Source: Synechococcus sp. NOUM97013 (lineage in GTDB: Bacteria; Cyanobacteriota; Cyanobacteriia; PCC-6307; Cyanobiaceae). From it: 64,000 bases of DNA. Below the pieces are notes generated by a model. That model saw only the letters and a list, made by a program, of their open reading frames with translations. It was not told where the DNA came from and made no database searches. This document shows, in pieces, positions 1 through 64,000 of this stretch. The stretch covers positions 2,356,001-2,420,000 of the forward strand of contig NZ_CP047941.1 in NCBI RefSeq assembly GCF_014279815.1, in the 5' to 3' direction. The position numbers and the translations under genes were made by a program. Numbering within the stretch: the first letter of the stretch is position 1; each line of letters opens with the position of its first letter.

Positions 1-2395
1 TCACATCCATCGCACCGATGACAGAACCAGCATCATGATGCAAGAGCTGACCACCCTCGGTTGTTTCGGTTGCACCACCACGAAGAACGACCAGGATTAA
101 GTTTTTCTGATTGACAGCATCTCCAGCTGACCACGATTTCAACCAGCCATGTTCAGCAACCCATAGCAATCCAGATGGCAATAAGTCACGAAACAAGCTC
201 GAATTTGCCAAGTGTGGAAATTCATCATGATCACGATGCGGTTGCCCTTTGAGCTGACTCTCCAAAAACATCGATGTCCCTAGTCCTGGCCGGCCAGACT
301 GCAATCGCGACGCAACAACCCCAGGCCTGATCAATCGCTCCACCATCAAGACCCAACCGGCTGTATCTGGATCAGGATCCATCCATAACGTCTCGAGCGC
401 CTCATCCAAAGAAGCGCTCTGTTCTGGGATTTGCTGATACTCCTTTTCCAAAACATCAGGCGGAAGAGCTTGGGCAATTTCGTTCAAACGCTGCTCCATT
501 GCCAACGCCAATGGATGCAGCAAAACCTGGTCAGAGGCTTGCTCTTGCAATGCCAACAAGTAGGCACGCTCTTGCTTGAACTGTTGCAGACGTGTCTGGA
601 TCCTCAGCTGCGCCAAATCACCAGAACTGTGGAAACGTCTCAGCACACGCTCAGCCTCAACATCCTCCAAACCTGAATCCAACTTCAAACGCTCCAATCG
701 AGGCTGCAACTGCACAGGCAAAGAATCAACATCGAGAGTTTGCAAGCCGGAGATTTCCAGAAAATCCTCAACGATTTCGGCAAAAGCCTCCTCACGCAAT
801 TGCTGAAGCTGCAAAGTTCGCTCATCAAGCTGCAACAAAGTTGGTTCATCGGCCGCTAAAACACGGATGGTCGCGTGGTGATCTTCTTCAGAAAGCTGCA
901 AACTCTGACGCAACTCTTCTAATTCCACTAGGGCTTTGGCGCGATCAAGAGAGCCATTACGAATCAAATCACGAATAACTCCTTGGTAAATCTCACGGGC
1001 ACGTCCACGAACAGCAACAGGAAGAGCCTTGGCCAAAGTAAACACCTCTTGCGCCGACAAGTCCTGCAATCTCCTTCCATCCAATGCAGCATCAAGGCCT
1101 GGCAGCTGCTTCAATTGTCTCCTCAAACTGTCGGTTGTACTCTCACGGCGATAAGTCGACTGATCACGTGCCCAAGATCGGAATAAAACAATCGCAGAGA
1201 AAACTAAAACCAATGAGCGTATCCATTGAGCCCCATGGGGACCAAAAGCACCCTGACTTGGGTCAACAAACCAGAAAAAAATGTTGACTGATAAAAAAGT
1301 AGCCAGCAAACGAGTCCTGCTGACCGCTAAGTCTGCCGCTGAGGGTAGACCTAGCTTTTCATATTGACGCAAAAGAATGCGTTCAATCCCTTGGAATACA
1401 GCAACAGAAGCCCAGCCAGTCAAGACCAACAGCAGCGGGATCACAACAACCCTTGGGAATGGAAGCCAGCCGCGTAGAGGATCCCAAGCACGCGCAGGCA
1501 GTGTTGCATCAAAAGCCCAGTGACCCTGACGTAAATATGTCAATTCTGAATCTTGAGGGGCCATATGAGCCTCAACGGCCATCATCAACTCAAAGAACAT
1601 CAGGACCAAGCCTGGATAGGAATACCAGGCCCAAGTCAATCCACGCTTACCGCGAAGAGACTTCCAATAATGGCGTTCAGAATCAATATCAATGCAAGAG
1701 GCTTGGCACGCCACACATGCACTTTGTTCCTTACCTGAATCAGCAATTGAGCGACACATTGACTGGGTGATCTTGCTGGTACTCCCGATATGAGCGGCTC
1801 CTCCAAGAGCACTACGCTGACCAGTCAAAATGGTCTGAACAGGACCCATCGGACAGATGTATTGACACCATGCCTTCCCGGCATAAAGCCAACCAACGAA
1901 TGCAGCTGCTAACAAAGTAAAAATCAGTAGCGACGCTAGACCTATTGGACTGGAATTAACGACCAAGAGACGCAGACAAAGTCCAGCAATTAGAAGCGAC
2001 CACTGCAACTGCACATGATGACGCGCAAGCCATGAATCCGGCTTGACTTTAATGGGCTCAAAACGACCCTTTTTATTCATAACTTTGCGCTGAATTCCAA
2101 GTGCTCGAGAAGTCTGGGAGACAAAAGCCAATGGACAAATTCGGCGCCAGAACTCATGGCTACCAACAACCAAGATCAACAACCCAGCCGGAACGATGAC
2201 GCCCCAAAACAAACGATTACCAGGCTGGCGATGCATCAAACACTCGAGCGCATTGGGTTCACAACCTGGAGCCAGCGAGGTTGGCAACGTCAATGCTGGA
2301 ATCAGCAGCGACAGGATCAACAAACACCAACCCGTCAATAAAACCCAGCGCACCACCCGCGCCTGGTGTTCTGGCCATTGGCTGAACCAACGCAT
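1..2395 (-). CDS. Membrane polyferredoxin with probable C-terminal cNMP-binding domain (3' end outside window)
   Basis: This reading frame stays open for about 798 codons on the minus strand and runs off the left edge. The first ~190 residues hold hydrophobic segments and two NapH/NosR-like Cys-Pro motifs (RRICPLAF near residue 85, WCQYICPMG near 177). A Cx2Cx3C cluster follows near residue 227 (CVACQASC). Further membrane spans end near residue 430. Next comes a long charged, Leu-rich helical region, and the last visible residues (LILVVLRGGATE...HHDAGSVIGAMDV) read like a cyclic-nucleotide-binding beta roll. In known families such polyferredoxins pass electrons at the membrane through Fe-S clusters; ligand control by the C-terminal part is inference. 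The start is the ATG at 2395; no strong ribosome site is seen. Codons end in A or T far more often than in neighbouring alaS, which suggests later acquisition. Exact function unknown. Confidence 0.75.
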   Translation of the reverse strand, partial: MRWFSQWPEHQARVVRWVLLTGWCLLILSLLIPALTLPTSLAPGCEPNALECLMHRQPGNRLFWGVIVPAGLLILVVGSHEFWRRICPLAFVSQTSRALGIQRKVMNKKGRFEPIKVKPDSWLARHHVQLQWSLLIAGLCLRLLVVNSSPIGLASLLIFTLLAAAFVGWLYAGKAWCQYICPMGPVQTILTGQRSALGGAAHIGSTSKITQSMCRSIADSGKEQSACVACQASCIDIDSERHYWKSLRGKRGLTWAWYSYPGLVLMFFELMMAVEAHMAPQDSELTYLRQGHWAFDATLPARAWDPLRGWLPFPRVVVIPLLLVLTGWASVAVFQGIERILLRQYEKLGLPSAADLAVSRTRLLATFLSVNIFFWFVDPSQGAFGPHGAQWIRSLVLVFSAIVLFRSWARDQSTYRRESTTDSLRRQLKQLPGLDAALDGRRLQDLSAQEVFTLAKALPVAVRGRAREIYQGVIRDLIRNGSLDRAKALVELEELRQSLQLSEEDHHATIRVLAADEPTLLQLDERTLQLQQLREEAFAEIVEDFLEISGLQTLDVDSLPVQLQPRLERLKLDSGLEDVEAERVLRRFHSSGDLAQLRIQTRLQQFKQERAYLLALQEQASDQVLLHPLALAMEQRLNEIAQALPPDVLEKEYQQIPEQSASLDEALETLWMDPDPDTAGWVLMVERLIRPGVVASRLQSGRPGLGTSMFLESQLKGQPHRDHDEFPHLANSSLFRDLLPSGLLWVAEHGWLKSWSAGDAVNQKNLILVVLRGGATETTEGGQLLHHDAGSVIGAMDV

Positions 2396-2621
2396 GCTTC
2401 ATCGCGCTCGAACGTCGCCTTAACTTCGCCAAATTGACCTTCGACAGTCAATCCGTCGGTGACAACCCAGCGTCGACGAACCGCAACTGGAAGCCTTGCT
2501 CGAACTGCTGAAGCTGCCGCTGAAGATCCAAAGGCAGGATCTGAGCGTGCAGGTGATCACCGATGACGCCTCACGGTGTTCCGCATGAAGCAAGCCACTG
2601 GCTTGCTTCATGGCGCGTTAA
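2396..2621. other. Intergenic stretch with possible degraded coding remnants
   Basis: No intact gene with a normal start was found between the polyferredoxin gene and alaS. Two short overlapping open stretches look protein-like but lack a start. One on the plus strand (about 2463-2588, 41 codons) ends in LPLKIQRQDLSVQVITDD. One on the minus strand (about 40 codons, ending near 2459) contains HLHAQILPLDLQRQLQQFEQ. I cannot tell which, if either, was coding. They may be the remains of a gene broken when the A/T-richer neighbour arrived. Confidence 0.35.
2585..2611 (-). terminator. Perfect hairpin just after alaS
   Basis: A perfect 12-bp inverted repeat (ATGAAGCAAGCC pairing with GGCTTGCTTCAT) has a 3-nt loop and lies 11 nt after the alaS stop codon. 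There is no T-run, so it may stop transcription with Rho, protect the 3' end, or be a plain palindrome. Confidence 0.5.
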
Positions 2622-5303
2622 TTACCCCTGCAGCTCTTGCTGCAACGAAGTTTTTGCATGTTCTAAAGCACCCTCCAGGGCCGCCCCATCGCGCCCTCCA
2701 GCCTGAGCCAGGTTGGGACGGCCGCCGCCACCGCCGCCACAGAGCTTGGCGATGCCACCGATGAACTTGCCGGCCTGGAGCTTGGCGGCAATCACCGACT
2801 TACCGAAGGCCGCCACCAAAATCACCTTGCCCTGATCAGCTGGATCCGGCAGTCCACCGATCACCACCGCAGCACCATCCCCCAGCTGATCCGCAAGGCT
2901 CTGGGCAGCCCCCTGCAGACCTGCGCCATCCACACCATCGAGCCGTTCCACCAGCAGCTTGAAGTCGCCCAGCGCAACAGCCTTCGAAGCCAGTGCCGCT
3001 GACTTGGCCACTGCCAGTTCAGCCTGCGCCGCGGCCAGCGCCTTGCCGGTGGCCTTCAGCTCGTCTTGCAGAGCCGTCACCCGCTCCACAATCTCCGCAG
3101 GCTGCGCCTTGAAGCGCTCACCCAGCTGCTTCACCACCGCATCACGTTCATTGAGATAAGGCAGCACCGCAGCACCGGCCACAGCTTCGATGCGGCGAAT
3201 GCCGGCGGCGACACCGCTCTCACTCACGATCTTGAACAGACCGATCTCCGCCGTGTTGCCCACATGGGTGCCACCGCAGAGCTCCATCGACACGCCCGGC
3301 ACATCCACCACACGCACCACATCGGCATATTTCTCACCGAACATCGCCACCGCGCCGGCGGCTTTGGCTTGTTCGATCGCCATCTCCTGCACTTCAAGCG
3401 CATGGGCATCGGCGATCCAACCGTTGATCAAGCTCTCAATGCGTTCCAGTTCCTCGACGGTGACGGCTCGCGGGCAGTGGAAATCGAAGCGAAGGCGGTC
3501 AAAACTCACCAGAGAGCCGGCCTGACCGATGCCGGGATCCACCACCTGTTTGAGCGCTGACTGCAACAGGTGTGTGGCGGTGTGATTGGCCTGGGCACGA
3601 CGGCGGCAGGCACGGTCCACCCGGCCGTGCACCACATCGCCTACCGACAGCGCACCACGCTCCACACGACCGCTGTGCACGAACACACTGCGATTGCGGC
3701 TGACGGCCTCGACCATCACGATCAAGCCATCGCCAGCCTCGCCGTCCGCCACCAGGGTGCCGCGATCACCGATCTGGCCACCGCCTTCGCCATAGAACGG
3801 CGTGACATCCAGCACCACCTGCACGGCATCGCCAGCAACAGCGGTCTGCGCCGGCTCACCGTTGACCACCAGGGCCTGAATGCTGCTGCTTTGTTCCAGC
3901 TGCTCATAACCCCGGAATTCGGTGTCTTGCAGTCCTGCGGCCACCTGATCGATCGCGTCTTGCAGCGTGAGATCAATGCTCACCGCAGCTGCTTTCGCCC
4001 GCTGACGCTGCTGCTCCATCGCCGTCTCAAACCCGGCGACATCCACAGCAAGGCCATGCTCCTCAGCGATCTCCTGGGTGAGCTCCAGAGGGAAGCCATA
4101 GGTGTCGTAGAGCTCAAACGCCTGCTCACCACTGATCTGCGACGGCTTGGCGGCGAGCACATCCGCGAGCAACTTCTCGCCGCGTTCCAACGTCTCCAGG
4201 AAGCGTGCTTCCTCCCGTTGCAGTTCCGCCAGGATCACCTCCCGGCGCTCCAGAAGTTGCGGGTGTGCTGATTGCATCAGGGCGATGGAGGCCTCGCCCA
4301 TGGCCTGAAGAAACGGCTTGTCGATGCCGAGCAAACGGCCATGGCGCACCACACGGCGCAGCAGGCGCCGCAGGATGTAGCCGCGGCCGAGGTTGCTGGC
4401 GGTGACGCCATCGCTGATCAGCTGGGTGACCGCACGGCTGTGGTCACCGATCACCTTGAGCGACGTCTTGCCCTTGTCGTCGAGCTGGTGGTAGTCCACA
4501 CCAGCCCGCTCAGCAGCCGCCTGAATCAGCGGAAAGATCAGATCGGTTTCGTAGTTATTGGGAACCTTCTGCAGGATCTGAGCCATACGCTCCAGACCCA
4601 TGCCGGTGTCGATGTTGCGGTTCGCGAGCGGCGTGAGCGTTCCCTCCGCATCGCGGTTCGACTGCATGAACACCAGGTTGTAGAACTCGATGAAGCGGTC
4701 GTCGTCTTCCAGATCGATGCCGTCATCGCCCAGTTCCGGCTTGAAGTCGTAGTAGATCTCCGAACAGGGTCCACACGGTCCGGTGGGACCGGAGGCCCAG
4801 AAGTTGTCTTCCTCATCCATGCGGATGATCCGCTTGGGGTTCACCCCCACCACCTCACGCCAGATCTGCTCGGCTTCGTCGTCTTCCCGGAAGACACTCA
4901 CCACCAGATTCTTGGGATCGAGACCGAACACCTGCGTGCTCAGCTCCCAGGCCCACTCGATCGCCTGCTGTTTGAAGTAGTCCCCAAACGAGAAGTTGCC
5001 GAGCATCTCGAAGAAGGTGTGGTGCCTGGCGGTGCGGCCCACGTTCTCGATGTCGTTGGTGCGGATGCACTTCTGAGAACTGGTGGCACAAGGGGCTGGA
5101 CGCTCCTGCTGGCCAAGGAAAATCGGTTTGAACGGCAGCATCCCGGCAATGGTGAGCAGCACCGTGGGGTCGTCAGGCACCAACGAGGCGCTGGCCATAC
5201 GCTTGTGGCCGCGCTCTTCAAAGAAGGCCAGAAACGCTTCTCGGATCTCTGCACCGGTGCAGGGACGCGCTGCATCGGTTCGCGACGATCGTGCAACAGC
5301 CAT
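2622..5303 (-). CDS. alaS: Alanine--tRNA ligase
   Basis: Cytoplasmic class II aminoacyl-tRNA synthetase that attaches alanine to tRNA-Ala and edits mischarged Ser and Gly. The N-terminal part has the conserved stretches PDDPTVLLTIAGMLPFKPIF and RTNDIENVGRTARHHTFFEM and the glycine-rich motif LGRGYILRRLLRR. The editing domain shows its zinc ligands, HTATH and CGGTH, and the C-terminal domain ends in GGGGGGRPNLAQAGG. The ATG at 5303 (MAVARSSRTD) is chosen over a start 19 codons upstream because homologues begin at this point and the upstream start would overlap the divergent promoter region. The length of about 893 residues is normal. It is divergent from the gene starting at 5339, only 35 bp away, so both share one short promoter region. 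Confidence 0.97.
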   Translation of the reverse strand: MAVARSSRTDAARPCTGAEIREAFLAFFEERGHKRMASASLVPDDPTVLLTIAGMLPFKPIFLGQQERPAPCATSSQKCIRTNDIENVGRTARHHTFFEMLGNFSFGDYFKQQAIEWAWELSTQVFGLDPKNLVVSVFREDDEAEQIWREVVGVNPKRIIRMDEEDNFWASGPTGPCGPCSEIYYDFKPELGDDGIDLEDDDRFIEFYNLVFMQSNRDAEGTLTPLANRNIDTGMGLERMAQILQKVPNNYETDLIFPLIQAAAERAGVDYHQLDDKGKTSLKVIGDHSRAVTQLISDGVTASNLGRGYILRRLLRRVVRHGRLLGIDKPFLQAMGEASIALMQSAHPQLLERREVILAELQREEARFLETLERGEKLLADVLAAKPSQISGEQAFELYDTYGFPLELTQEIAEEHGLAVDVAGFETAMEQQRQRAKAAAVSIDLTLQDAIDQVAAGLQDTEFRGYEQLEQSSSIQALVVNGEPAQTAVAGDAVQVVLDVTPFYGEGGGQIGDRGTLVADGEAGDGLIVMVEAVSRNRSVFVHSGRVERGALSVGDVVHGRVDRACRRRAQANHTATHLLQSALKQVVDPGIGQAGSLVSFDRLRFDFHCPRAVTVEELERIESLINGWIADAHALEVQEMAIEQAKAAGAVAMFGEKYADVVRVVDVPGVSMELCGGTHVGNTAEIGLFKIVSESGVAAGIRRIEAVAGAAVLPYLNERDAVVKQLGERFKAQPAEIVERVTALQDELKATGKALAAAQAELAVAKSAALASKAVALGDFKLLVERLDGVDGAGLQGAAQSLADQLGDGAAVVIGGLPDPADQGKVILVAAFGKSVIAAKLQAGKFIGGIAKLCGGGGGGRPNLAQAGGRDGAALEGALEHAKTSLQQELQG

Positions 5304-5338
5304 GGCGGGTTCGGGCTCGAAAAGCGGGTCCAGCAGCC

Positions 5339-5752
5339 ATGATCGCCCCTGAGCCGCCACCGACGTTGGCTGACAGCACTGCCGAGCCGAGCCGCGCTTC
5401 CCTGAGGCTGCGCTCCCTGAGCTGGGCCCTGATCGCGGGGGTCACAGCAGGGCTGATCAGCCTGCCCTTCGGGATCGACCAGGCCGTGCGATCAACAGGC
5501 TGTGGATTGTTTTACGGCCTGCTGGCCTTCCATCTGGAGCGGGTAGATCCAGAGGATTCCCATCTCCAGGCAGGACTGGTGGGAGCGATCTGCGGGGTGC
5601 GGACTTTGGGAATGTCGCTGGCTTCCCCTTGGGATGGTGCGGATGCCCTGGCATCATTAGTGAAGGACTTCGTCATGGGCTGGCTGCCGTTGATCGGCAG
5701 TTCGCTCCTGCTTCACGGGTTCCAACGCATGTTGTCTGCGTCGCGGCCATGA
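5339..5752 (+). CDS. Small conserved membrane protein
   Basis: A protein of about 137 residues with hydrophobic stretches (LSWALIAGVTAGLISLPFGI, LVGAICGVRTLGMSLASP, FVMGWLPLIGSSLLLHG) typical of three or four membrane spans. I do not recognise a family. The ATG at 5339 is preferred over an upstream ATG at 5291 because the extra residues would run into alaS and are Arg-rich and unlike a membrane N-terminus. Its stop overlaps the next start as ATGA (5749-5752), so it is probably translated together with the SNF2 protein. Function unknown. Confidence 0.7.
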   Translation: MIAPEPPPTLADSTAEPSRASLRLRSLSWALIAGVTAGLISLPFGIDQAVRSTGCGLFYGLLAFHLERVDPEDSHLQAGLVGAICGVRTLGMSLASPWDGADALASLVKDFVMGWLPLIGSSLLLHGFQRMLSASRP

Positions 5753-8700
5753 GCCTGCTGCACGCCACCTGGCTTCCGGCCATTCGTACTCCCAGCAGCT
5801 CCGGGCGAGCTGCGCTGCTCGTGTGGGCCGACACCTGGAGGGTGGCCGAGCCGATGGGACCCGGAGCGACACCGGCCATCCATCCATTCACGCTCAACGC
5901 CGAAGACCTGCGGGCCCTGCTGAGCGAACGGGATCTGCTGCCCAACGGCATCATCGATGCCACCGCCTGTCTCACCCTGCCGAGCCGCAGCGTGAAGCCG
6001 AAGCGCAAGGCCAAGGCCGCCCAAGAGTCGTCGAGTGACGAGGAACCTCCCTGGTGCGGTCTGCCGCTGCAGGCGGGCGAGCCGATCCCCAAAACCACGG
6101 AGTGGTGGCCCTGGCAGGTGCAAGGCCTGGCGATTGAACCGATGGCAGCGACGGAGTGGCTGGCGCGATTGCCCCTCTCTGGGCGTCATCCGGATCTGGC
6201 CGACGAGCTGCGCTGGTGGAGCCACATGCAGCGCTGGGCGCTCAGCCTGGTGGCCAGGGGGCGCTGGCTGCCGCAAGTGGAACTGAGCAAGGGCGAGGGT
6301 TATCCCCATCGCGCCCGCTGGGTGCCGCTGCTCAACCGGGAAGAAGATCGCCGCCGCCTGGAAGACCTGGCAGCACGACTTCCCCTAGTGGCGACCTGTG
6401 CGTTGCCCTGGCGTGAACCGACCGGCAAACGCAGCAATCGGATGACCCGCCTGCGACCTGAAGCGATGCGGGCCGCCAATCCCGTGGCCTGCTGCCGCCC
6501 CCGCAGCGGCCGCCTGCGGGTGGCCACCCTGCTGGAAGACCTGGTGGATGCCCAGCTGCGCAAGGGCTTCACACCGGATCAGGAAGGCCTGGACCCGTTG
6601 CTCTGCGCCTGGGAAGAAGCGCTCAGCTCCGACACGGGCGTGATCAACCTCAAAGACGAGGACGCCGAACGTCTGGCCACCGCCAGTCACCACTGGCGTG
6701 AGGGTGTGGCCGGCAATGTGGCCGCCGCCCGTGCCTGCTTGGAACTGGAGACCCCGGAGGAAGGTGAGGACCTCTGGCCGCTGCGTTTCTTCCTGCAGGC
6801 GGAAGCGGATCCCACCTTGAAACTGCCGGCCGGTGCGGCCTGGGCCGCCGGGCCCGACGGCCTGCAATTGGGAGAGATCCCGGTGGAGCGTCCCAGTGAA
6901 GTGCTGCTCGAAGGCATGGGACGGGCACTCACCGTATTTTCGCCGATCGAACGCGGCCTGGAGAGCGCGACGCCGGAAGCGATGCAGCTCACCCCGGCCG
7001 AAGCCTTCGTGCTGGTGCGCACCGCAGCACGCCAATTGCGGGATGTGGGGGTCGGCGTCGATCTGCCCCCGAGCCTCTCCGGCGGTCTAGCCAGCCGACT
7101 CGGCCTGGCCATCAAGGCCGAACTTCCCGAACGGTCCCGCGGCTTCACCCTGGGCGAAAGCCTGGATTGGAGCTGGGAGCTGATGATCGGTGGCGTCACG
7201 CTGACGCTGCGTGAGCTGGAGCGTCTGAGCGGTAAACGCAGTCCGTTGGTGCGCCACAAAGGGGCCTGGATCGAACTGCGACCCAATGACCTCAAGAACG
7301 CTGAGCGGTTCTGCGGCGCCAACCCGGAACTGAGCCTCGACGATGCGCTGCGCCTGACCGCCACGGAAGGCGACACGATGATGCGGCTGCCGGTGCATGC
7401 CTTCGATGCAGGACCTCGGCTGCAGGCGGTGCTGGAGCAATACCACCAGCAGAAATCACCGGATCCACTGCCGGCCCCCGAGGGCTTCTGCGGGCAGCTG
7501 CGGCCTTACCAGGAGCGGGGACTGGGATGGCTGGCCTTCCTGCATCGTTTTGATCAGGGCGCCTGCCTGGCCGATGACATGGGCCTGGGCAAAACGATCC
7601 AGCTGCTGGCGTTTCTCCAGCACCTGAAGATGGAGAAGGAACTGAAGCGACCGGTGCTGCTGGTGGCTCCCACATCGGTGCTAACCAATTGGAAGCGGGA
7701 AGCCGCAGCGTTCACGCCTGAACTGCAGGTGTGTGAGCACTACGGCCCGAAACGCCCCACGACGCCAGCAGCCCTGAAAAAGGCCCTCAAGGATGTGGAC
7801 CTGGTGCTCACCAGCTACGGGCTGCTGCAACGGGACAGCGAGCTGCTGGAGAGCTTCGACTGGCAGGGCACGGTGATTGATGAAGCCCAGGCCATCAAGA
7901 ACCCCTCGGCCAAACAGAGTCAGGCCGCCCGTGACCTGGCCCGAACCCGCAAAGGCACCCGCTTCCGCATTGCCCTCACCGGTACTCCGGTGGAGAACCG
8001 CGTCAGTGAACTGTGGGCGCTGATGGATTTCCTCAATCCCCGCGTGCTGGGGGAGGAGGAATTCTTCCGCCAGCGCTATCGGATGCCGATCGAACGCTAT
8101 GGCGACATGTCATCGCTGCGGGATCTCAAATCCCGAGTCGGCCCCTTCATCCTCCGCCGACTGAAGACCGACAAAGCGATCATCTCGGATCTGCCGGAGA
8201 AGGTGGAGCTGAGCGAATGGGTGGGATTGAGCAAGGAACAGAAATCGCTCTATGCCAAGACCGTCGAAGACACCCTCGATGCCATTGCCCAGGCCCCCCG
8301 CGGCAAACGGCACGGCCAGGTGCTGGCATTGCTCACCCGCCTGAAGCAGATCTGTAATCACCCCGCCCTTGCGCTCAAGGAAGAATCAGCGAGCGACGAC
8401 TTCCTGAAACGCTCCGTGAAGCTGCAACGGCTCGAGGAGATTCTTGAAGAGGTGATCGAAGCGGGCGATCGGGCGCTGCTGTTCACGCAGTTCGCTGAGT
8501 GGGGCAAGCTGCTACAGGGCTACCTACAACGGCGCTGGCGCAGCGAGGTGCCCTTCCTCAGCGGCAGCACCAGCAAGGGCGAACGTCAAGCGATGGTGGA
8601 TCGCTTCCAGGAAGATCCGCGGGGGCCGCAACTGTTCCTGCTGTCGCTCAAGGCCGGCGGTGTGGGCCTCAATCTGACGCGCGCCAGTCACGTGTTTCAT

Positions 8701-8949
8701 ATCGACCGCTGGTGGAACCCCGCCGTTGAAAACCAGGCCACGGACCGCGCTTACCGAATCGGTCAGACCAACCGGGTGATGGTGCACAAATTCATCACCA
8801 GCGGATCCGTAGAAGAAAAGATTGACCGAATGATCAGGGAGAAGTCCAGACTGGCGGAAGACATCGTGGGCTCCGGCGAAGAATGGCTCGGAGGCCTCGA
8901 CATGGGCCAGCTCAAGGAGCTGGTGAGCCTCGACGACACCCCGTCTTGA
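5749..8949 (+). CDS. SNF2-family DNA-dependent ATPase/helicase-like protein
   Basis: A protein of 1066 residues. The first ~570 residues match the bacterial SNF2-associated region (DUF3670 type). A complete SNF2 ATPase core follows: Walker A DDMGLGKT near residue 605, DEAQ box DEAQAIKN near 710, LTGTPVENR near 745, and the C-terminal helicase lobe with SLKAGGVGLNLT and RWWNPAVENQATDRAYRIGQ near 985-1000. The family uses ATP to move along DNA and remodel protein-DNA complexes, usually without true strand unwinding. The ATG at 5749 overlaps the previous stop; a longer frame starting at 5629 would overlap that gene by 124 bp. The SWIM zinc-finger gene follows after 4 bp, a common bacterial pairing that suggests one complex acting in DNA repair or transcription recycling. 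Confidence 0.93.
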   Translation: MSLLHATWLPAIRTPSSSGRAALLVWADTWRVAEPMGPGATPAIHPFTLNAEDLRALLSERDLLPNGIIDATACLTLPSRSVKPKRKAKAAQESSSDEEPPWCGLPLQAGEPIPKTTEWWPWQVQGLAIEPMAATEWLARLPLSGRHPDLADELRWWSHMQRWALSLVARGRWLPQVELSKGEGYPHRARWVPLLNREEDRRRLEDLAARLPLVATCALPWREPTGKRSNRMTRLRPEAMRAANPVACCRPRSGRLRVATLLEDLVDAQLRKGFTPDQEGLDPLLCAWEEALSSDTGVINLKDEDAERLATASHHWREGVAGNVAAARACLELETPEEGEDLWPLRFFLQAEADPTLKLPAGAAWAAGPDGLQLGEIPVERPSEVLLEGMGRALTVFSPIERGLESATPEAMQLTPAEAFVLVRTAARQLRDVGVGVDLPPSLSGGLASRLGLAIKAELPERSRGFTLGESLDWSWELMIGGVTLTLRELERLSGKRSPLVRHKGAWIELRPNDLKNAERFCGANPELSLDDALRLTATEGDTMMRLPVHAFDAGPRLQAVLEQYHQQKSPDPLPAPEGFCGQLRPYQERGLGWLAFLHRFDQGACLADDMGLGKTIQLLAFLQHLKMEKELKRPVLLVAPTSVLTNWKREAAAFTPELQVCEHYGPKRPTTPAALKKALKDVDLVLTSYGLLQRDSELLESFDWQGTVIDEAQAIKNPSAKQSQAARDLARTRKGTRFRIALTGTPVENRVSELWALMDFLNPRVLGEEEFFRQRYRMPIERYGDMSSLRDLKSRVGPFILRRLKTDKAIISDLPEKVELSEWVGLSKEQKSLYAKTVEDTLDAIAQAPRGKRHGQVLALLTRLKQICNHPALALKEESASDDFLKRSVKLQRLEEILEEVIEAGDRALLFTQFAEWGKLLQGYLQRRWRSEVPFLSGSTSKGERQAMVDRFQEDPRGPQLFLLSLKAGGVGLNLTRASHVFHIDRWWNPAVENQATDRAYRIGQTNRVMVHKFITSGSVEEKIDRMIREKSRLAEDIVGSGEEWLGGLDMGQLKELVSLDDTPS

Positions 8950-8953
8950 AACC

Positions 8954-9859
8954 ATGAGCATCACTCCCAGCGGCATCAACACCTCCCTCGGCGATGAAGG
9001 GCTGGGCCAGCAGCCCTGGTGGGTTGAGCAGTGGATGGAGCTGATCAACTCCTACCGCTTCAAGAAACGCCTAGAGCGCGCCTGGACCTACGCCCGAGAA
9101 GGGCATGTCACTTCGATCCGTTTCGAGGGACGTCGCGTGCACGCCCGGGTGCAAGGCACCGGCGAAGACCCCTACAAGGTGAAGCTCTGGTTGGACGTTC
9201 TCAACGACGAGGACTGGAGCTACGTGCTGGAGGCCCTCACCCAGAAAGCCCGCTGGTCAGCCCAGCTGCTGGCAGGAATCATGCCGGCCGACATCGAGCG
9301 GGCCTTCGCCGCCAGTGGCCGGCGCCTCTTCCCCTTCAAGCTCCAGGAGGTGCGCAGCGAATGCAGCTGCCCCGACAAGGCGAACCCCTGCAAACACATC
9401 AGTGCCGTCTATTTCCTGATGGGGGAACGCTTCAGCGAGGATCCCTTCGTGCTGTTCCAGCTCAGAGGCCGCACCCGGGCCAAACTGCTGGAAGACCTCG
9501 CCGAGCACCGGCTCAAAGCGCTCCAGGCCCGGGCCGCGGAACTGTCCGCCGCGAGCGACGCATCTGCGGAAGCGGGAACTGCCGCTGAACCCGACACCCC
9601 TGGCACGATCACGCCTCCCCATCCGGCGGTGCTGGACCCGACGCTGTGGTGGCGTTACGACGCCAACCTGGACGGTGATCTGGTGGTGATCACCCCAGCC
9701 ATGGAAGGAGACACCGGTCTGGACTCCGCAGGTGAACTGCCCCTCGCCGAGGAACCACGTTTCCCAGAGGCCAAGCCACGCTTCATTCAGCACCTGCGCG
9801 ACCAGGGACAGGCCCTGGCGCAGCGGGCCATGCTGGAGGCGATGGCCGCCGGTGGCTGA
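8954..9859 (+). CDS. SWIM zinc-finger domain protein
   Basis: A protein of 301 residues. The SWIM zinc site is clear near residues 136-150, with the C-x-C-x(n)-C-x-H pattern in ECSCPDKANPCKH. SWIM domains are thought to bind DNA or protein partners and in bacteria are often encoded beside SNF2 ATPases, as here (4 bp after the SNF2 stop). The C-terminal third is rich in Ala, Glu and Pro and probably flexible. The ATG at 8954 is the natural start given the spacing. Its stop overlaps the GTG start of the MEKHLA gene. The likely role is accessory subunit of the SNF2 protein; this is inferred from context. Confidence 0.9.
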   Translation: MSITPSGINTSLGDEGLGQQPWWVEQWMELINSYRFKKRLERAWTYAREGHVTSIRFEGRRVHARVQGTGEDPYKVKLWLDVLNDEDWSYVLEALTQKARWSAQLLAGIMPADIERAFAASGRRLFPFKLQEVRSECSCPDKANPCKHISAVYFLMGERFSEDPFVLFQLRGRTRAKLLEDLAEHRLKALQARAAELSAASDASAEAGTAAEPDTPGTITPPHPAVLDPTLWWRYDANLDGDLVVITPAMEGDTGLDSAGELPLAEEPRFPEAKPRFIQHLRDQGQALAQRAMLEAMAAGG

Positions 9860-10337
9860 GGCAGCACCCTGGCTGACACAAGAGAGTCAGGGGCTCACCT
9901 CCATTTTGCTGCGATCGCATCAACGGGCCTTCGGGAGAGCACTGCTTGCTTGCGATCGTCCAGGGACGTCACGGCGGCTGACCAACCAGGAGCTGTTCAG
10001 CAGCGCCATGGCGGTGCTGGCCCATGACAGCAGCAACGACCCGCGCTTGATCTATGCCAATGCCACGGCTCTACGCCTCTGGCAACGCCCCTGGCCCGAG
10101 ATGATCGGCATGCCGTCGCGTTACACCGCTGAAGAAGGGGCACGACGGGAGCGTGCCTCCGCCCTACAGCAGGCACAGCGCCAGGACGCCATCGAGGGCT
10201 ACCGAGGCATCCGCGTCAGCGGAAATGGACGCCGATTCATGATCAACAACGCCAGGATCTGGACCCTTTGGGATGAAGAAAATCGCAGCTTCGGACAGGC
10301 TGCCGCTTTCTCCAACTGGTATTGGATTGTGCCCTGA
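9852..10337 (+). CDS. MEKHLA domain protein
   Basis: A protein of 161 residues matching the MEKHLA (PAS-like) family: IYANATALRLWQRPWPEMIG, MPSRYTAEEGARRER, YRGIRVSGNGRRF and the end GQAAAFSNWYWI. In known cases the domain is a small-ligand or light-sensing PAS-related fold, also found at the end of plant HD-ZIP III factors; the bacterial role is unknown. The start is taken as GTG at 9852, which overlaps the SWIM stop by 8 bp. An upstream ATG at 9732 would add 40 residues that are only the shadow of the SWIM frame. It is the probable last gene of the operon beginning at 5339. Confidence 0.8.
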   Translation: MAEAAPWLTQESQGLTSILLRSHQRAFGRALLACDRPGTSRRLTNQELFSSAMAVLAHDSSNDPRLIYANATALRLWQRPWPEMIGMPSRYTAEEGARRERASALQQAQRQDAIEGYRGIRVSGNGRRFMINNARIWTLWDEENRSFGQAAAFSNWYWIVP

Positions 10338-10506
10338 GAGCGAACGGTTCGGCTCTCACGCCAAGGCTGTCGCAACAACCGAACTCGGTGGTCTTGACCG
10401 TACCAAACCGGACGGTTCTCCACCTCTTCAGATTCAATCAACCGGCGCAGATTGATCTCGTGGGTGATGCCAACACCCCATCAACATCACTCCTGAGGAG
10501 TTCATC
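10338..10506 (+). promoter_or_regulatory. Hsp20 upstream region
   Basis: Leader of the small heat-shock gene. A strong ribosome site (TGAGGAG) sits 9 nt before the ATG at 10507. A short inverted repeat (ACCGT, 10-nt spacer, ACGGT) lies near 10398-10417. I see no CIRCE element, so HrcA control is not supported. The promoter itself cannot be fixed by eye. Confidence 0.35.
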
Positions 10507-10920
10507 ATGATCACCCTTCGCCAATCCCCCTTCGATCTGTTCGAGCGCCTCGACCAGCAGCTGTCCCAGGCGGAGCGGGTTCCCGCAGCCGAGATTCACG
10601 AAACCGCCGACCACTACTCCGTGCGCCTGGAACTGCCCGGCGTCGCCCGCGACTCGATCGATGTGAAGGCCACCGACCGCAGCTTGAGCGTCAGCGCCGA
10701 GCGGCAACCCCTGCAGCCTGAAGCGTCCGAAGAAGCGGCTGACTCCACCGAAACAGCCCTACTCAGCGAATTCCGCTACGGCACCTGGAGCCGCAGCTTC
10801 CGCTTTGCCCAGGGTTTAAACCGAGAGGCCATCACCGCCAACTACCGAGACGGCGTGCTGGAAATCACGGCGGGTAAAACCCAAAGTCACACCAGCGTGA
10901 CGGTGGCTGTGGACGCCTGA
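10507..10920 (+). CDS. Hsp20/alpha-crystallin family small heat-shock protein
   Basis: A protein of 137 residues. It opens with the usual bacterial N-terminus (MITLRQSPFDLFERLDQQL), and the alpha-crystallin domain spans about residues 30-130: ETADHYSVRLELPGVARDSI, a variable loop, then FRYGTWSRSFRFAQGLNREA and YRDGVLEITAGK, where the GVLEI motif is the family hallmark. Such proteins form oligomers that hold unfolding proteins and, in cyanobacteria, also stabilise thylakoids under heat. The start has a strong Shine-Dalgarno sequence. The gene stands alone, closed by a good intrinsic terminator. Length is usual for the family. Confidence 0.93.
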   Translation: MITLRQSPFDLFERLDQQLSQAERVPAAEIHETADHYSVRLELPGVARDSIDVKATDRSLSVSAERQPLQPEASEEAADSTETALLSEFRYGTWSRSFRFAQGLNREAITANYRDGVLEITAGKTQSHTSVTVAVDA

Positions 10921-10970
10921 CTTGCAGCCATCACACAGGCATGACCAACAGAGAAGAGAACGAGACCCTG

Positions 10971-10997
10971 GCCCTCGCTTTCCGGCGAGGGCTTTTT
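10971..10997 (+). terminator. Intrinsic terminator after hsp20
   Basis: A perfect 8-bp stem (GCCCTCGC / GCGAGGGC) with the 6-nt loop TTTCCG is followed by five T residues. It lies about 50 bp after the hsp20 stop and just before the end of the convergent Nramp-like gene. Confidence 0.9.
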
Positions 10998-11020
10998 CAT
11001 GGCGAGCGGGCCCCTAGGGA

Positions 11021-12325
11021 TCAACGCGTGAGCGACCAGCCAATGAACAACAAGCTGAAGCCCACCAGAAACACCAGACCAAACCAACTGAGCGCCCGCA
11101 TGGCCGGTCCATCGCGATGCTGCGGCTCCACTAAGGGACTGTTCATGGTGTCCATCGCCATCCAGGCGAACACCGGCGCCGTGAGGAAACTGCCCGTCAT
11201 CGCACCGAACACGAAATCCTTGACGGTGATGCCACCGCTGTAAGCCCAAAGCAGCGCCACCAGGGCCGCCAACAGATGAAGCAGGATCCACAGCCCCAGC
11301 CGCCGGCGCTGGGGGCCGGGCGCCGAGTCGCCCCGATCCACGCCCTGCAACAAACCCTGAATGGCGGAGATGCTGCGCGGATAGGCATCCAGACAAGTGA
11401 GCGTGGTGCTGAACATGGCAGCGAAGGCCGCTGGAATGATGATCCAGGCGGCCCAGGTGCCCATGGCGTCGGTGTAGATGCGGATGAGGTTCTGGGCGAA
11501 AGCGACGCCACTTCCCTGCATCATTCCGTCGCCGGTGCCATACATCGTGTAGGCACCAAGGATCACGAAGAACATGGACGTGACCACCGTGATGCCGTAA
11601 CCGAGATTGAAGTCGGTCTCGGCCTCCTTGAGCGATGCCGTGTGATCACTGTCGCGGGCACGGGAGAACATCCAGAGCGATGGCCACACGCACATCTCCA
11701 CGGGCCCCGGCATCCAGCCCATCAATGGGATCAGAAAACCAAGGTCGGCCAGCTGCCAAGGAGAAGGATCGGCCGCAAGCCAGGTGGAGGCCACATCGCC
11801 GGCGGGACCGCGGATCAGCAAGGACGCCGCGGCCACCCCGGTGAGCAGGGTGAGCAACGCCACCAGCACCTTCGACAATCGATCCAGAGCCCGGTAATGA
11901 CCAAACAGAAGGATCAAGCCACAGGCCGCCAGAACAGCGATCGACAAGGCAAAGGGGTTGCTGTCAACCAGCAAGGGCACGTTGGTGAGCAGCAGCCCCG
12001 CCACGAAGCTCACCGCCGCAATCGTGAACGTCCCGGTGAACAAACTCACCAGCAGATACAAGGGCAGATAGGTCTTGCTGCGCTGCTGAAATCCCTCCAG
12101 CAAAGACAGCCCCGTGGCAGCCGTGAAGCGGCTTCCGACCCGAAGAAAGGGATATTTCACCAAGTTGGTGAGCAGGATCAGGCCCACCAGAGCAAACCCA
12201 AAACGGGCACCGGCGGTGGTGGACGACATCAGGTGGGAGCCACCGATGCAGGCACCGGCCAACAAGATGCCGGGGCCGAGGCTGCGTCGCACGCCTGAGA
12301 TCGCGTTGACGGCGCTGGATGACAT
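11021..12325 (-). CDS. Divergent Nramp-family metal transporter-like protein
   Basis: An inner-membrane protein of about 434 residues with roughly 11 hydrophobic spans and the Nramp layout, opening with SLGPGILLAGACIGGSHL. In classical Nramp Mn/Fe transporters span 1 holds DPGN and span 6 holds MPH. Here the matching places read IGGSH and GWMPGPVEM, so the usual metal-binding Asp, Asn and His are missing. Related proteins with altered sites move other ions (for example Mg2+) or have no known substrate, so manganese or iron transport should not be assumed. The first ATG (12325) is chosen over a GTG 5 codons upstream. It is divergent from flv3, 72 bp away. Confidence 0.8.
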   Translation of the reverse strand: MSSSAVNAISGVRRSLGPGILLAGACIGGSHLMSSTTAGARFGFALVGLILLTNLVKYPFLRVGSRFTAATGLSLLEGFQQRSKTYLPLYLLVSLFTGTFTIAAVSFVAGLLLTNVPLLVDSNPFALSIAVLAACGLILLFGHYRALDRLSKVLVALLTLLTGVAAASLLIRGPAGDVASTWLAADPSPWQLADLGFLIPLMGWMPGPVEMCVWPSLWMFSRARDSDHTASLKEAETDFNLGYGITVVTSMFFVILGAYTMYGTGDGMMQGSGVAFAQNLIRIYTDAMGTWAAWIIIPAAFAAMFSTTLTCLDAYPRSISAIQGLLQGVDRGDSAPGPQRRRLGLWILLHLLAALVALLWAYSGGITVKDFVFGAMTGSFLTAPVFAWMAMDTMNSPLVEPQHRDGPAMRALSWFGLVFLVGFSLLFIGWSLTR

Positions 12326-12397
12326 GACAGCTGAACGCACTGCAAGCCATCTTCCAACCCACCCTTCCTAAAGTTGATTTCCGTCGCATTTCCCGAC

Positions 12398-14152
12398 ATG
12401 GTCGCCGCCGCCCCGGCTGTCACCGGACGTTTGAGTCTTCAGTGCGAGGCGATTGCGTCCGACAGCAGCACGATCCGTTCCCTCGACTGGGAACGCAGCC
12501 GCTTCGACATTGAGTTTGGACTGCGCAACGGAACTACCTACAACAGCTTTTTGGTGCGCGGGGAACGCACCGCCCTGATTGACACCAGCCACGCCAAGTT
12601 CCGTGACACCTGGATCCCAATGCTGCAGGAGCAGATTGATCCAAAGGCGATCGATGTTTTGATCGTCAGCCACACCGAACCCGATCACTCCGGCCTGATT
12701 GGCGATCTGCTGGATCTGAATCCCGAGATTGAAATCGTGGGATCCAAGGTTGCTATTCAGTTCCTGGAGAACCAGGTGCACAGGCCGTTCAAATCACGGG
12801 CGGTGAAAAGTGGCGACGAACTGGATCTCGGCACGAACAGCGACAGCGGTGTGAGCCATCGCTTTGAGTTCCTTAGCGCTCCCAACCTGCACTGGCCGGA
12901 CACGATCTTCTCTTTCGATCACGGCACGGGCGTTCTCTACACCTGTGATGCCTTCGGACTGCATTACTGCTCCGATGATGTCTTCGACTGCGATCCAGGC
13001 GCGATCGCGCCCGATTTCCGCTTTTACTACGACTGCTTGATGGGCCCCAATGCCCGCAGCGTGCTGCAGGCGCTCAAGCGCATGGATGGGCTGCCGGAGA
13101 TCAACACGATTGCTGTGGGCCATGGACCCTTGCTGCGTGAACATCTGCAGCATTGGCTCGACGACTACCGCACCTGGAGCGGTCAGCGCAGCAAAGGCGA
13201 AAGCTATGCCGCTGTCTGCTATCTGAGCCAATACGGTTTTTCTGATCGCATCAGTCAGGCCATCGCCCATGGCATCGGCAAAGCCGAAGCTCAGGTGCAA
13301 CTCGTGGACCTGCGCGCCACGGATCCCCAGGAACTGACGGCACTGATTGGCGATGCCAAGGCGGTGGTGGTGCCCACCTGGCCCGCAGAGCCCGACAGCG
13401 ATCTGCAGGCAGCCATCGGCACGCTTCTAGCTGCCCTCGGTCCCAAACAGACGGTCGGGGTTTACGACGCCTTTGGCGGCAATGACGCGCCCATCGATGC
13501 TGTGGCCAGCCAATTGCGCAGCCAAGGACAAAAGGAAGCATTTGCGCCGCTGCGCATCCGACAGCTTCCCTCCGGTGCCGACTACCAGCGCTGCGAAGAA
13601 GCCGGAACGGACCTGGGTCAACTGCTGACACGCGCCAAAACCATCGCCGCCATGAAGAGCCTCGATGGTGACCTCGACAAAGCACTGGGACGGCTCAGCG
13701 GTGGTCTGTATGTGGTGACCGCCAGTCAGGGCGAAGGCGAGGCCCAACGACGCAGTGCCATGGTCGCTAGCTGGGTCAGCCAGGCCAGCTTTGCGCCCCC
13801 AGGCCTGACCGTGGCCGTCGCCAAGGACCGCGCGATCGAAACGCTGATGCAGGTGGGCGATCGGTTCGTGCTCAACGTGCTGCGGGACGACAACCATCAA
13901 GAGCTGATGCGTCACTTCCTCAAGCGCTTCCTTCCCGGTGCCGATCGCTTCGAAGGTGTGAACGTTCTGGAGGGCGTTGCGGACGGTGGTCCGGTGCTCG
14001 GTGATGCCCTGGCCTATCTCGGCTGCCGGGTGGAACAGCGGATGGAAGGGCCTGACCACTGGATCATCTACGCCGTTGTGGAACAGGGCAACGTGGCCGA
14101 CACCGAAGCCATCACCGCCGTGCATCACCGCAAAGTGGGGAACCACTACTGA
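12398..14152 (+). CDS. flv3: Flavodiiron protein, Flv3-like
   Basis: A cyanobacterial class C flavodiiron protein of about 584 residues. It has three parts: a metallo-beta-lactamase-like diiron domain with the classical ligands (HTEPDHSG near residue 87, CDAFG near 190, GHG near 243), a flavodoxin-like FMN domain (YAAVCYLSQYGFSDRISQA), and a C-terminal flavin reductase domain (MVASWVSQASFAPPGLTVAV). In cyanobacteria Flv3 with Flv1 passes electrons from photosystem I to oxygen, making water and protecting against light fluctuation. The ATG at 12398 is preferred to a TTG 8 codons upstream. The stop overlaps the flv1 start (TGATG), so translation is probably coupled. Flv3 rather than Flv2/Flv4 is inferred from the pairing with a gene lacking the ligands. 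Confidence 0.92.
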   Translation: MVAAAPAVTGRLSLQCEAIASDSSTIRSLDWERSRFDIEFGLRNGTTYNSFLVRGERTALIDTSHAKFRDTWIPMLQEQIDPKAIDVLIVSHTEPDHSGLIGDLLDLNPEIEIVGSKVAIQFLENQVHRPFKSRAVKSGDELDLGTNSDSGVSHRFEFLSAPNLHWPDTIFSFDHGTGVLYTCDAFGLHYCSDDVFDCDPGAIAPDFRFYYDCLMGPNARSVLQALKRMDGLPEINTIAVGHGPLLREHLQHWLDDYRTWSGQRSKGESYAAVCYLSQYGFSDRISQAIAHGIGKAEAQVQLVDLRATDPQELTALIGDAKAVVVPTWPAEPDSDLQAAIGTLLAALGPKQTVGVYDAFGGNDAPIDAVASQLRSQGQKEAFAPLRIRQLPSGADYQRCEEAGTDLGQLLTRAKTIAAMKSLDGDLDKALGRLSGGLYVVTASQGEGEAQRRSAMVASWVSQASFAPPGLTVAVAKDRAIETLMQVGDRFVLNVLRDDNHQELMRHFLKRFLPGADRFEGVNVLEGVADGGPVLGDALAYLGCRVEQRMEGPDHWIIYAVVEQGNVADTEAITAVHHRKVGNHY

Positions 14153-15981
14153 TGGCTGAGACGTCAGCGCCGACCGCAGCCGCCAGCCAACGGGACGTGA
14201 TCACCCTGCCCATCAGCCCCGGACTGGTGTGCCTGCGCGGCCTCAGCCCGCAACGGCTCCGCTTCGAGCTGGAATATGCCTTGGAGCGCGGCAGCACCGC
14301 CAACAGTTTTCTGTTTGAGGCTGGCTCTGCAGCCGATGGCCAGCCCTGTCCTGCACTGCTGGTGCACCCCCCCGGAGCGGCCTATGCGGATGTGTTCCTG
14401 CCCGCCCTGGCGTCGGCTCTCCCCGACGGTTGTGATGAGCTGCTGGTGGTGGTGGGCCATGTGAATCCCAACCGGGTGGCTCTGCTGCGCTCCCTGGCGG
14501 AGATCTATTCCCAGATCACGCTGATCTGCTCCAACCCCGGGGCCAAGCTGCTGCAGGAGCTGTGGATGCAGCGAAAGCCCCTGCCCCCAGGGGAACTGGA
14601 CGAGCGTCCGCCACTGCCATCGCTGCCGGAGCTGCGGGTGATCCGCCAAGAGCAGAGCTTGCCCCTCAGCCATGGGCACACCCTGGACCTATTGCCGGCA
14701 CCTACCCCGCGCTGGCCTGGCGGCCTGCTGGCGTTTGAGCAGAGCGAGGGGCTGTTGATGAGTGACAAGCTCTTCTCCGCCCATGTCTGTACCCCGGACT
14801 GGGCCGAAAGCAACCGCAGCGCCACCGAAGAGGAGCGACGCCACTTTTACGACTCGCTGATGGCCCCGATGGCCAGCCAGGTGGATGCCGTGGTGGGACG
14901 CCTCGAAGAGCTCGACATCCGCACGATCGCGCCGGGACACGGTCCCGCCATCGAAGCCAGCTGGCGCAGCCTGCTCAATGACTACCGGCGCTGGGGCGAA
15001 ACCCACCAGAACGCCACGCTGAACGTGGCCCTGCTGTTCGCTAGCGCCTACGGCAACACCGCCGCTATCGCGGATGCCTTGGCCCGCGGCGTGAGCCGCA
15101 CGGGTGTCGCCGTATGCAGCCTCAACTGCGAGTTCACCCCCAGCGATGAACTGCTGAAAACGATTCGCTCCGCCGACGCCATCCTGATGGGGTCACCGAC
15201 GCTGGGCGGCCACGCGCCCACTCCGATCGTTTCAGCTCTAGGAACCGTTCTGGCGGAGGGTGATCGCAGCAAACCCGTCGGGGTGTTCGGCAGCTTCGGC
15301 TGGAGCGGAGAAGCGGTGGATCTTCTGGAAAACAAGCTGCGGGACGGCGGTTTCAGCTTCGGCTTTGAGCCGATCCGCATCAAGTTCAGCCCGGACCGCA
15401 CCAAGGTGAAGGAGCTGGAGGAAACCGGCACCCGCTTTGCCAGGCAACTGCTACGCGCGGAGCAGCGGGCGCAGAGGCGCAGTGCCGGTGGCATGAGCGA
15501 AAGCCGCAGCGATCCCGCGGTGCTGGCCCTGGGACGCGTGGTGGGATCCCTGTGCGTTCTCACCACGCGGAAGGCTGAGCTCAGTGGAGCGATGGTGGCC
15601 AGCTGGGTCAGCCAGGCCAGCTTTTCTCCTCCCGGACTCACCGTTGCGGTGGCCAAAGATCGTGCAGTGGAAGCGCTGCTGCATAAGGGCGATCGCTTCG
15701 CGCTCAACGTGCTGGCCGAAGGACGCGAAACCGGTCCGATGAAGCAATTTCTGCAGCCATTCGAACCGGGGGCGGACCGCTTCGCAGGACTGGATCTGGA
15801 GAGCAGTCCTTCCGAGCAACCGCTTCTACCGAACGCTCTGGCCTGGATGGAAGGCGAAGTGAAGCAGCGGATGGAATGCGGAGACCACTGGCTGATCTAT
15901 GCCGAAGTTCTGCATGGCGGCCTGTTCGACAAGGAGGGCAGCACCGCCGTGCATCAGCGCCGCAGCGGTGCGAACTACTAG
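14152..15981 (+). CDS. flv1: Flavodiiron protein, Flv1-like (non-canonical diiron site)
   Basis: A protein of 609 residues with the same three-domain plan as the preceding gene. The diiron site is altered: where Flv3 has HTEPDH this protein has GHVNPNRV, and the CDAFG region reads SDKLFSAH. Loss of the acidic and His ligands is the mark of the Flv1-type partner, which works as a heterodimer with Flv3. The flavodoxin part (LLFASAYGNTAAIADALARG) and flavin reductase part (MVASWVSQASFSPPGLTVAV) are intact, and the latter is nearly identical to that of Flv3, pointing to an old duplication. The ATG lies inside the flv3 stop. It ends in GANY, like the GNHY end of Flv3. A hairpin follows. Confidence 0.92.
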   Translation: MAETSAPTAAASQRDVITLPISPGLVCLRGLSPQRLRFELEYALERGSTANSFLFEAGSAADGQPCPALLVHPPGAAYADVFLPALASALPDGCDELLVVVGHVNPNRVALLRSLAEIYSQITLICSNPGAKLLQELWMQRKPLPPGELDERPPLPSLPELRVIRQEQSLPLSHGHTLDLLPAPTPRWPGGLLAFEQSEGLLMSDKLFSAHVCTPDWAESNRSATEEERRHFYDSLMAPMASQVDAVVGRLEELDIRTIAPGHGPAIEASWRSLLNDYRRWGETHQNATLNVALLFASAYGNTAAIADALARGVSRTGVAVCSLNCEFTPSDELLKTIRSADAILMGSPTLGGHAPTPIVSALGTVLAEGDRSKPVGVFGSFGWSGEAVDLLENKLRDGGFSFGFEPIRIKFSPDRTKVKELEETGTRFARQLLRAEQRAQRRSAGGMSESRSDPAVLALGRVVGSLCVLTTRKAELSGAMVASWVSQASFSPPGLTVAVAKDRAVEALLHKGDRFALNVLAEGRETGPMKQFLQPFEPGADRFAGLDLESSPSEQPLLPNALAWMEGEVKQRMECGDHWLIYAEVLHGGLFDKEGSTAVHQRRSGANY

Positions 15982-15992
15982 GCGGATCTGCC

Positions 15993-16006
15993 CCCCTGAG
16001 CAGGGG
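15993..16006 (+). terminator. GC-rich hairpin after flv1
   Basis: CCCCTG and CAGGGG form a 6-bp perfect stem with only two bases between them, 12 bp after the flv1 stop; in practice a 4- to 5-bp stem with a wider loop. There is no T-run, so it is at best a weak terminator. Confidence 0.4.
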
Positions 16007-16029
16007 ATCAAACCGACTGCACGCCCCGC

Positions 16030-16050
16030 AACTCATACTCGCTATGAGTT
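16030..16050 (+). promoter_or_regulatory. Perfect inverted repeat upstream of rubrerythrin (candidate operator)
   Basis: AACTCATA, spacer CTCGC, TATGAGTT: an 8-bp perfect inverted repeat of 21 bp in all, ending 33 bp before the rubrerythrin ATG. Size and symmetry suit a dimeric repressor such as a Fur/PerR-type or other redox regulator, but it does not match the standard Fur or PerR box. A TAATCT element just downstream could serve as the -10 box, which would place the repeat over the -35 region. Confidence 0.55.
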
Positions 16051-16083
16051 AGGGCTAATCTGTTGATCATTTGATACCCAGGC

Positions 16084-16797
16084 ATGGATCTCTCCAAACC
16101 CAATACGCACGCCAATCTCGAGGCCGCTTTTGGTGGCGAGAGCATGGCCAACCGCAAATACCTGTTCTTCGCCGATGTGGCCAAGGCACTGGGCCACAAG
16201 GAGCTGGCCAAGTTGTTCCGCGACACCGCCGCCCAGGAAACGGAACACGCCTTTGCCCATTTCCGCCTGCTGCATCCTGAGCTGGTGGTGGAGGATCCGG
16301 CGGCCTTGAGCGATGAGCAGAAGCAGACCATGCTCCGCCGCTGCCTCGAGCTCGCCATCGAGGGCGAAACCTATGAGTACACCACCATGTATCCGGAGTT
16401 CACAGCCCAGGCCCAGAAAGACCGAGACGGTGGCGCAGCGGCGGAATTCGCCGAGCAGTCCCAGGAATCCGCCACCCATGCCGACGGCTTCCGCACTGCA
16501 GCCAAGAACTTCGGCCTGCTCACCCCGATTGAGAAGCATCACGCCGAAACCTATGGCGTGGCTCTGAAAGCACTGCAGGGCAAAGGCACAGCAGGGCAGG
16601 CCGAGCAACCGATCCCGGGCCAATGGATCTGCAAGCAGTGCTCGATGATCTACGACCCCGTGGCCGGCGATCCTGATTCCGGCATTGCCCCCGGCACCCC
16701 GTTTGAAGCGATTCCCGACGACTGGGAATGCCCGATCTGTGGCGCCCGGAAGGCCAGCTTCGTGCCCTACAGGGCCGCGGAATTGAAGGCAGCCTGA
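16084..16797 (+). CDS. Rubrerythrin with C-terminal rubredoxin domain
   Basis: A protein of 237 residues. The N-terminal ferritin-like diiron domain (1-165) shows the ligand pattern E..Exx[33 protein letters not shown], and later [20 protein letters not shown] and [17 protein letters not shown]. The C-terminal rubredoxin domain has two Cys pairs, ICKQCSMIY and ECPICGA, binding one iron. Rubrerythrins reduce hydrogen peroxide with electrons fed through the rubredoxin domain. The gene lies behind the flavodiiron pair and before an FMN reductase, so the block is devoted to oxygen and peroxide removal. The candidate operator at 16030-16050 suggests its own redox or iron control. Confidence 0.95.
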
Positions 16798-16841
16798 GGC
16801 GGCATGGTCACAATGCAGTGTTCGACAGCGAAGGTGTGCCC

Positions 16842-17369
16842 ATGAGCTCAACCAGCAGTCCTGATGTGCTCGTCATCGCCGCCAGCAATGGCGAGAACCT
16901 GAGCCTGGCGCAGCGGGTTGTGGCGCAGGTGCACAGCCAGGGGAAGCGCGCCGAACTGCTGGACCTCACCAGCCTCGACCTTCCCCTGTTCACACCGCGG
17001 GTCAAGGAGCAAGGCATGCCCGCAGGCGTGAGGCCCCTGCACCACCAACTGATGGCGGCACCCCGCTGGGTGATCTGCGCGCCGGAATACAACGGCTCCA
17101 TTCCGCCGGTGCTCACCAACGCCATCGCCTGGCTGTCGGTGCAGGGGGATGACTTCCGAACGCTGTTCAACGGTCGACCGGTGGCCATGGCCAGCTTCTC
17201 TGGCGGGGCCGGCATCGAATTGCTGACGGTGCTGCGCATCCAGCTCACCCATCTCGGGGCGCAGGTGGTGGGACGCACGCTGGCAGGCAATCGGTCACGG
17301 CCACCCCAGGACAGCTCCATCCAGGATGTGCTCAAGCGCCTGCTGCAGATGTCGCCCCTGAGCCTTTGA
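16842..17369 (+). CDS. NAD(P)H-dependent FMN reductase family protein
   Basis: A flavodoxin-fold protein of 175 residues. Seen are the phosphate-binding N-terminus VLVIAASNGENLSLAQRV and the family motif APEYNGSIPPVLTNAIAWLS, where PEYNGS contacts the flavin, followed by NGRPVAMASFSGG. The family reduces FMN or quinones with NAD(P)H. The ATG at 16842 is chosen; an upstream start at 16728 would lie inside rubrerythrin. It sits 44 bp after rubrerythrin and 17 bp before pirin, a likely operon. A role in feeding electrons to rubrerythrin or keeping flavins reduced is inference. Confidence 0.88.
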   Translation: MSSTSSPDVLVIAASNGENLSLAQRVVAQVHSQGKRAELLDLTSLDLPLFTPRVKEQGMPAGVRPLHHQLMAAPRWVICAPEYNGSIPPVLTNAIAWLSVQGDDFRTLFNGRPVAMASFSGGAGIELLTVLRIQLTHLGAQVVGRTLAGNRSRPPQDSSIQDVLKRLLQMSPLSL

Positions 17370-17386
17370 GCGATCCCAGCGAGCCG

Positions 17387-18133
17387 ATGTCCGACCTCTC
17401 CGCAGAAGCCCAGCAGCAGGACGCGGCCCTACTGCGGCGCCCGGGCCCCGAACGGTTTCACACGCAAACCGAGTGGCTGGACTCCTTCCACAGCTTCTCC
17501 TTCGCAGGCCACTACTCCCCCGACTGGATGGGCTTCGGGCCCTTGCGGGTGATCAATGACGACGTCATTGCTGCAGGCCGTGGATTCGGCATGCACTCCC
17601 ACCGCGACATGGAGATCATCACCGTGATGGTGGACGGTCAACTCACCCATCGCGACTCGCTGGGCAACAGCGGCTTGCTGCAGACCGGAGAGGTGCAGCG
17701 CATGAGCGCCGGCACGGGCATCGTGCACAGCGAGATGAACGAGGCCGACCAGAGCTGCCGGCTGTTGCAGATCTGGATTGAACCCAGCAAGGACGGCCTC
17801 GCTCCCAGCTATGAACAGCGGGCGGTGCACCTCCGCGCCAACGACTGGACTCCGGTGCTCGATCCTCTGGACCCCGAGGCCATGGCCATCCAGCGCCCTG
17901 TCCACCTCTGGCGCGCCCAGGTCGCCAGGGGCAAGACCCTTGAACTACCGAGCGTTGAAGCGTCGCAGTACTGGCTTCAGGTCATTGATGGCGAGATCGA
18001 ACTGAAGTCGCTCAGCAGCAGAAACACACTTCGCAAAGGAGATGGCCTGGGCTTCCGCGGTCGTCCCACAGGCCTGCAGAGCCTCGAAAGCCGTTGCGAT
18101 CAAAGCGATCTCCTCTTATTTGCCCTGAACTAA
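17387..18133 (+). CDS. Pirin family protein (YhhW-like)
   Basis: A bicupin protein of about 248 residues. The N-terminal cupin carries the metal site typical of pirins: GFGMHSHRDMEIITVM (His ligands), and GTGIVHSEMN with the third His and the Glu. The start region WLDSFHSFSFAGHYSPDWMG is also typical. Known bacterial pirins are iron proteins; some act as quercetin dioxygenases, others as redox-sensing regulators, so the substrate is open. The ATG at 17387 is taken; a TTG at 17366 that overlaps the previous stop would add seven residues. It is the last gene of the rubrerythrin operon. Confidence 0.92.
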   Translation: MSDLSAEAQQQDAALLRRPGPERFHTQTEWLDSFHSFSFAGHYSPDWMGFGPLRVINDDVIAAGRGFGMHSHRDMEIITVMVDGQLTHRDSLGNSGLLQTGEVQRMSAGTGIVHSEMNEADQSCRLLQIWIEPSKDGLAPSYEQRAVHLRANDWTPVLDPLDPEAMAIQRPVHLWRAQVARGKTLELPSVEASQYWLQVIDGEIELKSLSSRNTLRKGDGLGFRGRPTGLQSLESRCDQSDLLLFALN

Positions 18134-18162
18134 GCCACGGCCGGTGCGGAGTCGCCCACATC

Positions 18163-18184
18163 AATCCCAAAGAGATTCGGGATT
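18163..18184 (+). terminator. Weak hairpin after pirin
   Basis: AATCCC and GGGATT pair across a 10-nt loop, 29 bp after the pirin stop. The stem is short and no T-run follows, so termination is only possible. Confidence 0.3.
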
Positions 18185-18247
18185 TGCGCCACACACCACA
18201 TCTGGCGGACTGAAATAACGACGTCACCACACAGCTCCATTCGGCGA

Positions 18248-18454
18248 ATGGGTATCAATCAGGAGCCTCAGTACGCGGTTCGCTATCGCGGTTTTGTTTT
18301 GCTGCAACAAAAGAACCACAGCTGGCTCGTCAGGCCGGAACGCAGTCCGATGACCTTGCTGCCGTTTCGCACGCCCACCTGCTCGCTGGCCGACGTGAAA
18401 GCACTGGTGGACTGGCGACTGGAACAGGAGCAGAGCCTGCTCTCAGCCGCCTAG
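18248..18454 (+). CDS. Small hypothetical protein (68 aa)
   Basis: The composition is like a folded soluble protein (YAVRYRGFVLLQQKNHSWLV, then PTCSLADVKALVDWRLEQEQ). The pattern of a short beta sheet followed by a helix resembles small picocyanobacterial proteins of unknown function. There is no membrane span or metal motif. It stands alone between pirin and the minus-strand gcv region. Function unknown. Confidence 0.6.
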   Translation: MGINQEPQYAVRYRGFVLLQQKNHSWLVRPERSPMTLLPFRTPTCSLADVKALVDWRLEQEQSLLSAA

Positions 18455-18464
18455 AAGATCAGGC

Positions 18465-18725
18465 TCAGGCCGCCTGAGGCGGCGGGGTGGGTGATCCCTG
18501 CGACTGAATCGGGATCACCAGCGTCGCCCAACGCTCGGGACGTTCGGGACGCTGACGACGGGCCTGGCGAACGCCGAAGGGAACCCGCAGAACGTTGGTG
18601 CCTTCAATCGGCAAGGTGTGACCACGGCCCAGAGCGGCCTGAAGACAGTCGGGGATTTCGGGCAACTGCAGCGAATCCCCGTTCTGGGGCTTGGAATCGG
18701 AGGGGTGGTTCATGTCGCGACTCAT
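18465..18725 (-). CDS. Small hypothetical protein (86 aa)
   Basis: The frame is open further upstream, but the natural start is the ATG at 18725 (MSRDMNHPSD) or the ATG at 18713. The middle holds LQAALGRGHTLPIEGTNVLR and VPFGVRQARRQRPERPERWA; the tail is Pro and Gln rich. Ending 11 bp from the stop of the plus-strand 68-residue gene, it lies convergent with it and downstream of gcvP on the same strand. No family recognised. Confidence 0.55.
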   Translation of the reverse strand: MSRDMNHPSDSKPQNGDSLQLPEIPDCLQAALGRGHTLPIEGTNVLRVPFGVRQARRQRPERPERWATLVIPIQSQGSPTPPPQAA

Positions 18726-18822
18726 CGGTTCCCTCTTTGCGACTGGTGAATGCTGTGCAGTGTGGAGAACAATTTGTTCTCCCGATGAAAAATCGAAGCT
18801 TAATTTCCGATTTCGGTGAAAT

Positions 18823-21759
<2,937 letters not shown>

Positions 21760-21815
21760 GGTGCGCAAGCGTCCGAATGAATCGTAGGCAACCTGACGAA
21801 GCCGTCGCTGAAGAT

Positions 21816-22205
21816 CTAACCCGCCGCAACCTTGGTGGCGTAGGTGGCGGCATCCATCAACTGCTCGAGTTGCGCAGGATCGCTGGGACGGATCACCAAC
21901 AACCAGCCCTCGCCATGGGGGTCGTTCTGCAGCTGCTCAGGATCAGCCAGAACCGCTTCATTGCGGGTGATCACCTCACCGCTGAGGGGGGCGTACATCT
22001 CCTCTACCGCTTTGACGGATTCCACCGTGCCGAAGCCGGTGCCGCGGTTGAGTTCCGCGCCCACATCCGGCAGGTCAACGAACACAATGTCGCCGAGCTG
22101 ATCCACGGCATAGGCACTCAGACCGATTCGCACCGACCCATCGTCCTGCCAGGCGTATTCGTGGCTGTCGGCGTAGCGGTAGTTGGTGGGAAAGTCGAAG
22201 GCCAT
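21816..22205 (-). CDS. gcvH: Glycine cleavage system H protein
   Basis: Lipoyl carrier of 129 residues. The lipoylation site is in [20 protein letters not shown] (the Lys of ESVKA). The start [20 protein letters not shown] and the end [20 protein letters not shown] are standard. It shuttles the aminomethyl group between P, T and L proteins. It lies 21 bp after the upstream PLP-enzyme gene and 56 bp before gcvP, so the three are probably cotranscribed; this leaves no room for a glycine riboswitch directly before gcvH. Confidence 0.96.
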
Positions 22206-22226
22206 CGAGCCGGTGGTCGGCGGAGT

Positions 22227-23552
22227 TCACTCAGTCTGGGCCAGATCCAAGTGTCCTGCCTCCGCCAGCGCCTCCAGCGCACGCATCAGCGCCAGCTCCA
22301 CATGGGCCCGGTGGGTTCCTCCCTGCACATAAAGATTGAACGGCTCTCGCAGGGGTGCATCGGCGGAGAACTCACTGGTGCTGCCATCGATGAAGGTGCC
22401 ACCGGCCATCACCAGATCACTGGCATACCCCGGCATCGCAGCGGGCACCGGATCCAGATAGGAACCAACCGGTGAACACGCCTGGAACGCGCGGCAGATC
22501 AGCTTGAGCGGCTCAGGGCTGCCGAGCTGCACCGCCTGAATCAGATCACCGCGCTGGGCACCGGCGGCGGGCTGCACCGCATAGCCCAGGTCCGCAAACA
22601 CACCAGCCACCAGATCAGCGCCAATCAACGCTTCCGTCACCATCTGTGGTGCCAGAAACAGCCCCTGCAACAGCAGACGATGCAGGTCAAAACCGGTGCC
22701 GCCCTCACTGCCGATCCCCGGCGCTGTCAGGCGGCAGCAGGCCTGTTCCACAAGATCAGCGCGCCCAGCCACGTAACCGCCAGCGGGTGCAATCGTGCCG
22801 CCGAGGTTCTTGATCAACGAGCCCGCCACCAGATCCGCCCCCACATCACAGGGCTCCTGCGGCTCCACCAGCTCGCCGTAGCAGTTGTCCACGAAGCACA
22901 CGCAGTCGGGCTGGCGGGCATGAATCCGGGCGCACAGCTGGCCGATCGCGTCGACGGTGAGGGAAGGGCGCCAGCTGTAGCCACAGCTGCGTTGGATCAG
23001 GATCAGGCGACGCGGTTGCTCCAGGGCCTGATCGAGTGCCTGGAGATCCACGGCACCGTCTGCGGTGAGCAGCAGTTCGTCGTAAGCGACGCCGAACTCC
23101 TTCAGCGACCCCTGTCCCTCCCCGCGCAGACCGATCACTTCCTCCAGCGTGTCGTAGGGACGACCGGTAATCGACAACATCTGATCTCCAGGCCGCAGAA
23201 CACCGAACAAGGCGGCGGCGATGGCATGGGTGCCACTGACGAATTGCAGCCGCACCGCTGCCGCTTCAGCACCCAGGACGCGCGCGAACACACGGTCGAT
23301 CACCTCACGCCCCTGATCACCGTGGCCATAACCACTCACCGAAGCGAAGTGCTGCGTGCCCACCCGCTCGGCGGCCAATGCATCCAGAACCTTCTGCAGG
23401 CGCAGCGTCACTTCCGCCGTGCGCTGACGGGCCAGGGGCTCCAAACGGTCACGTACCGCCAGCACATGACGTTGGGCAAATGCCTTTGCCTCGCTGGGAT
23501 CCATCCGCTTGGCAACGGTGTTGACGCCCTGCCCTTCTGAAACTTGTGCCAT
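22227..23552 (-). CDS. PLP-dependent methionine gamma-lyase / aluminium-resistance family protein
   Basis: A protein of about 441 residues with the fold-type I PLP enzyme plan: FVSGTHAIAAALFGVLRPGD in the cofactor-phosphate region, CVCFVDNCYGELVEPQEP, and the cofactor Lys in LVAGSLIKNLGGTIAPAGGY. This matches the family annotated as aluminium-resistance protein or methionine gamma-lyase family, widespread in cyanobacteria and Firmicutes; the true substrate is unproven. The ATG at 23552 is chosen; the open frame goes 89 codons further but there overlaps the divergent desaturase gene and reads as shadow sequence. It is the first gene of the gcvH-gcvP transcript. Confidence 0.85.
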   Translation of the reverse strand: MAQVSEGQGVNTVAKRMDPSEAKAFAQRHVLAVRDRLEPLARQRTAEVTLRLQKVLDALAAERVGTQHFASVSGYGHGDQGREVIDRVFARVLGAEAAAVRLQFVSGTHAIAAALFGVLRPGDQMLSITGRPYDTLEEVIGLRGEGQGSLKEFGVAYDELLLTADGAVDLQALDQALEQPRRLILIQRSCGYSWRPSLTVDAIGQLCARIHARQPDCVCFVDNCYGELVEPQEPCDVGADLVAGSLIKNLGGTIAPAGGYVAGRADLVEQACCRLTAPGIGSEGGTGFDLHRLLLQGLFLAPQMVTEALIGADLVAGVFADLGYAVQPAAGAQRGDLIQAVQLGSPEPLKLICRAFQACSPVGSYLDPVPAAMPGYASDLVMAGGTFIDGSTSEFSADAPLREPFNLYVQGGTHRAHVELALMRALEALAEAGHLDLAQTE

Positions 23553-23667
23553 CAAAAAGCCGCGATGAACCTGCTGCGTTCTCTTACATTCACATTTCCA
23601 ACCGATTTGCCTGGGTCTCGGCTGTCGCCATTCCGACCGCAGCAAAAACGGTTCAAGGAGAAACTTC

Positions 23668-24579
23668 TTGGTTACCAGCACTCCGGCAGACACAAGCTCC
23701 ACCCGCGAACTGCGCATGCGCGCAGCGGTGATGGCGCCCCGTGAACGCCTGCCTCGCCGACAGCGCAAGTTCAAAGGCGGCACCACCTCCTTCATGGTGG
23801 TGATGCACGTGCTGGCCACCGTGGCTCTGCTGCCACGCTTCTGGAGCTGGCAAGGAGTGATCGCCCTCGGCGTCCTCTACTGGGCAACCGTGCTGGGTGT
23901 GACTCTTGGCCTGCATCGCCTGGTGGCCCACCGCAGCTTCGAGGTTCCGCGCTGGCTGGAACGCGTGCTGGTGGTGATGGGCACCCTGGCCTGCCAGAGC
24001 GGACCGATCGACTGGGTGGCGCTGCATCGCCATCACCACAAATATTCCGATCAACCCAATGATCACCACGACGCTGGCCGGGGCCTTTGGTGGAGTCACA
24101 GCGAGTGGATGCTGCACGACATCCCGGCACTGGAGCACAAAGAGCGCTTTGGCGGCGATCTGATCAACGACCGCTTCTACGTGTGGCTGGATCGCTGGTT
24201 CCTGCTGCTGCAGATCCCCATCGGCCTGGCGCTGTACTGGTACGGCAACGCTGCAGGCGTCCATGGCGGCGGCCTTGGCCTGGTGCTGTGGGCCATTCCA
24301 CTGCGACTGGTGGTGGTGTATCACGTCACCTGGTTGGTGAATTCCGCCACGCACGCCTTCGGGTATCGCAATTTCGACTGCCCCGACCTGTCGCGCAACT
24401 GCTGGTGGGTGGCGGTGCTGTCCTTTGGCGAAGGCTGGCACAACAACCACCACGCGTTCCCCGCCAGCGCACGCCACGGCCTGCGCCCGTTTGAGATCGA
24501 CATCACCTGGCTGCACATCCGGCTGCTGCAGAAACTCGGCCTCACCCGCCGGGTGCGTCAAGCGCGCTACCCCGGTTGA
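23668..24579 (+). CDS. Acyl-lipid/acyl-CoA delta-9 desaturase (DesC-like), copy 1
   Basis: A membrane diiron desaturase of 303 residues. The three histidine boxes are intact: HRLVAHRSF, HRHHHKYSD and HNNHHAFP, with two pairs of membrane spans between them. In cyanobacteria DesC puts the first double bond (delta 9) in membrane fatty acids, and its copies respond to cold. The start is taken as TTG at 23668 because AAGGAG lies 7 nt upstream; the next ATG is 16 codons in. The gene ends overlapping by 13 bp, tail to tail, with the putative regulator. A second, similar desaturase follows at 25348. Confidence 0.92.
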   Translation: MVTSTPADTSSTRELRMRAAVMAPRERLPRRQRKFKGGTTSFMVVMHVLATVALLPRFWSWQGVIALGVLYWATVLGVTLGLHRLVAHRSFEVPRWLERVLVVMGTLACQSGPIDWVALHRHHHKYSDQPNDHHDAGRGLWWSHSEWMLHDIPALEHKERFGGDLINDRFYVWLDRWFLLLQIPIGLALYWYGNAAGVHGGGLGLVLWAIPLRLVVVYHVTWLVNSATHAFGYRNFDCPDLSRNCWWVAVLSFGEGWHNNHHAFPASARHGLRPFEIDITWLHIRLLQKLGLTRRVRQARYPG

Positions 24580-25292
24580 GTCGCCGCGCGCAGCTCCCCT
24601 AAAAACGCTTCAGCGGTCTGGCCCTTGTTCCCCTCCAGGGCCAGATGCGTGGCATAAAGATCGAGGAACTCACCGTCGAGCTCCTCAGCGCTGTACTCCC
24701 TCAGGCCGGCCATCACCTCGGCAAAACGCTCCCGACGCTGGGGCTTGGTGACGGGATAGGCCTCCATCACCGCGTCTCGGCACTGCCGCCAGGCCTGCCC
24801 GCGGCAGAGACTGTCGGCCATGGCAGCACTCAGCTGAGCAGCCTCATCAGCATCGATGCGCCAGTCGAACCCAGGCGGCAGAGGCCCGAGGCCCACAAAG
24901 ATTTCCAGAAAGTCCCCAGCACCCAGGGGCGCCCCGTCGGAGCCCAGCAGGGGAACCGCACTTTCACTGAGCACCCGCAGCAGATCGGGGTGGACTTCAG
25001 CCAGGTGGGTGCGAATCGGCTCGACGCCTTGATGCAACACCCCATTGGCCTGCCCCAGGGCCAGAAACAGCTCAGGTCCTGGGGATGAAAGCTTGCCGTT
25101 GCGCAGGTTGGAGATCTGGGAGTTGTGCACACGGCCCAGGTCCAGCGCATCGGCCAAAGCGGGCAAGACCTTGTGGGACCAGCCATTGCGCTCGTGCCAC
25201 ACATGGATCAAGTGAGCCATGGCTTGCCGCCCCTCCTCGAGGCGCTGCCGGTAACCCTTGGTCACATGATCAGAACCACTCACGCTGCTCAT
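24567..25292 (-). CDS. Putative regulator with HTH-like N-terminus, between the two desaturases
   Basis: A protein of 241 residues, not matched to a named family. Residues ~20-80 look like an XRE-type helix-turn-helix: VLPALADALDLGRVHNSQIS, NLRNGKLSSPGPELFLALGQ. The rest is acidic and helical (YSAEELDGEFLDLYATHLAL). The gene points away from desaturase copy 2, and a perfect 16-bp palindrome lies 6-21 bp before its ATG, as expected for a self-regulating DNA-binding protein that also controls the neighbour. It converges with, and overlaps, the end of desaturase copy 1. A role in desaturase control is inferred from position only. Confidence 0.65.
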   Translation of the reverse strand: MSSVSGSDHVTKGYRQRLEEGRQAMAHLIHVWHERNGWSHKVLPALADALDLGRVHNSQISNLRNGKLSSPGPELFLALGQANGVLHQGVEPIRTHLAEVHPDLLRVLSESAVPLLGSDGAPLGAGDFLEIFVGLGPLPPGFDWRIDADEAAQLSAAMADSLCRGQAWRQCRDAVMEAYPVTKPQRRERFAEVMAGLREYSAEELDGEFLDLYATHLALEGNKGQTAEAFLGELRAATQPG

Positions 25293-25297
25293 TTCTT

Positions 25298-25313
25298 GAT
25301 ACGGATCCGTATC
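25298..25313. promoter_or_regulatory. Perfect 16-bp palindrome in the regulator/desaturase divergent region
   Basis: GATACGGATCCGTATC is its own reverse complement. It lies in the 55-bp gap between the putative regulator (start 25292) and desaturase copy 2 (start 25348), where it would cover promoter elements of both. A likely operator for the HTH-like protein. Confidence 0.65.
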
Positions 25314-25347
25314 GGATGTAATGTTTGGGCATCTAACGGATCAGACC

Positions 25348-26280
25348 ATGGTATCCAGCGTGATTGACACGCCGTCACCGCCCAGCCGCCCCGCAGCCTC
25401 GCACCGCGCCCTGCAGCTGGCAACCCTGCTGCACCAGCCGCGAAAGGGCGAACAGCCGGTGCCCGCAGAAAGCGGAAAAAACTGGGCCACGATCGGATTC
25501 ATGATCGTGATTCATGCCCTCAGCCTGCTGGCTCTGGCCCCCCGCTTCTGGAGCTGGCAAGCCGTGGCCAGCCTGCTGGTTCTCTATTGGGTCACCGCCT
25601 GCCTGGGCGTCACCATCGGCTATCACCGCCTGCTGTCCCACCGCTCCTTCCAGTTGCCGCAATGGCTGGAACGCTTCTTCGCCACCTGCGGAGCGCTGAG
25701 CTGCCAGCACGGCCCGATCGACTGGGTGGGGCTGCATCGCCATCACCACAAGTTTTCCGATACGGATGCTGATCACCACAACAGCCATCGCGGCTTCTGG
25801 TGGAGCCACATGGGCTGGATGTTCGAGCCGATCCCTGCCATGCAGGCCGTGCCTCGCATGACCGGTGATCTGGCCAAGGATCCCTACTACCGCTGGCTGA
25901 ACAACTGGTTCCTGGTGCTCCAACTGCCACTGGCCGGGCTGCTGTTCTGGATCGGCAGCACCACCGGCGCCGGCGGCTGGGCCCTGGTGCTCTGGGGCAT
26001 CCCCCTGCGCCTGGTGCTCGTTTATCACGTCACATGGCTGGTGAACTCCGCCACCCACTGCTGGGGCACCGTGGCCCACGACAGCGGCGACGCCTCTCGC
26101 AACAACAAATGGGTGGCAGCGTTGACGTTCGGCGAGGGCTGGCACAACAACCACCATGCCTTCCCCCACTCCGCACGCCACGGCCTTCAGTCGGGTCAGA
26201 TCGACCTCACCTGGGAGCACATCCGCCTGATGCGCGCCCTCGGCTTAGCCAAGAAAGTGCGCCTACCGGCGGCGTCGTAA
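25348..26280 (+). CDS. Acyl-lipid/acyl-CoA delta-9 desaturase (DesC-like), copy 2
   Basis: A desaturase of about 310 residues very similar to copy 1. The boxes HRLLSHRSF, HRHHHKFSD and HNNHHAFPHS are intact, as are the membrane spans (FMIVIHALSLLALAPRFWSW, LVLWGIPLRLVLVYHVTWLV). It has a longer, Pro/Ser-rich N-terminus. The ATG at 25348 is preferred; an ATG at 25321 would begin within the promoter region. Its separate promoter with the 16-bp palindrome suggests regulation different from copy 1. It is followed by rplI after 41 bp. Two delta-9 enzymes with different regulation are typical of temperature or light acclimation of membranes. Confidence 0.92.
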   Translation: MVSSVIDTPSPPSRPAASHRALQLATLLHQPRKGEQPVPAESGKNWATIGFMIVIHALSLLALAPRFWSWQAVASLLVLYWVTACLGVTIGYHRLLSHRSFQLPQWLERFFATCGALSCQHGPIDWVGLHRHHHKFSDTDADHHNSHRGFWWSHMGWMFEPIPAMQAVPRMTGDLAKDPYYRWLNNWFLVLQLPLAGLLFWIGSTTGAGGWALVLWGIPLRLVLVYHVTWLVNSATHCWGTVAHDSGDASRNNKWVAALTFGEGWHNNHHAFPHSARHGLQSGQIDLTWEHIRLMRALGLAKKVRLPAAS

Positions 26281-26321
26281 AGTTGCCGACTGCTCATTCG
26301 ACGTCGTAGGGATCGTTCTCC

Positions 26322-26780
26322 ATGGCCAAGCGCGTACAAGTCGTTCTGAACGAGGACGTTCTCAGCCTCGGCCGTGACGGCGATCTGGTGGAAGTGGCTC
26401 CCGGCTACGCCCGCAACTTCCTGCTGCCCTTCGGCAAAGCCGTTCCTGTCACCCCCGCGGTGATGAAACAGGTGGAGCACCGCCGCGCCAAGGAAGCCGA
26501 GCGTCAGGCAGCCCTGAAGCAGGAAGCCATCGCTTTCCGCACCGCTCTCGACACCATCGGCCGCTTCACCGTCAAGAAGCAGACCGGTGATGACGATGTG
26601 CTGTTCGGCACCGTCACCAACGGCGATGTGGCCGAAGTGATCGAAGAGGCCACCAAGAAGGAAGTGGATCGTCGCGACATCACCGTTCCCGACATCCACC
26701 GCACCGGGAACTACAAGGTGCAGGTGAAGCTTCACAGCGAAGTAACCGCTGAGATCAACCTGGAAGTGGTCAGCTACTGA
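26322..26780 (+). CDS. rplI: 50S ribosomal protein L9
   Basis: A protein of 152 residues. The N-terminal rRNA-binding domain reads [30 protein letters not shown], with the family signature G-x2-G-x4-V-x2-G-Y-x-R-N-[FY]-L. The long connecting helix ([20 protein letters not shown]) and the C-terminal domain ending INLEVVSY are present. It binds 23S rRNA at the base of the L1 stalk. The order rplI-dnaB is common in bacteria. An inverted repeat follows the stop. Confidence 0.97.
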
Positions 26781-26794
26781 TCGCGACCACGCAC

Positions 26795-26831
26795 ACACTC
26801 TGACGTGGCCGGTGAAGGTGCGTCAGAGTGT
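26795..26831 (+). terminator. 11-bp inverted repeat between rplI and dnaB
   Basis: ACACTCTGACG and CGTCAGAGTGT pair perfectly across a 15-nt loop, starting 14 bp after the rplI stop and ending 25 bp before the dnaB start. A short T-rich run (ATCTTT) follows a few bases later. It may end or attenuate transcription from rplI into dnaB. Confidence 0.55.
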
Positions 26832-26856
26832 TGATCATCTTTGAGCAGCTGCCGCC

Positions 26857-28275
26857 ATGGTGAGCGTTCCCATGACTGGTGCTGGCGGCGAGTCCGCCGA
26901 AGAGGGACGCCGCGGTTTCGGTAAAGGGCGCCAGCGCGAGGAGCCCAGTTTTGAAGCCCTGCCGGATTCGATTCCTCCCCAGAACCTGGAGGCCGAGGAA
27001 GCCGTCCTCGGCGGCATCCTGCTCGACCCTGATGCCATCGGCCGGGTGGCGGATGTGCTGCAGCCGGAAGCGTTCTATCTGAATGCCCACCGGGAGATCT
27101 TCCGCACGGCGGTGATGCTCCACAGCCAGGGCAAACCCACCGACCTGACGGCGATGACGGCCTGGCTGGCCGACACAGGAGCGCTCGAGAAAGTGGGCGG
27201 CAGTGGCCGGCTGGTGGAGCTGGTGGAACGCGTGGCCTCCACCGCTTCGATCGAGCAGGTGGCCCGGCTGGTGATGGACAAGTTCCTGCGCCGCCAGCTG
27301 ATCCGCTCCGGCAACGAGGTGATTCAGCTGGGCTTTGATCAAAGCCTGCCGATGGAGCAGGTGCTCGACAAAGCCGAGCAAACGATCTTTGCGATCAGCC
27401 AGGAGAAACCGTCGAAGGGACTCACCCCCACAGCGGAGATTCTGACCAGCACCTTCAACGAAATTGAAAGCCGCTCGCTGGGCACCTCGGTGGCCGGCAT
27501 CCCGGTGAACTTCTACGACCTGGACGCCATGACCCAGGGCCTGCAACGCAGTGACCTGATCATCGTGGCCGGACGCCCCGCCATGGGCAAAACCTCGATC
27601 GTGCTCAACCTGGCCAAGAACGTGGCACAGCTGCATGACCTACCGGTGTGCGTGTTCTCCCTAGAGATGAGCAAAGAGCAGCTCACCTACAGGCTGCTGT
27701 CGATGGAGGTGGGCATCGAAGCCGGTCGTCTACGCACCGGTCGCCTGCAACAGGAGGAATGGCCGCTGCTGGGGCAAGGCATCAACACACTGGGCCAGCT
27801 GCCGATCTACATCGACGACAAACCGAATTCAGGTGTGCTGGAAATGCGCTCGCTCTGCCGCAGGTTGATGGCGGAGCAGGGCAAGGAACTGGGCCTGGTG
27901 GTGATCGACTACCTGCAGCTAATGGAGGGATCGAGCCCTGACAACCGCGTGCAGGAGATTTCGCGGATCACCCGTGCCCTCAAACAAATGGCCCGGGAAC
28001 TGAACGTGCCGGTGATCGCGCTCTCCCAGCTCAGCCGTGGCGTGGAGTCGCGCACCAACAAACGACCGATGCTGAGCGACCTGCGGGAATCCGGCTCGAT
28101 CGAGCAGGACGCCGACCTGGTGCTGATGATCTACCGCGACGAGTACTACAACCCGGAAACCCCCGACCGCGGCATCACCGAAGTGATCGTGACCAAGCAT
28201 CGCAACGGCCCCGTAGGGACCGTGAAGCTGCTGTTCGAGCCCCAGTTCACCCGCTTCCGCAACCTGGCAGCCTGA
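26857..28275 (+). CDS. dnaB: Replicative DNA helicase DnaB (no intein)
   Basis: Hexameric 5'-3' helicase of the replication fork, 472 residues. The N-terminal domain (SIPPQNLEAEEAVLGGILLD) binds primase. The RecA-like domain has Walker A GRPAMGKTS near residue 246, VCVFSLEMSKEQLTYRLLSM, Walker B LGLVVIDYLQLM, and the arginine-finger region ending LSDLRESGSIEQDADLVLMI. The frame is continuous, so the inteins found in some cyanobacterial DnaB proteins are absent. Its last 92 bp occur again at 32911-33002 beyond the first giant gene, with only synonymous differences, suggesting that the present 3' end was supplied or copied during an insertion. Confidence 0.97.
   Translation: MVSVPMTGAGGESAEEGRRGFGKGRQREEPSFEALPDSIPPQNLEAEEAVLGGILLDPDAIGRVADVLQPEAFYLNAHREIFRTAVMLHSQGKPTDLTAMTAWLADTGALEKVGGSGRLVELVERVASTASIEQVARLVMDKFLRRQLIRSGNEVIQLGFDQSLPMEQVLDKAEQTIFAISQEKPSKGLTPTAEILTSTFNEIESRSLGTSVAGIPVNFYDLDAMTQGLQRSDLIIVAGRPAMGKTSIVLNLAKNVAQLHDLPVCVFSLEMSKEQLTYRLLSMEVGIEAGRLRTGRLQQEEWPLLGQGINTLGQLPIYIDDKPNSGVLEMRSLCRRLMAEQGKELGLVVIDYLQLMEGSSPDNRVQEISRITRALKQMARELNVPVIALSQLSRGVESRTNKRPMLSDLRESGSIEQDADLVLMIYRDEYYNPETPDRGITEVIVTKHRNGPVGTVKLLFEPQFTRFRNLAA
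28184..28275 (+). repeat. Direct repeat copy A: 3' end of dnaB
   Basis: 92 bp ending at the dnaB stop codon. It matches 32911-33002 at 87 of 92 positions. All five differences are at third codon positions and leave the protein unchanged (last 30 residues). Confidence 0.95.
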
Positions 28276-28320
28276 GCTGAACCGAACGAGGATGGTTCTA
28301 AAAGTGCAAGATGCTTCGCT

Positions 28321-28336
28321 TCCCTCAGTTGAGGGA
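28321..28336 (+). terminator. Hairpin between dnaB and the first giant gene
   Basis: TCCCTCA and TGAGGGA flank two bases, 46 bp after the dnaB stop. A second pair, GAACC...GGTTC (28279-28298), and the palindrome CTGAGCTCAG lie in the same 113-bp gap. No T-run follows, so dnaB termination here is only possible. The gap is otherwise without genes. Confidence 0.4.
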
Positions 28337-28388
28337 GGCGCACATCTCAGCAAGATCTCAGACTGAGCTCAGAGAATGCAAATGATGC

Positions 28389-31300
28389 ATGAAAACCGCG
28401 TCTCGGGCCACTACCGCTGACACGCGTTGGGCAGGTGCTGGTCTTCAGAGCACGCGAGGACTCAAATCATGGCAACTGCATAAGAAAAAGAATCGACAAG
28501 CACCAAAACCGCGTTTGATCGTGACCACCCACGACATTCAGGGCGTTAACTGGCTGGAGGACTTAGACAAAGAGATCACCTGGATCCAAGGCGATCCAAT
28601 TCAAGAAATCTCGAAGCAATTACAGCAGAAACAACAAAAGGGAAATCCCGCCAGTGAGCTGCATATTGTTGCCCACGGCAGCGAAGGAGAGGTCAAGCTC
28701 GGAAATACCGTTCTCGATACAACCTATTTTGAGCATGCAGCGCAGCAACTTGAGGCATGGACTCTTGAAGCAATCTTCCTTTGGAGCTGCGAAGCAGGAC
28801 AAAACATAGAACTCAAGAAAACGCTCGAAAAACTGACAGGAGCTGATGTTTTCTCAAGCAAATCAGAAATCAACAGCCATCAATGCACACTTTTAAGCAG
28901 TGATGGCAACAAAGCCTCTCTCAGAACCCTAATCGGCAAAGAGAAACTTCAAGAATGGAAAGGCAATCTGTCGAACTCAGAAAACGATGAAAGCAGCGCT
29001 GTTCCAATCAGCGAAGCCGTCAGCAGTGAAACCATCAACACTAATGAATCAGGTTTCTCTGAAAACACAGGTCAAAAATTAGCTCTAGACACAGCATCAA
29101 GCAGCAACGAAACACCTCTCAATCCAGATTCAAGCAACAGCATTCAAACGACAGCTGAAGATTCGGATCCCGATTCGAGCCTGACCGGCAACGCTGAAGC
29201 ATCAACAAGCGAGGCCCAGCAAGCCACAACGAAAACACCAGTTACAGCGGCCAGCCTGAAGGAGCTGTGGCACCCACAACTCCAGGAGTGGGCGGCAGAG
29301 GGTGCGCTATCGGAGGCAGCCAACGAGGCCTTGCAGCTTGATTCCAGCGACCCATCGGACCAGCTGGCAGCCTTAGTCGTACGCCTTGCAGGAGGCGAGA
29401 CAAGTGACATTCCCGCGATTGAACTCCTGCAGCAAGAAGACATGAGCGGCGCCATGGGCGCCTACGCAACTTCGAATCAAACGATTTATATCAACAATGA
29501 ATGGGTTCAAACAGCCAGCAACATTGAAGCCATCAAGGTTCTGACCGAAGAATATGGGCATCATCTAGACGCGCTCCTCAACGAAACCGACACACCAGGA
29601 GACGAAGGCCAATACTTCGCACAATTACTAATCAGCCCCAGCGCAGCATCAAGCCAATCATTTGCAAGCCAGGCAAACGATAGCGGACAAATTTTAATCA
29701 ATGGCAAACCGATTAGCGTTGAATTTTCAAGCACTCAAGTTCTTGACGCAAACTATCAACAACTTGTTTTTGATCACACCAATTACGACACATCCTTCTC
29801 CGATCCCAATGGAAGTGTGGCTGCAGGGCAGTCAGTACTATTCAAAAATGTCATCACAATTAGCAGCCAAGCAGTTGATGCGCTTTACACAGTCCAGAGC
29901 ATCAATTCAAATATAAGACTCGACAGACTTGATGACGGCGGGGTCGACAGTGACTACATATCCACAGATCTATACGGCCTCGCATCAGGCGAAAAGACCA
30001 TCAACACTATAATCAGCTTCTATGAAGCCGGTACATACACAGGGGCAGGCACAGGCAATAAAGTCACCCTAGAGAATGTCGTCTTAAATACTTACGACAT
30101 TGACATCAATCAATATCAAGTATTTAAAGACTTCCAATCGTATGAATTAGCCAACAACACAGGGCTAACAGTTACCACTCAAAGCGACGGGTCAGTAAAA
30201 TTTGATGATGCCGGCAATCAAAATACAACTGGAACGCAAGACGAAGGCCGAGCAAGAATTTATTACGACGCTATCGATACATTTGAGATGCAAATGGGCT
30301 CAGATAACAGGGGGAGTATTTGGTTCTACCTCGACTTTCAACTAGGCCCCGCCTGGACTGGAGACACCACAACAACAGACACTCCGGCAGCAAACTTTAC
30401 TTGGAGCACTCGAAATTTAACCGAAGACGCAGCCAATGTTGGCTCATTCACCGAAACAGCCACCATTACCTTTAACAATCCAGGAACAACAATATTTGCT
30501 GGATCGAACGGCGACACAATCACCCACACCGCATCAAATGTTCCAGCCGGTCTGACCACTGTTGTCACACGTACATCCGACACAACCGCAACACTCTCGG
30601 TCACAGGGAACGCAACCAATCACACGGCATCCGATGACTTAAGCAATATCGAGCTTGAATTTGAAAACAGCGCCTTTGATGTGCGCTCAGTAGGCGCAAG
30701 CTCAATCACCGATGCTCGAATCACTAATTTCGGCCTGAGCTTCATAGATGACACAACTCCACCCAAAATTGAACTCTCCTCCAATGTCTCCACTCTCAAA
30801 GCGGGCGAAACGGCTGCCATAACTTTCACTCTCACAGAGTCTTCCAGCAATTTCGTCTTCACCGATATCGATGTCACTGGCGGTACGCTCTCTGATTTCG
30901 CTGGCTCCGGCACCGATTACACCGCCACCTTCACACCAGACACTGACAGCACCACCAATGGTGTGATCCACGTTGACAGCAACAAATTCTCAGATTCATC
31001 TGGCAATAACAACCAAGACGGGGCCGAATCCAATAACACCGTCACCCTCACCGTCGATACCGTTCGGCCCAAAATCGCCCTCTCCTCTGATGTCTCCACT
31101 CTTCAAGCGGGCGATACGGCTGCCATAACCTTCACCCTCACAGAGTCGTCCAGCGATTTCGTCTTTACCGATATCGATGTCACTGGCGGTACCCTCTCTG
31201 ATTTCGCTGGCTCCGGCACCGATTACACCGCCACCTTCACACCAGACACTGACAGCACCACCAATGGTGTGATCCACGTTGACAGCAACAAATTCTCAGA

Positions 31301-32834
31301 TTCATCTGGCAATAACAACCAAGACGGGGCCGAATCCAATAACACCGTCACCCTCACCGTCGATACCGTTCGGCCCAAAATCGCCCTCTCCTCTGATGTC
31401 TCCACTCTTCAAGCGGGCGATACGGCTGCAATAACCTTCACCCTCACAGAGTCGTCCAGCGATTTCGTCTTTACCGATATCGATGTCACTGGCGGTACCC
31501 TCTCTGATTTCGCTGGCTCCGGCACCGATTACACCGCCACCTTCACACCAGACACTGACAGCACCACCAATGGTGTGATCCACGTTGACAGCAACAAATT
31601 CTCAGATTCATCTGGCAATAACAACCAAGACGGGGCCGAATCCAATAACACCGTCACCCTCACCGTCGATACCACTACCACAACTCCAACGTCGACTTCT
31701 TCTTTTTCAACACCTTCAACACCTTCCTCAGAATCCTCAGATTCTCCCTCACCCACTCCACCTGCAACTCCAACTCCAACTCCAGAGCTCAGCTTAGAAA
31801 AAAGCGATCTTTTTCTCGTACTGGACACCTCCACGTCCATGCTCCGCAGCGACCGCAACAATCACAGCAAATTTCAAAGCCTGCTGGCACTAGAAGCCTT
31901 CGCAAAAGACGCTGAACGCGCTGGCTATGCATTTCAACGCCTCGACACCAACAACACCATCACGTCAGGACAGTTACTCCAAGTACTTACCGAACAAACC
32001 ACCGAGCAAGCCATTCAAGAGCTCAACAACTACACCATTATTGACAACCCCAACGATGATAAAAATGCCAAAGATCTCGACATTCACCTGATCACCTATA
32101 ACTATTACGTTCAACACAAAACCTTCACCCTTTCGCGCAGCAGTGCCAGCAGCGGCATCGACACTATGCAATCCATCCTGTCGCTCAAAATGGCAGGAGA
32201 AGGGCTTGGCAACTCAATCGAAAACAACAACCATTGGGAAGAGCTTGGCCTACCTAAACCCAATCAATACGACCTTAAGAAAGGCAATTCGGACAGACCT
32301 TCCAACCTCTATGGCGGCACCGAACTGCTCGGCGCCTTGGAAGGGCTCGACTATCTCCTTACCCAAAAAGCCAACGACCCCAACCAACAGGCTCTATCCA
32401 CCTCCATCGCCCTCGTTCTCGATGGGCGGCCGGTACGACGCAGCTGGTGGGACACCAGAACCGATTCAGCCTCCGATTCCATCATCGGCCAGGCCATTCC
32501 GCTACCGGAAACCCTTGGCAAGGAAGACATCACCACCTCAGGCCTCCGCTACGACAACCAAGGCAACCCGACCTTTCTCAAAAACAATCAGGGCCAATTG
32601 CAGTGGGAGGAAATGCAAAACGATCTCAATGCCGCCCTCAATCGTCTTGCTGAACTCTCCACCGATCCAGCCACCATGATTCAAGTGAATGCCTATGGCC
32701 TCAACAGCGCCGGTAGCACCTCCCTCAATGCCACCTATCAAGACCTCTTCTCCAACCAAATCTTCGACAACTCCGCCAGCAGCTGGAGCTACTCCCAGCA
32801 AACCATCAACTCAATGCAAGACTTCAACTTCTGA
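28389..32834 (+). CDS. Giant surface protein: DUF4347, GHH-motif domain, Ig-like repeats, von Willebrand A domain
   Basis: A protein of 1481 residues. Residues ~40-190 match DUF4347 (HIVAHGSEGEVKLGN and LWSCEAGQN, a His-Gly and Cys pair like that of caspase-fold peptidases), a domain found at the start of giant bacterial adhesins. Residues ~290-450 contain IYINNEWVQTA and VLTEEYGHHLDALLNETD then TPGDEG, metallopeptidase-like but without a standard HExxH. Beta-rich sequence follows, then three Ig-like repeats of 102 residues (793-1095), a Ser/Thr/Pro linker, and a von Willebrand A-like domain with the metal site DTSTS (~1139) and a later LDG. No Sec signal peptide and no RTX repeats are visible; secretion is probably by a type I-like route without a typical signal. 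Far more A/T-rich in wobble positions than dnaB, it is likely acquired. An adhesion or surface role is inference. Confidence 0.8.
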   Translation: MKTASRATTADTRWAGAGLQSTRGLKSWQLHKKKNRQAPKPRLIVTTHDIQGVNWLEDLDKEITWIQGDPIQEISKQLQQKQQKGNPASELHIVAHGSEGEVKLGNTVLDTTYFEHAAQQLEAWTLEAIFLWSCEAGQNIELKKTLEKLTGADVFSSKSEINSHQCTLLSSDGNKASLRTLIGKEKLQEWKGNLSNSENDESSAVPISEAVSSETINTNESGFSENTGQKLALDTASSSNETPLNPDSSNSIQTTAEDSDPDSSLTGNAEASTSEAQQATTKTPVTAASLKELWHPQLQEWAAEGALSEAANEALQLDSSDPSDQLAALVVRLAGGETSDIPAIELLQQEDMSGAMGAYATSNQTIYINNEWVQTASNIEAIKVLTEEYGHHLDALLNETDTPGDEGQYFAQLLISPSAASSQSFASQANDSGQILINGKPISVEFSSTQVLDANYQQLVFDHTNYDTSFSDPNGSVAAGQSVLFKNVITISSQAVDALYTVQSINSNIRLDRLDDGGVDSDYISTDLYGLASGEKTINTIISFYEAGTYTGAGTGNKVTLENVVLNTYDIDINQYQVFKDFQSYELANNTGLTVTTQSDGSVKFDDAGNQNTTGTQDEGRARIYYDAIDTFEMQMGSDNRGSIWFYLDFQLGPAWTGDTTTTDTPAANFTWSTRNLTEDAANVGSFTETATITFNNPGTTIFAGSNGDTITHTASNVPAGLTTVVTRTSDTTATLSVTGNATNHTASDDLSNIELEFENSAFDVRSVGASSITDARITNFGLSFIDDTTPPKIELSSNVSTLKAGETAAITFTLTESSSNFVFTDIDVTGGTLSDFAGSGTDYTATFTPDTDSTTNGVIHVDSNKFSDSSGNNNQDGAESNNTVTLTVDTVRPKIALSSDVSTLQAGDTAAITFTLTESSSDFVFTDIDVTGGTLSDFAGSGTDYTATFTPDTDSTTNGVIHVDSNKFSDSSGNNNQDGAESNNTVTLTVDTVRPKIALSSDVSTLQAGDTAAITFTLTESSSDFVFTDIDVTGGTLSDFAGSGTDYTATFTPDTDSTTNGVIHVDSNKFSDSSGNNNQDGAESNNTVTLTVDTTTTTPTSTSSFSTPSTPSSESSDSPSPTPPATPTPTPELSLEKSDLFLVLDTSTSMLRSDRNNHSKFQSLLALEAFAKDAERAGYAFQRLDTNNTITSGQLLQVLTEQTTEQAIQELNNYTIIDNPNDDKNAKDLDIHLITYNYYVQHKTFTLSRSSASSGIDTMQSILSLKMAGEGLGNSIENNNHWEELGLPKPNQYDLKKGNSDRPSNLYGGTELLGALEGLDYLLTQKANDPNQQALSTSIALVLDGRPVRRSWWDTRTDSASDSIIGQAIPLPETLGKEDITTSGLRYDNQGNPTFLKNNQGQLQWEEMQNDLNAALNRLAELSTDPATMIQVNAYGLNSAGSTSLNATYQDLFSNQIFDNSASSWSYSQQTINSMQDFNF
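30765..31676 (+). repeat. Three tandem 306-bp coding repeats (Ig-like domains)
   Basis: Repeats start at 30765, 31071 and 31377 with an exact 306-bp period. Copies 2 and 3 differ at a single base (C/A in the AAC/AAT-rich stretch near 31124 and 31430), while copy 1 is more divergent. This fits very recent duplication or ongoing gene conversion, and copy number may vary between cells. Confidence 0.93.
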
Positions 32835-32873
32835 GGCGATCCCGACGCGACTCCAACATCGAAGAATCAATTC

Positions 32874-33002
32874 ATGCGCTTCATCGACGCCCCCACCGAA
32901 GTTGTCGACCTGATCGTGACCAAGCATCGCAACGGACCGGTGGGCACCGTGAAGCTGCTGTTTGAGCCCCAGTTCACCCGCTTCCGCAACCTGGCAGCCT
33001 GA
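32874..33002 (+). pseudogene. Displaced dnaB 3' end (42-codon open frame)
   Basis: An ATG-started frame encodes MRFIDAPTEVVD followed by the last 30 residues of DnaB, identical in protein to the intact gene and ending at the same stop. Homology also seems to reach a little upstream (ACCGAAGT in both, then a 9-nt difference). It lacks all helicase motifs, so it is a relic unless the short peptide is used. It is best read as the original dnaB end pushed away by the inserted giant gene. Confidence 0.8.
32911..33002 (+). repeat. Direct repeat copy B: displaced dnaB end
   Basis: Partner of 28184-28275 (87/92 identical). The two copies bracket 4635 bp holding the first giant gene. Confidence 0.95.
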
Positions 33003-33017
33003 GCCAGGAAACCGCGT

Positions 33018-33227
33018 ATGTGGATTGGTCGAATTCTGCTCCTGGGTGTTGGCTCGTCCTACATCGCGCGCTGGGTTCTCAGTCCACAGCGCCATCGCGA
33101 CTATGTAGCCGGCTGGCTGAAAGCCTTGCGCAACACCACCCGCTGGCTGCCGCGGGGGCGCCACAGGATTCGCCGCTTCGGTCGGCGCACCTTTATCGCG
33201 ACCCTCAGCCGCTCGAACCGGCGCTGA
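33018..33227 (+). CDS. Small basic membrane-anchored protein (69 aa)
   Basis: A hydrophobic start (MWIGRILLLGVGSSYIARWV) is followed by an Arg-rich tail (RWLPRGRHRIRRFGRRTFIA). It begins 16 bp after the displaced dnaB stop, so it was probably the gene directly downstream of dnaB before the insertion. It ends 6 bp from the convergent barrel gene. No family recognised. Confidence 0.6.
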   Translation: MWIGRILLLGVGSSYIARWVLSPQRHRDYVAGWLKALRNTTRWLPRGRHRIRRFGRRTFIATLSRSNRR

Positions 33228-33233
33228 TTCGGC

Positions 33234-34121
33234 TCAGTTGGGGAAGAGGATCTGCCACTGGGTGCGGATCGTCCAGTCACCCAGCAACTCCTCACCCAAC
33301 ACCTGAGGCTTCACCGCGTTGTAGTAGCCCTCCACCGACACCTGCATGGGCTGACCAGCCAGTCGGAACGAGCGACCCACACCGCCGCCGACCGGAACGA
33401 CCCAGCCTTTGCCATCCGGCTGGGTCCAATCGGCAGCAATGATCGGCGAGGAAATCAGATACCAGTCGGGATTCAACTGGTAGCGCAGCAGTCCGCGCAC
33501 CACCATGCGGTTGACGTCGTCGCGATCGGACTGGCCACCCACCGACCACACATTGCGCATGCGAGCCCCAACGACCCAGGGGCCGCGATGAAAAAAGGCC
33601 AGAAGTGCAGGACCGACGGACAACTTACCGCTGTCGATCGCGCCATCACCGATTGGCACCACCAGTGATGAGCCCAGGCCGATGGTGAAGTCAGGGCCGA
33701 GATCCGGCACCAAAAAGGCGGTGGGGCTGATGTCGGCCAAGCCGGCCTGACTGCGCTGATCCCAGCCCAGCAGTGCGGGCCCACCCGCCGGCGACAGCCC
33801 AATCAAGGGATCCGCCGTGGGCAAAGAAATGAAGCGAAAGATCGTGCGCGTCAGCACGGTCCAGTCGTCGTTCAGTCGGAAGGGAACAACGGGCTGAAAT
33901 TTGAAGATCTGGATCGAGCGATCGGGCTGCGCGGATGGATCCACAGCCTCGGGAGCCCATTGCGAGTTCGGGACCACATCCCATTCACCCCACAGTCGCG
34001 TGAACGAGGTGATCGGATTGCGCTGGGCGGCAGCAGGCTCGGCGATCAACAAGCTCGCCGCAAGGCCAACGAGCAGAGAACGAACCACCACTGACAACAA
34101 CCAGCGCGCAACGAGCGGCAC
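33234..34121 (-). CDS. Probable outer-membrane beta-barrel protein
   Basis: A protein of 295 residues. A signal peptide is clear (VVRSLLVGLAASLLIAEPAA AAQ, cleavage near residue 32). The rest alternates polar and hydrophobic residues with glycine turns (FTIGLGSSLVVPIGDGAIDS, GWVVPVGGGVGRSFRLAGQP) and ends in an aromatic/polar strand (TIRTQWQILFPN). This suits the MetA-like/'neuromedin U'-labelled transporter barrels of Gram-negative bacteria; substrate unknown. The start is GTG at 34121, giving Met-Pro-Leu. G+C is high, as in core genes, so it probably belongs to the old chromosome rather than to the giant genes beside it. Confidence 0.75.
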   Translation of the reverse strand: MPLVARWLLSVVVRSLLVGLAASLLIAEPAAAQRNPITSFTRLWGEWDVVPNSQWAPEAVDPSAQPDRSIQIFKFQPVVPFRLNDDWTVLTRTIFRFISLPTADPLIGLSPAGGPALLGWDQRSQAGLADISPTAFLVPDLGPDFTIGLGSSLVVPIGDGAIDSGKLSVGPALLAFFHRGPWVVGARMRNVWSVGGQSDRDDVNRMVVRGLLRYQLNPDWYLISSPIIAADWTQPDGKGWVVPVGGGVGRSFRLAGQPMQVSVEGYYNAVKPQVLGEELLGDWTIRTQWQILFPN

Positions 34122-34264
34122 CAGTGTCTGACCAAAACCTCAACAGCAGCCTCGACTACGCAGCCGCCATCCAGGAATGAACACAATCGCGTACGCATCG
34201 GCTCACCATCGCAAACGATAGGGGGCACTAACAGCAACAGTTTCAGCAGGTCTTCAGCTCGTCG

Positions 34265-35227
34265 GTGATCCAGTTCGACAGCACATTTTCCAGCTGCCAA
34301 GGCCTGCAGGAGCTCTTCCAACCACTGTCACCCGATCTTGTAGCGCTGCAGATGAGCCGCGGGCCGCTCCAGGGCCGACTGAGGATCTTTCACCTTGGCG
34401 CGATTCGCTTCAATCTGCTGGAAACCAATCAAAGCCTGTTTCTCAGCGGAACCCGCCGGCCGAAACCATGCACGGTGGCGGTCCCTCTCGAGCAGACCAA
34501 GACGTCGTCGCCTTATCGAGCGCAAGGCATTCCTGTGGAGTGGCCAGCCCTGATGGGATACAACCGCCACCTCGCCGACTTTGATCTGAAGCTGCCTGCC
34601 GGTGCCCGTCTGGCCACGATCGTGATTGCCAAGGAAGTGCTGCTGGAGCAGCTGGAGCGCCGAGGAGGAAGCAAACGCACCCTGGAACGCTGGGAAGGCA
34701 CCAATCAGCTGGAACTGCTGCCGGACTTGCAACAACGCTTGCAAGATCAGCTCAACCAACTGATCCATCGCGATGCACAGGGATGGAATCCCGAAGACCC
34801 CGATCAACTGATCGACAGCGTGATTCGCTGCTTTGAACAGCCCCAGGCACGCACAAAGCAGATTGCCAAACGAGAGGCACGCCATGAAGCCGCCATCGAT
34901 CTACTGCACTGGTGCGACAGAAACCCAATGAAGGTAGTCACCGTTGAAGCTCTCAGCGCCGAGCTCTTCCAATCCCGAACGTCATTGTTCAAGGGATCCA
35001 AGGAGCATTTCGAGCAGACACCCCTGGAGTTACAACGCTCCGTGCGCATGGACCGCGTCCGGCAATTGCTGCTGAACCCAACACGTCGCACCAACCAGGG
35101 CCTCACCGGTGTTGGCGACACTGCTGCATCGATGGGCTTCACCAGCCGCAGCCACTTCGCTCGGCGCTACCAGGAGCAATACGGAGAACACCCGCAGGAC
35201 ACACTCGCCAACGGCCCGAAAGAGTGA
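34265..35227 (+). CDS. AraC-family transcriptional regulator
   Basis: A protein of 320 residues. The C-terminal ~100 residues have the double helix-turn-helix of AraC proteins: VEALSAELFQSRTSLFKGSK in the first, then VGDTAASMGFTSRSHFARRY QEQYGEHPQDTL in the second, the most conserved part. The N-terminal ~200 residues (cupin-like sensor region in other members) show no recognisable ligand motif. The start is GTG at 34265, with an in-frame ATG 29 codons later as alternative. It is divergent from the barrel gene (143 bp apart) and upstream of the second giant gene; control of either is possible. Confidence 0.88.
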   Translation: MIQFDSTFSSCQGLQELFQPLSPDLVALQMSRGPLQGRLRIFHLGAIRFNLLETNQSLFLSGTRRPKPCTVAVPLEQTKTSSPYRAQGIPVEWPALMGYNRHLADFDLKLPAGARLATIVIAKEVLLEQLERRGGSKRTLERWEGTNQLELLPDLQQRLQDQLNQLIHRDAQGWNPEDPDQLIDSVIRCFEQPQARTKQIAKREARHEAAIDLLHWCDRNPMKVVTVEALSAELFQSRTSLFKGSKEHFEQTPLELQRSVRMDRVRQLLLNPTRRTNQGLTGVGDTAASMGFTSRSHFARRYQEQYGEHPQDTLANGPKE

Positions 35228-35669
35228 TCGTGGACGACAAACGCATCAAAGAGCTGCCTTCTCCAACCGCAAACCTGGACAACGACTTGCCGCGACGGTT
35301 GTGCAGGCGCGAATCCAAAGCGAATCGGCCTAGAACAGTAGTCACGGAAGCATCAAAGCTTTAGCCGCCAAGCTCAGCTCTCAAAGCCGCAGCGACGTGG
35401 ATTGTCGCTGCTCAGACCAGCAAAGAAATCAATCCAAAAGTATTCGTTGCTACAGAAACACAGCCGATGGCGGGTGCTCACCACCAATAAAAAAATCGCG
35501 CACTGATGGAATCGCTGATCGCGCACGAATGGGATCAACAGGCGGCGTTTTAACAGTGAAAAACCCTTAGAAACACCTTAGAGCTTCCTAAGAGTTGGGT
35601 TTTGGCTGGCTTCGGCCTGGCACGAATACTCGCTAAACGATGCCTCGCACGCCCTGAGGAGGTGTAGCG
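35228..35669 (+). other. 442-bp intergenic region before the second giant gene
   Basis: No gene seen. It contains a 9-bp direct repeat (ATCGCGCAC, 23 bp apart near 35494-35527), the 11-bp-spaced repeats at 35566-35592, a pair AAAACCC...GGGTTTT that encloses them and could fold as a hairpin, and a strong ribosome site TGAGGAGG (about 35654-35662) before the GTG start. Confidence 0.6.
35566..35592 (+). promoter_or_regulatory. Tandem CTTAG repeats, 11-bp spacing (Pho-box-like)
   Basis: CTTAG, CTTAG and CTAAG start at 35566, 35577 and 35588, exactly 11 bp apart, as in the tandem sites bound by PhoB/SphR-type response regulators. The match to the cyanobacterial CTTAACCT box is partial. The third unit is in inverted form, so a hairpin is the alternative reading. 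Confidence 0.35.
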
Positions 35670-38600
35670 GTGTCGTTCACCCGGCTCGGCAACGACATTG
35701 ATGGAGAGGCTGCCAATGACGTTTTCGGCACCTGCGTCTCCATTTCAGCCGACGGATCCGTCGTCGCTATTGGCGCCGATGGCAACGATTCAAATGGCAA
35801 CTTAGCCGGACACGTCCGCATCTATCAGTGGGATTCGGGCTCCTCCTCCTGGAGCAAGCTCGGCGGTGATATTGAGGGCGAAGCCGCCGGTGACCAATGC
35901 CACACCGTCTCCATTTCTGGAGATGGCACTGTCCTGGCCGTTGGCGCTCAAAAAAACGATGGCAATGGCAACCAATCAGGCCATACCCGCCTGTACAAAT
36001 GGGACGGCTCCAGCTGGAACCAACTCGGCAGCGATATCGATGGAGAAGCCGCTGGTGATTACAGCGGCATAGCTCTCAACCTGTCGAATGATGGAACGAC
36101 GGTTGCCATTGGTGCCACTGACAACGATGGCAATGGCACCAACTCTGGGCACACACGCATCTATCGATGGGACGGCTCCAGCTGGAACAAGCTCGGCAGC
36201 GATATCGATGGAGAAGCTGCTGGTGATTACAGCGGCCATTCCGTTTCGCTTTCAAACGACGGCAGCACGGTTGCCATTGGTGCCACTAACAACGACGGCA
36301 ATGGCAACAAATCAGGCCATACACGCATCTACGAATGGGACGGCTCCAGCTGGAACAAGCTCGGCAGTGATATCGATGGAGAAGCCGCTGGTGATGAAAG
36401 TGGTGTCTCCGTCTCCCTCTCCAGCGATGGCAGCACAGTTGCTATTGGTGCCATCAACAACGATGGCAATGGCAACAAATCAGGCCATACACGCATCTAC
36501 AAATGGGACGGCTCCAGCTGGAATCAACGCGGTAGCGATATCGATGGCGAGTCTGCCAATGATCACAGCGGCAACTGGGTTTCCCTATCCGGCGACGGCA
36601 CCATCATTGCCATTGGCGCAGATCAGGACGGCACTGGTAGCGGCTTACCAGGCTCCGTTCGCATCTACCAATTTAATGGCAGCGCCTGGAGTCAAGTCGG
36701 CAGTGATCTCGATGGAGAGGCGGCAAATGACAATTTTGGCCACTCAGTCTCGCTATCCAACGACGGCAGCACCGTCGCCATTGGCGGTCTTCGAAATGAC
36801 GGAAATGGCACCAATGCTGGCCACGTAAGAGTCTTCAGCCTCTCTGATACCACTGCGCCCACCTTCTCCTCAGCTGCCACCAGCACCGACGGCACCAAAG
36901 TTGTCCTCACCTACGACGAGGCCCTCTCCGCCACAACCGCTGCCGCTTCTGCTTTCACAGTCACAACAGGTGGCAGCGCCAATGCCGTCACCGCCGTTGC
37001 CATCTCCGGTTCCACCGTTGAGCTCACGCTCACCAACGCCGTTAAAAACGATCAGGCCGTCACCGTTGCCTACGCCGATCCATCCGGCTCCAACGACACC
37101 AATGCCGTTCAAGACAGCCAAGGCAATGACGCTGCATCGCTAAGCAGCACCTCGGTCACCAACAACTCCACCGTTGCTGGTACAGCGCCCACCTTCCAAT
37201 CCGCTGCCACCAGCACCGACGGCACCAAAGTTGTCCTCACCTACGACGAGGCCCTCTCCGCCACAACCGCTGCCGCTTCTGCTTTCACAGTCACAACAGG
37301 TGGCAGCGCCAATGCCGTCACCGCCGTTGCCATCTCCGGTTCCACCGTTGAGCTCACGCTCACCAACGCCGTTAAAAACGATCAGGCCGTCACCGTTGCC
37401 TACGCCGATCCATCCGGCTCCAACGACACCAATGCCGTTCAAGACAGCCAAGGCAATGACGCTGCATCGCTAAGCAGCACCTCGGTCACCAACAACTCCA
37501 CCGTTGCTGGTACAGCGCCCACCTTCCAATCCGCTGCCACCAGCACTGACGGCACCAAAGTTGTCCTCACCTACGACGAGGCCCTCTCCGCCACAACTGC
37601 GGCCGCTTCGGCCTTCACAGTCACAACCGCTGGCAGCGCTAATGCCGTCACCGCCGTTGCCATCTCCGGTTCCACCGTTGAGCTCACACTCACCGACACC
37701 GTTAAAAACGATCAAACGGTCACCGTTGCCTACGCCGATCCATCCGGCTCCAACGACAGCAATGCCGTTCAAGACAGCCAAGGCAATGACGCCGCAGATC
37801 TGAGCAGCACCTCGGTCACCAACAACTCCACCGTTGCTGGCACTCCGCCCACCTTCTCCTCAGCGGCCACCAGCACCGACGGCACCAAAGTTGTCCTCAC
37901 CTACGACGAGGCCCTCTCCGCCACAACCGCTGCCGCTTCGGCCTTCACAGTCACATCAGGCGGCATTGCCAACAACGTCACAGCTGTTGCTGTCTCCGGT
38001 TCCACCGTTGAGCTCACCGTCAGCCGGCCCATTCCCAGTTGGCATGACCTCGCCGTTACTTACACAGATCCATCCAGCTCCAACGACGACAATGCCGTTC
38101 AAGACGGCCAAGGCAATGACGCTGCATCGCTAAGCAGCACTTCCGTCACCAACAATTCAACGGTGGAAGGCAGGGCCTTCGAAGAAGCAGGCGACCAAAG
38201 CACACTCAAAAGCAGCACTACAGACGATTGGTATGGCACCGCTGTCACCCTCTCAAAAGATGGCAGCACGATGGCTGTCGGTGTACCGCGAGCAGCTGGT
38301 GGCGGTACAAGAAGAGGCCAAGTTCGTATCTACAAGCGCAGTGGAGACGATTGGAATCTCATTGACACGATTAATGGAACCCAAGACCTAGCTCAGCAAG
38401 GGCAAGCCATATCACTATCAGCCGACGGAAACATTATTGCGATTGGAGCCGCGGCTTATGACAACGGGAGCAAATCGGATGCTGGACATGTCCGCACATT
38501 CAAATACGACACGTCAAGCTCAAGCTATAGCGACTATGGCAGCAATCATGAAATCAAAGGCAACAACACACAAGACTATTTTGGCGTCTCGGTATCACTG

Positions 38601-41600
38601 TCAGCCGACGGAAAAATTTTAGCTGCTGGTGCAAGCGGACACGATTACAGCAACAAAAAAGATGTTGGCTACATAACAATATATCACTTCAACGATGATT
38701 CAAACAAATGGGTCCGAAAATTATTCAAGAGAGGATCAATAACACAGAACTATTTTGGTGGAGAAATAGCTGTCTCTGGCGACGGCAAAACGGTAGCAAT
38801 AGGAGGCCCTGGCGCTAGTGGTTCGGCGGGCCAAGGGCGCGTTGTTGTTTACCGATACAACGAAAGCACTGAGAAATGGCTGCAACTAGGAGTAGGCAAA
38901 TATGGAGTGGCCGGTGATGACCACTTTGGTCGATCACTATCCATCTCAGCTGATGGCTCAGTTCTAGCGGTTGGTGGACCGGAAAATGATGATGCCGGCA
39001 GCAACAGAGGCCGTGTTGATCTGTTTGAACTATCAGAAAGCGGAGACCTGCAACCCCTTGGCTTGCCCATCTATGGAGAAGCCAATGATGACCAGTCAGG
39101 TGTTGCTGTAAGCCTTTCTGACAATGGCAAGCGAATAGCCATTGCAGCCCACCTCAATGATGGCGGGGGAACTGATTCAGGCCAGGTTCGGCTCTACGAA
39201 TTCATTGATGGCTCATGGCAACAGCAAGGCATTGACCTTGATGGACCCACCCAACAAAGTTTTAGAAATAACGAGAATATCGCAATCAGCCTGTCAGGTG
39301 ATGGCACCCATCTGGCGATTGGATCTCCGGCTTCCAATGACTCAGCTCCAAATACTGAAGGATTGGTTCGCGTCTTCAAGTTCCATGACAGCGTCACACC
39401 AACACTGAGCTCGAGCCAAACATCGATAGATGGCGAAAAAGTCATTGTCACATTTAGCGAAAACCTGTCAGCAGATCGACCAAATAGCAGCCAATTCAGC
39501 ATTTCGGTCAATGGGACAACCAGAACAATCACGGGGATTGAGGCCAAGGGACCAAGCATTGAACTAACTCTCGATCAAGCGATTAAGAGCAGCGATACCA
39601 ACATTCAAGTTAGTTACAGCGACGCATCAGGCGGTGATGACAGTGCTGCAGCACAGGATTTCAGCGGCAATGACGCCAGCTCGTTTAGCAATCAATCGGT
39701 CACCAATCTCTCCGTCATTGACCTCAGCAGCCGATTCTTAGAGGATGAAGATGGGAATATATTTGCAGAGTATGGCTACGCCAAAGTTGGACCTGCTTTT
39801 ACCCAGGTTGATCTCAATCTTTCAGGGGGCTTCTCATCTCCCCTGGTCTTTTGCAATGTTGTTAGCCGCAATGAGCGCGACCCGGTTGCAACAAGACTGA
39901 ACGCGGTCACCAGCAGCTCCTTCCAAGTACAACTTGACGAACCAAAGTTTTACGGGACCTCAAAAGGAAAGAGCTTCCACACCGATGAAATCATCAGCTA
40001 CTTTGTTATCGAATCAGGCAAGCACGAACTCACCGACGGCAAGATTTTTTACGCAAAATCGGAAGGCCAAAAGAGGCATCCCAGCAATCCCTCAACGAAA
40101 TCACAAAGTTGGTCAAGCACAATCTCATACGCTGATGCCAATTTCAGCGAGATTCCTGTTCTGTTTGGTCAGTCACAAACGCATGCTGGTGCAGATTTCA
40201 TCACCACACGCACGAAGAATGTCAGCAAAACAGGTTTTCAATACAGCTTTCAGGAGGCAGAGAACAAAGGAAGTCACCCAGCTCAGGAAACCTTTGCTTG
40301 GATGGCCTACTCGGGCGGCAAGAGCAACAGTGGCGGCATTGAACTTGAAGGACAAGCACTAGACAAAGTCTTTACCCACACGCCCAAACAACAATCATTT
40401 CTCAACAGCTACGCATCAACGCCACTCTTACTGGCTGGTCTGCGCACATTTGAAGGAGACGATACTTCCTTTAGCCGAGTTCATGCTCTCAACACCAGCG
40501 GCTTCACAGTTGCTCTTCAAGAAGAAAGCTCAGCTAACGGTGAGCTTGAACACGGCAACGAAAGTATCCATTACTTAGCGATTGCCACCAGCGCTCCACC
40601 AAGCATCCAGTCAGCCACCGAGAGCTTTGCTGAAAATACTGACACAACATCTCAGGTCAAAGTTATTGACCTGCAAGACTCCAACACCCTCACAGACAAG
40701 AGTCCAGATGGTGAAGCCATTAGCTACAGCATCAAGACAGGCAATACGGACGTATTTGCCATCAACTCCAATACCGGCGTCATCACAATTAAAGCTGGTA
40801 CCAACCTGGATTACGAAACAACAACCAGCTATGCACTGACTATCAGCGCCCAAGCCGGCACTGCATCAACAGAAGCAGTTATCACGGTCAATGTCGACCC
40901 ATTCAATGACAATGATGTTGTTTTAAGTGATAACAACATCAGTCAAAATACAGTTGCGGAAAATGCGTCTACTGGAACACCTGTTGGAATCACTGCCCTA
41001 GGAAGTGATGCTGACCGCGGCGTATCGATCAGCTCCTATGCACTCACCGACGATGCCGGCGGCCTGTTTGCCATCAACTCCTCCACCGGAGTTGTCACCG
41101 TTAACGGAGCGATCGACTACGAGAGCAAGCAATCTCACACGATCACAGTCAAAGCTACATCCTCCGATAACTCGGCAACAACTAAAGACTTCACCATTGC
41201 CGTCACCGACGTTGACGACAACACACTCTCGGTAGCCGACAGCAATTCAGCCACCAACACCATTGCTGAAAATGCCACAGCTGGTGATGGCGTTGGTGTT
41301 ACTGCCCTCGGCACCGATGCCGACTACGGCACCTCCATTGCCTACGACTTCACCTCCAACCCAAGCGACCTCTTTGCCATTGATGCCTCATCCGGCGTCA
41401 TCACTCTCGCGACTGACAAAACACTCGATTACGAATCAGCCCAGTCCCACACCCTCACCGTCCGTGCCACATCCACCGACTCCAACGGCGACACCTCAAC
41501 CGCCACCAAAGAAATCTCCATTGCCGTCACCGACGTTGACGACAACACACTTTCGGTAGCCGACAGCAATTCAGCCACCAACACCATTGCTGAAAATGCC

Positions 41601-44600
41601 ACAGCTGGTGATGGCGTTGGTGTTACTGCCCTCGGCACCGATGCCGACTACGGCACCTCCATTGCCTACGACTTCACCTCCAACCCAAGCGACCTCTTTG
41701 CCATTGATGCCTCATCCGGCGTCATCACTCTCGCGACTGACAAAACACTCGATTACGAATCAGCCCAGTCCCACACCCTCACCGTCCGTGCCACATCCAC
41801 CGACTCCAACGGCGACACCTCAACCGCCACCAAAGAAATCTCCATTGCCGTCACCGACGTTGATGACAACACACTCTCGGTAGCTGACAGCAATTCAGCC
41901 ACCAACACCATTGCTGAAAATGCCTCATCCGGCGCAACCGTTGGTGTTACTGCCCTCGGCACCGATGCCGACTACGGCACCTCCATTGCCTACGACTTCA
42001 CCTCCAACCCAAGCGACCTCTTTGCCATCGATGCCTCATCCGGCGTCATCACTCTCGCGACTGACAAAACACTCGATTACGAATCGGCTCAGTCCCACAC
42101 CGTCAAAGTTCGCGCCACATCCACCGACTCCAACGGCGATACCTCAACCGCCACCAAAGAAATCTCCATTGCCGTTACCGACGTTGATGAATTCACTCCC
42201 AGCCTCAGCGATGGGGATAGCACAGCCAACACAGTTGCAGAAGATGCAACAGCTGGCACCACTGTGGGCGTCACAGCCAAGGGCAGTGATGGCGATGCAG
42301 GAACCAGCTTCTCTTATGCCTTCGCCAGCGATGGCAACCCCAACGTTTTATTCGACCTGAATGCAACAACAGGCGTTGTCACACTCGCAGGGAGCCTGGA
42401 CTATGAAACTGCCACGAGCCATTCCATCAAAGTTGTTGGCACTGCCACCGACAGCAACGGCGGTAGCAAAACAACAGAGGAAACCTTCCAAATCAATGTT
42501 GGCAATGTCAATGACAATGACCCAGCCCTAGCGGCACAAAGTGTTGACGTTCTGGATTCCATCAGTGCTGGCACTGAACTGGCCGACCTCAAGGATTCCA
42601 ATACCTCGAATGACACGGACCGCGACGGCGATGCGATCGAATACTCGATCACGGCAGGCAATGAAAATAAACTCTTCGCCATCAATGCAACAACAGGAAA
42701 GTTATCGCTAGCCACTGGAAAATCACTGGACTATGACACATCAGATCAACACGTCTTAACCATCGAGGCAGCAGATACTGGCGGACGTTCAGGGACAGCA
42801 ACAATCACCATTGATGTTCAAGATTCCAATACAGCCCCTGATGCGGTTGATGATGCCATAACCCTGAATGAGGACAGCAGCGTTGATGTTGCTGCCTCCA
42901 GTGGCATCATCCAAAGCAATGACAGCGATCAAGATGGCGATTCTTTAACAGTTCACAAGTTCTACCTCGGAGAAAGCACAGAGAGCTCCCCCATAGAAGG
43001 AATCCTTGGCCAAGCCATTAACGGCAGCTATGGATTACTCACACTCAATTCAGACGGCTCCTATCAATATTCAGCAGATAACGCCAATGCACTCGGTTCA
43101 GGCGAAACAGCTGTGGACTCGTTCCACTACGTAGTAAGTGACGGGAAGCTAACTGAAAAGGCGGACATCTCGTTCACTATCGAAGGGGTCAATGACGCCC
43201 CTTTTCTTGCAGACACAACCAAAAAGCGAAAATACATCGAGGGACAATCAAATGTAACCGTCATTGATGGCAGCCTTGACATCATTGATCCTGACGATAC
43301 TGATATCGAAAGCGCATCGATTCAATTCTCATCGGAGACGTATCAAGCGACAGAAGATGTGCTTGGGTTCAATGATGCCTATGGCATTCAAGGCGGATGG
43401 AATGCGGCAACAGGTGTACTTTCACTCACCGGCAGCACCTCAATTTCTAACTACATCAAGGCACTGGAGTCGATCACCTATACCAATACCAATAATGTCA
43501 ATCCTGTCATCGGGGAGCGCACAATCGAATGGACAGTTAATGACGGAGATGCCAATTCAACAGACGTGACCTCTATCGTTGACGTTGGCGGAACGAATGA
43601 TGCACCAGAAAGCAATAACGAAGCCGTTGCAGTCGATGCCAGTTCAACCATCTCAACGACAACTCAAACAAATCTCTTGAGTAACGATACTGATCCGGAG
43701 GGAGACTCCCTTAGCATCCTAAAATTCCGCCTGGGTACAGAGAAAGAAAGCAGCACAGAGTTTCAAGCAGGCAACACAATTACGGGCCTATATGGAAGAA
43801 TGACCATTCAAGCCGATGGTTCATACTCCTATATTGCCGATCAAACAGGAGCAAAACGGCTTCTTACAGACGAAACACGCACCGAAACGTTTACTTACAC
43901 GGTCTCCGACTCTCAAGACACTGACGCAGGCGAAATAGAAATCACAATCACTGGCATCAATGACAGCCCAGTCGCTATTAACGATTCCTTCCAAGTCGAA
44001 GAAGATAGCTCAAAATTTAGGCCCGATGTACAAGGACTGCTCGCCAACGACACGGATGTCGATGGCGACGCCCTTTCGATTACAACCGTCAGAACTGGGA
44101 ACGAAGCGTCAGTTTCAAGCTCCACCACCAGCAGCCGCACTGCCACAGGCACCTATGGAACTGTAGACATCAATGAGGATGGCTCCTATCGCTACGCCGC
44201 TGATCAAGATGCAGCAGATGCATTAGACGAAGGCGATCTGGTCACGGGCATCTTTACTTACACACTTAGCGATGGTGAAAGCACAGATCAAGGAGAACTT
44301 GAAATCGAGATTCGCGGTATTAACGATGCGCCGGTCTTAGCAGCAATTACCGGCGGAAGCGTTGCTGCACAAGACAATACAACTGACTTCACAAGCAACA
44401 ATCTTTCAGGCCAACTCAGCGCAACAGATGCTGATGAATCAGCATCACTAACGTACGGCATCTCGACCTCTACTTCGTCGGCAAAAACTGCTTTCGCATC
44501 CAGCCCTCAACAAAGAGTCAACGCCAATCAATCTTCGACAACTTACACAGGCTCATACGGACAATTAACGATTAACCCAACAACGGGGTCCTATCAATAC

Positions 44601-46277
44601 ACACCTAATTCAACGGCTATTTACAGCCTAAGCGCTGGCCAACAAGCCAATGATAGCTTCGATATTTTTGTCAGCGATGGAAGCCTGACATCAAATCAGT
44701 CATACAACATTACGGTGACTGGAGCGAATCATTCTGCGGGCTCAGGAACGAGCGGTGGTGGTGGCTCGAGCTCCACAGACTCCGGGTCAACGGGAACTGA
44801 TCCAGGAGACACGGGAAACACAGGTTCAGGATCGATAGACGGAGGTTCAAGCGGAACCGAATCGCCGGACACTGGCAGCACAAGCCCAGGATCCTCTGGC
44901 GGCGGATCTTCCGATACTGAAGGATCATCAAGCACAGGGTCGACTGGTGCTGGATCCTCTGATTCTGGATCTGATTCATCGAGCGCAAGCAGTACAACCA
45001 CCAGCACAGAAACAGCGAGTGCTGGCTTAGGAGACAGTGGCTTCGCAGAAACCAGCTTTGTAGGCAGCGACTTTGCCAGCGAAGCGATCGCTTCATTGCT
45101 GGCAGATCCCATCACAGGGTCGGAAAATAGCTTCGATCTTGAAACTCAACCCCAAACACTTCTCGTAGCATCCGCGGGTGTTAGCAGCCTTCAAAACATC
45201 CAACCCAACGAAGCAGAGAACGAAATAATTCAGAATAACAATTCTGGAGATGGCGGCACAAACAATCTCTTCATCCCATCAACCGCCGCAATCGACAGCT
45301 CAGATGAATTCCTAAGCGCCATTCAACAAGATATCGCGAATATCCTGAGCACGATTGATAGCAACAACGGCGTTCGCATTCAACTGCCAACAAGCTCCGC
45401 AGAGGTACTGACGCCACAAACCCTGGGGCCATCGGACCAAGACGAATCAACACTTGCGCCTGAGACACTCGATTTTGACAACAACGAAGAAGGAAATAAC
45501 CCTGAAAATATTGACTCTGAGGCCTCGGATCTCTTGAGCTGGCAACAGTTTGCTCCTGCCGACAAAGCAGGCATGATCCCATTGCTGATCTCACTCAATG
45601 CTCGTCCCCAAGGGGACATGATCGTTCAACTGAGGGCAAGCAATCTCAATGCTTTTGGATCAGCAGACTTTAATTTCACGCCTGAGAACTGGAATCAACC
45701 TCAACTCATCTGGATTGATGCCAATCAGATCGAATTCGAAGGAGAAAGCGAAACACTAGAACTTAAGGTCGGGCTTCTATCCGCCACCGATCCTGACACC
45801 GTTGATATTGAGATTCTGAACATCGAAATTCAAGACCCGACACCATGTGCAGAATCAAAGTGCGGACAAGCAGCTGCTCAAGCTAGAGAAATCGATGGCG
45901 AAGACGATCCAAATCTCGACCTTGAGCTTTCAACGATAGCGGAAGAAAGGTCGGCATTTTTCTTATTCTTGAGGTCTTCTTTATCTCCATTTCTTGTGCT
46001 CACAAACATGGCGCTTCACATGATTCGCCAACTACAACCAGAAGAGCCAACACAAGTCGCCTCACTGGAACTGAGCTCTGCAGCAGACAATCAAAGGGTT
46101 CAAGAGCAAACACCCGATTCAAAGGTCGACAACGTCCACGTGTTTGCCCCAATCGACTTGAGCAGCATGTCCGAAACAGCCACACCCAACGTCTTAAGAG
46201 ACACTGCAAACCAAATCGGACAACTCGAACCAGCGTCTTTGCTAACGGACAATCCCAATCCCTTCGAAAGGTTTTAG
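35670..46277 (+). CDS. Giant SWM-repeat/cadherin-like surface protein (SwmB-like modules)
   Basis: A protein of 3535 residues, GTG start with TGAGGAGG 7 nt upstream. Order: (1) beta-propeller-like repeats of about 60 residues (DIDGEAAGD...GSTVAIGA...GHTRIY), to ~395; (2) four SWM-type repeats of 110 residues ([20 protein letters not shown]), 396-834; (3) a second propeller, to ~1240; (4) a fifth, divergent SWM repeat; (5) a lectin-like region of ~290 residues, 1351-1640; (6) cadherin-like repeats ([23 protein letters not shown]), to ~2285; (7) VCBS/Ig-like repeats ([13 protein letters not shown]); (8) a Gly/Ser linker, ~3020-3115; (9) an acidic C-terminal region with one hydrophobic stretch ([20 protein letters not shown]). 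SWM repeats are known from SwmB, a giant cell-surface protein needed for swimming in marine Synechococcus; a motility or adhesion role is inference. No signal peptide or RTX repeats. A/T-rich wobble positions. Confidence 0.85.
36855..38171 (+). repeat. Four tandem 330-bp SWM-type coding repeats
   Basis: Units start at 36855, 37185, 37515 and 37845. The first two are nearly identical in DNA, the third a little changed, the fourth more so, especially in its second half. Near-identity in DNA as well as protein points to recent duplication or gene conversion. Confidence 0.93.
41221..42192 (+). repeat. Three tandem 324-bp cadherin-like coding repeats
   Basis: Units start at 41221, 41545 and 41869. 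The first two are almost identical in DNA; the third differs mainly at its start (ASSGATVG for ATAGDGVG) and its last strand. A more divergent unit precedes and another follows. Each carries the calcium-site-like D-V-D-D-N end. Confidence 0.92.
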
Positions 46278-46304
46278 GAGGACGCACAACCCGTTCAACA
46301 ATCG

Positions 46305-46321
46305 CAGCAGGAAACCTGCTG
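46305..46321 (+). terminator. Hairpin after the second giant gene
   Basis: CAGCAGG and CCTGCTG pair perfectly around AAA, 27 bp after the stop of the giant gene and 42 bp before mnmG. No T-run. Confidence 0.5.
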
Positions 46322-46362
46322 ACACCAGCGAACCCAAATCACTAAAGGGGGAGAATGGGGAA

Positions 46363-48339
46363 ATGACGACCAGCTCGACCGCCACGGAAGTTTTCGACGT
46401 GATCGTCGTCGGGGGCGGTCACGCGGGCTGCGAAGCCGCCATCACCAGTGCTCGCCAGGGGCTGAGCACGGCACTGTTCACACTCAACCTGGATCGCATC
46501 GCCTGGCAGCCCTGCAATCCAGCCGTGGGCGGCCCCGCCAAAAGCCAACTGGTGCATGAAGTGGATGCCCTTGGTGGTGTGATCGGGCGCCTCGCCGACG
46601 CCACCGCCATCCAGAAACGGATCCTCAACGCCAGCCGCGGCCCTGCGGTCTGGGCCCTGCGTGCACAGACCGATAAACGGCAGTACTCACGCCAGATGTT
46701 GCAGCTGCTGCAGCACACCCCCAACCTGGCCCTGCGTGAGGCGATGGTCACAGGGCTGGAGATCGAAGGTGATCCCACTGGCGGTGGAGAGTCCTGGGAC
46801 CCGAGCCAAGGTCCAGCTGCACGCATCACCGGTGTGCGCACCTATTTCGGCAGCCTTTACGGGGCCAAAGCTGTGGTGCTCACGGCCGGCACCTTTCTTG
46901 GCGGACGCATCTGGGTGGGCCACCAGTCGATGGCCGCAGGACGGGCCGGTGAGCAGGCCGCCGAAGGGCTCACTGAAGCCCTGCAACAACTTGGGTTCCA
47001 CACCGACCGACTGAAAACCGGCACCCCAGCGCGGGTAGACCGGCGCAGCATCGCCCTCGATCAACTGGAAGAGCAACCCAGCGACGCTGCAGACCGGTTC
47101 TTCTCGTTTGACCCCGCCGCCTGGAGCAGCGGCGAACAGATGAGCTGCCACATCACCCGCACCACGGCAGCAACCCATCAACTGATCAAAGACAACCTGC
47201 ATCTCACCGCGATCTATGGCGGCGTGATCGACAGCAAGGGCCCGCGCTACTGCCCCTCGATCGAAGACAAGATCGTGCGCTTTGCCGACAAGGACAGCCA
47301 CCAGATCTTCCTGGAACCTGAAGGGCGCGACACGCCGGAGATCTATGTGCAGGGCTTCTCCACCGGCCTACCCGAACCGATCCAGTTGCAACTGCTGCGC
47401 AGCCTGCCTGGCCTGGAACAGGCCGTGATGCTGCGGCCGGCCTACTCCGTGGATTACGACTATCTGCCGGCCACACAACTGCTGCCATCGCTGGAAACCA
47501 AACGCGTGCAAGGGCTATTCAGCGCTGGTCAGCTGAACGGCACCACGGGCTACGAGGAAGCCGCGGCACAGGGGTTGGTGGCTGGACTGAATGCCGCAAG
47601 GCGCATCCGCGCTGAAGCGGCGGTGCACTTCCCGCGAGAGGGGAGCTACATCGGCACCATGATCGACGACCTGGTGAGCAAAGATCTGCGCGAGCCCTAC
47701 CGGGTGCTCACCAGTCGCAGTGAGTACCGGCTCGTGCTGCGCGGCGACAACGCCGACCGTCGTCTCACCCCCCTGGGGCGGGAACTCGGACTGATTGATG
47801 ACAGGCGCTGGCAGCTGTTTGAGCAGAAGCTCACGGCCATGGAGCAGGAAAAGCAGCGGCTGGAACAGCAGCGCCTGAAGGTGAGCGATCCCGTCGCCCC
47901 CGCCGTGGAGCAGGAGACCGGGGCGCCGATCAAAGGGTCCATCACCCTGGCCGACCTGCTGCGCAGACCGGGGATGCACGCTGCGGATCTGGTGCGCCAT
48001 GGCCTGGCTGACGGCGATCTACCGCTGCCGGTGCGAGAAGGCGCCGAAATCGACATCAAATACAGCGGTTACCTGGCCCGCCAACAGCAACAGATCGACC
48101 AGGTGAAACGTCAGGGCCAGCGCAAGCTGCCCGCAGATATTGCCTACGCGAGCATCGGCACCCTCTCGCGGGAAGCGAGGGAAAAACTAGCGGCCGTCCG
48201 CCCCCTCACTCTTGGGCAGGCCAGCCAGATCCCTGGCGTGAGCCAGGCGGACCTCACCGCGCTGCTGATGTGGCTGGAACTGCAGCAACGGCGCGATGCA
48301 TCCGCAGCATCCCTCGCTTCCAACGCCAACGCTCGATAG
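46363..48339 (+). CDS. mnmG: tRNA uridine-5-carboxymethylaminomethyl modification enzyme MnmG (GidA)
   Basis: An FAD protein of 658 residues that, with MnmE, modifies the wobble uridine of certain tRNAs. It begins with the dinucleotide-binding motif [20 protein letters not shown], then the family signatures [50 protein letters not shown] and [20 protein letters not shown]. The C-terminal helical domain ends with the [20 protein letters not shown] region that contacts MnmE. Length is slightly above the usual ~630. In related cyanobacteria it lies close to dnaB, so the giant-gene block probably separates what was once adjacent. Confidence 0.97.
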
Positions 48340-48345
48340 CGTTGG
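48326..48345 (+). terminator. Hairpin spanning the mnmG stop codon
   Basis: CCAACGCT, tetraloop CGAT, AGCGTTGG: a perfect 8-bp stem that includes the TAG stop at 48337-48339. No T-run follows. It may slow ribosomes or mark the mRNA 3' end. Confidence 0.45.
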
Positions 48346-48363
48346 TCCACTGAACTGGCTCTG

Positions 48364-49104
48364 GTGCCACCTCGTCTCTCCACTTCCAAGGCTTACTGGA
48401 ACCTGCGTGCGGAACAGGTGATGGATCGCGTCTTCAACGATGACGACCACACGCTCGAGGCCGTGGAGGTGCAGGTGGAAGCGCCCCCAACAGCACCAGC
48501 CACCAGCACCACAACGCGCCACAACAAGCCTTTGACATGGCCGCAGGTGTGCCTGGCAGCGGTTGGTGTGGTGGCCGTGCTCGGCAGCGCAGGGCTCACG
48601 CTGCACTGGCGCCAGAGCCAACAGGCCCTGGAACGCGACCGCAACCTCGCTCTGCTCGAGCAATTGCAACGGCAACCCTCCCCAGCAACGGATGCCAGCA
48701 CCGTTGCCAGTCCGCCAAACGACGGGGAACTATCTGAAGGCTCCAGCAGCGACGCTGCCTCCGATCCTGAACTCGCCCAGAGCGGCCTCACCATCACCCC
48801 CCTGCCGAGCGCCCCGCCGGCGCAGCTGGAACCGATCACGCTTCCCATTCCATCGGCGGCGATCGCACCACCGGTCACGACCGAGCCGTTAACCATTCCC
48901 GCTGAACCACTACTCGTCGGCGTCGTCCACAGCGGCAACGGCGGCGGATCGGCCATTTTTCAAATCGGAGACCTCTCGGTCTCGTCCTTCCCGGGCGAAC
49001 CCATTGGCAACAGCGGCTGGACCCTGCGCAGCGTCAGCGCCAATGGCGCTGTGATGGAACGCGAGGGGGCCCAGCGCTCCCTGAGCGTGGGGGGTGCCTT
49101 CTGA
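48364..49104 (+). CDS. Single-span protein with PilP/GspC-like C-terminal domain
   Basis: A protein of 246 residues starting with GTG, 24 bp after mnmG. A cytoplasmic N-terminus is followed by one membrane helix (VCLAAVGVVAVLGSAGLTLH, residues ~62-80), a Ser/Pro-rich linker, and a short C-terminal domain, LLVGVVHSGNGGGSAIFQIG then SGWTLRSVSANGAVMEREGA. That last part resembles the HR domain of GspC and PilP, which links inner and outer membrane parts of type II secretion and type IV pilus machines (V-x-V-x..G..A-x-x, then ..V..I..d.V.L...G). A pilus or secretion role is possible but not shown. Function unknown. Confidence 0.65.
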   Translation: MPPRLSTSKAYWNLRAEQVMDRVFNDDDHTLEAVEVQVEAPPTAPATSTTTRHNKPLTWPQVCLAAVGVVAVLGSAGLTLHWRQSQQALERDRNLALLEQLQRQPSPATDASTVASPPNDGELSEGSSSDAASDPELAQSGLTITPLPSAPPAQLEPITLPIPSAAIAPPVTTEPLTIPAEPLLVGVVHSGNGGGSAIFQIGDLSVSSFPGEPIGNSGWTLRSVSANGAVMEREGAQRSLSVGGAF

Positions 49105-49163
49105 ACAATTCGAACACGCTGTCGCCATCGCCAACCATCCTCTGGGAAGCACCCACCGCTTCG

Positions 49164-49712
49164 GTGCTGGCCGGAGAAGAGCCCGGATGGCTGCCCGGGC
49201 CCTGGCGCTTGATGCTGCTCGGGGATGGCAGCCCGACCCGCCACCTGCGTCTGCTCACCGGCCACAGCGTGCAGGTGCGCCTTGTGGCTATGGCTGCAGA
49301 CAACACCAGTGATGCCGCAATCGGCGGCGCACGCCCTGCGGAGGTGCAGGAACTGGACCCACCGCTGTTGCGCCGTCAGGTCTGGCTGGACTGCGGCGGC
49401 ACCACCCTGGCCTGGGCCGAAAGCTGGTGGAATCAAGCCGAAGCCGAACAGAATCTGCGCAACAAGGAACAGCCCATCTGGCTGAGCCTCACCCAGGGCC
49501 GCTCGGAATTGTTCCGGGAGGTGGATGGTCTAGCGCTCGTGAACGAATCCTGGCTGGAGAAAGGCTTCGGGGAACGCGGACCGTTCTGGAGTCGCCATTA
49601 CCGCTTTTTCCGCCAAGGCCGTGAACTCACCGTGATTCGCGAAGTGTTCAGCCCGGCGCTGGAGCGCTGGCTGGGGGAAGCGCCAAGACGACCGCTTCAT
49701 GCAGCGTCATGA
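49164..49712 (+). CDS. Chorismate lyase (DUF98/UbiC-like)
   Basis: A protein of 182 residues from GTG at 49164. Family signs: PGPWRLMLLGDGSPTRHLRL near the start, RRQVWLDCGGTTLAWAESWW in the middle and the end YRFFRQGRELTVIREVFSPA. In cyanobacteria this family makes 4-hydroxybenzoate and pyruvate from chorismate, the first step of plastoquinone synthesis. Residues in frame before the GTG (SNTLSPSPTILWEAPTAS) also look real, so translation may begin at a rare codon such as CTG at 49101, which would overlap the previous stop; this is unresolved. It is the third gene of the mnmG transcript. Confidence 0.85.
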   Translation: MLAGEEPGWLPGPWRLMLLGDGSPTRHLRLLTGHSVQVRLVAMAADNTSDAAIGGARPAEVQELDPPLLRRQVWLDCGGTTLAWAESWWNQAEAEQNLRNKEQPIWLSLTQGRSELFREVDGLALVNESWLEKGFGERGPFWSRHYRFFRQGRELTVIREVFSPALERWLGEAPRRPLHAAS

Positions 49713-49799
49713 AGAAAGCCAGCGTTTGATGCGGATTCGCACTTGACAGCTTGCGGGGTGATGTGCTGCAGCAATCATGACCGCATCGGCAACGGTTCT

Positions 49800-50231
49800 A
49801 TGGCGAACTCCACTTGGGTGACCCTCCACGATTTGGGCCGCCGTTTCGGCATCTCTTCGATCCAATGCGGACGCACTCTCGAGCAGGAAGGATGGCGAGA
49901 CCGGCATGGCCAACCGACACCCGCAGCCCTCTCAGCCGGTGCGGTCGAGCAGCGCACACCCCACAGCCACGGGCGCAGCTTCCTTTGGAATGCCGACGTC
50001 TGCGCAGTGGCGCTGGAGCGACGCGGCTATCAACCACTGCCCCGCTCCGAACACGTGGGGCAATGGGTGGACTTACTGGAAGCGATGGACCATGGCTCTC
50101 CGTCCATTACCACCACCGCTGATCAGATGGCCGAGGAGCTGCCGCCGGAGCTGGTCGAGGACGTCAACCGTCAACTCTCCAATCGCGGTTGCCGCTACCA
50201 GGTGCACCGTCCGCTCAGCGGCAGGCACTGA
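49800..50231 (+). CDS. Conserved hypothetical protein (143 aa)
   Basis: The ATG at 49800 (MANSTWVTLHDLGRRFGISS) is chosen; a TTG at 49743 would add 19 Cys-rich residues. The first 50 residues look like a winged-helix or HTH-type fold: TWVTLHDLGRRFGISSIQCG RTLEQEGWRD. The remainder (FLWNADVCAVALERRGYQPL) suggests a second small domain. No metal site or membrane span. A DNA-binding role is possible, but I do not recognise the family. It converges with the DUF1269 gene, 37 bp away. Confidence 0.65.
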   Translation: MANSTWVTLHDLGRRFGISSIQCGRTLEQEGWRDRHGQPTPAALSAGAVEQRTPHSHGRSFLWNADVCAVALERRGYQPLPRSEHVGQWVDLLEAMDHGSPSITTTADQMAEELPPELVEDVNRQLSNRGCRYQVHRPLSGRH

Positions 50232-50268
50232 GCGTCCTCAGGCGAGCGCCCTCAAGCACTGCGTGCCA

Positions 50269-50790
50269 TCAACCAAGGCGCAGGGCTTCGGCCTGCTTGC
50301 GCGCACGCTCGAGCTGCTCTTTGAGCGTCTCTTCATCCGTATGGCTGAGGTTGGTGTGGATCAGCCGGGCGTGGGGCGCATGGCGACGCAGGCGCTCGAT
50401 CACCCGATCAGGGGTGGAATCACGCACAAGCAATGCCAGGGCAGCCGTGCCCTGGGGCAACGTCTCCGCCAGCTCCTCCAGAAACTTGTCATTGATGCCG
50501 ATATCACTGAGAGAACCGGAGGCGGCACCGGCTCCGGCACCCACAGCAACACCCAGCAGTGGATTGGCAAAGAGCAATCCGATCAGCAAACCCCAGAAGC
50601 TGCCCCCCATCGCTCCCGCCGCGGTCATGTTGATCGCCTGGCGCAGGTGCACGTGGCCATCCTCGCCGTGCTCAAGCACCACCGCATCTTCCAGGGTGAT
50701 CAGGTGCTCCTGCTGAATGGTGACCAGCTCAAGCCGCACCTCCTCGGCCTCTTCGACCTTGGGAAATCCCACCACCACGAGGTTGCTCAT
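50269..50790 (-). CDS. DUF1269 family membrane protein
   Basis: A protein of 173 residues with the DUF1269 plan: a ferredoxin-like N-terminal part (LVVVGFPKVEEAEEVRLELV), the phrase ITLEDAVVLEHGEDGHVHLR QAINMT, then a glycine-zipper hairpin (GAMGGSFWGLLIGLLFANPL and LGVAVGAGAGAASGSLSDIG), then ALALLVRDSTPDRVIERL and an acidic coiled tail. The family is widespread in bacteria and often linked with envelope stress, but its biochemical role is unknown. A monocistronic or operonic state cannot be settled; it is 91 bp downstream of the Pro-rich protein gene on the same strand. Confidence 0.85.
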   Translation of the reverse strand: MSNLVVVGFPKVEEAEEVRLELVTIQQEHLITLEDAVVLEHGEDGHVHLRQAINMTAAGAMGGSFWGLLIGLLFANPLLGVAVGAGAGAASGSLSDIGINDKFLEELAETLPQGTAALALLVRDSTPDRVIERLRRHAPHARLIHTNLSHTDEETLKEQLERARKQAEALRLG

Positions 50791-50881
50791 GCTTTGGATC
50801 CAGCGAATTCCAGGCTAGGAACGCTCTGGAGTTTGAGCCGTTGAGACTGTTGAGCAGACGGCCTTAAGAGCTAACAGCCGC

Positions 50882-51517
50882 TCAGTCGCGGCGGCGACTG
50901 GAGCGGGGCAACGGTCGCCTGGCGCTGGTGCGTGGCGGGGCCATCGGTGCAGGGTCAACCGGTGATGGATCAGCCGGTGATGGACTGGATGGGCCGCTCG
51001 ATCGCTTCCAGCGATCCACGCGAAAGTTGTCATCGTCGGGCCAGGCGTCATCCGCCTCCGACACAACCGGATCGGGCTGAACGCTTGGTGCCGGTGGTGA
51101 CGGCTCCACCGCTGGCGGTGGTGGAAGCACGGGCTGCCGACGCGACATGGCCTCGAGGGGACGCTTCCGCCCAGCAGACACTGGTCGCTCCATCCGACTG
51201 GCAGACGACGATCTGGCTGAAACAGACCTTGAAGATTCAGAGGAGCGCGATGGCGAGCGTGGGCTGTCCCAACGCGACGAAGGTTCAGGCGGTTCCCGCC
51301 AATCGTCTTCTTCATCCAACAGCCAATCGATGCGGTCACCCACCCAGCGACCCATCGCATCCAGGCGGGATGCCCCATCCAAACGATCAACACCCCGTCG
51401 TCCCGGGCGAGCACCGGACACGCCATCAACGAGCTGGCGGCCCGTGTCCAGCCAACGATCCAAGCGTCGATCGAAGGGATCAGGACTGCGCTGGGGGCGT
51501 GGTCGACGTGAATCCAT
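50882..51517 (-). CDS. Pro/Ser/Arg-rich hypothetical protein (211 aa)
   Basis: Low-complexity and probably mostly disordered: an Arg/Asp-rich start (DPFDRRLDRWLDTGRQLVDG), a short helical segment (RLDAMGRWVGDRIDWLLDEE), then Ser/Pro/Arg-rich sequence to the end. Similar proteins occur in related cyanobacteria, but I assign no function. It starts 9 bp after the 31-residue ORF, in an apparent SprT-like operon. Confidence 0.6.
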   Translation of the reverse strand: MDSRRPRPQRSPDPFDRRLDRWLDTGRQLVDGVSGARPGRRGVDRLDGASRLDAMGRWVGDRIDWLLDEEDDWREPPEPSSRWDSPRSPSRSSESSRSVSARSSSASRMERPVSAGRKRPLEAMSRRQPVLPPPPAVEPSPPAPSVQPDPVVSEADDAWPDDDNFRVDRWKRSSGPSSPSPADPSPVDPAPMAPPRTSARRPLPRSSRRRD

Positions 51518-51526
51518 GATCTGACG

Positions 51527-51622
51527 TTACCGACGCCTGTGCTGCAGCCAACGCTCCCGTTGCAGCCCGATCAGAACAATCGAAACCCCGCCCAACTCCA
51601 ACGCCCAGAAAAAAACCTCCAT
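51527..51622 (-). CDS. Candidate 31-residue single-span membrane peptide
   Basis: ATG at 51622, five bases after the SprT-like stop; TAA at 51527, nine bases before the next start. The peptide MEVFFWALELGGVSIVLIGL ends in QRERWLQHRRR, a clean membrane helix followed by a basic tail. Tight fit between two genes of the same operon and sensible topology support it; conservation was not checked. Confidence 0.5.
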   Translation of the reverse strand: MEVFFWALELGGVSIVLIGLQRERWLQHRRR

Positions 51623-51627
51623 CGGCC

Positions 51628-52176
51628 TCAGTTCTGCTCCGGCGCCGGTTCGTAGCGAAGCAGACAACTGGCGTGCCAGCGACCCCCATGGTGCTGATTG
51701 CAACAGGCGCGGCAGGCCGCCTGTTGCATCCGGCGGCGGTAGGGCGTCCGCCGACCGCAGGAGGGACAGACAGCCACCCAGCGCGGAGGGGTCTGCGGCA
51801 CAGGAAAGCGGTGGCGCACGCTCACCTCAAAACGCGACTGCGATGCATTGATCGCGGCCATCCGCTCCCTGAAATGAGGACCATGCCCCTCATCACGCTT
51901 GAGCACCAGATCCACCCAGGCATGGATCATTTCGTGGCACAGCGTGCTTTCGGTGGCTTCCCGGGGCAAGGGATCCAGCAATGGCTTGGACAGGACGATC
52001 TCCCGACCGAAGGGGGGGGCGATGGCGGGTCCACGGCGATAGAAACCCGCTGTCCGCCGCAGGCGTCCATCACTCCAGCGCACCGCCAGCAACGGCTGAT
52101 GTCCGCGGGTGAGCGTCCCCTCGAAATGCTCCCGGTTCAAGCGATGGAACAAAGGCAGCAGGGGCTCAAGCGGCAT
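51628..52176 (-). CDS. SprT-like zinc metalloprotease-type protein
   Basis: A protein of about 182 residues. The active-site motif is ESTLCHEMIHAWVDL (HExxH) followed by HGPHFRERMAAIN, the third zinc-ligand region of SprT/Spartan proteins. The C-terminus has a zinc ribbon with CPSCG and CRACC. Eukaryotic Spartan cuts DNA-protein crosslinks; the bacterial proteins are less known. The ATG at 52176 (MPLEPLLPLFHRLNREHFEG) is used instead of a start 25 codons upstream that overlaps the divergent promoter region. It is divergent from the gene at 52269. Confidence 0.87.
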   Translation of the reverse strand: MPLEPLLPLFHRLNREHFEGTLTRGHQPLLAVRWSDGRLRRTAGFYRRGPAIAPPFGREIVLSKPLLDPLPREATESTLCHEMIHAWVDLVLKRDEGHGPHFRERMAAINASQSRFEVSVRHRFPVPQTPPRWVAVCPSCGRRTPYRRRMQQAACRACCNQHHGGRWHASCLLRYEPAPEQN

Positions 52177-52268
52177 GGCTGGCGCAGGCCTTGCACAACA
52201 ACGTCGGCCCAGTCTGCCTCCATCCCGCAGTCCGTCAGTCAGACTCACCACTCACTTGGAAGCGGCTG

Positions 52269-52688
52269 ATGGATCTGGGTCTGGTACGTGAGATCGGAAG
52301 CAAGGCACTGCTGGCCGGTGGCGGCGCCCTGCTCTTGTATTGGACGGTCACGGCCGTGAAGCTGGTGCTCAGCGCCCGCGGCATCAATCCGCTGATCAAG
52401 CAGTTCTTCACGCAGGTGGCGGCAGGCCGCGTTGACGCTGCCTACCTACTCACCACCAAGAACTACCGCCAGCATGTCAATCGCCAGCAGTTCATCCGCT
52501 ATCTGGCCGGTCTGAAGCTCAACCGCTTCAGCAACCTCAAATCCGGACGTCCTCGCCTCCAAGAAGGCAGCATGATCCTCACCGTGAAACTGATTGCGGA
52601 AAACAAAGAGGAGATGCCCCTCGACTTCACCTTCACCAAGGTCGAAGACAACTGGAAGATCGAGCGGATCGCCACTGTCCAGAGCTGA
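52269..52688 (+). CDS. Single-span protein with NTF2-like (DUF4864/4878-type) domain
   Basis: A protein of 139 residues. One membrane anchor (ALLAGGGALLLYWTVTAVKL, residues ~11-32), then an NTF2-like extracytoplasmic domain: INPLIKQFFTQVAAGRVDAA YLLTT, and the usual beta strands SMILTVKLIAENKEEMPLDF and TFTKVEDNWKIERI. Such domains bind small ligands or form structural dimers; no catalytic residues are evident. The ATG at 52269 is preferred to 52191, whose extra residues overlap the divergent SprT-like gene. ligA follows after 12 bp. Confidence 0.75.
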   Translation: MDLGLVREIGSKALLAGGGALLLYWTVTAVKLVLSARGINPLIKQFFTQVAAGRVDAAYLLTTKNYRQHVNRQQFIRYLAGLKLNRFSNLKSGRPRLQEGSMILTVKLIAENKEEMPLDFTFTKVEDNWKIERIATVQS

Positions 52689-52697
52689 ATCCGCTGA

Positions 52698-54797
<2,100 letters not shown>

Positions 54798-54813
54798 TAA
54801 TTGGATTCACCAC

Positions 54814-55935
54814 ATGAGCACCCTGCTCAGGCGTGCCCTCGACAACATCTCCGGCGAGTGGCGGCTGAACCTGGAAAATCGGGTGCCCCTGAAGGAGCTC
54901 TACACCGTACGGATCGCCTCCTCGAAGCCTTCCCTTGGCTTTTTTGTGTTGCTGATCTGCTCTGCGGTGATCGCCACCCTCGGCTTGATCTCCAACAGCA
55001 CCGCTGTGGTGATCGGCGCCATGATCGTGGCCCCGCTGATGGACCCGATCCTCAGCCTTGCCTTTGGACTCTCGATTGCCGACAACCGCCTGGTGAAGCG
55101 ATCGTCGATCACTGTGGTCATCGGCGTCGCCACGGTGGTGTTCACGTCATGGCTGTTGGCGATGGTGCTCGGCGTCAACGAAATCAACCGCGAGATGACC
55201 GCTCGCACAGCACCCAACCTGATCGATCTCGTGATTGCGGTGGCGGCCGCTGTCGCCGGCTCCTTCACCATCACCCGCGACAAGCTGTCGAACTCGATCG
55301 CTGGTGTGGCGATCGCGGTGGCGTTGGTGCCTCCGCTCTGCGTCAGTGGTATTGGCCTCAGCCTTGGCCCCGAGCTGGTCGCCGTGTTCGGACGCGGCAC
55401 AGTCGCTGGACTCACCAATCAAGTGGCGGAAGGATCCTTCTTGCTCTTCCTGGCCAACCTGATCGGCATCACAGTGACCAGCCTGGTGGTGTTCATGGTG
55501 CAGCGCTATGGCGACATCCGCAGGGCTTGGCGCCAACTCCTGGTGTGGTTAGGACTGCTGGGATTGCTCTGCATCCCACTGTCCTCGGCGCTGCATGATT
55601 TCAGCGTGCGCCAGCAGATCAACAGCCGATTCACGACGTTCAAAGCCGGCCTCATCCAGGAGAGCAAGTACGCGGGTGCCAATGTGAACGCCTTGCGTCG
55701 GATTCGCATGCTTTACAGCAATGTGCGGGTCGTCAATAACACCGCCACCATTGACATGGTGTTGAACGTGCCCACCAAACTGGTCGGCAAGATTGGACTT
55801 CAAGAGGTTCAAGAAGAATTTCGCAGCAGTGCTATTCAGGACTACGGTCTCAAGGAGGTTGAGATCAATATCAGCGTGATTCCCACCCAGATCCTCAACT
55901 TCGACCCTGGCGCCGGCGCTGGCATCTCCCCATGA
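54814..55935 (+). CDS. DUF389 family membrane protein
   Basis: A protein of 373 residues with six or so spans and the family's hallmark stretch SNSTAVVIGAMIVAPLMDPI, followed by SIAGVAIAVALVPPLCVSGI. The C-terminal ~100 residues form a soluble part (NVPTKLVGKIGLQEVQEEFR). The family is widespread and of unknown function, with transport suggested by the fold. It starts 16 bp after ligA; its stop overlaps a 56-residue ORF. Confidence 0.85.
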   Translation: MSTLLRRALDNISGEWRLNLENRVPLKELYTVRIASSKPSLGFFVLLICSAVIATLGLISNSTAVVIGAMIVAPLMDPILSLAFGLSIADNRLVKRSSITVVIGVATVVFTSWLLAMVLGVNEINREMTARTAPNLIDLVIAVAAAVAGSFTITRDKLSNSIAGVAIAVALVPPLCVSGIGLSLGPELVAVFGRGTVAGLTNQVAEGSFLLFLANLIGITVTSLVVFMVQRYGDIRRAWRQLLVWLGLLGLLCIPLSSALHDFSVRQQINSRFTTFKAGLIQESKYAGANVNALRRIRMLYSNVRVVNNTATIDMVLNVPTKLVGKIGLQEVQEEFRSSAIQDYGLKEVEINISVIPTQILNFDPGAGAGISP

Positions 55936-56102
55936 CTGAGCCAAACATTCACCGCTGGATCAAAACCGAGTGTGGCCGCGCCAAGTATCAGGAGCTCTCA
56001 GCACGGCCCGGCGCGATCGCCAGAATGCGACTGCTCTGGTTCGTGTTGATCGCGGCTCTCCGCGACGCCCCCTTACCGAATCCCGATCAGCACTCCAACT
56101 GA
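55932..56102 (+). CDS. Candidate 56-residue protein, start overlapping DUF389 stop
   Basis: The ATG at 55932 overlaps the preceding stop as ATGA, allowing coupled translation. The peptide MTEPNIHRWIKTECGRAKYQ continues with a hydrophobic patch (MRLLWFVLIAALRD) and ends in NPDQHSN. It overlaps the end of the convergent TVP38-type gene by 16 bp. No family seen; it may be chance. Confidence 0.4.
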   Translation: MTEPNIHRWIKTECGRAKYQELSARPGAIARMRLLWFVLIAALRDAPLPNPDQHSN

Positions 56103-56710
56103 TCCGATCCAGACTCCAGGGCCCGCCGGGCGGCTCGGCCGACAAGCCACACCACTGCCACAGTGGCCAAAACCCCCACCACTCGCAGTCCCCATCCGGC
56201 AGGGCTCGTCTCGCCACTCAGCACCTCGCCGAAACGGGCCACATCCCCGGCCAAGGCACCGAGGGCACAGAACAGGATCGTCCCCGGGATGATGCCGATC
56301 AAACCCAGGTTGTAGTCGCGCAGGCTCACCTCACTCAGCCCATAGGCAAGGTTGAGCAATGAGAAAGGAAACGCCGGCGACAGGCGTGTGAGCAGCACCA
56401 GCTTGAAACCTTCACGGCTGACCGCCCGCTCGATGGCCAGCACTTTGGGGAATCCAGCGAGTCGGCGCCGGGACCAATCCCTCACCCCATAACGGCCGAG
56501 CAGAAAGGCTGCTTCAGCGCCCAGACAAGCACCAATGAACACAATCAGGCTTCCCCACCAGGTGCCATACAAGGCTCCAGCCAACATGGAAGCCCAGATT
56601 CCCGGCAGCAACAGGGTGACCCAGATCGCATACAGCGGGACGAACAGCACAGCCCCCAGAGGCGATGCCAACCAGGTGATCAGCTCACTGGATCCCAGCC
56701 AATCAAACAC
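56087..56710 (-). CDS. TVP38/TMEM64 (DedA-like) membrane protein
   Basis: A protein of 207 residues with about five or six spans. The family core is present: YAIWVTLLLPGIWASMLAGA LYG (the reentrant P-G-x-x-x-x-x-A-G region), GACLGAEAAFLLGRYG and LLTRLSPAFPFSLLNLAYGL, where TRLSPxxPF is the signature. These VTT-domain proteins are now linked with lipid scrambling or undecaprenyl-phosphate recycling; the job of this one is unknown. ATG at 56710. Confidence 0.88.
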   Translation of the reverse strand: MFDWLGSSELITWLASPLGAVLFVPLYAIWVTLLLPGIWASMLAGALYGTWWGSLIVFIGACLGAEAAFLLGRYGVRDWSRRRLAGFPKVLAIERAVSREGFKLVLLTRLSPAFPFSLLNLAYGLSEVSLRDYNLGLIGIIPGTILFCALGALAGDVARFGEVLSGETSPAGWGLRVVGVLATVAVVWLVGRAARRALESGSDQLEC

Positions 56711-56914
56711 GGTTCCGTTCCTGCAATCCGATCGTTTCTACTGCGGCTGGTTGACCGCTGAATGAACAGCCATCGCGATCCTGAGAGTGCAGGTCTGCAG
56801 CGAGTTGGTTGCACTTCGCGGCCAGTGCTCTAGACAACGACAACGCTTTGCTCAGTCCCTGAGCATCCACACGCCTGACCCATGCGTTGTCGAAGCCGTC
56901 ATCCGAAGCCCTTC

Positions 56915-58150
56915 ATGGTTGTGCAGCGGATCGGACTGCTCGCGGTCGGCATCACTCTGACCGCCTGCAGCAACACAAGCAGCAAGCAACCCACAACGCT
57001 GCTGCGGGTGGCACGAACATTGCCAAGCAGCGAAGCCGTCACGACGGCCGACAGCGAACGTGATCGCAAACTGCTGCGCCAATTCCAGGTCAGCGTGCGC
57101 GAAGTGGTGCCGGGGCTTCAGCTTCAGCCTTCGCTCTACACCCAAAAATCAATCGAGTCCGAATTGCGGCGTCAGACCAACAGCGGACTCGGCCCCGATC
57201 TGGTGATCAGCGATGCAAGCACGATTCACGCGCTGTTCGAAGCCCGTGTGCTCGACCCCGTTCCCCTCACCAAAGAGCAACGGGAGGCCGTCGCTCCGGC
57301 ACTACTCAAACGACTGACCAACGACCAAGGCCAGGTCACAGGTCTGCCCGTGTCCCAGTCGCTGCAACTGGCCTGCTACGACAAGAGCAAACTGACAACA
57401 GCACCGGCTTCCCTGCAAGAACTCGCCAAAGCCAGCGGTGGTGAGTCCGTGTTCGGGATCGCGCAGAACTTCGAAGATCTCTACTGGAGCATGGGCAGCT
57501 TCAACGCAGGCCCAGCCCTCGTGAAGTCCTTGCGCGGAGAAACACCAACCGCCACCGAAACGCATCAGTTGGTTCGCTGGCTCGGCTGGCTGCAGAACAC
57601 GAGCTTTCAGCAGAACGTGGTCTTTCTGCGCGATCAGCCCACCCTGAGACGCCAACTGATCCAAGGACGAATCGACTGGATCAGCTGCTGGAGCACACAG
57701 CTACCGCAACTCAGAGAAGCCATGAAAGACCAACTCGGGGTGAGTGTGTTGCCCGCTGGGCCAGCCGGTCAAGCCACTCCCGTGAGCAAACTGCAGGTGT
57801 GGGGGTTGGGTCGCAACTCCAGCCAGCGCCAACGCGCCAGCAGCGAAGAACTGATGCAATTCATCGTTCAACCCTGGGCTCAGAAAACCTGGTCACTGCG
57901 CTACCGAACCAGCTATCCGGTCAACCCCGTGGCAGCGGCAATCGTGAACAGTCAGATCCCAGGAACCGACGATCTTTATCTGATGAAATCCAAGCAGGGC
58001 ATTTTGATTGGCGATGAAATCATGGCCAACCTGGATACCAATCCACAACTGAATGCAGGCCTGCAAGACATCATCAATGACGTGATCTTCGGAACGGAAT
58101 CACCCGCACAGGCAGCCGGAAAGATTCACAACCTTCTGAAGCGAGCCTGA
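56915..58150 (+). CDS. Lipoprotein resembling an extracellular solute-binding protein (family 1)
   Basis: A protein of about 411 residues. The signal peptide ends in a lipobox, GITLTACSN, with Cys near residue 18, so the mature protein is lipid-anchored. The body resembles periplasmic sugar-type binding proteins: PDLVISDASTIHALFEARVL, then GLPVSQSLQLACYDKSKL, and a C-terminal RASSEELMQFIVQPWAQKTW region. No ABC permease or ATPase is next to it; instead its stop overlaps (TGATG) the start of an MscS-type channel. The ATG at 56915 is used rather than 56882, which would place charged residues before the signal. A sensing or binding partner of the channels is inference. Confidence 0.8.
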   Translation: MVVQRIGLLAVGITLTACSNTSSKQPTTLLRVARTLPSSEAVTTADSERDRKLLRQFQVSVREVVPGLQLQPSLYTQKSIESELRRQTNSGLGPDLVISDASTIHALFEARVLDPVPLTKEQREAVAPALLKRLTNDQGQVTGLPVSQSLQLACYDKSKLTTAPASLQELAKASGGESVFGIAQNFEDLYWSMGSFNAGPALVKSLRGETPTATETHQLVRWLGWLQNTSFQQNVVFLRDQPTLRRQLIQGRIDWISCWSTQLPQLREAMKDQLGVSVLPAGPAGQATPVSKLQVWGLGRNSSQRQRASSEELMQFIVQPWAQKTWSLRYRTSYPVNPVAAAIVNSQIPGTDDLYLMKSKQGILIGDEIMANLDTNPQLNAGLQDIINDVIFGTESPAQAAGKIHNLLKRA

Positions 58151-59514
58151 TGAATTTCGTCCTCCCCCCACTCTTTGGAACCGTCTCCCCTGGAGACATT
58201 GTGGTGGAGATCCTGAGCTGGCTGGCCTTCCTGCAGCGCTGGACCGTCCTCACCCAACTGCTGGTGGTCTTGGCAGTGATGGTGATCGCAAGAACCCGAA
58301 GCATGCAGCTCGGGATGAGTCGCTATCGCCATCGCTTTCAGCAACTGGTCCCTGAAGCCTTGCGCGTCCTGATTGGGCCGGCGCTCATCTTGATCACAGC
58401 GGGTGGTTTCGCCCTGGCGCAGGCCCCATTTGGCCTGTTGCGTTATTTCGGACTTCTGTGGCTGGGATGGAACCTGTTCACACCTCTCAAGCTGCTCGTG
58501 GAGCGGGTCAATCCCCGCTTTCCGATCGGAGAAGTGGAGACCACGCTGTTCAAGCCGATCTATGTGTTTAGTGCCACGCTTTCACTGCTAAGCCTGCTCG
58601 GAAGCCGGGAAAACCTGGCGAGAATCGGCATCGCCACACTGTTTGGTGTTGATATCACCCTCGGCAAGATTTACACCGCCATCGTGGCGATTTATCTGAT
58701 CGTGACCGTTGCCTCAAGACCAGCGGCTCTGATGGCCTGGCTCAGCGGTGTGGTGTTTGGCGTCAAGCAACGGAACCAGCGCGGCCTCGAGCTGCTATTC
58801 CGTTACAGCGTGATCGGCATTGGCGTAATCGGCGTTGCCTATTACATCGGGATCACGGGCAACGCCTTTATTGCCATTGCCGGTGGACTCTCAGTGGGCA
58901 TCGGCTTCGGCACCAAAGAAATCATCTCCAACTTCATCAGCAGCATCTGGCTGCTGTTTGAAGGATCCGTCCGACCAGGAGAAATCCTGATGATCAACGG
59001 GGATCCCTGCACCGTGCGCAAACTTGGTTTGCGTGCCACCCAACTGCGGCGAGGGCGGGACGGCGCCGAGTTGCTGATTCCCAACCAGAACTTTTTCACC
59101 CAAGAGGCGGCCTCTTACACAGCTACGGAAACCTCCCGTCGCGACAGCGTGGAAGTTGGCACTGCTTATGACCATGACCCCGATCGCGTGATCAAGATTC
59201 TGCTGGAGGTCGCAAAAGAACATTCAAAAGTGAAGGAGTATCCACCGGCATCGGCCTTTGTCACCGAATTTGCCGACTCCTCCATCAACTACAAAATGCT
59301 GTTCTGGGTTGCCGATCCCCTGGATGCCTTTGCTGTGGGCAGTGATCTGCGACGCGCCATCTGGAAACGTTTTGACAAAGAGAACATCACCATTCCCTTC
59401 CCGCAGCGTCAGGTGTATCCGATGGAATGGCCACCCAGCAAGCAGACCAGCCTCCGCCCCCAACTCCAAGCCGAAATCCTTCCAGAAACCGAGAGCCAAG
59501 AGGACGTCAGCTAA
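58150..59514 (+). CDS. MscS-family mechanosensitive channel protein, copy 1
   Basis: A membrane protein of 454 residues. The first ~215 residues hold several spans beyond the MscS core. The pore helix and beta domain follow: YYIGITGNAFIAIAGGLSVG IGFGTKEIISNFISSIWLLF, EGSVRPGEILMING, LGLRATQLRRGRDGAELLIP NQNF, and a C-terminal alpha/beta domain to ~430. The family opens under membrane tension to release solutes on osmotic downshock. It is translationally coupled to the upstream lipoprotein, and overlaps by 88 bp with the second MscS gene if that starts at 59427. Confidence 0.92.
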   Translation: MNFVLPPLFGTVSPGDIVVEILSWLAFLQRWTVLTQLLVVLAVMVIARTRSMQLGMSRYRHRFQQLVPEALRVLIGPALILITAGGFALAQAPFGLLRYFGLLWLGWNLFTPLKLLVERVNPRFPIGEVETTLFKPIYVFSATLSLLSLLGSRENLARIGIATLFGVDITLGKIYTAIVAIYLIVTVASRPAALMAWLSGVVFGVKQRNQRGLELLFRYSVIGIGVIGVAYYIGITGNAFIAIAGGLSVGIGFGTKEIISNFISSIWLLFEGSVRPGEILMINGDPCTVRKLGLRATQLRRGRDGAELLIPNQNFFTQEAASYTATETSRRDSVEVGTAYDHDPDRVIKILLEVAKEHSKVKEYPPASAFVTEFADSSINYKMLFWVADPLDAFAVGSDLRRAIWKRFDKENITIPFPQRQVYPMEWPPSKQTSLRPQLQAEILPETESQEDVS

Positions 59515-60644
59515 GTTTTCGGTCGCGTCGCATCAGTCTCATCCCTGATCTCCAAGCAGCCGCAAAGCCCAACATTGAATTTCTGCAGAGCAATGGCGGG
59601 CTCATTGCAGGGACGCTGGTCCTGATCGCCGCTTGGATGCTGCTGCAGTTGCTGAGCCGGCATGGACGCAATCTGGGCAGCAGCCTGGCCAAGGCCATTC
59701 GCCGACCGGTGCTCATCGGTCTTGGACTCACCTTGTATGTGAGCTGGATCACGCACCAAACCAATCGCCAACTGACTCTGGTGGCGCAATCGGGCGTGGA
59801 TCGACTGTCGATGACGATGCTGATCGCCAGCATCACCTGGGCCGTGATGAACGTGGGGCAGACGCTGCTGCTCTCCGCATCCATGCGCCACTGGATTCAG
59901 ATTGAAGACCAGCAGGACGAAGCCATGCTGATCAATGTGTTGAGCAGGCTCTACACAATTCTGGTACTGCTGATCGCGACAGCTGCATTGATGGTGAACT
60001 TCGGAATTCCATCAGCAGCGATTGCCACCGTGCTGGGCGGCGCGGGAATTGGCTTCACGTTCGCCACACAGCAGATCAGCCAGAACTTCCTCTCCGGCTT
60101 CATGCTGTTTTTCAATCGCCCCTTCAAAGAAGGCGACTGGATCAGTGCCAACAACCTGGAAGGAACGGTGGAAAAAATTGGCTGGTATTACACACGAATT
60201 CGCACCTTTGAGCGGCGACCGCTGCACATTCCCAATTCAGTATTTGCCACAACGCCGATCACCAATCCCGGTCAGATGTACAACCGCAGGATCAAGGCCA
60301 ACATCAGCCTGCGCTACGAAGACCTGGACCGCATCCAGGGAATCACTGAAGACGTGAAAACCATGTTGGAAGAGCATCCTGATATCGACCACAACCAGAT
60401 CATCCTGGTCAATTTCAATGCCTGGGATTCATCCTCCATCAACATGATGGTTTACTGCTTCACCGACACAACGGTCTGGAAAGAGTGGCTGGAGATCCAG
60501 CAAAAGATCTTCCTGCAGATTGCCGCGATCGTGAAGCGCAGTGGCGCTGACTTTGCCTTCAACTGCACCACCCTTTACCCCGCACCAGACGCCAAAGTCA
60601 CAGCCCTCAAAAGCACCGTCGATCAAATCAGCCAGGCCGCATAA
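59427..60644 (+). CDS. MscS-family mechanosensitive channel protein, copy 2
   Basis: A protein of 405 residues if started at the ATG at 59427. The first ~45 residues are Pro/Arg-rich and lie over the end of copy 1, so a later, non-ATG start cannot be excluded. Four spans follow (GLIAGTLVLIAAWMLLQLLS and others), then the MscS pore: AAIATVLGGAGIGFTFATQQ ISQNFLSGFMLFFNRPFKEG DWI, and the beta domain with TRIRTFERRPLHIPNSVFA. The sequences of the two channels are clearly different, so they are not a recent copy. Together with the lipoprotein they form one operon. Confidence 0.9.
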   Translation: MATQQADQPPPPTPSRNPSRNREPRGRQLSFRSRRISLIPDLQAAAKPNIEFLQSNGGLIAGTLVLIAAWMLLQLLSRHGRNLGSSLAKAIRRPVLIGLGLTLYVSWITHQTNRQLTLVAQSGVDRLSMTMLIASITWAVMNVGQTLLLSASMRHWIQIEDQQDEAMLINVLSRLYTILVLLIATAALMVNFGIPSAAIATVLGGAGIGFTFATQQISQNFLSGFMLFFNRPFKEGDWISANNLEGTVEKIGWYYTRIRTFERRPLHIPNSVFATTPITNPGQMYNRRIKANISLRYEDLDRIQGITEDVKTMLEEHPDIDHNQIILVNFNAWDSSSINMMVYCFTDTTVWKEWLEIQQKIFLQIAAIVKRSGADFAFNCTTLYPAPDAKVTALKSTVDQISQAA

Positions 60645-60770
60645 ACAGAAACCGATTCAACGGTGCCCGACCTGGTGCAATGGTCACCTGCATTCTCCGC
60701 GAGTCAGTGCAACACTCAGCATCAAGCCTTTCGACCGGAGTCCTGGCTGACGCCGTTGTCATCCATTCCT

Positions 60771-61559
60771 TCAACTGGACGCGGAGGTATAGAAGCGCAG
60801 GGCAAACAACCAGAAGGCACGTGCGATCGCAAAGAACAGCAGCGCCAAAGCCAAGCCCGCCAACAACATCGGCACCGCCGCCTCACCCAGCAACACCTGG
60901 GCGGGAACAGTCGTGAGAAAGGCCACCGGCAGCACGAACGTGAACAACAGGCGCAGGGTCGGCGGATAGGCACTGAGCGGATAACGACCGGAGGCCAGTA
61001 GTGCCCGCAACACCTCAGTGGCATTCCAGGTTTTGACGAACCAGATGCTGGTGGCGGCAATCAGAAACCAGAGCGAATAGAGGATCAGGCCACCGGCCAG
61101 CAACATGACCAACACGGCAAACAGGGCAGGCAAGCTGACCACCACACCGGCCTGATGGCTGCCCCAGGCCAAAAGCCCCAATCCAAGACCGATTTCCGGC
61201 AGCCCTGCTGGCGACAACGTGCGCAACGACAACCAGAACTGGCTGTCGATCGGTTTGAGCAGCACGAAATCCAAGGTGCCCTCCCGCACATGGGTGACGA
61301 TCGCCCCGAGGTTGGGTCGGAGCCAGGTGGTGGCCATGCCGTCGAACACCGTGTAGAGCCCCTGCACCATCAGAGCCTGGGCCCAGCTCCAGCCCCCTAA
61401 CGTCTGATCGGGGCCATAGAACAGCGAGAGCAGCAACAGGCTGCCGCTGAGGCTCATCGCCACCGCTAGCAGCTCAATCAACACATTGGCTTGATATTCC
61501 AGCTGCACTGCCACAGCGGTGCCCCAGAAGCGACGCAGGGTTCGCCAGTACCGTCCCAT
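60771..61559 (-). CDS. ABC-2/DUF990-type transporter permease, subunit 2
   Basis: A protein of 262 residues with six spans, starting MGRYWRTLRRFWGTAVAVQL EYQ, typical of DUF990 permeases. Other signs are TLDFVLLKPIDSQFWLSLRT and a long hydrophobic C-terminus. The ATG at 61559 overlaps the stop of the preceding permease (ATGA-type overlap), so it is chosen over an upstream start at 61730. It forms an exporter with the next two genes; the substrate is unknown. Confidence 0.85.
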   Translation of the reverse strand: MGRYWRTLRRFWGTAVAVQLEYQANVLIELLAVAMSLSGSLLLLSLFYGPDQTLGGWSWAQALMVQGLYTVFDGMATTWLRPNLGAIVTHVREGTLDFVLLKPIDSQFWLSLRTLSPAGLPEIGLGLGLLAWGSHQAGVVVSLPALFAVLVMLLAGGLILYSLWFLIAATSIWFVKTWNATEVLRALLASGRYPLSAYPPTLRLLFTFVLPVAFLTTVPAQVLLGEAAVPMLLAGLALALLFFAIARAFWLFALRFYTSASS

Positions 61560-62356
61560 CAGGCCCCCATGGCGCTGTAACGCCGCACGCCAGCCCGCCA
61601 GAGCAGCAGCACCAGCGGCAACAACAAGGCGATCCAGGCCAACTGGGCCCCGAAACCCGCCAACAGATCCACGGGTTGGCCCGCCAGCACGCGCGCCGGG
61701 AAATCGATCAGATACGGGAACGGCGTCCACTCGGCCACGGCCCGAACCGCCGGCGGAAAAGCCGTGAGTGGCGCCAACAACCCGGAAAGGAACAGGAAGG
61801 GGATGAACTGGAGACGTTCCAGGGCGCTGGCCTTCTCACTCCAGAAACAGAGGGCTGCAATCAGGCTCTGGAACAGGAAGGCGATGGCAAAGGCCATCCA
61901 GGTGGCCAACCAGGCCAGCAGGAACCCCCCGAACGACGGCAGCCAGAAGGCCTGGGGCTGCACTGCAAAAAACACGGCCGCGATCAGAGCCGCGAAGGGC
62001 AAACGTGTGAGCTGCTCGCCCAGGTGGGCTGCCACATAACGCCAAAGCGGATGCAGCGGTTGCAGCAGATAGGGCGATAGCCGACCGAGAAGAGCGTCTT
62101 CCTCAAAGGCATACACCACCCACACCACCGAGAACTGGCGCACCAGAAAGGCGCTGAGGAAATAACGATCCAGGGCCACACCATCCAGCCCCAGCCCTGA
62201 GCGCGCGTCGCTGCCGCTCCAGACGCTGAGCATGATGAAAGGCAGCACTCCGGAGAGAGCCCAGAGGGCGATCTCGGCGCGGTACTCGAGCATGTGGGCG
62301 TACTGGGACCCCAGCAACACCCGGATGATCCGCCGGTTAAGCCCGAAGATCCGCAT
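61559..62356 (-). CDS. ABC-2/DUF990-type transporter permease, subunit 1
   Basis: A protein of 265 residues with six hydrophobic spans. The N-terminus (VLLGSQYAHMLEYRAEIALW) and the phrase EDALLGRLSPYLLQPLHPLW match the DUF990 permease family, as does LERLQFIPFLFLSGLLAPLT. Its start lies on the last base of the ATPase gene, so the three genes are translated as one operon. Cargo unknown; no substrate-specific neighbour is present. Confidence 0.85.
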   Translation of the reverse strand: MRIFGLNRRIIRVLLGSQYAHMLEYRAEIALWALSGVLPFIMLSVWSGSDARSGLGLDGVALDRYFLSAFLVRQFSVVWVVYAFEEDALLGRLSPYLLQPLHPLWRYVAAHLGEQLTRLPFAALIAAVFFAVQPQAFWLPSFGGFLLAWLATWMAFAIAFLFQSLIAALCFWSEKASALERLQFIPFLFLSGLLAPLTAFPPAVRAVAEWTPFPYLIDFPARVLAGQPVDLLAGFGAQLAWIALLLPLVLLLWRAGVRRYSAMGA

Positions 62357-63330
62357 CAGACCCGGCCCTGGCGGAACAACCCACCGATCAGTTCCTCAAT
62401 CGGCGGATCAGTCACATCCAAATCGCGCACCGCAAAACGTTCCAGCAGCTGGGCCACCACGACAGTGAGCTGATCGCGAGGTACCAGCAGCCGCACATCA
62501 CACCCCTCCATCAACTCCAACCGTCCCAAACCAGCCAAAGCTTCCGGCTCCACGGGCGACTCCAACTCCAGCCGCACCTCCCGCTCCGGAGCCAGCTGAT
62601 CGGCAAGCACTTCAAGGGGGCCGTCGTGGAACAACCGCCCCTGGTGAATCAGCAGCACCCGGGGGCACAGCGCTGTGATGTCAGCCATGTAATGGCTGGT
62701 GAGCAGCACCGTTGCCCCCGTGCGCCGGTTGTACTCGGCCAAAAACTGGCGAACCCGGGCCTGGGCATTCACATCCAACCCCAGCGTCGGTTCATCGAGA
62801 AACAACACCTCCGGCTCGTGCAAAAGCGCCGCCAACAGTTCGGCCTTCATTCGCTGACCGAGGGAAAGCTTGCGCACCGGCCGGGTGAGCTCCTCCCCCA
62901 GCTCCAGCAAATCCGCCAGCTCGTTGATCCGCCGCCGAGCCACACCATCGGGAATGCCGTAGACGGCCGCATTCACCCGCAGTGAATCCATCGGCGGCAG
63001 ATCCCAGAGCAGCTGCTGCTTCTGACCCATCACCAGAGTGATCCGGCGCAGAAACTCCGCCTGACGGCGCTGCGGCCGGTGCCCCGCCACCTGCACATCC
63101 CCAGCACTGGGGTGAATCAACCCGCAGAGCATCTTCAAGGTGGTGGTCTTGCCGGCGCCATTGGCGCCGAGAAAACCCACCATCTCGCCGGGCTCGATCC
63201 GAAAGGAGACGTCCTGCACCGCCGTCACATCCCGCGTGCGGCGGCGAACGAAATGGCGCAGGGTGCCGGCCAGTCCGGGCTGCTTCTCGGCAACCCGGTA
63301 GATCTTGCTCAGCCCCTCGACCTGAATCAC
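62356..63330 (-). CDS. ABC transporter ATP-binding protein (exporter type)
   Basis: A protein of 324 residues. Walker A is GANGAGKTT near residue 58, the signature is KLSLGQRMKAELLAALLHEP, Walker B VLFLDEPTLGLDVNAQ and the switch His is in LLTSHYMADI. The C-terminal ~90 residues resemble those of ABC-2 exporter ATPases acting with DUF990 permeases. The start is taken as GTG at 63330, four bases after the valS stop; a TTG one codon earlier is the alternative. First gene of a tight three-gene exporter behind valS. Confidence 0.93.
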   Translation of the reverse strand: MIQVEGLSKIYRVAEKQPGLAGTLRHFVRRRTRDVTAVQDVSFRIEPGEMVGFLGANGAGKTTTLKMLCGLIHPSAGDVQVAGHRPQRRQAEFLRRITLVMGQKQQLLWDLPPMDSLRVNAAVYGIPDGVARRRINELADLLELGEELTRPVRKLSLGQRMKAELLAALLHEPEVLFLDEPTLGLDVNAQARVRQFLAEYNRRTGATVLLTSHYMADITALCPRVLLIHQGRLFHDGPLEVLADQLAPEREVRLELESPVEPEALAGLGRLELMEGCDVRLLVPRDQLTVVVAQLLERFAVRDLDVTDPPIEELIGGLFRQGRV

Positions 63331-63334
63331 CAAC

Positions 63335-64000
63335 TCAGCTCAGGTCCGCCAGGCGCTTGCGGGCCAGATCCGCCTGGGCCTGCTTCTCCGCCAGGTTGGC
63401 CTTGCATTCCGCCACCACCTCCGGCGGTGCCTTATCGGCGAAGTTGGGATTCCCAAGCCGGCCCGCCAGGCCCTTGATCTCCTTCTCGGCCTTGGCGATG
63501 TCTTTCTCGAGGCGGCCCTTGAGCGCATCGAGATCCACCAGGCCTTCGATCGGCAGCAGCACCTGCAGCTCACCGCTCACTCCCGCCAGGGCCTTGGCCA
63601 CCGGAGCCGCATCAGCTTCCGCCGGCGCCATCACCGCCACCGACTCCGCTCGCGTCAAGGCTGTGATGTCGGCCGTGCCCTTGGTGAGCACAGCCGCCAA
63701 CTCGCCGCGGCCCGTAACGAAACGCACCGGCACCGATTGAGAGGGCTTGAGGCCCGCCACCGCCCGCAGGTTGCGCACGAGGCGGATGGCACCAATCAAC
63801 TCCGCGAAGGCGGCTTCCAAGGCATCATCCAGAGCGCTTTCATCCAAGGCCGGCCAGGGCTGCAACGCCAAGAAGGTGGTCTCCGGCTCGCCGGTGACGC
63901 TGTGCCAAAGCTCCTCGGTGAGGTGGGGCATCAGCGGGTGCAGCATCAGGTGCATCTGACTGATCACCTTGGCCAGCACCTGCTTGGCCACCCGCTGATC
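63335..64000 (-). CDS. valS: Valine--tRNA ligase, C-terminal part (5' end outside window)
   Basis: 222 codons reach the right edge with no start needed in the window. The visible part is the end of the anticodon-binding domain (LHPLMPHLTEELWHSVTGEP, IRLVRNLRAVAGLKPSQSVP) and the C-terminal coiled coil (KGRLEKDIAKAEKEIKGLAG, then LGNPNFADKAPPEVVAECKA), both typical of ValRS. The catalytic domain with HIGH and KMSKS is beyond the window. The stop is four or five bases before the ABC ATPase start, so the exporter may be cotranscribed with valS. Confidence 0.95.
   Translation of the reverse strand, partial: DQRVAKQVLAKVISQMHLMLHPLMPHLTEELWHSVTGEPETTFLALQPWPALDESALDDALEAAFAELIGAIRLVRNLRAVAGLKPSQSVPVRFVTGRGELAAVLTKGTADITALTRAESVAVMAPAEADAAPVAKALAGVSGELQVLLPIEGLVDLDALKGRLEKDIAKAEKEIKGLAGRLGNPNFADKAPPEVVAECKANLAEKQAQADLARKRLADLS

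Follow-up and report, generated by a model that had tools for sequence, protein, structure and literature searches.

A candidate regulator and a conserved intergenic site beside a DesC4-type desaturase gene in marine Synechococcus and other picocyanobacteria

Gene organisation of the locus

The stretch of DNA considered here, termed the window, comprises 64,000 nucleotides of the genome of Synechococcus sp. NOUM97013 (NZ_CP047941.1, positions 2,356,001 to 2,420,000), a member of the marine Synechococcus group whose genome is a single contig of 2.55 Mb. A reading of the sequence alone had placed a regulator-like gene between two desaturase genes, an arrangement borne out by the sequence and its open reading frames (Table 1); the interval it gave to the desaturase pair (24567-26280) spans the regulator and desaturase 2, without desaturase 1. 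Both desaturases pass the PF00487 threshold, desaturase 2 with 74.2 bits against a cut-off of 29.7. The regulator and desaturase 1 are convergent, with a 13 bp overlap of their 3' ends. The desaturase 2 frame opens at 25321 and the start codon kept in relatives is 25348-25350, so that the divergent gap between the regulator and desaturase 2 is 25293-25347, the 55 bp originally proposed. The homology of many Prochlorococcus regulators begins at the GTG that is codon 10 here, 32 bp from the palindrome, and in many relatives this conserved GTG is the sole possible start of the regulator. Downstream of desaturase 2 lie rplI and then dnaB, and the order gcvP-gcvH-Met_gamma_lyase-type gene-desaturase 1-regulator-desaturase 2-rplI-dnaB is retained in most family loci. 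After dnaB, an open reading frame at 28389-32834 (+) encodes 1481 residues, with an N-terminal DUF4347 match and three nearly identical Big_12 (bacterial Ig-like) repeats.

Table 1. Coordinates of genes and candidate elements at the locus, numbered from the first nucleotide of the window
Feature	Position	Strand	Remarks
Met_gamma_lyase-type gene	22227-23600	-	PF06838, E 1e-168; conserved neighbour of desaturase 1
Desaturase 1 (copy 1)	23668-24579	+	PF00487, E 6e-20; DesC3-type by distribution; neighbour, non-obligate in the unit
Putative regulator	24567-25292	-	ORF of 241 codons from ATG 25292; alternative start GTG 25265 (codon 10)
ATCA/GATCA box	25269-25273		Flanks the site; mean 1.53 bits
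ATCA/GATCA box	25280-25284		Flanks the site; mean 1.07 bits; without a match in the window itself
Possible -35 element of desaturase 2 promoter, TTGATA	25296-25301	+	Spaced 15 bp from the -10 box; shares bases with the candidate operator
Candidate operator, GATACGGATCCGTATC	25298-25313	none	Perfect 16-bp palindrome, in most relatives an imperfect dyad; highest conservation within the gap
-10-like box of desaturase 2 promoter	25317-25322	+	Consensus TATNNT (TGTAAT here); conserved
GATCA box	25339-25343	none	Right before the desaturase 2 start codon; mean 1.24 bits
Desaturase 2 (copy 2)	25348-26280	+	PF00487, E 1.8e-20, above cut-off; ORF open from 25321; DesC4-type by distribution

Association of the regulator with desaturase 2

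Regulator matches at E <= 0.001 are present in 175 of 201 family genomes; matches also occur in 132 of 150 genomes of an order sample and in 26 of 242 genomes of a class sample, all 26 lying within the picocyanobacterial family. Among viral_contigs, seven stretches fitted a pattern, none of them encoding a regulator relative. At all of 130 loci from marine and freshwater genomes (110 marine-type, 20 more distant), the regulator has desaturase 2 as its divergent neighbour, whereas desaturase 1 is visible at 77 of the 130, a minimum, since contigs such as L033 end too early to show it; L105 was scored as lacking copy 1, though a diverged copy is present there in two pieces. The unit is the regulator with desaturase 2, rather than the desaturase pair first envisaged. 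A distant regulator relative (E 3.6e-10) lies at L245:1462-2145 (G062:C1:407363-407914), and larger genomes of the family contain several such weak matches with frames of similar length.

The two genes are also absent together. All 18 regulator negatives of the order sample belong to a single genus (g5), where desaturase 1 stands alone in 16 genomes and both desaturases occur in two, that is, copy 1 in 18/18 and copy 2 in 2/18; the loss was probably one event, and the genomes should not be counted as 18 separate tests. In the two g5 genomes that keep desaturase 2 (L146, L147), no sequence in the 300 bp upstream of it comes closer to the site than 5 mismatches in 16 positions. Two other genomes, G007 (71% complete, with a contiguous locus) and G049, carry desaturase 1 and rplI with neither the regulator nor desaturase 2 between them, and these look like separate losses because the neighbouring PLP enzyme of G007 is nearest to Prochlorococcus-type loci and that of G049 nearest to a freshwater locus. 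G049 does have a weak regulator match (E 4.4e-4), elsewhere or unplaced, and is counted among the 175. In G025 (95% complete), desaturase 2 is kept with no regulator match and with a degenerate site, whose arms can be read as shifted by one base; desaturase 1 is also absent from this locus (L213), and the interval from the PLP gene to desaturase 2, approximately 1 kb, matches neither missing gene. Copy 2 without the regulator is thus seen in three genomes, two without the site and one with a degenerate site. Fifteen genomes of the family sample, including G007, G025 and G049, were checked for desaturases: there was no desaturase match in G006, G022, G079, G122, G125, G166 or G172, and the findings in G059, G074, G094, G111 and G129 were distant matches, fragments of contigs or a regulator divided between two contigs.

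These distributions (copy 1 in 18/18 and copy 2 in 2/18 g5 genomes) fit an identification of copy 1 as DesC3 and copy 2 as DesC4, a putative assignment made by distribution. In excerpts of published accounts, DesC3 is the core delta-9 desaturase of picocyanobacteria and DesC4 is absent from the warm clades II, III and others (PMC9361551, PMC7393227, PMC9124967), patterns with which the distribution of the two copies agrees. DesC4 has been linked to cold thermotypes in the literature, as far as the excerpts go, but CRD1 strains, some of them warm-adapted, carry desC4 (excerpt of PMC9124967), and it is therefore not strictly a cold-clade gene. According to similar excerpts, low temperature and other stresses strongly alter desC4 expression in strain WH7803 (PMC7393227), desC4 of WH5701 is up at high salinity (PMC12834511), and desaturases of Prochlorococcus MIT9301 are upregulated in the cold, with no specific mention of the gene at this locus (PMC10294614). 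Unlike the locus described here, the DesC4 genes in the excerpted accounts are mentioned with no adjoining regulator or operator (PMC9361551, PMC7393227, PMC9124967). A literature search, with subscription papers mostly outside its scope, found no account of the regulator or the site and no regulator proposed for desC4.

The conserved site in the divergent gap

The perfect 16-bp palindrome first noticed beside the regulator start is indeed present, 5 bp from the regulator ATG; the claim that it fills the gap was an overstatement because it takes 16 of the 55 bp. A perfect palindrome of this length is by itself ordinary, its location in the gap is not. Two perfect palindromes of at least 16 bp are present in the window (the other inside dnaB, 27331-27346) against a mean of 1.3 and a maximum of 5 in 60 simulated sequences, and the one in the gap therefore needs comparative support. 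The exact word, searched for throughout the 2.55-Mb genome as had been proposed, is confined to this one place. The possibility that the site is coding sequence was rejected: the frame through it is open in the window but is preceded by no ATG, GTG or TTG among the codons displayed, and a stop stands directly before the conserved GTG in rows from Prochlorococcus, for example L041.

Comparative support was sought in an alignment of the gap from 110 loci (L005-L114; 96 distinct sequences), which includes the window's own locus (L085) in all counts and from which a second copy of that locus (L001) had been removed beforehand. Rows were weighted by similarity, giving an effective number of 44.3; identical gaps are shared within no fewer than 14 marine pairs of loci, each pair probably representing a single genome entered twice. 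Mean information over the site is 1.40 bits per column, compared with 0.21 and 0.37 for the spacers beside it, and the site ranks first among the 68 stretches of 16 columns; this column-information measure omits the freshwater site of L134, which the dyad-pair count includes. A site in the same place before desaturase 2 is common to Synechococcus and Prochlorococcus, and so the lack of conservation that was to have counted against the sequence-only reading was not found.

The conserved object is, however, an imperfect dyad within the promoter, and not the perfect palindrome first taken as the conserved feature. Perfect symmetry is found in 5 of the 96 rows, at least 6 of the 8 dyad pairs are kept in 71, and the imperfect dyad GAT-N10-ATY (GAT on the left, ATC or ATT on the right) is present in 90, its two outer arms being the best conserved columns of the site. 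No compensatory change across the dyad was detected in a shuffle test with 2000 shuffles, the observed value being reached by 550 shuffles for 48 distinct marine sites, by 432 for 17 freshwater sites and by 72 for marine and freshwater sites combined. The inner part of the site is poorly kept in some relatives (for example GATAATATTACATATC). At the 20 more distant loci, the gap sequence closest to the window word differs from it at 2 to 6 positions, and the site is often RATNCGRATTCGTAYT, followed by TACYAT-like boxes.

The site lies immediately upstream of the conserved -10-like box (column frequencies T 0.93, A 0.89, T 0.73 and last T 0.97), and the -35-like columns 25297-25301 are conserved while 25296 is not. 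Part of the conservation of the site must stem from the promoter itself. The three flanking ATCA/GATCA boxes may be extra half-sites or further promoter parts.

Elsewhere in the genome, the best site scores at the other three PF00487 loci (L166, L167, L169) are 2.1, 5.0 and 8.2, against 25.0 for the desC4 site. The relaxed pattern GATAYGGATYCNTATY occurs without mismatch at the desC4 site and at one other place, a second near-perfect palindrome, GATATGGATTCATATC, at G000:C1:885107-885122 (L171:1501-1516), approximately 175 bp before a gene read as AbrB-like. In 29 loci of relatives of this gene (L184-L212; 21 genomes of the genus including the window genome, some copies being paralogues), no site comparable to it was found (highest score 15.5; the site in the window genome scores 24.7), and the AbrB-like gene is not counted as a target of the regulator. 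Relaxed matches number 12 forward and 10 reverse against 4 and 2 for a reversed-pattern control, an excess that makes other targets and a wider regulon possible.

The regulator protein

Among named records, those from Synechococcus are closest to the regulator, with WH7803 at 78% identity. The family was not recognised in the sequence-only reading and is absent from all libraries searched, and the window protein has no meaningful match in Pfam or NCBIfam; searches for sequence relatives in the PDB returned nothing meaningful and PHROGs nothing convincing. The same reading called the protein HTH-like, which agrees with a weak XRE-like helix-turn-helix signal in relatives: HTH_3 (PF01381) is weakly matched by 16 of 44 relatives (best E 0.014) and HTH_31 by 9 of the 44. 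In the window protein itself, Pfam at E <= 1 gives no HTH_3 and no TetR_N, MarR or response-regulator domain. A nearly invariant stretch, HNSQISNLRNGKL, looks like a recognition helix.

An AlphaFold2 model of the regulator is all-helical (mean pLDDT 86.8) and has no Foldseek match at E <= 0.001. Its VIA alignments are mostly to XRE-type DNA-binding domains, with a best Z of 6.7, values below 8 being such as may reflect a common helical arrangement; the predicted resemblance to XRE-type domains is suggestive. The C-terminal part, modelled alone (pLDDT 84.8), has no significant Foldseek match, and its top 12 VIA rows are all XRE-type (Z 6.9 to 3.8), after which Z drops to 2.8. The best of these rows (Z 6.9, rmsd 2.9) covers 75 residues, and five of the 12 are C.Esp1396I.

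It is conceivable, if doubtful, that these models reflect a regulator family restricted to picocyanobacteria in which one chain carries two XRE-like helix-turn-helix domains (approximately residues 4-90 and 137-231 of the 231-residue model), a built-in pseudo-dimer that would read an asymmetric, imperfect dyad, with DesC4 as its main target. Two different half-site readers would suit the absence of covariation across the dyad. Against such an arrangement stand the Z values below 8, which may signify a common helical arrangement, the empty Foldseek searches and a profile comparison of the two halves, in which no relationship, and hence no internal duplication by sequence, was found. The protein may resemble XRE/Cro-C1 regulators (HTH_3; structures solved for C.BclI, C.Esp1396I, SinR and DdrO) in its predicted helical N-terminal domain, in the weak HTH_3 signal of its relatives and in its local, near-palindromic candidate site. 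It differs from them in lacking HTH_3 at E <= 1 in the window protein, in its length (231-241 residues) and in a C-terminal half that matches no library searched.

Possible control of desC4

The conserved short site between the genes suggests that the regulator controls desaturase 2. Its most probable role, to which we assign a probability of about one half, is that of a dedicated, autoregulated repressor of the divergent desC4, with an XRE-like helix-turn-helix. The regulator would bind the dyad, which covers part of the spacer of the desC4 promoter together with the possible -35 element. The dyad centre is approximately 12 bp before the -10 box, which would correspond to about -23 if transcription starts 7 bp after the box, and 5 or 32 bp separate the dyad from the start codon of the regulator itself, according to the start chosen; the bound protein would exclude RNA polymerase from both genes. 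Cold, light, salt or the state of the membrane may be the signal that would lift repression and let DesC4 rise.

A divergent local regulator is a known type of system, and the features of that type are present here, namely a regulator divergent from its candidate target at 130/130 loci and a conserved dyad in the shared gap that overlaps the promoter. Known bacterial regulators of desaturases include DesT (TetR family), FabT (MarR family) and the DesK-DesR pair. The proposed local transcriptional control of lipid unsaturation is like theirs, whereas none of their TetR, MarR or response-regulator domains is found here (Pfam at E <= 1).

A sigma factor alone requires little sequence between -35 and -10, and the site, the most conserved stretch of the gap, has its best columns there. 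The repressor model is further favoured by the constant pairing of the two genes in marine and freshwater genomes, by their joint absence from 16/18 g5 genomes, G007 and G049, by the lack of a close site match where desC4 persists without the regulator (L146, L147), by the restriction of the site to one of the genome's desaturase loci, and by the HTH_3 signal in 16/44 relatives together with the XRE-type VIA rows. It is weakened by a dyad that is rarely perfect and does not covary, by an inner site scarcely kept in some relatives, by G025, with desC4 and a degenerate site in the absence of a regulator match, by the probably single origin of the g5 loss, and by the structural searches, with Foldseek empty and Z values below 8 that may denote a common helical arrangement.

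The same protein and site could instead serve activation, the protein binding between -35 and -10 and aiding a short-spacer desC4 promoter, as MerR-type activators do from this position. This is unlikely on the present evidence, even with a site lying in the spacer of the promoter, where only 15 bp separate the possible -35 from the -10, and with desC4 lost along with the regulator, not made constitutive, in 16 of the 18 g5 genomes and two others. Two genomes retain desC4 without the regulator or a close site match, so that desC4 can be kept without it, and the overlap of the site with the regulator's own start better fits autorepression.

Slightly less probable is a block made up of the desC4 core promoter and a site for some other regulator, with the neighbouring gene acting elsewhere and linked to desC4 for other reasons. 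The -10-like box and TTGATA within the conserved block, the right arm and -10-like sequence that G025 has without the regulator, and the excess of relaxed genome matches over control would suit such a block; the 130/130 adjacency and the repeated joint absence tie the regulator to desC4. Least probable is that an asymmetric promoter element with no dimeric reader has become a perfect palindrome here by chance, which would accord with the 1.3 or so such palindromes expected per window, with symmetry perfect in so few rows and with the want of compensatory change, and against which stand the 71/96 rows that keep at least 6 of 8 dyad pairs and the better conservation of the outer arms.

Implications for membrane unsaturation in picocyanobacteria

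Whichever way the regulator acts, it and the site give one protein and one 16-bp site with which control of desC4 can be tested. Distant relatives of the type found in L245 could reveal the role of the wider family. Many Prochlorococcus, with their small genomes, retain the pair of regulator and desC4; most of g5 lacks it, which makes this genus a natural contrast for studying how one probable control of membrane unsaturation was given up.
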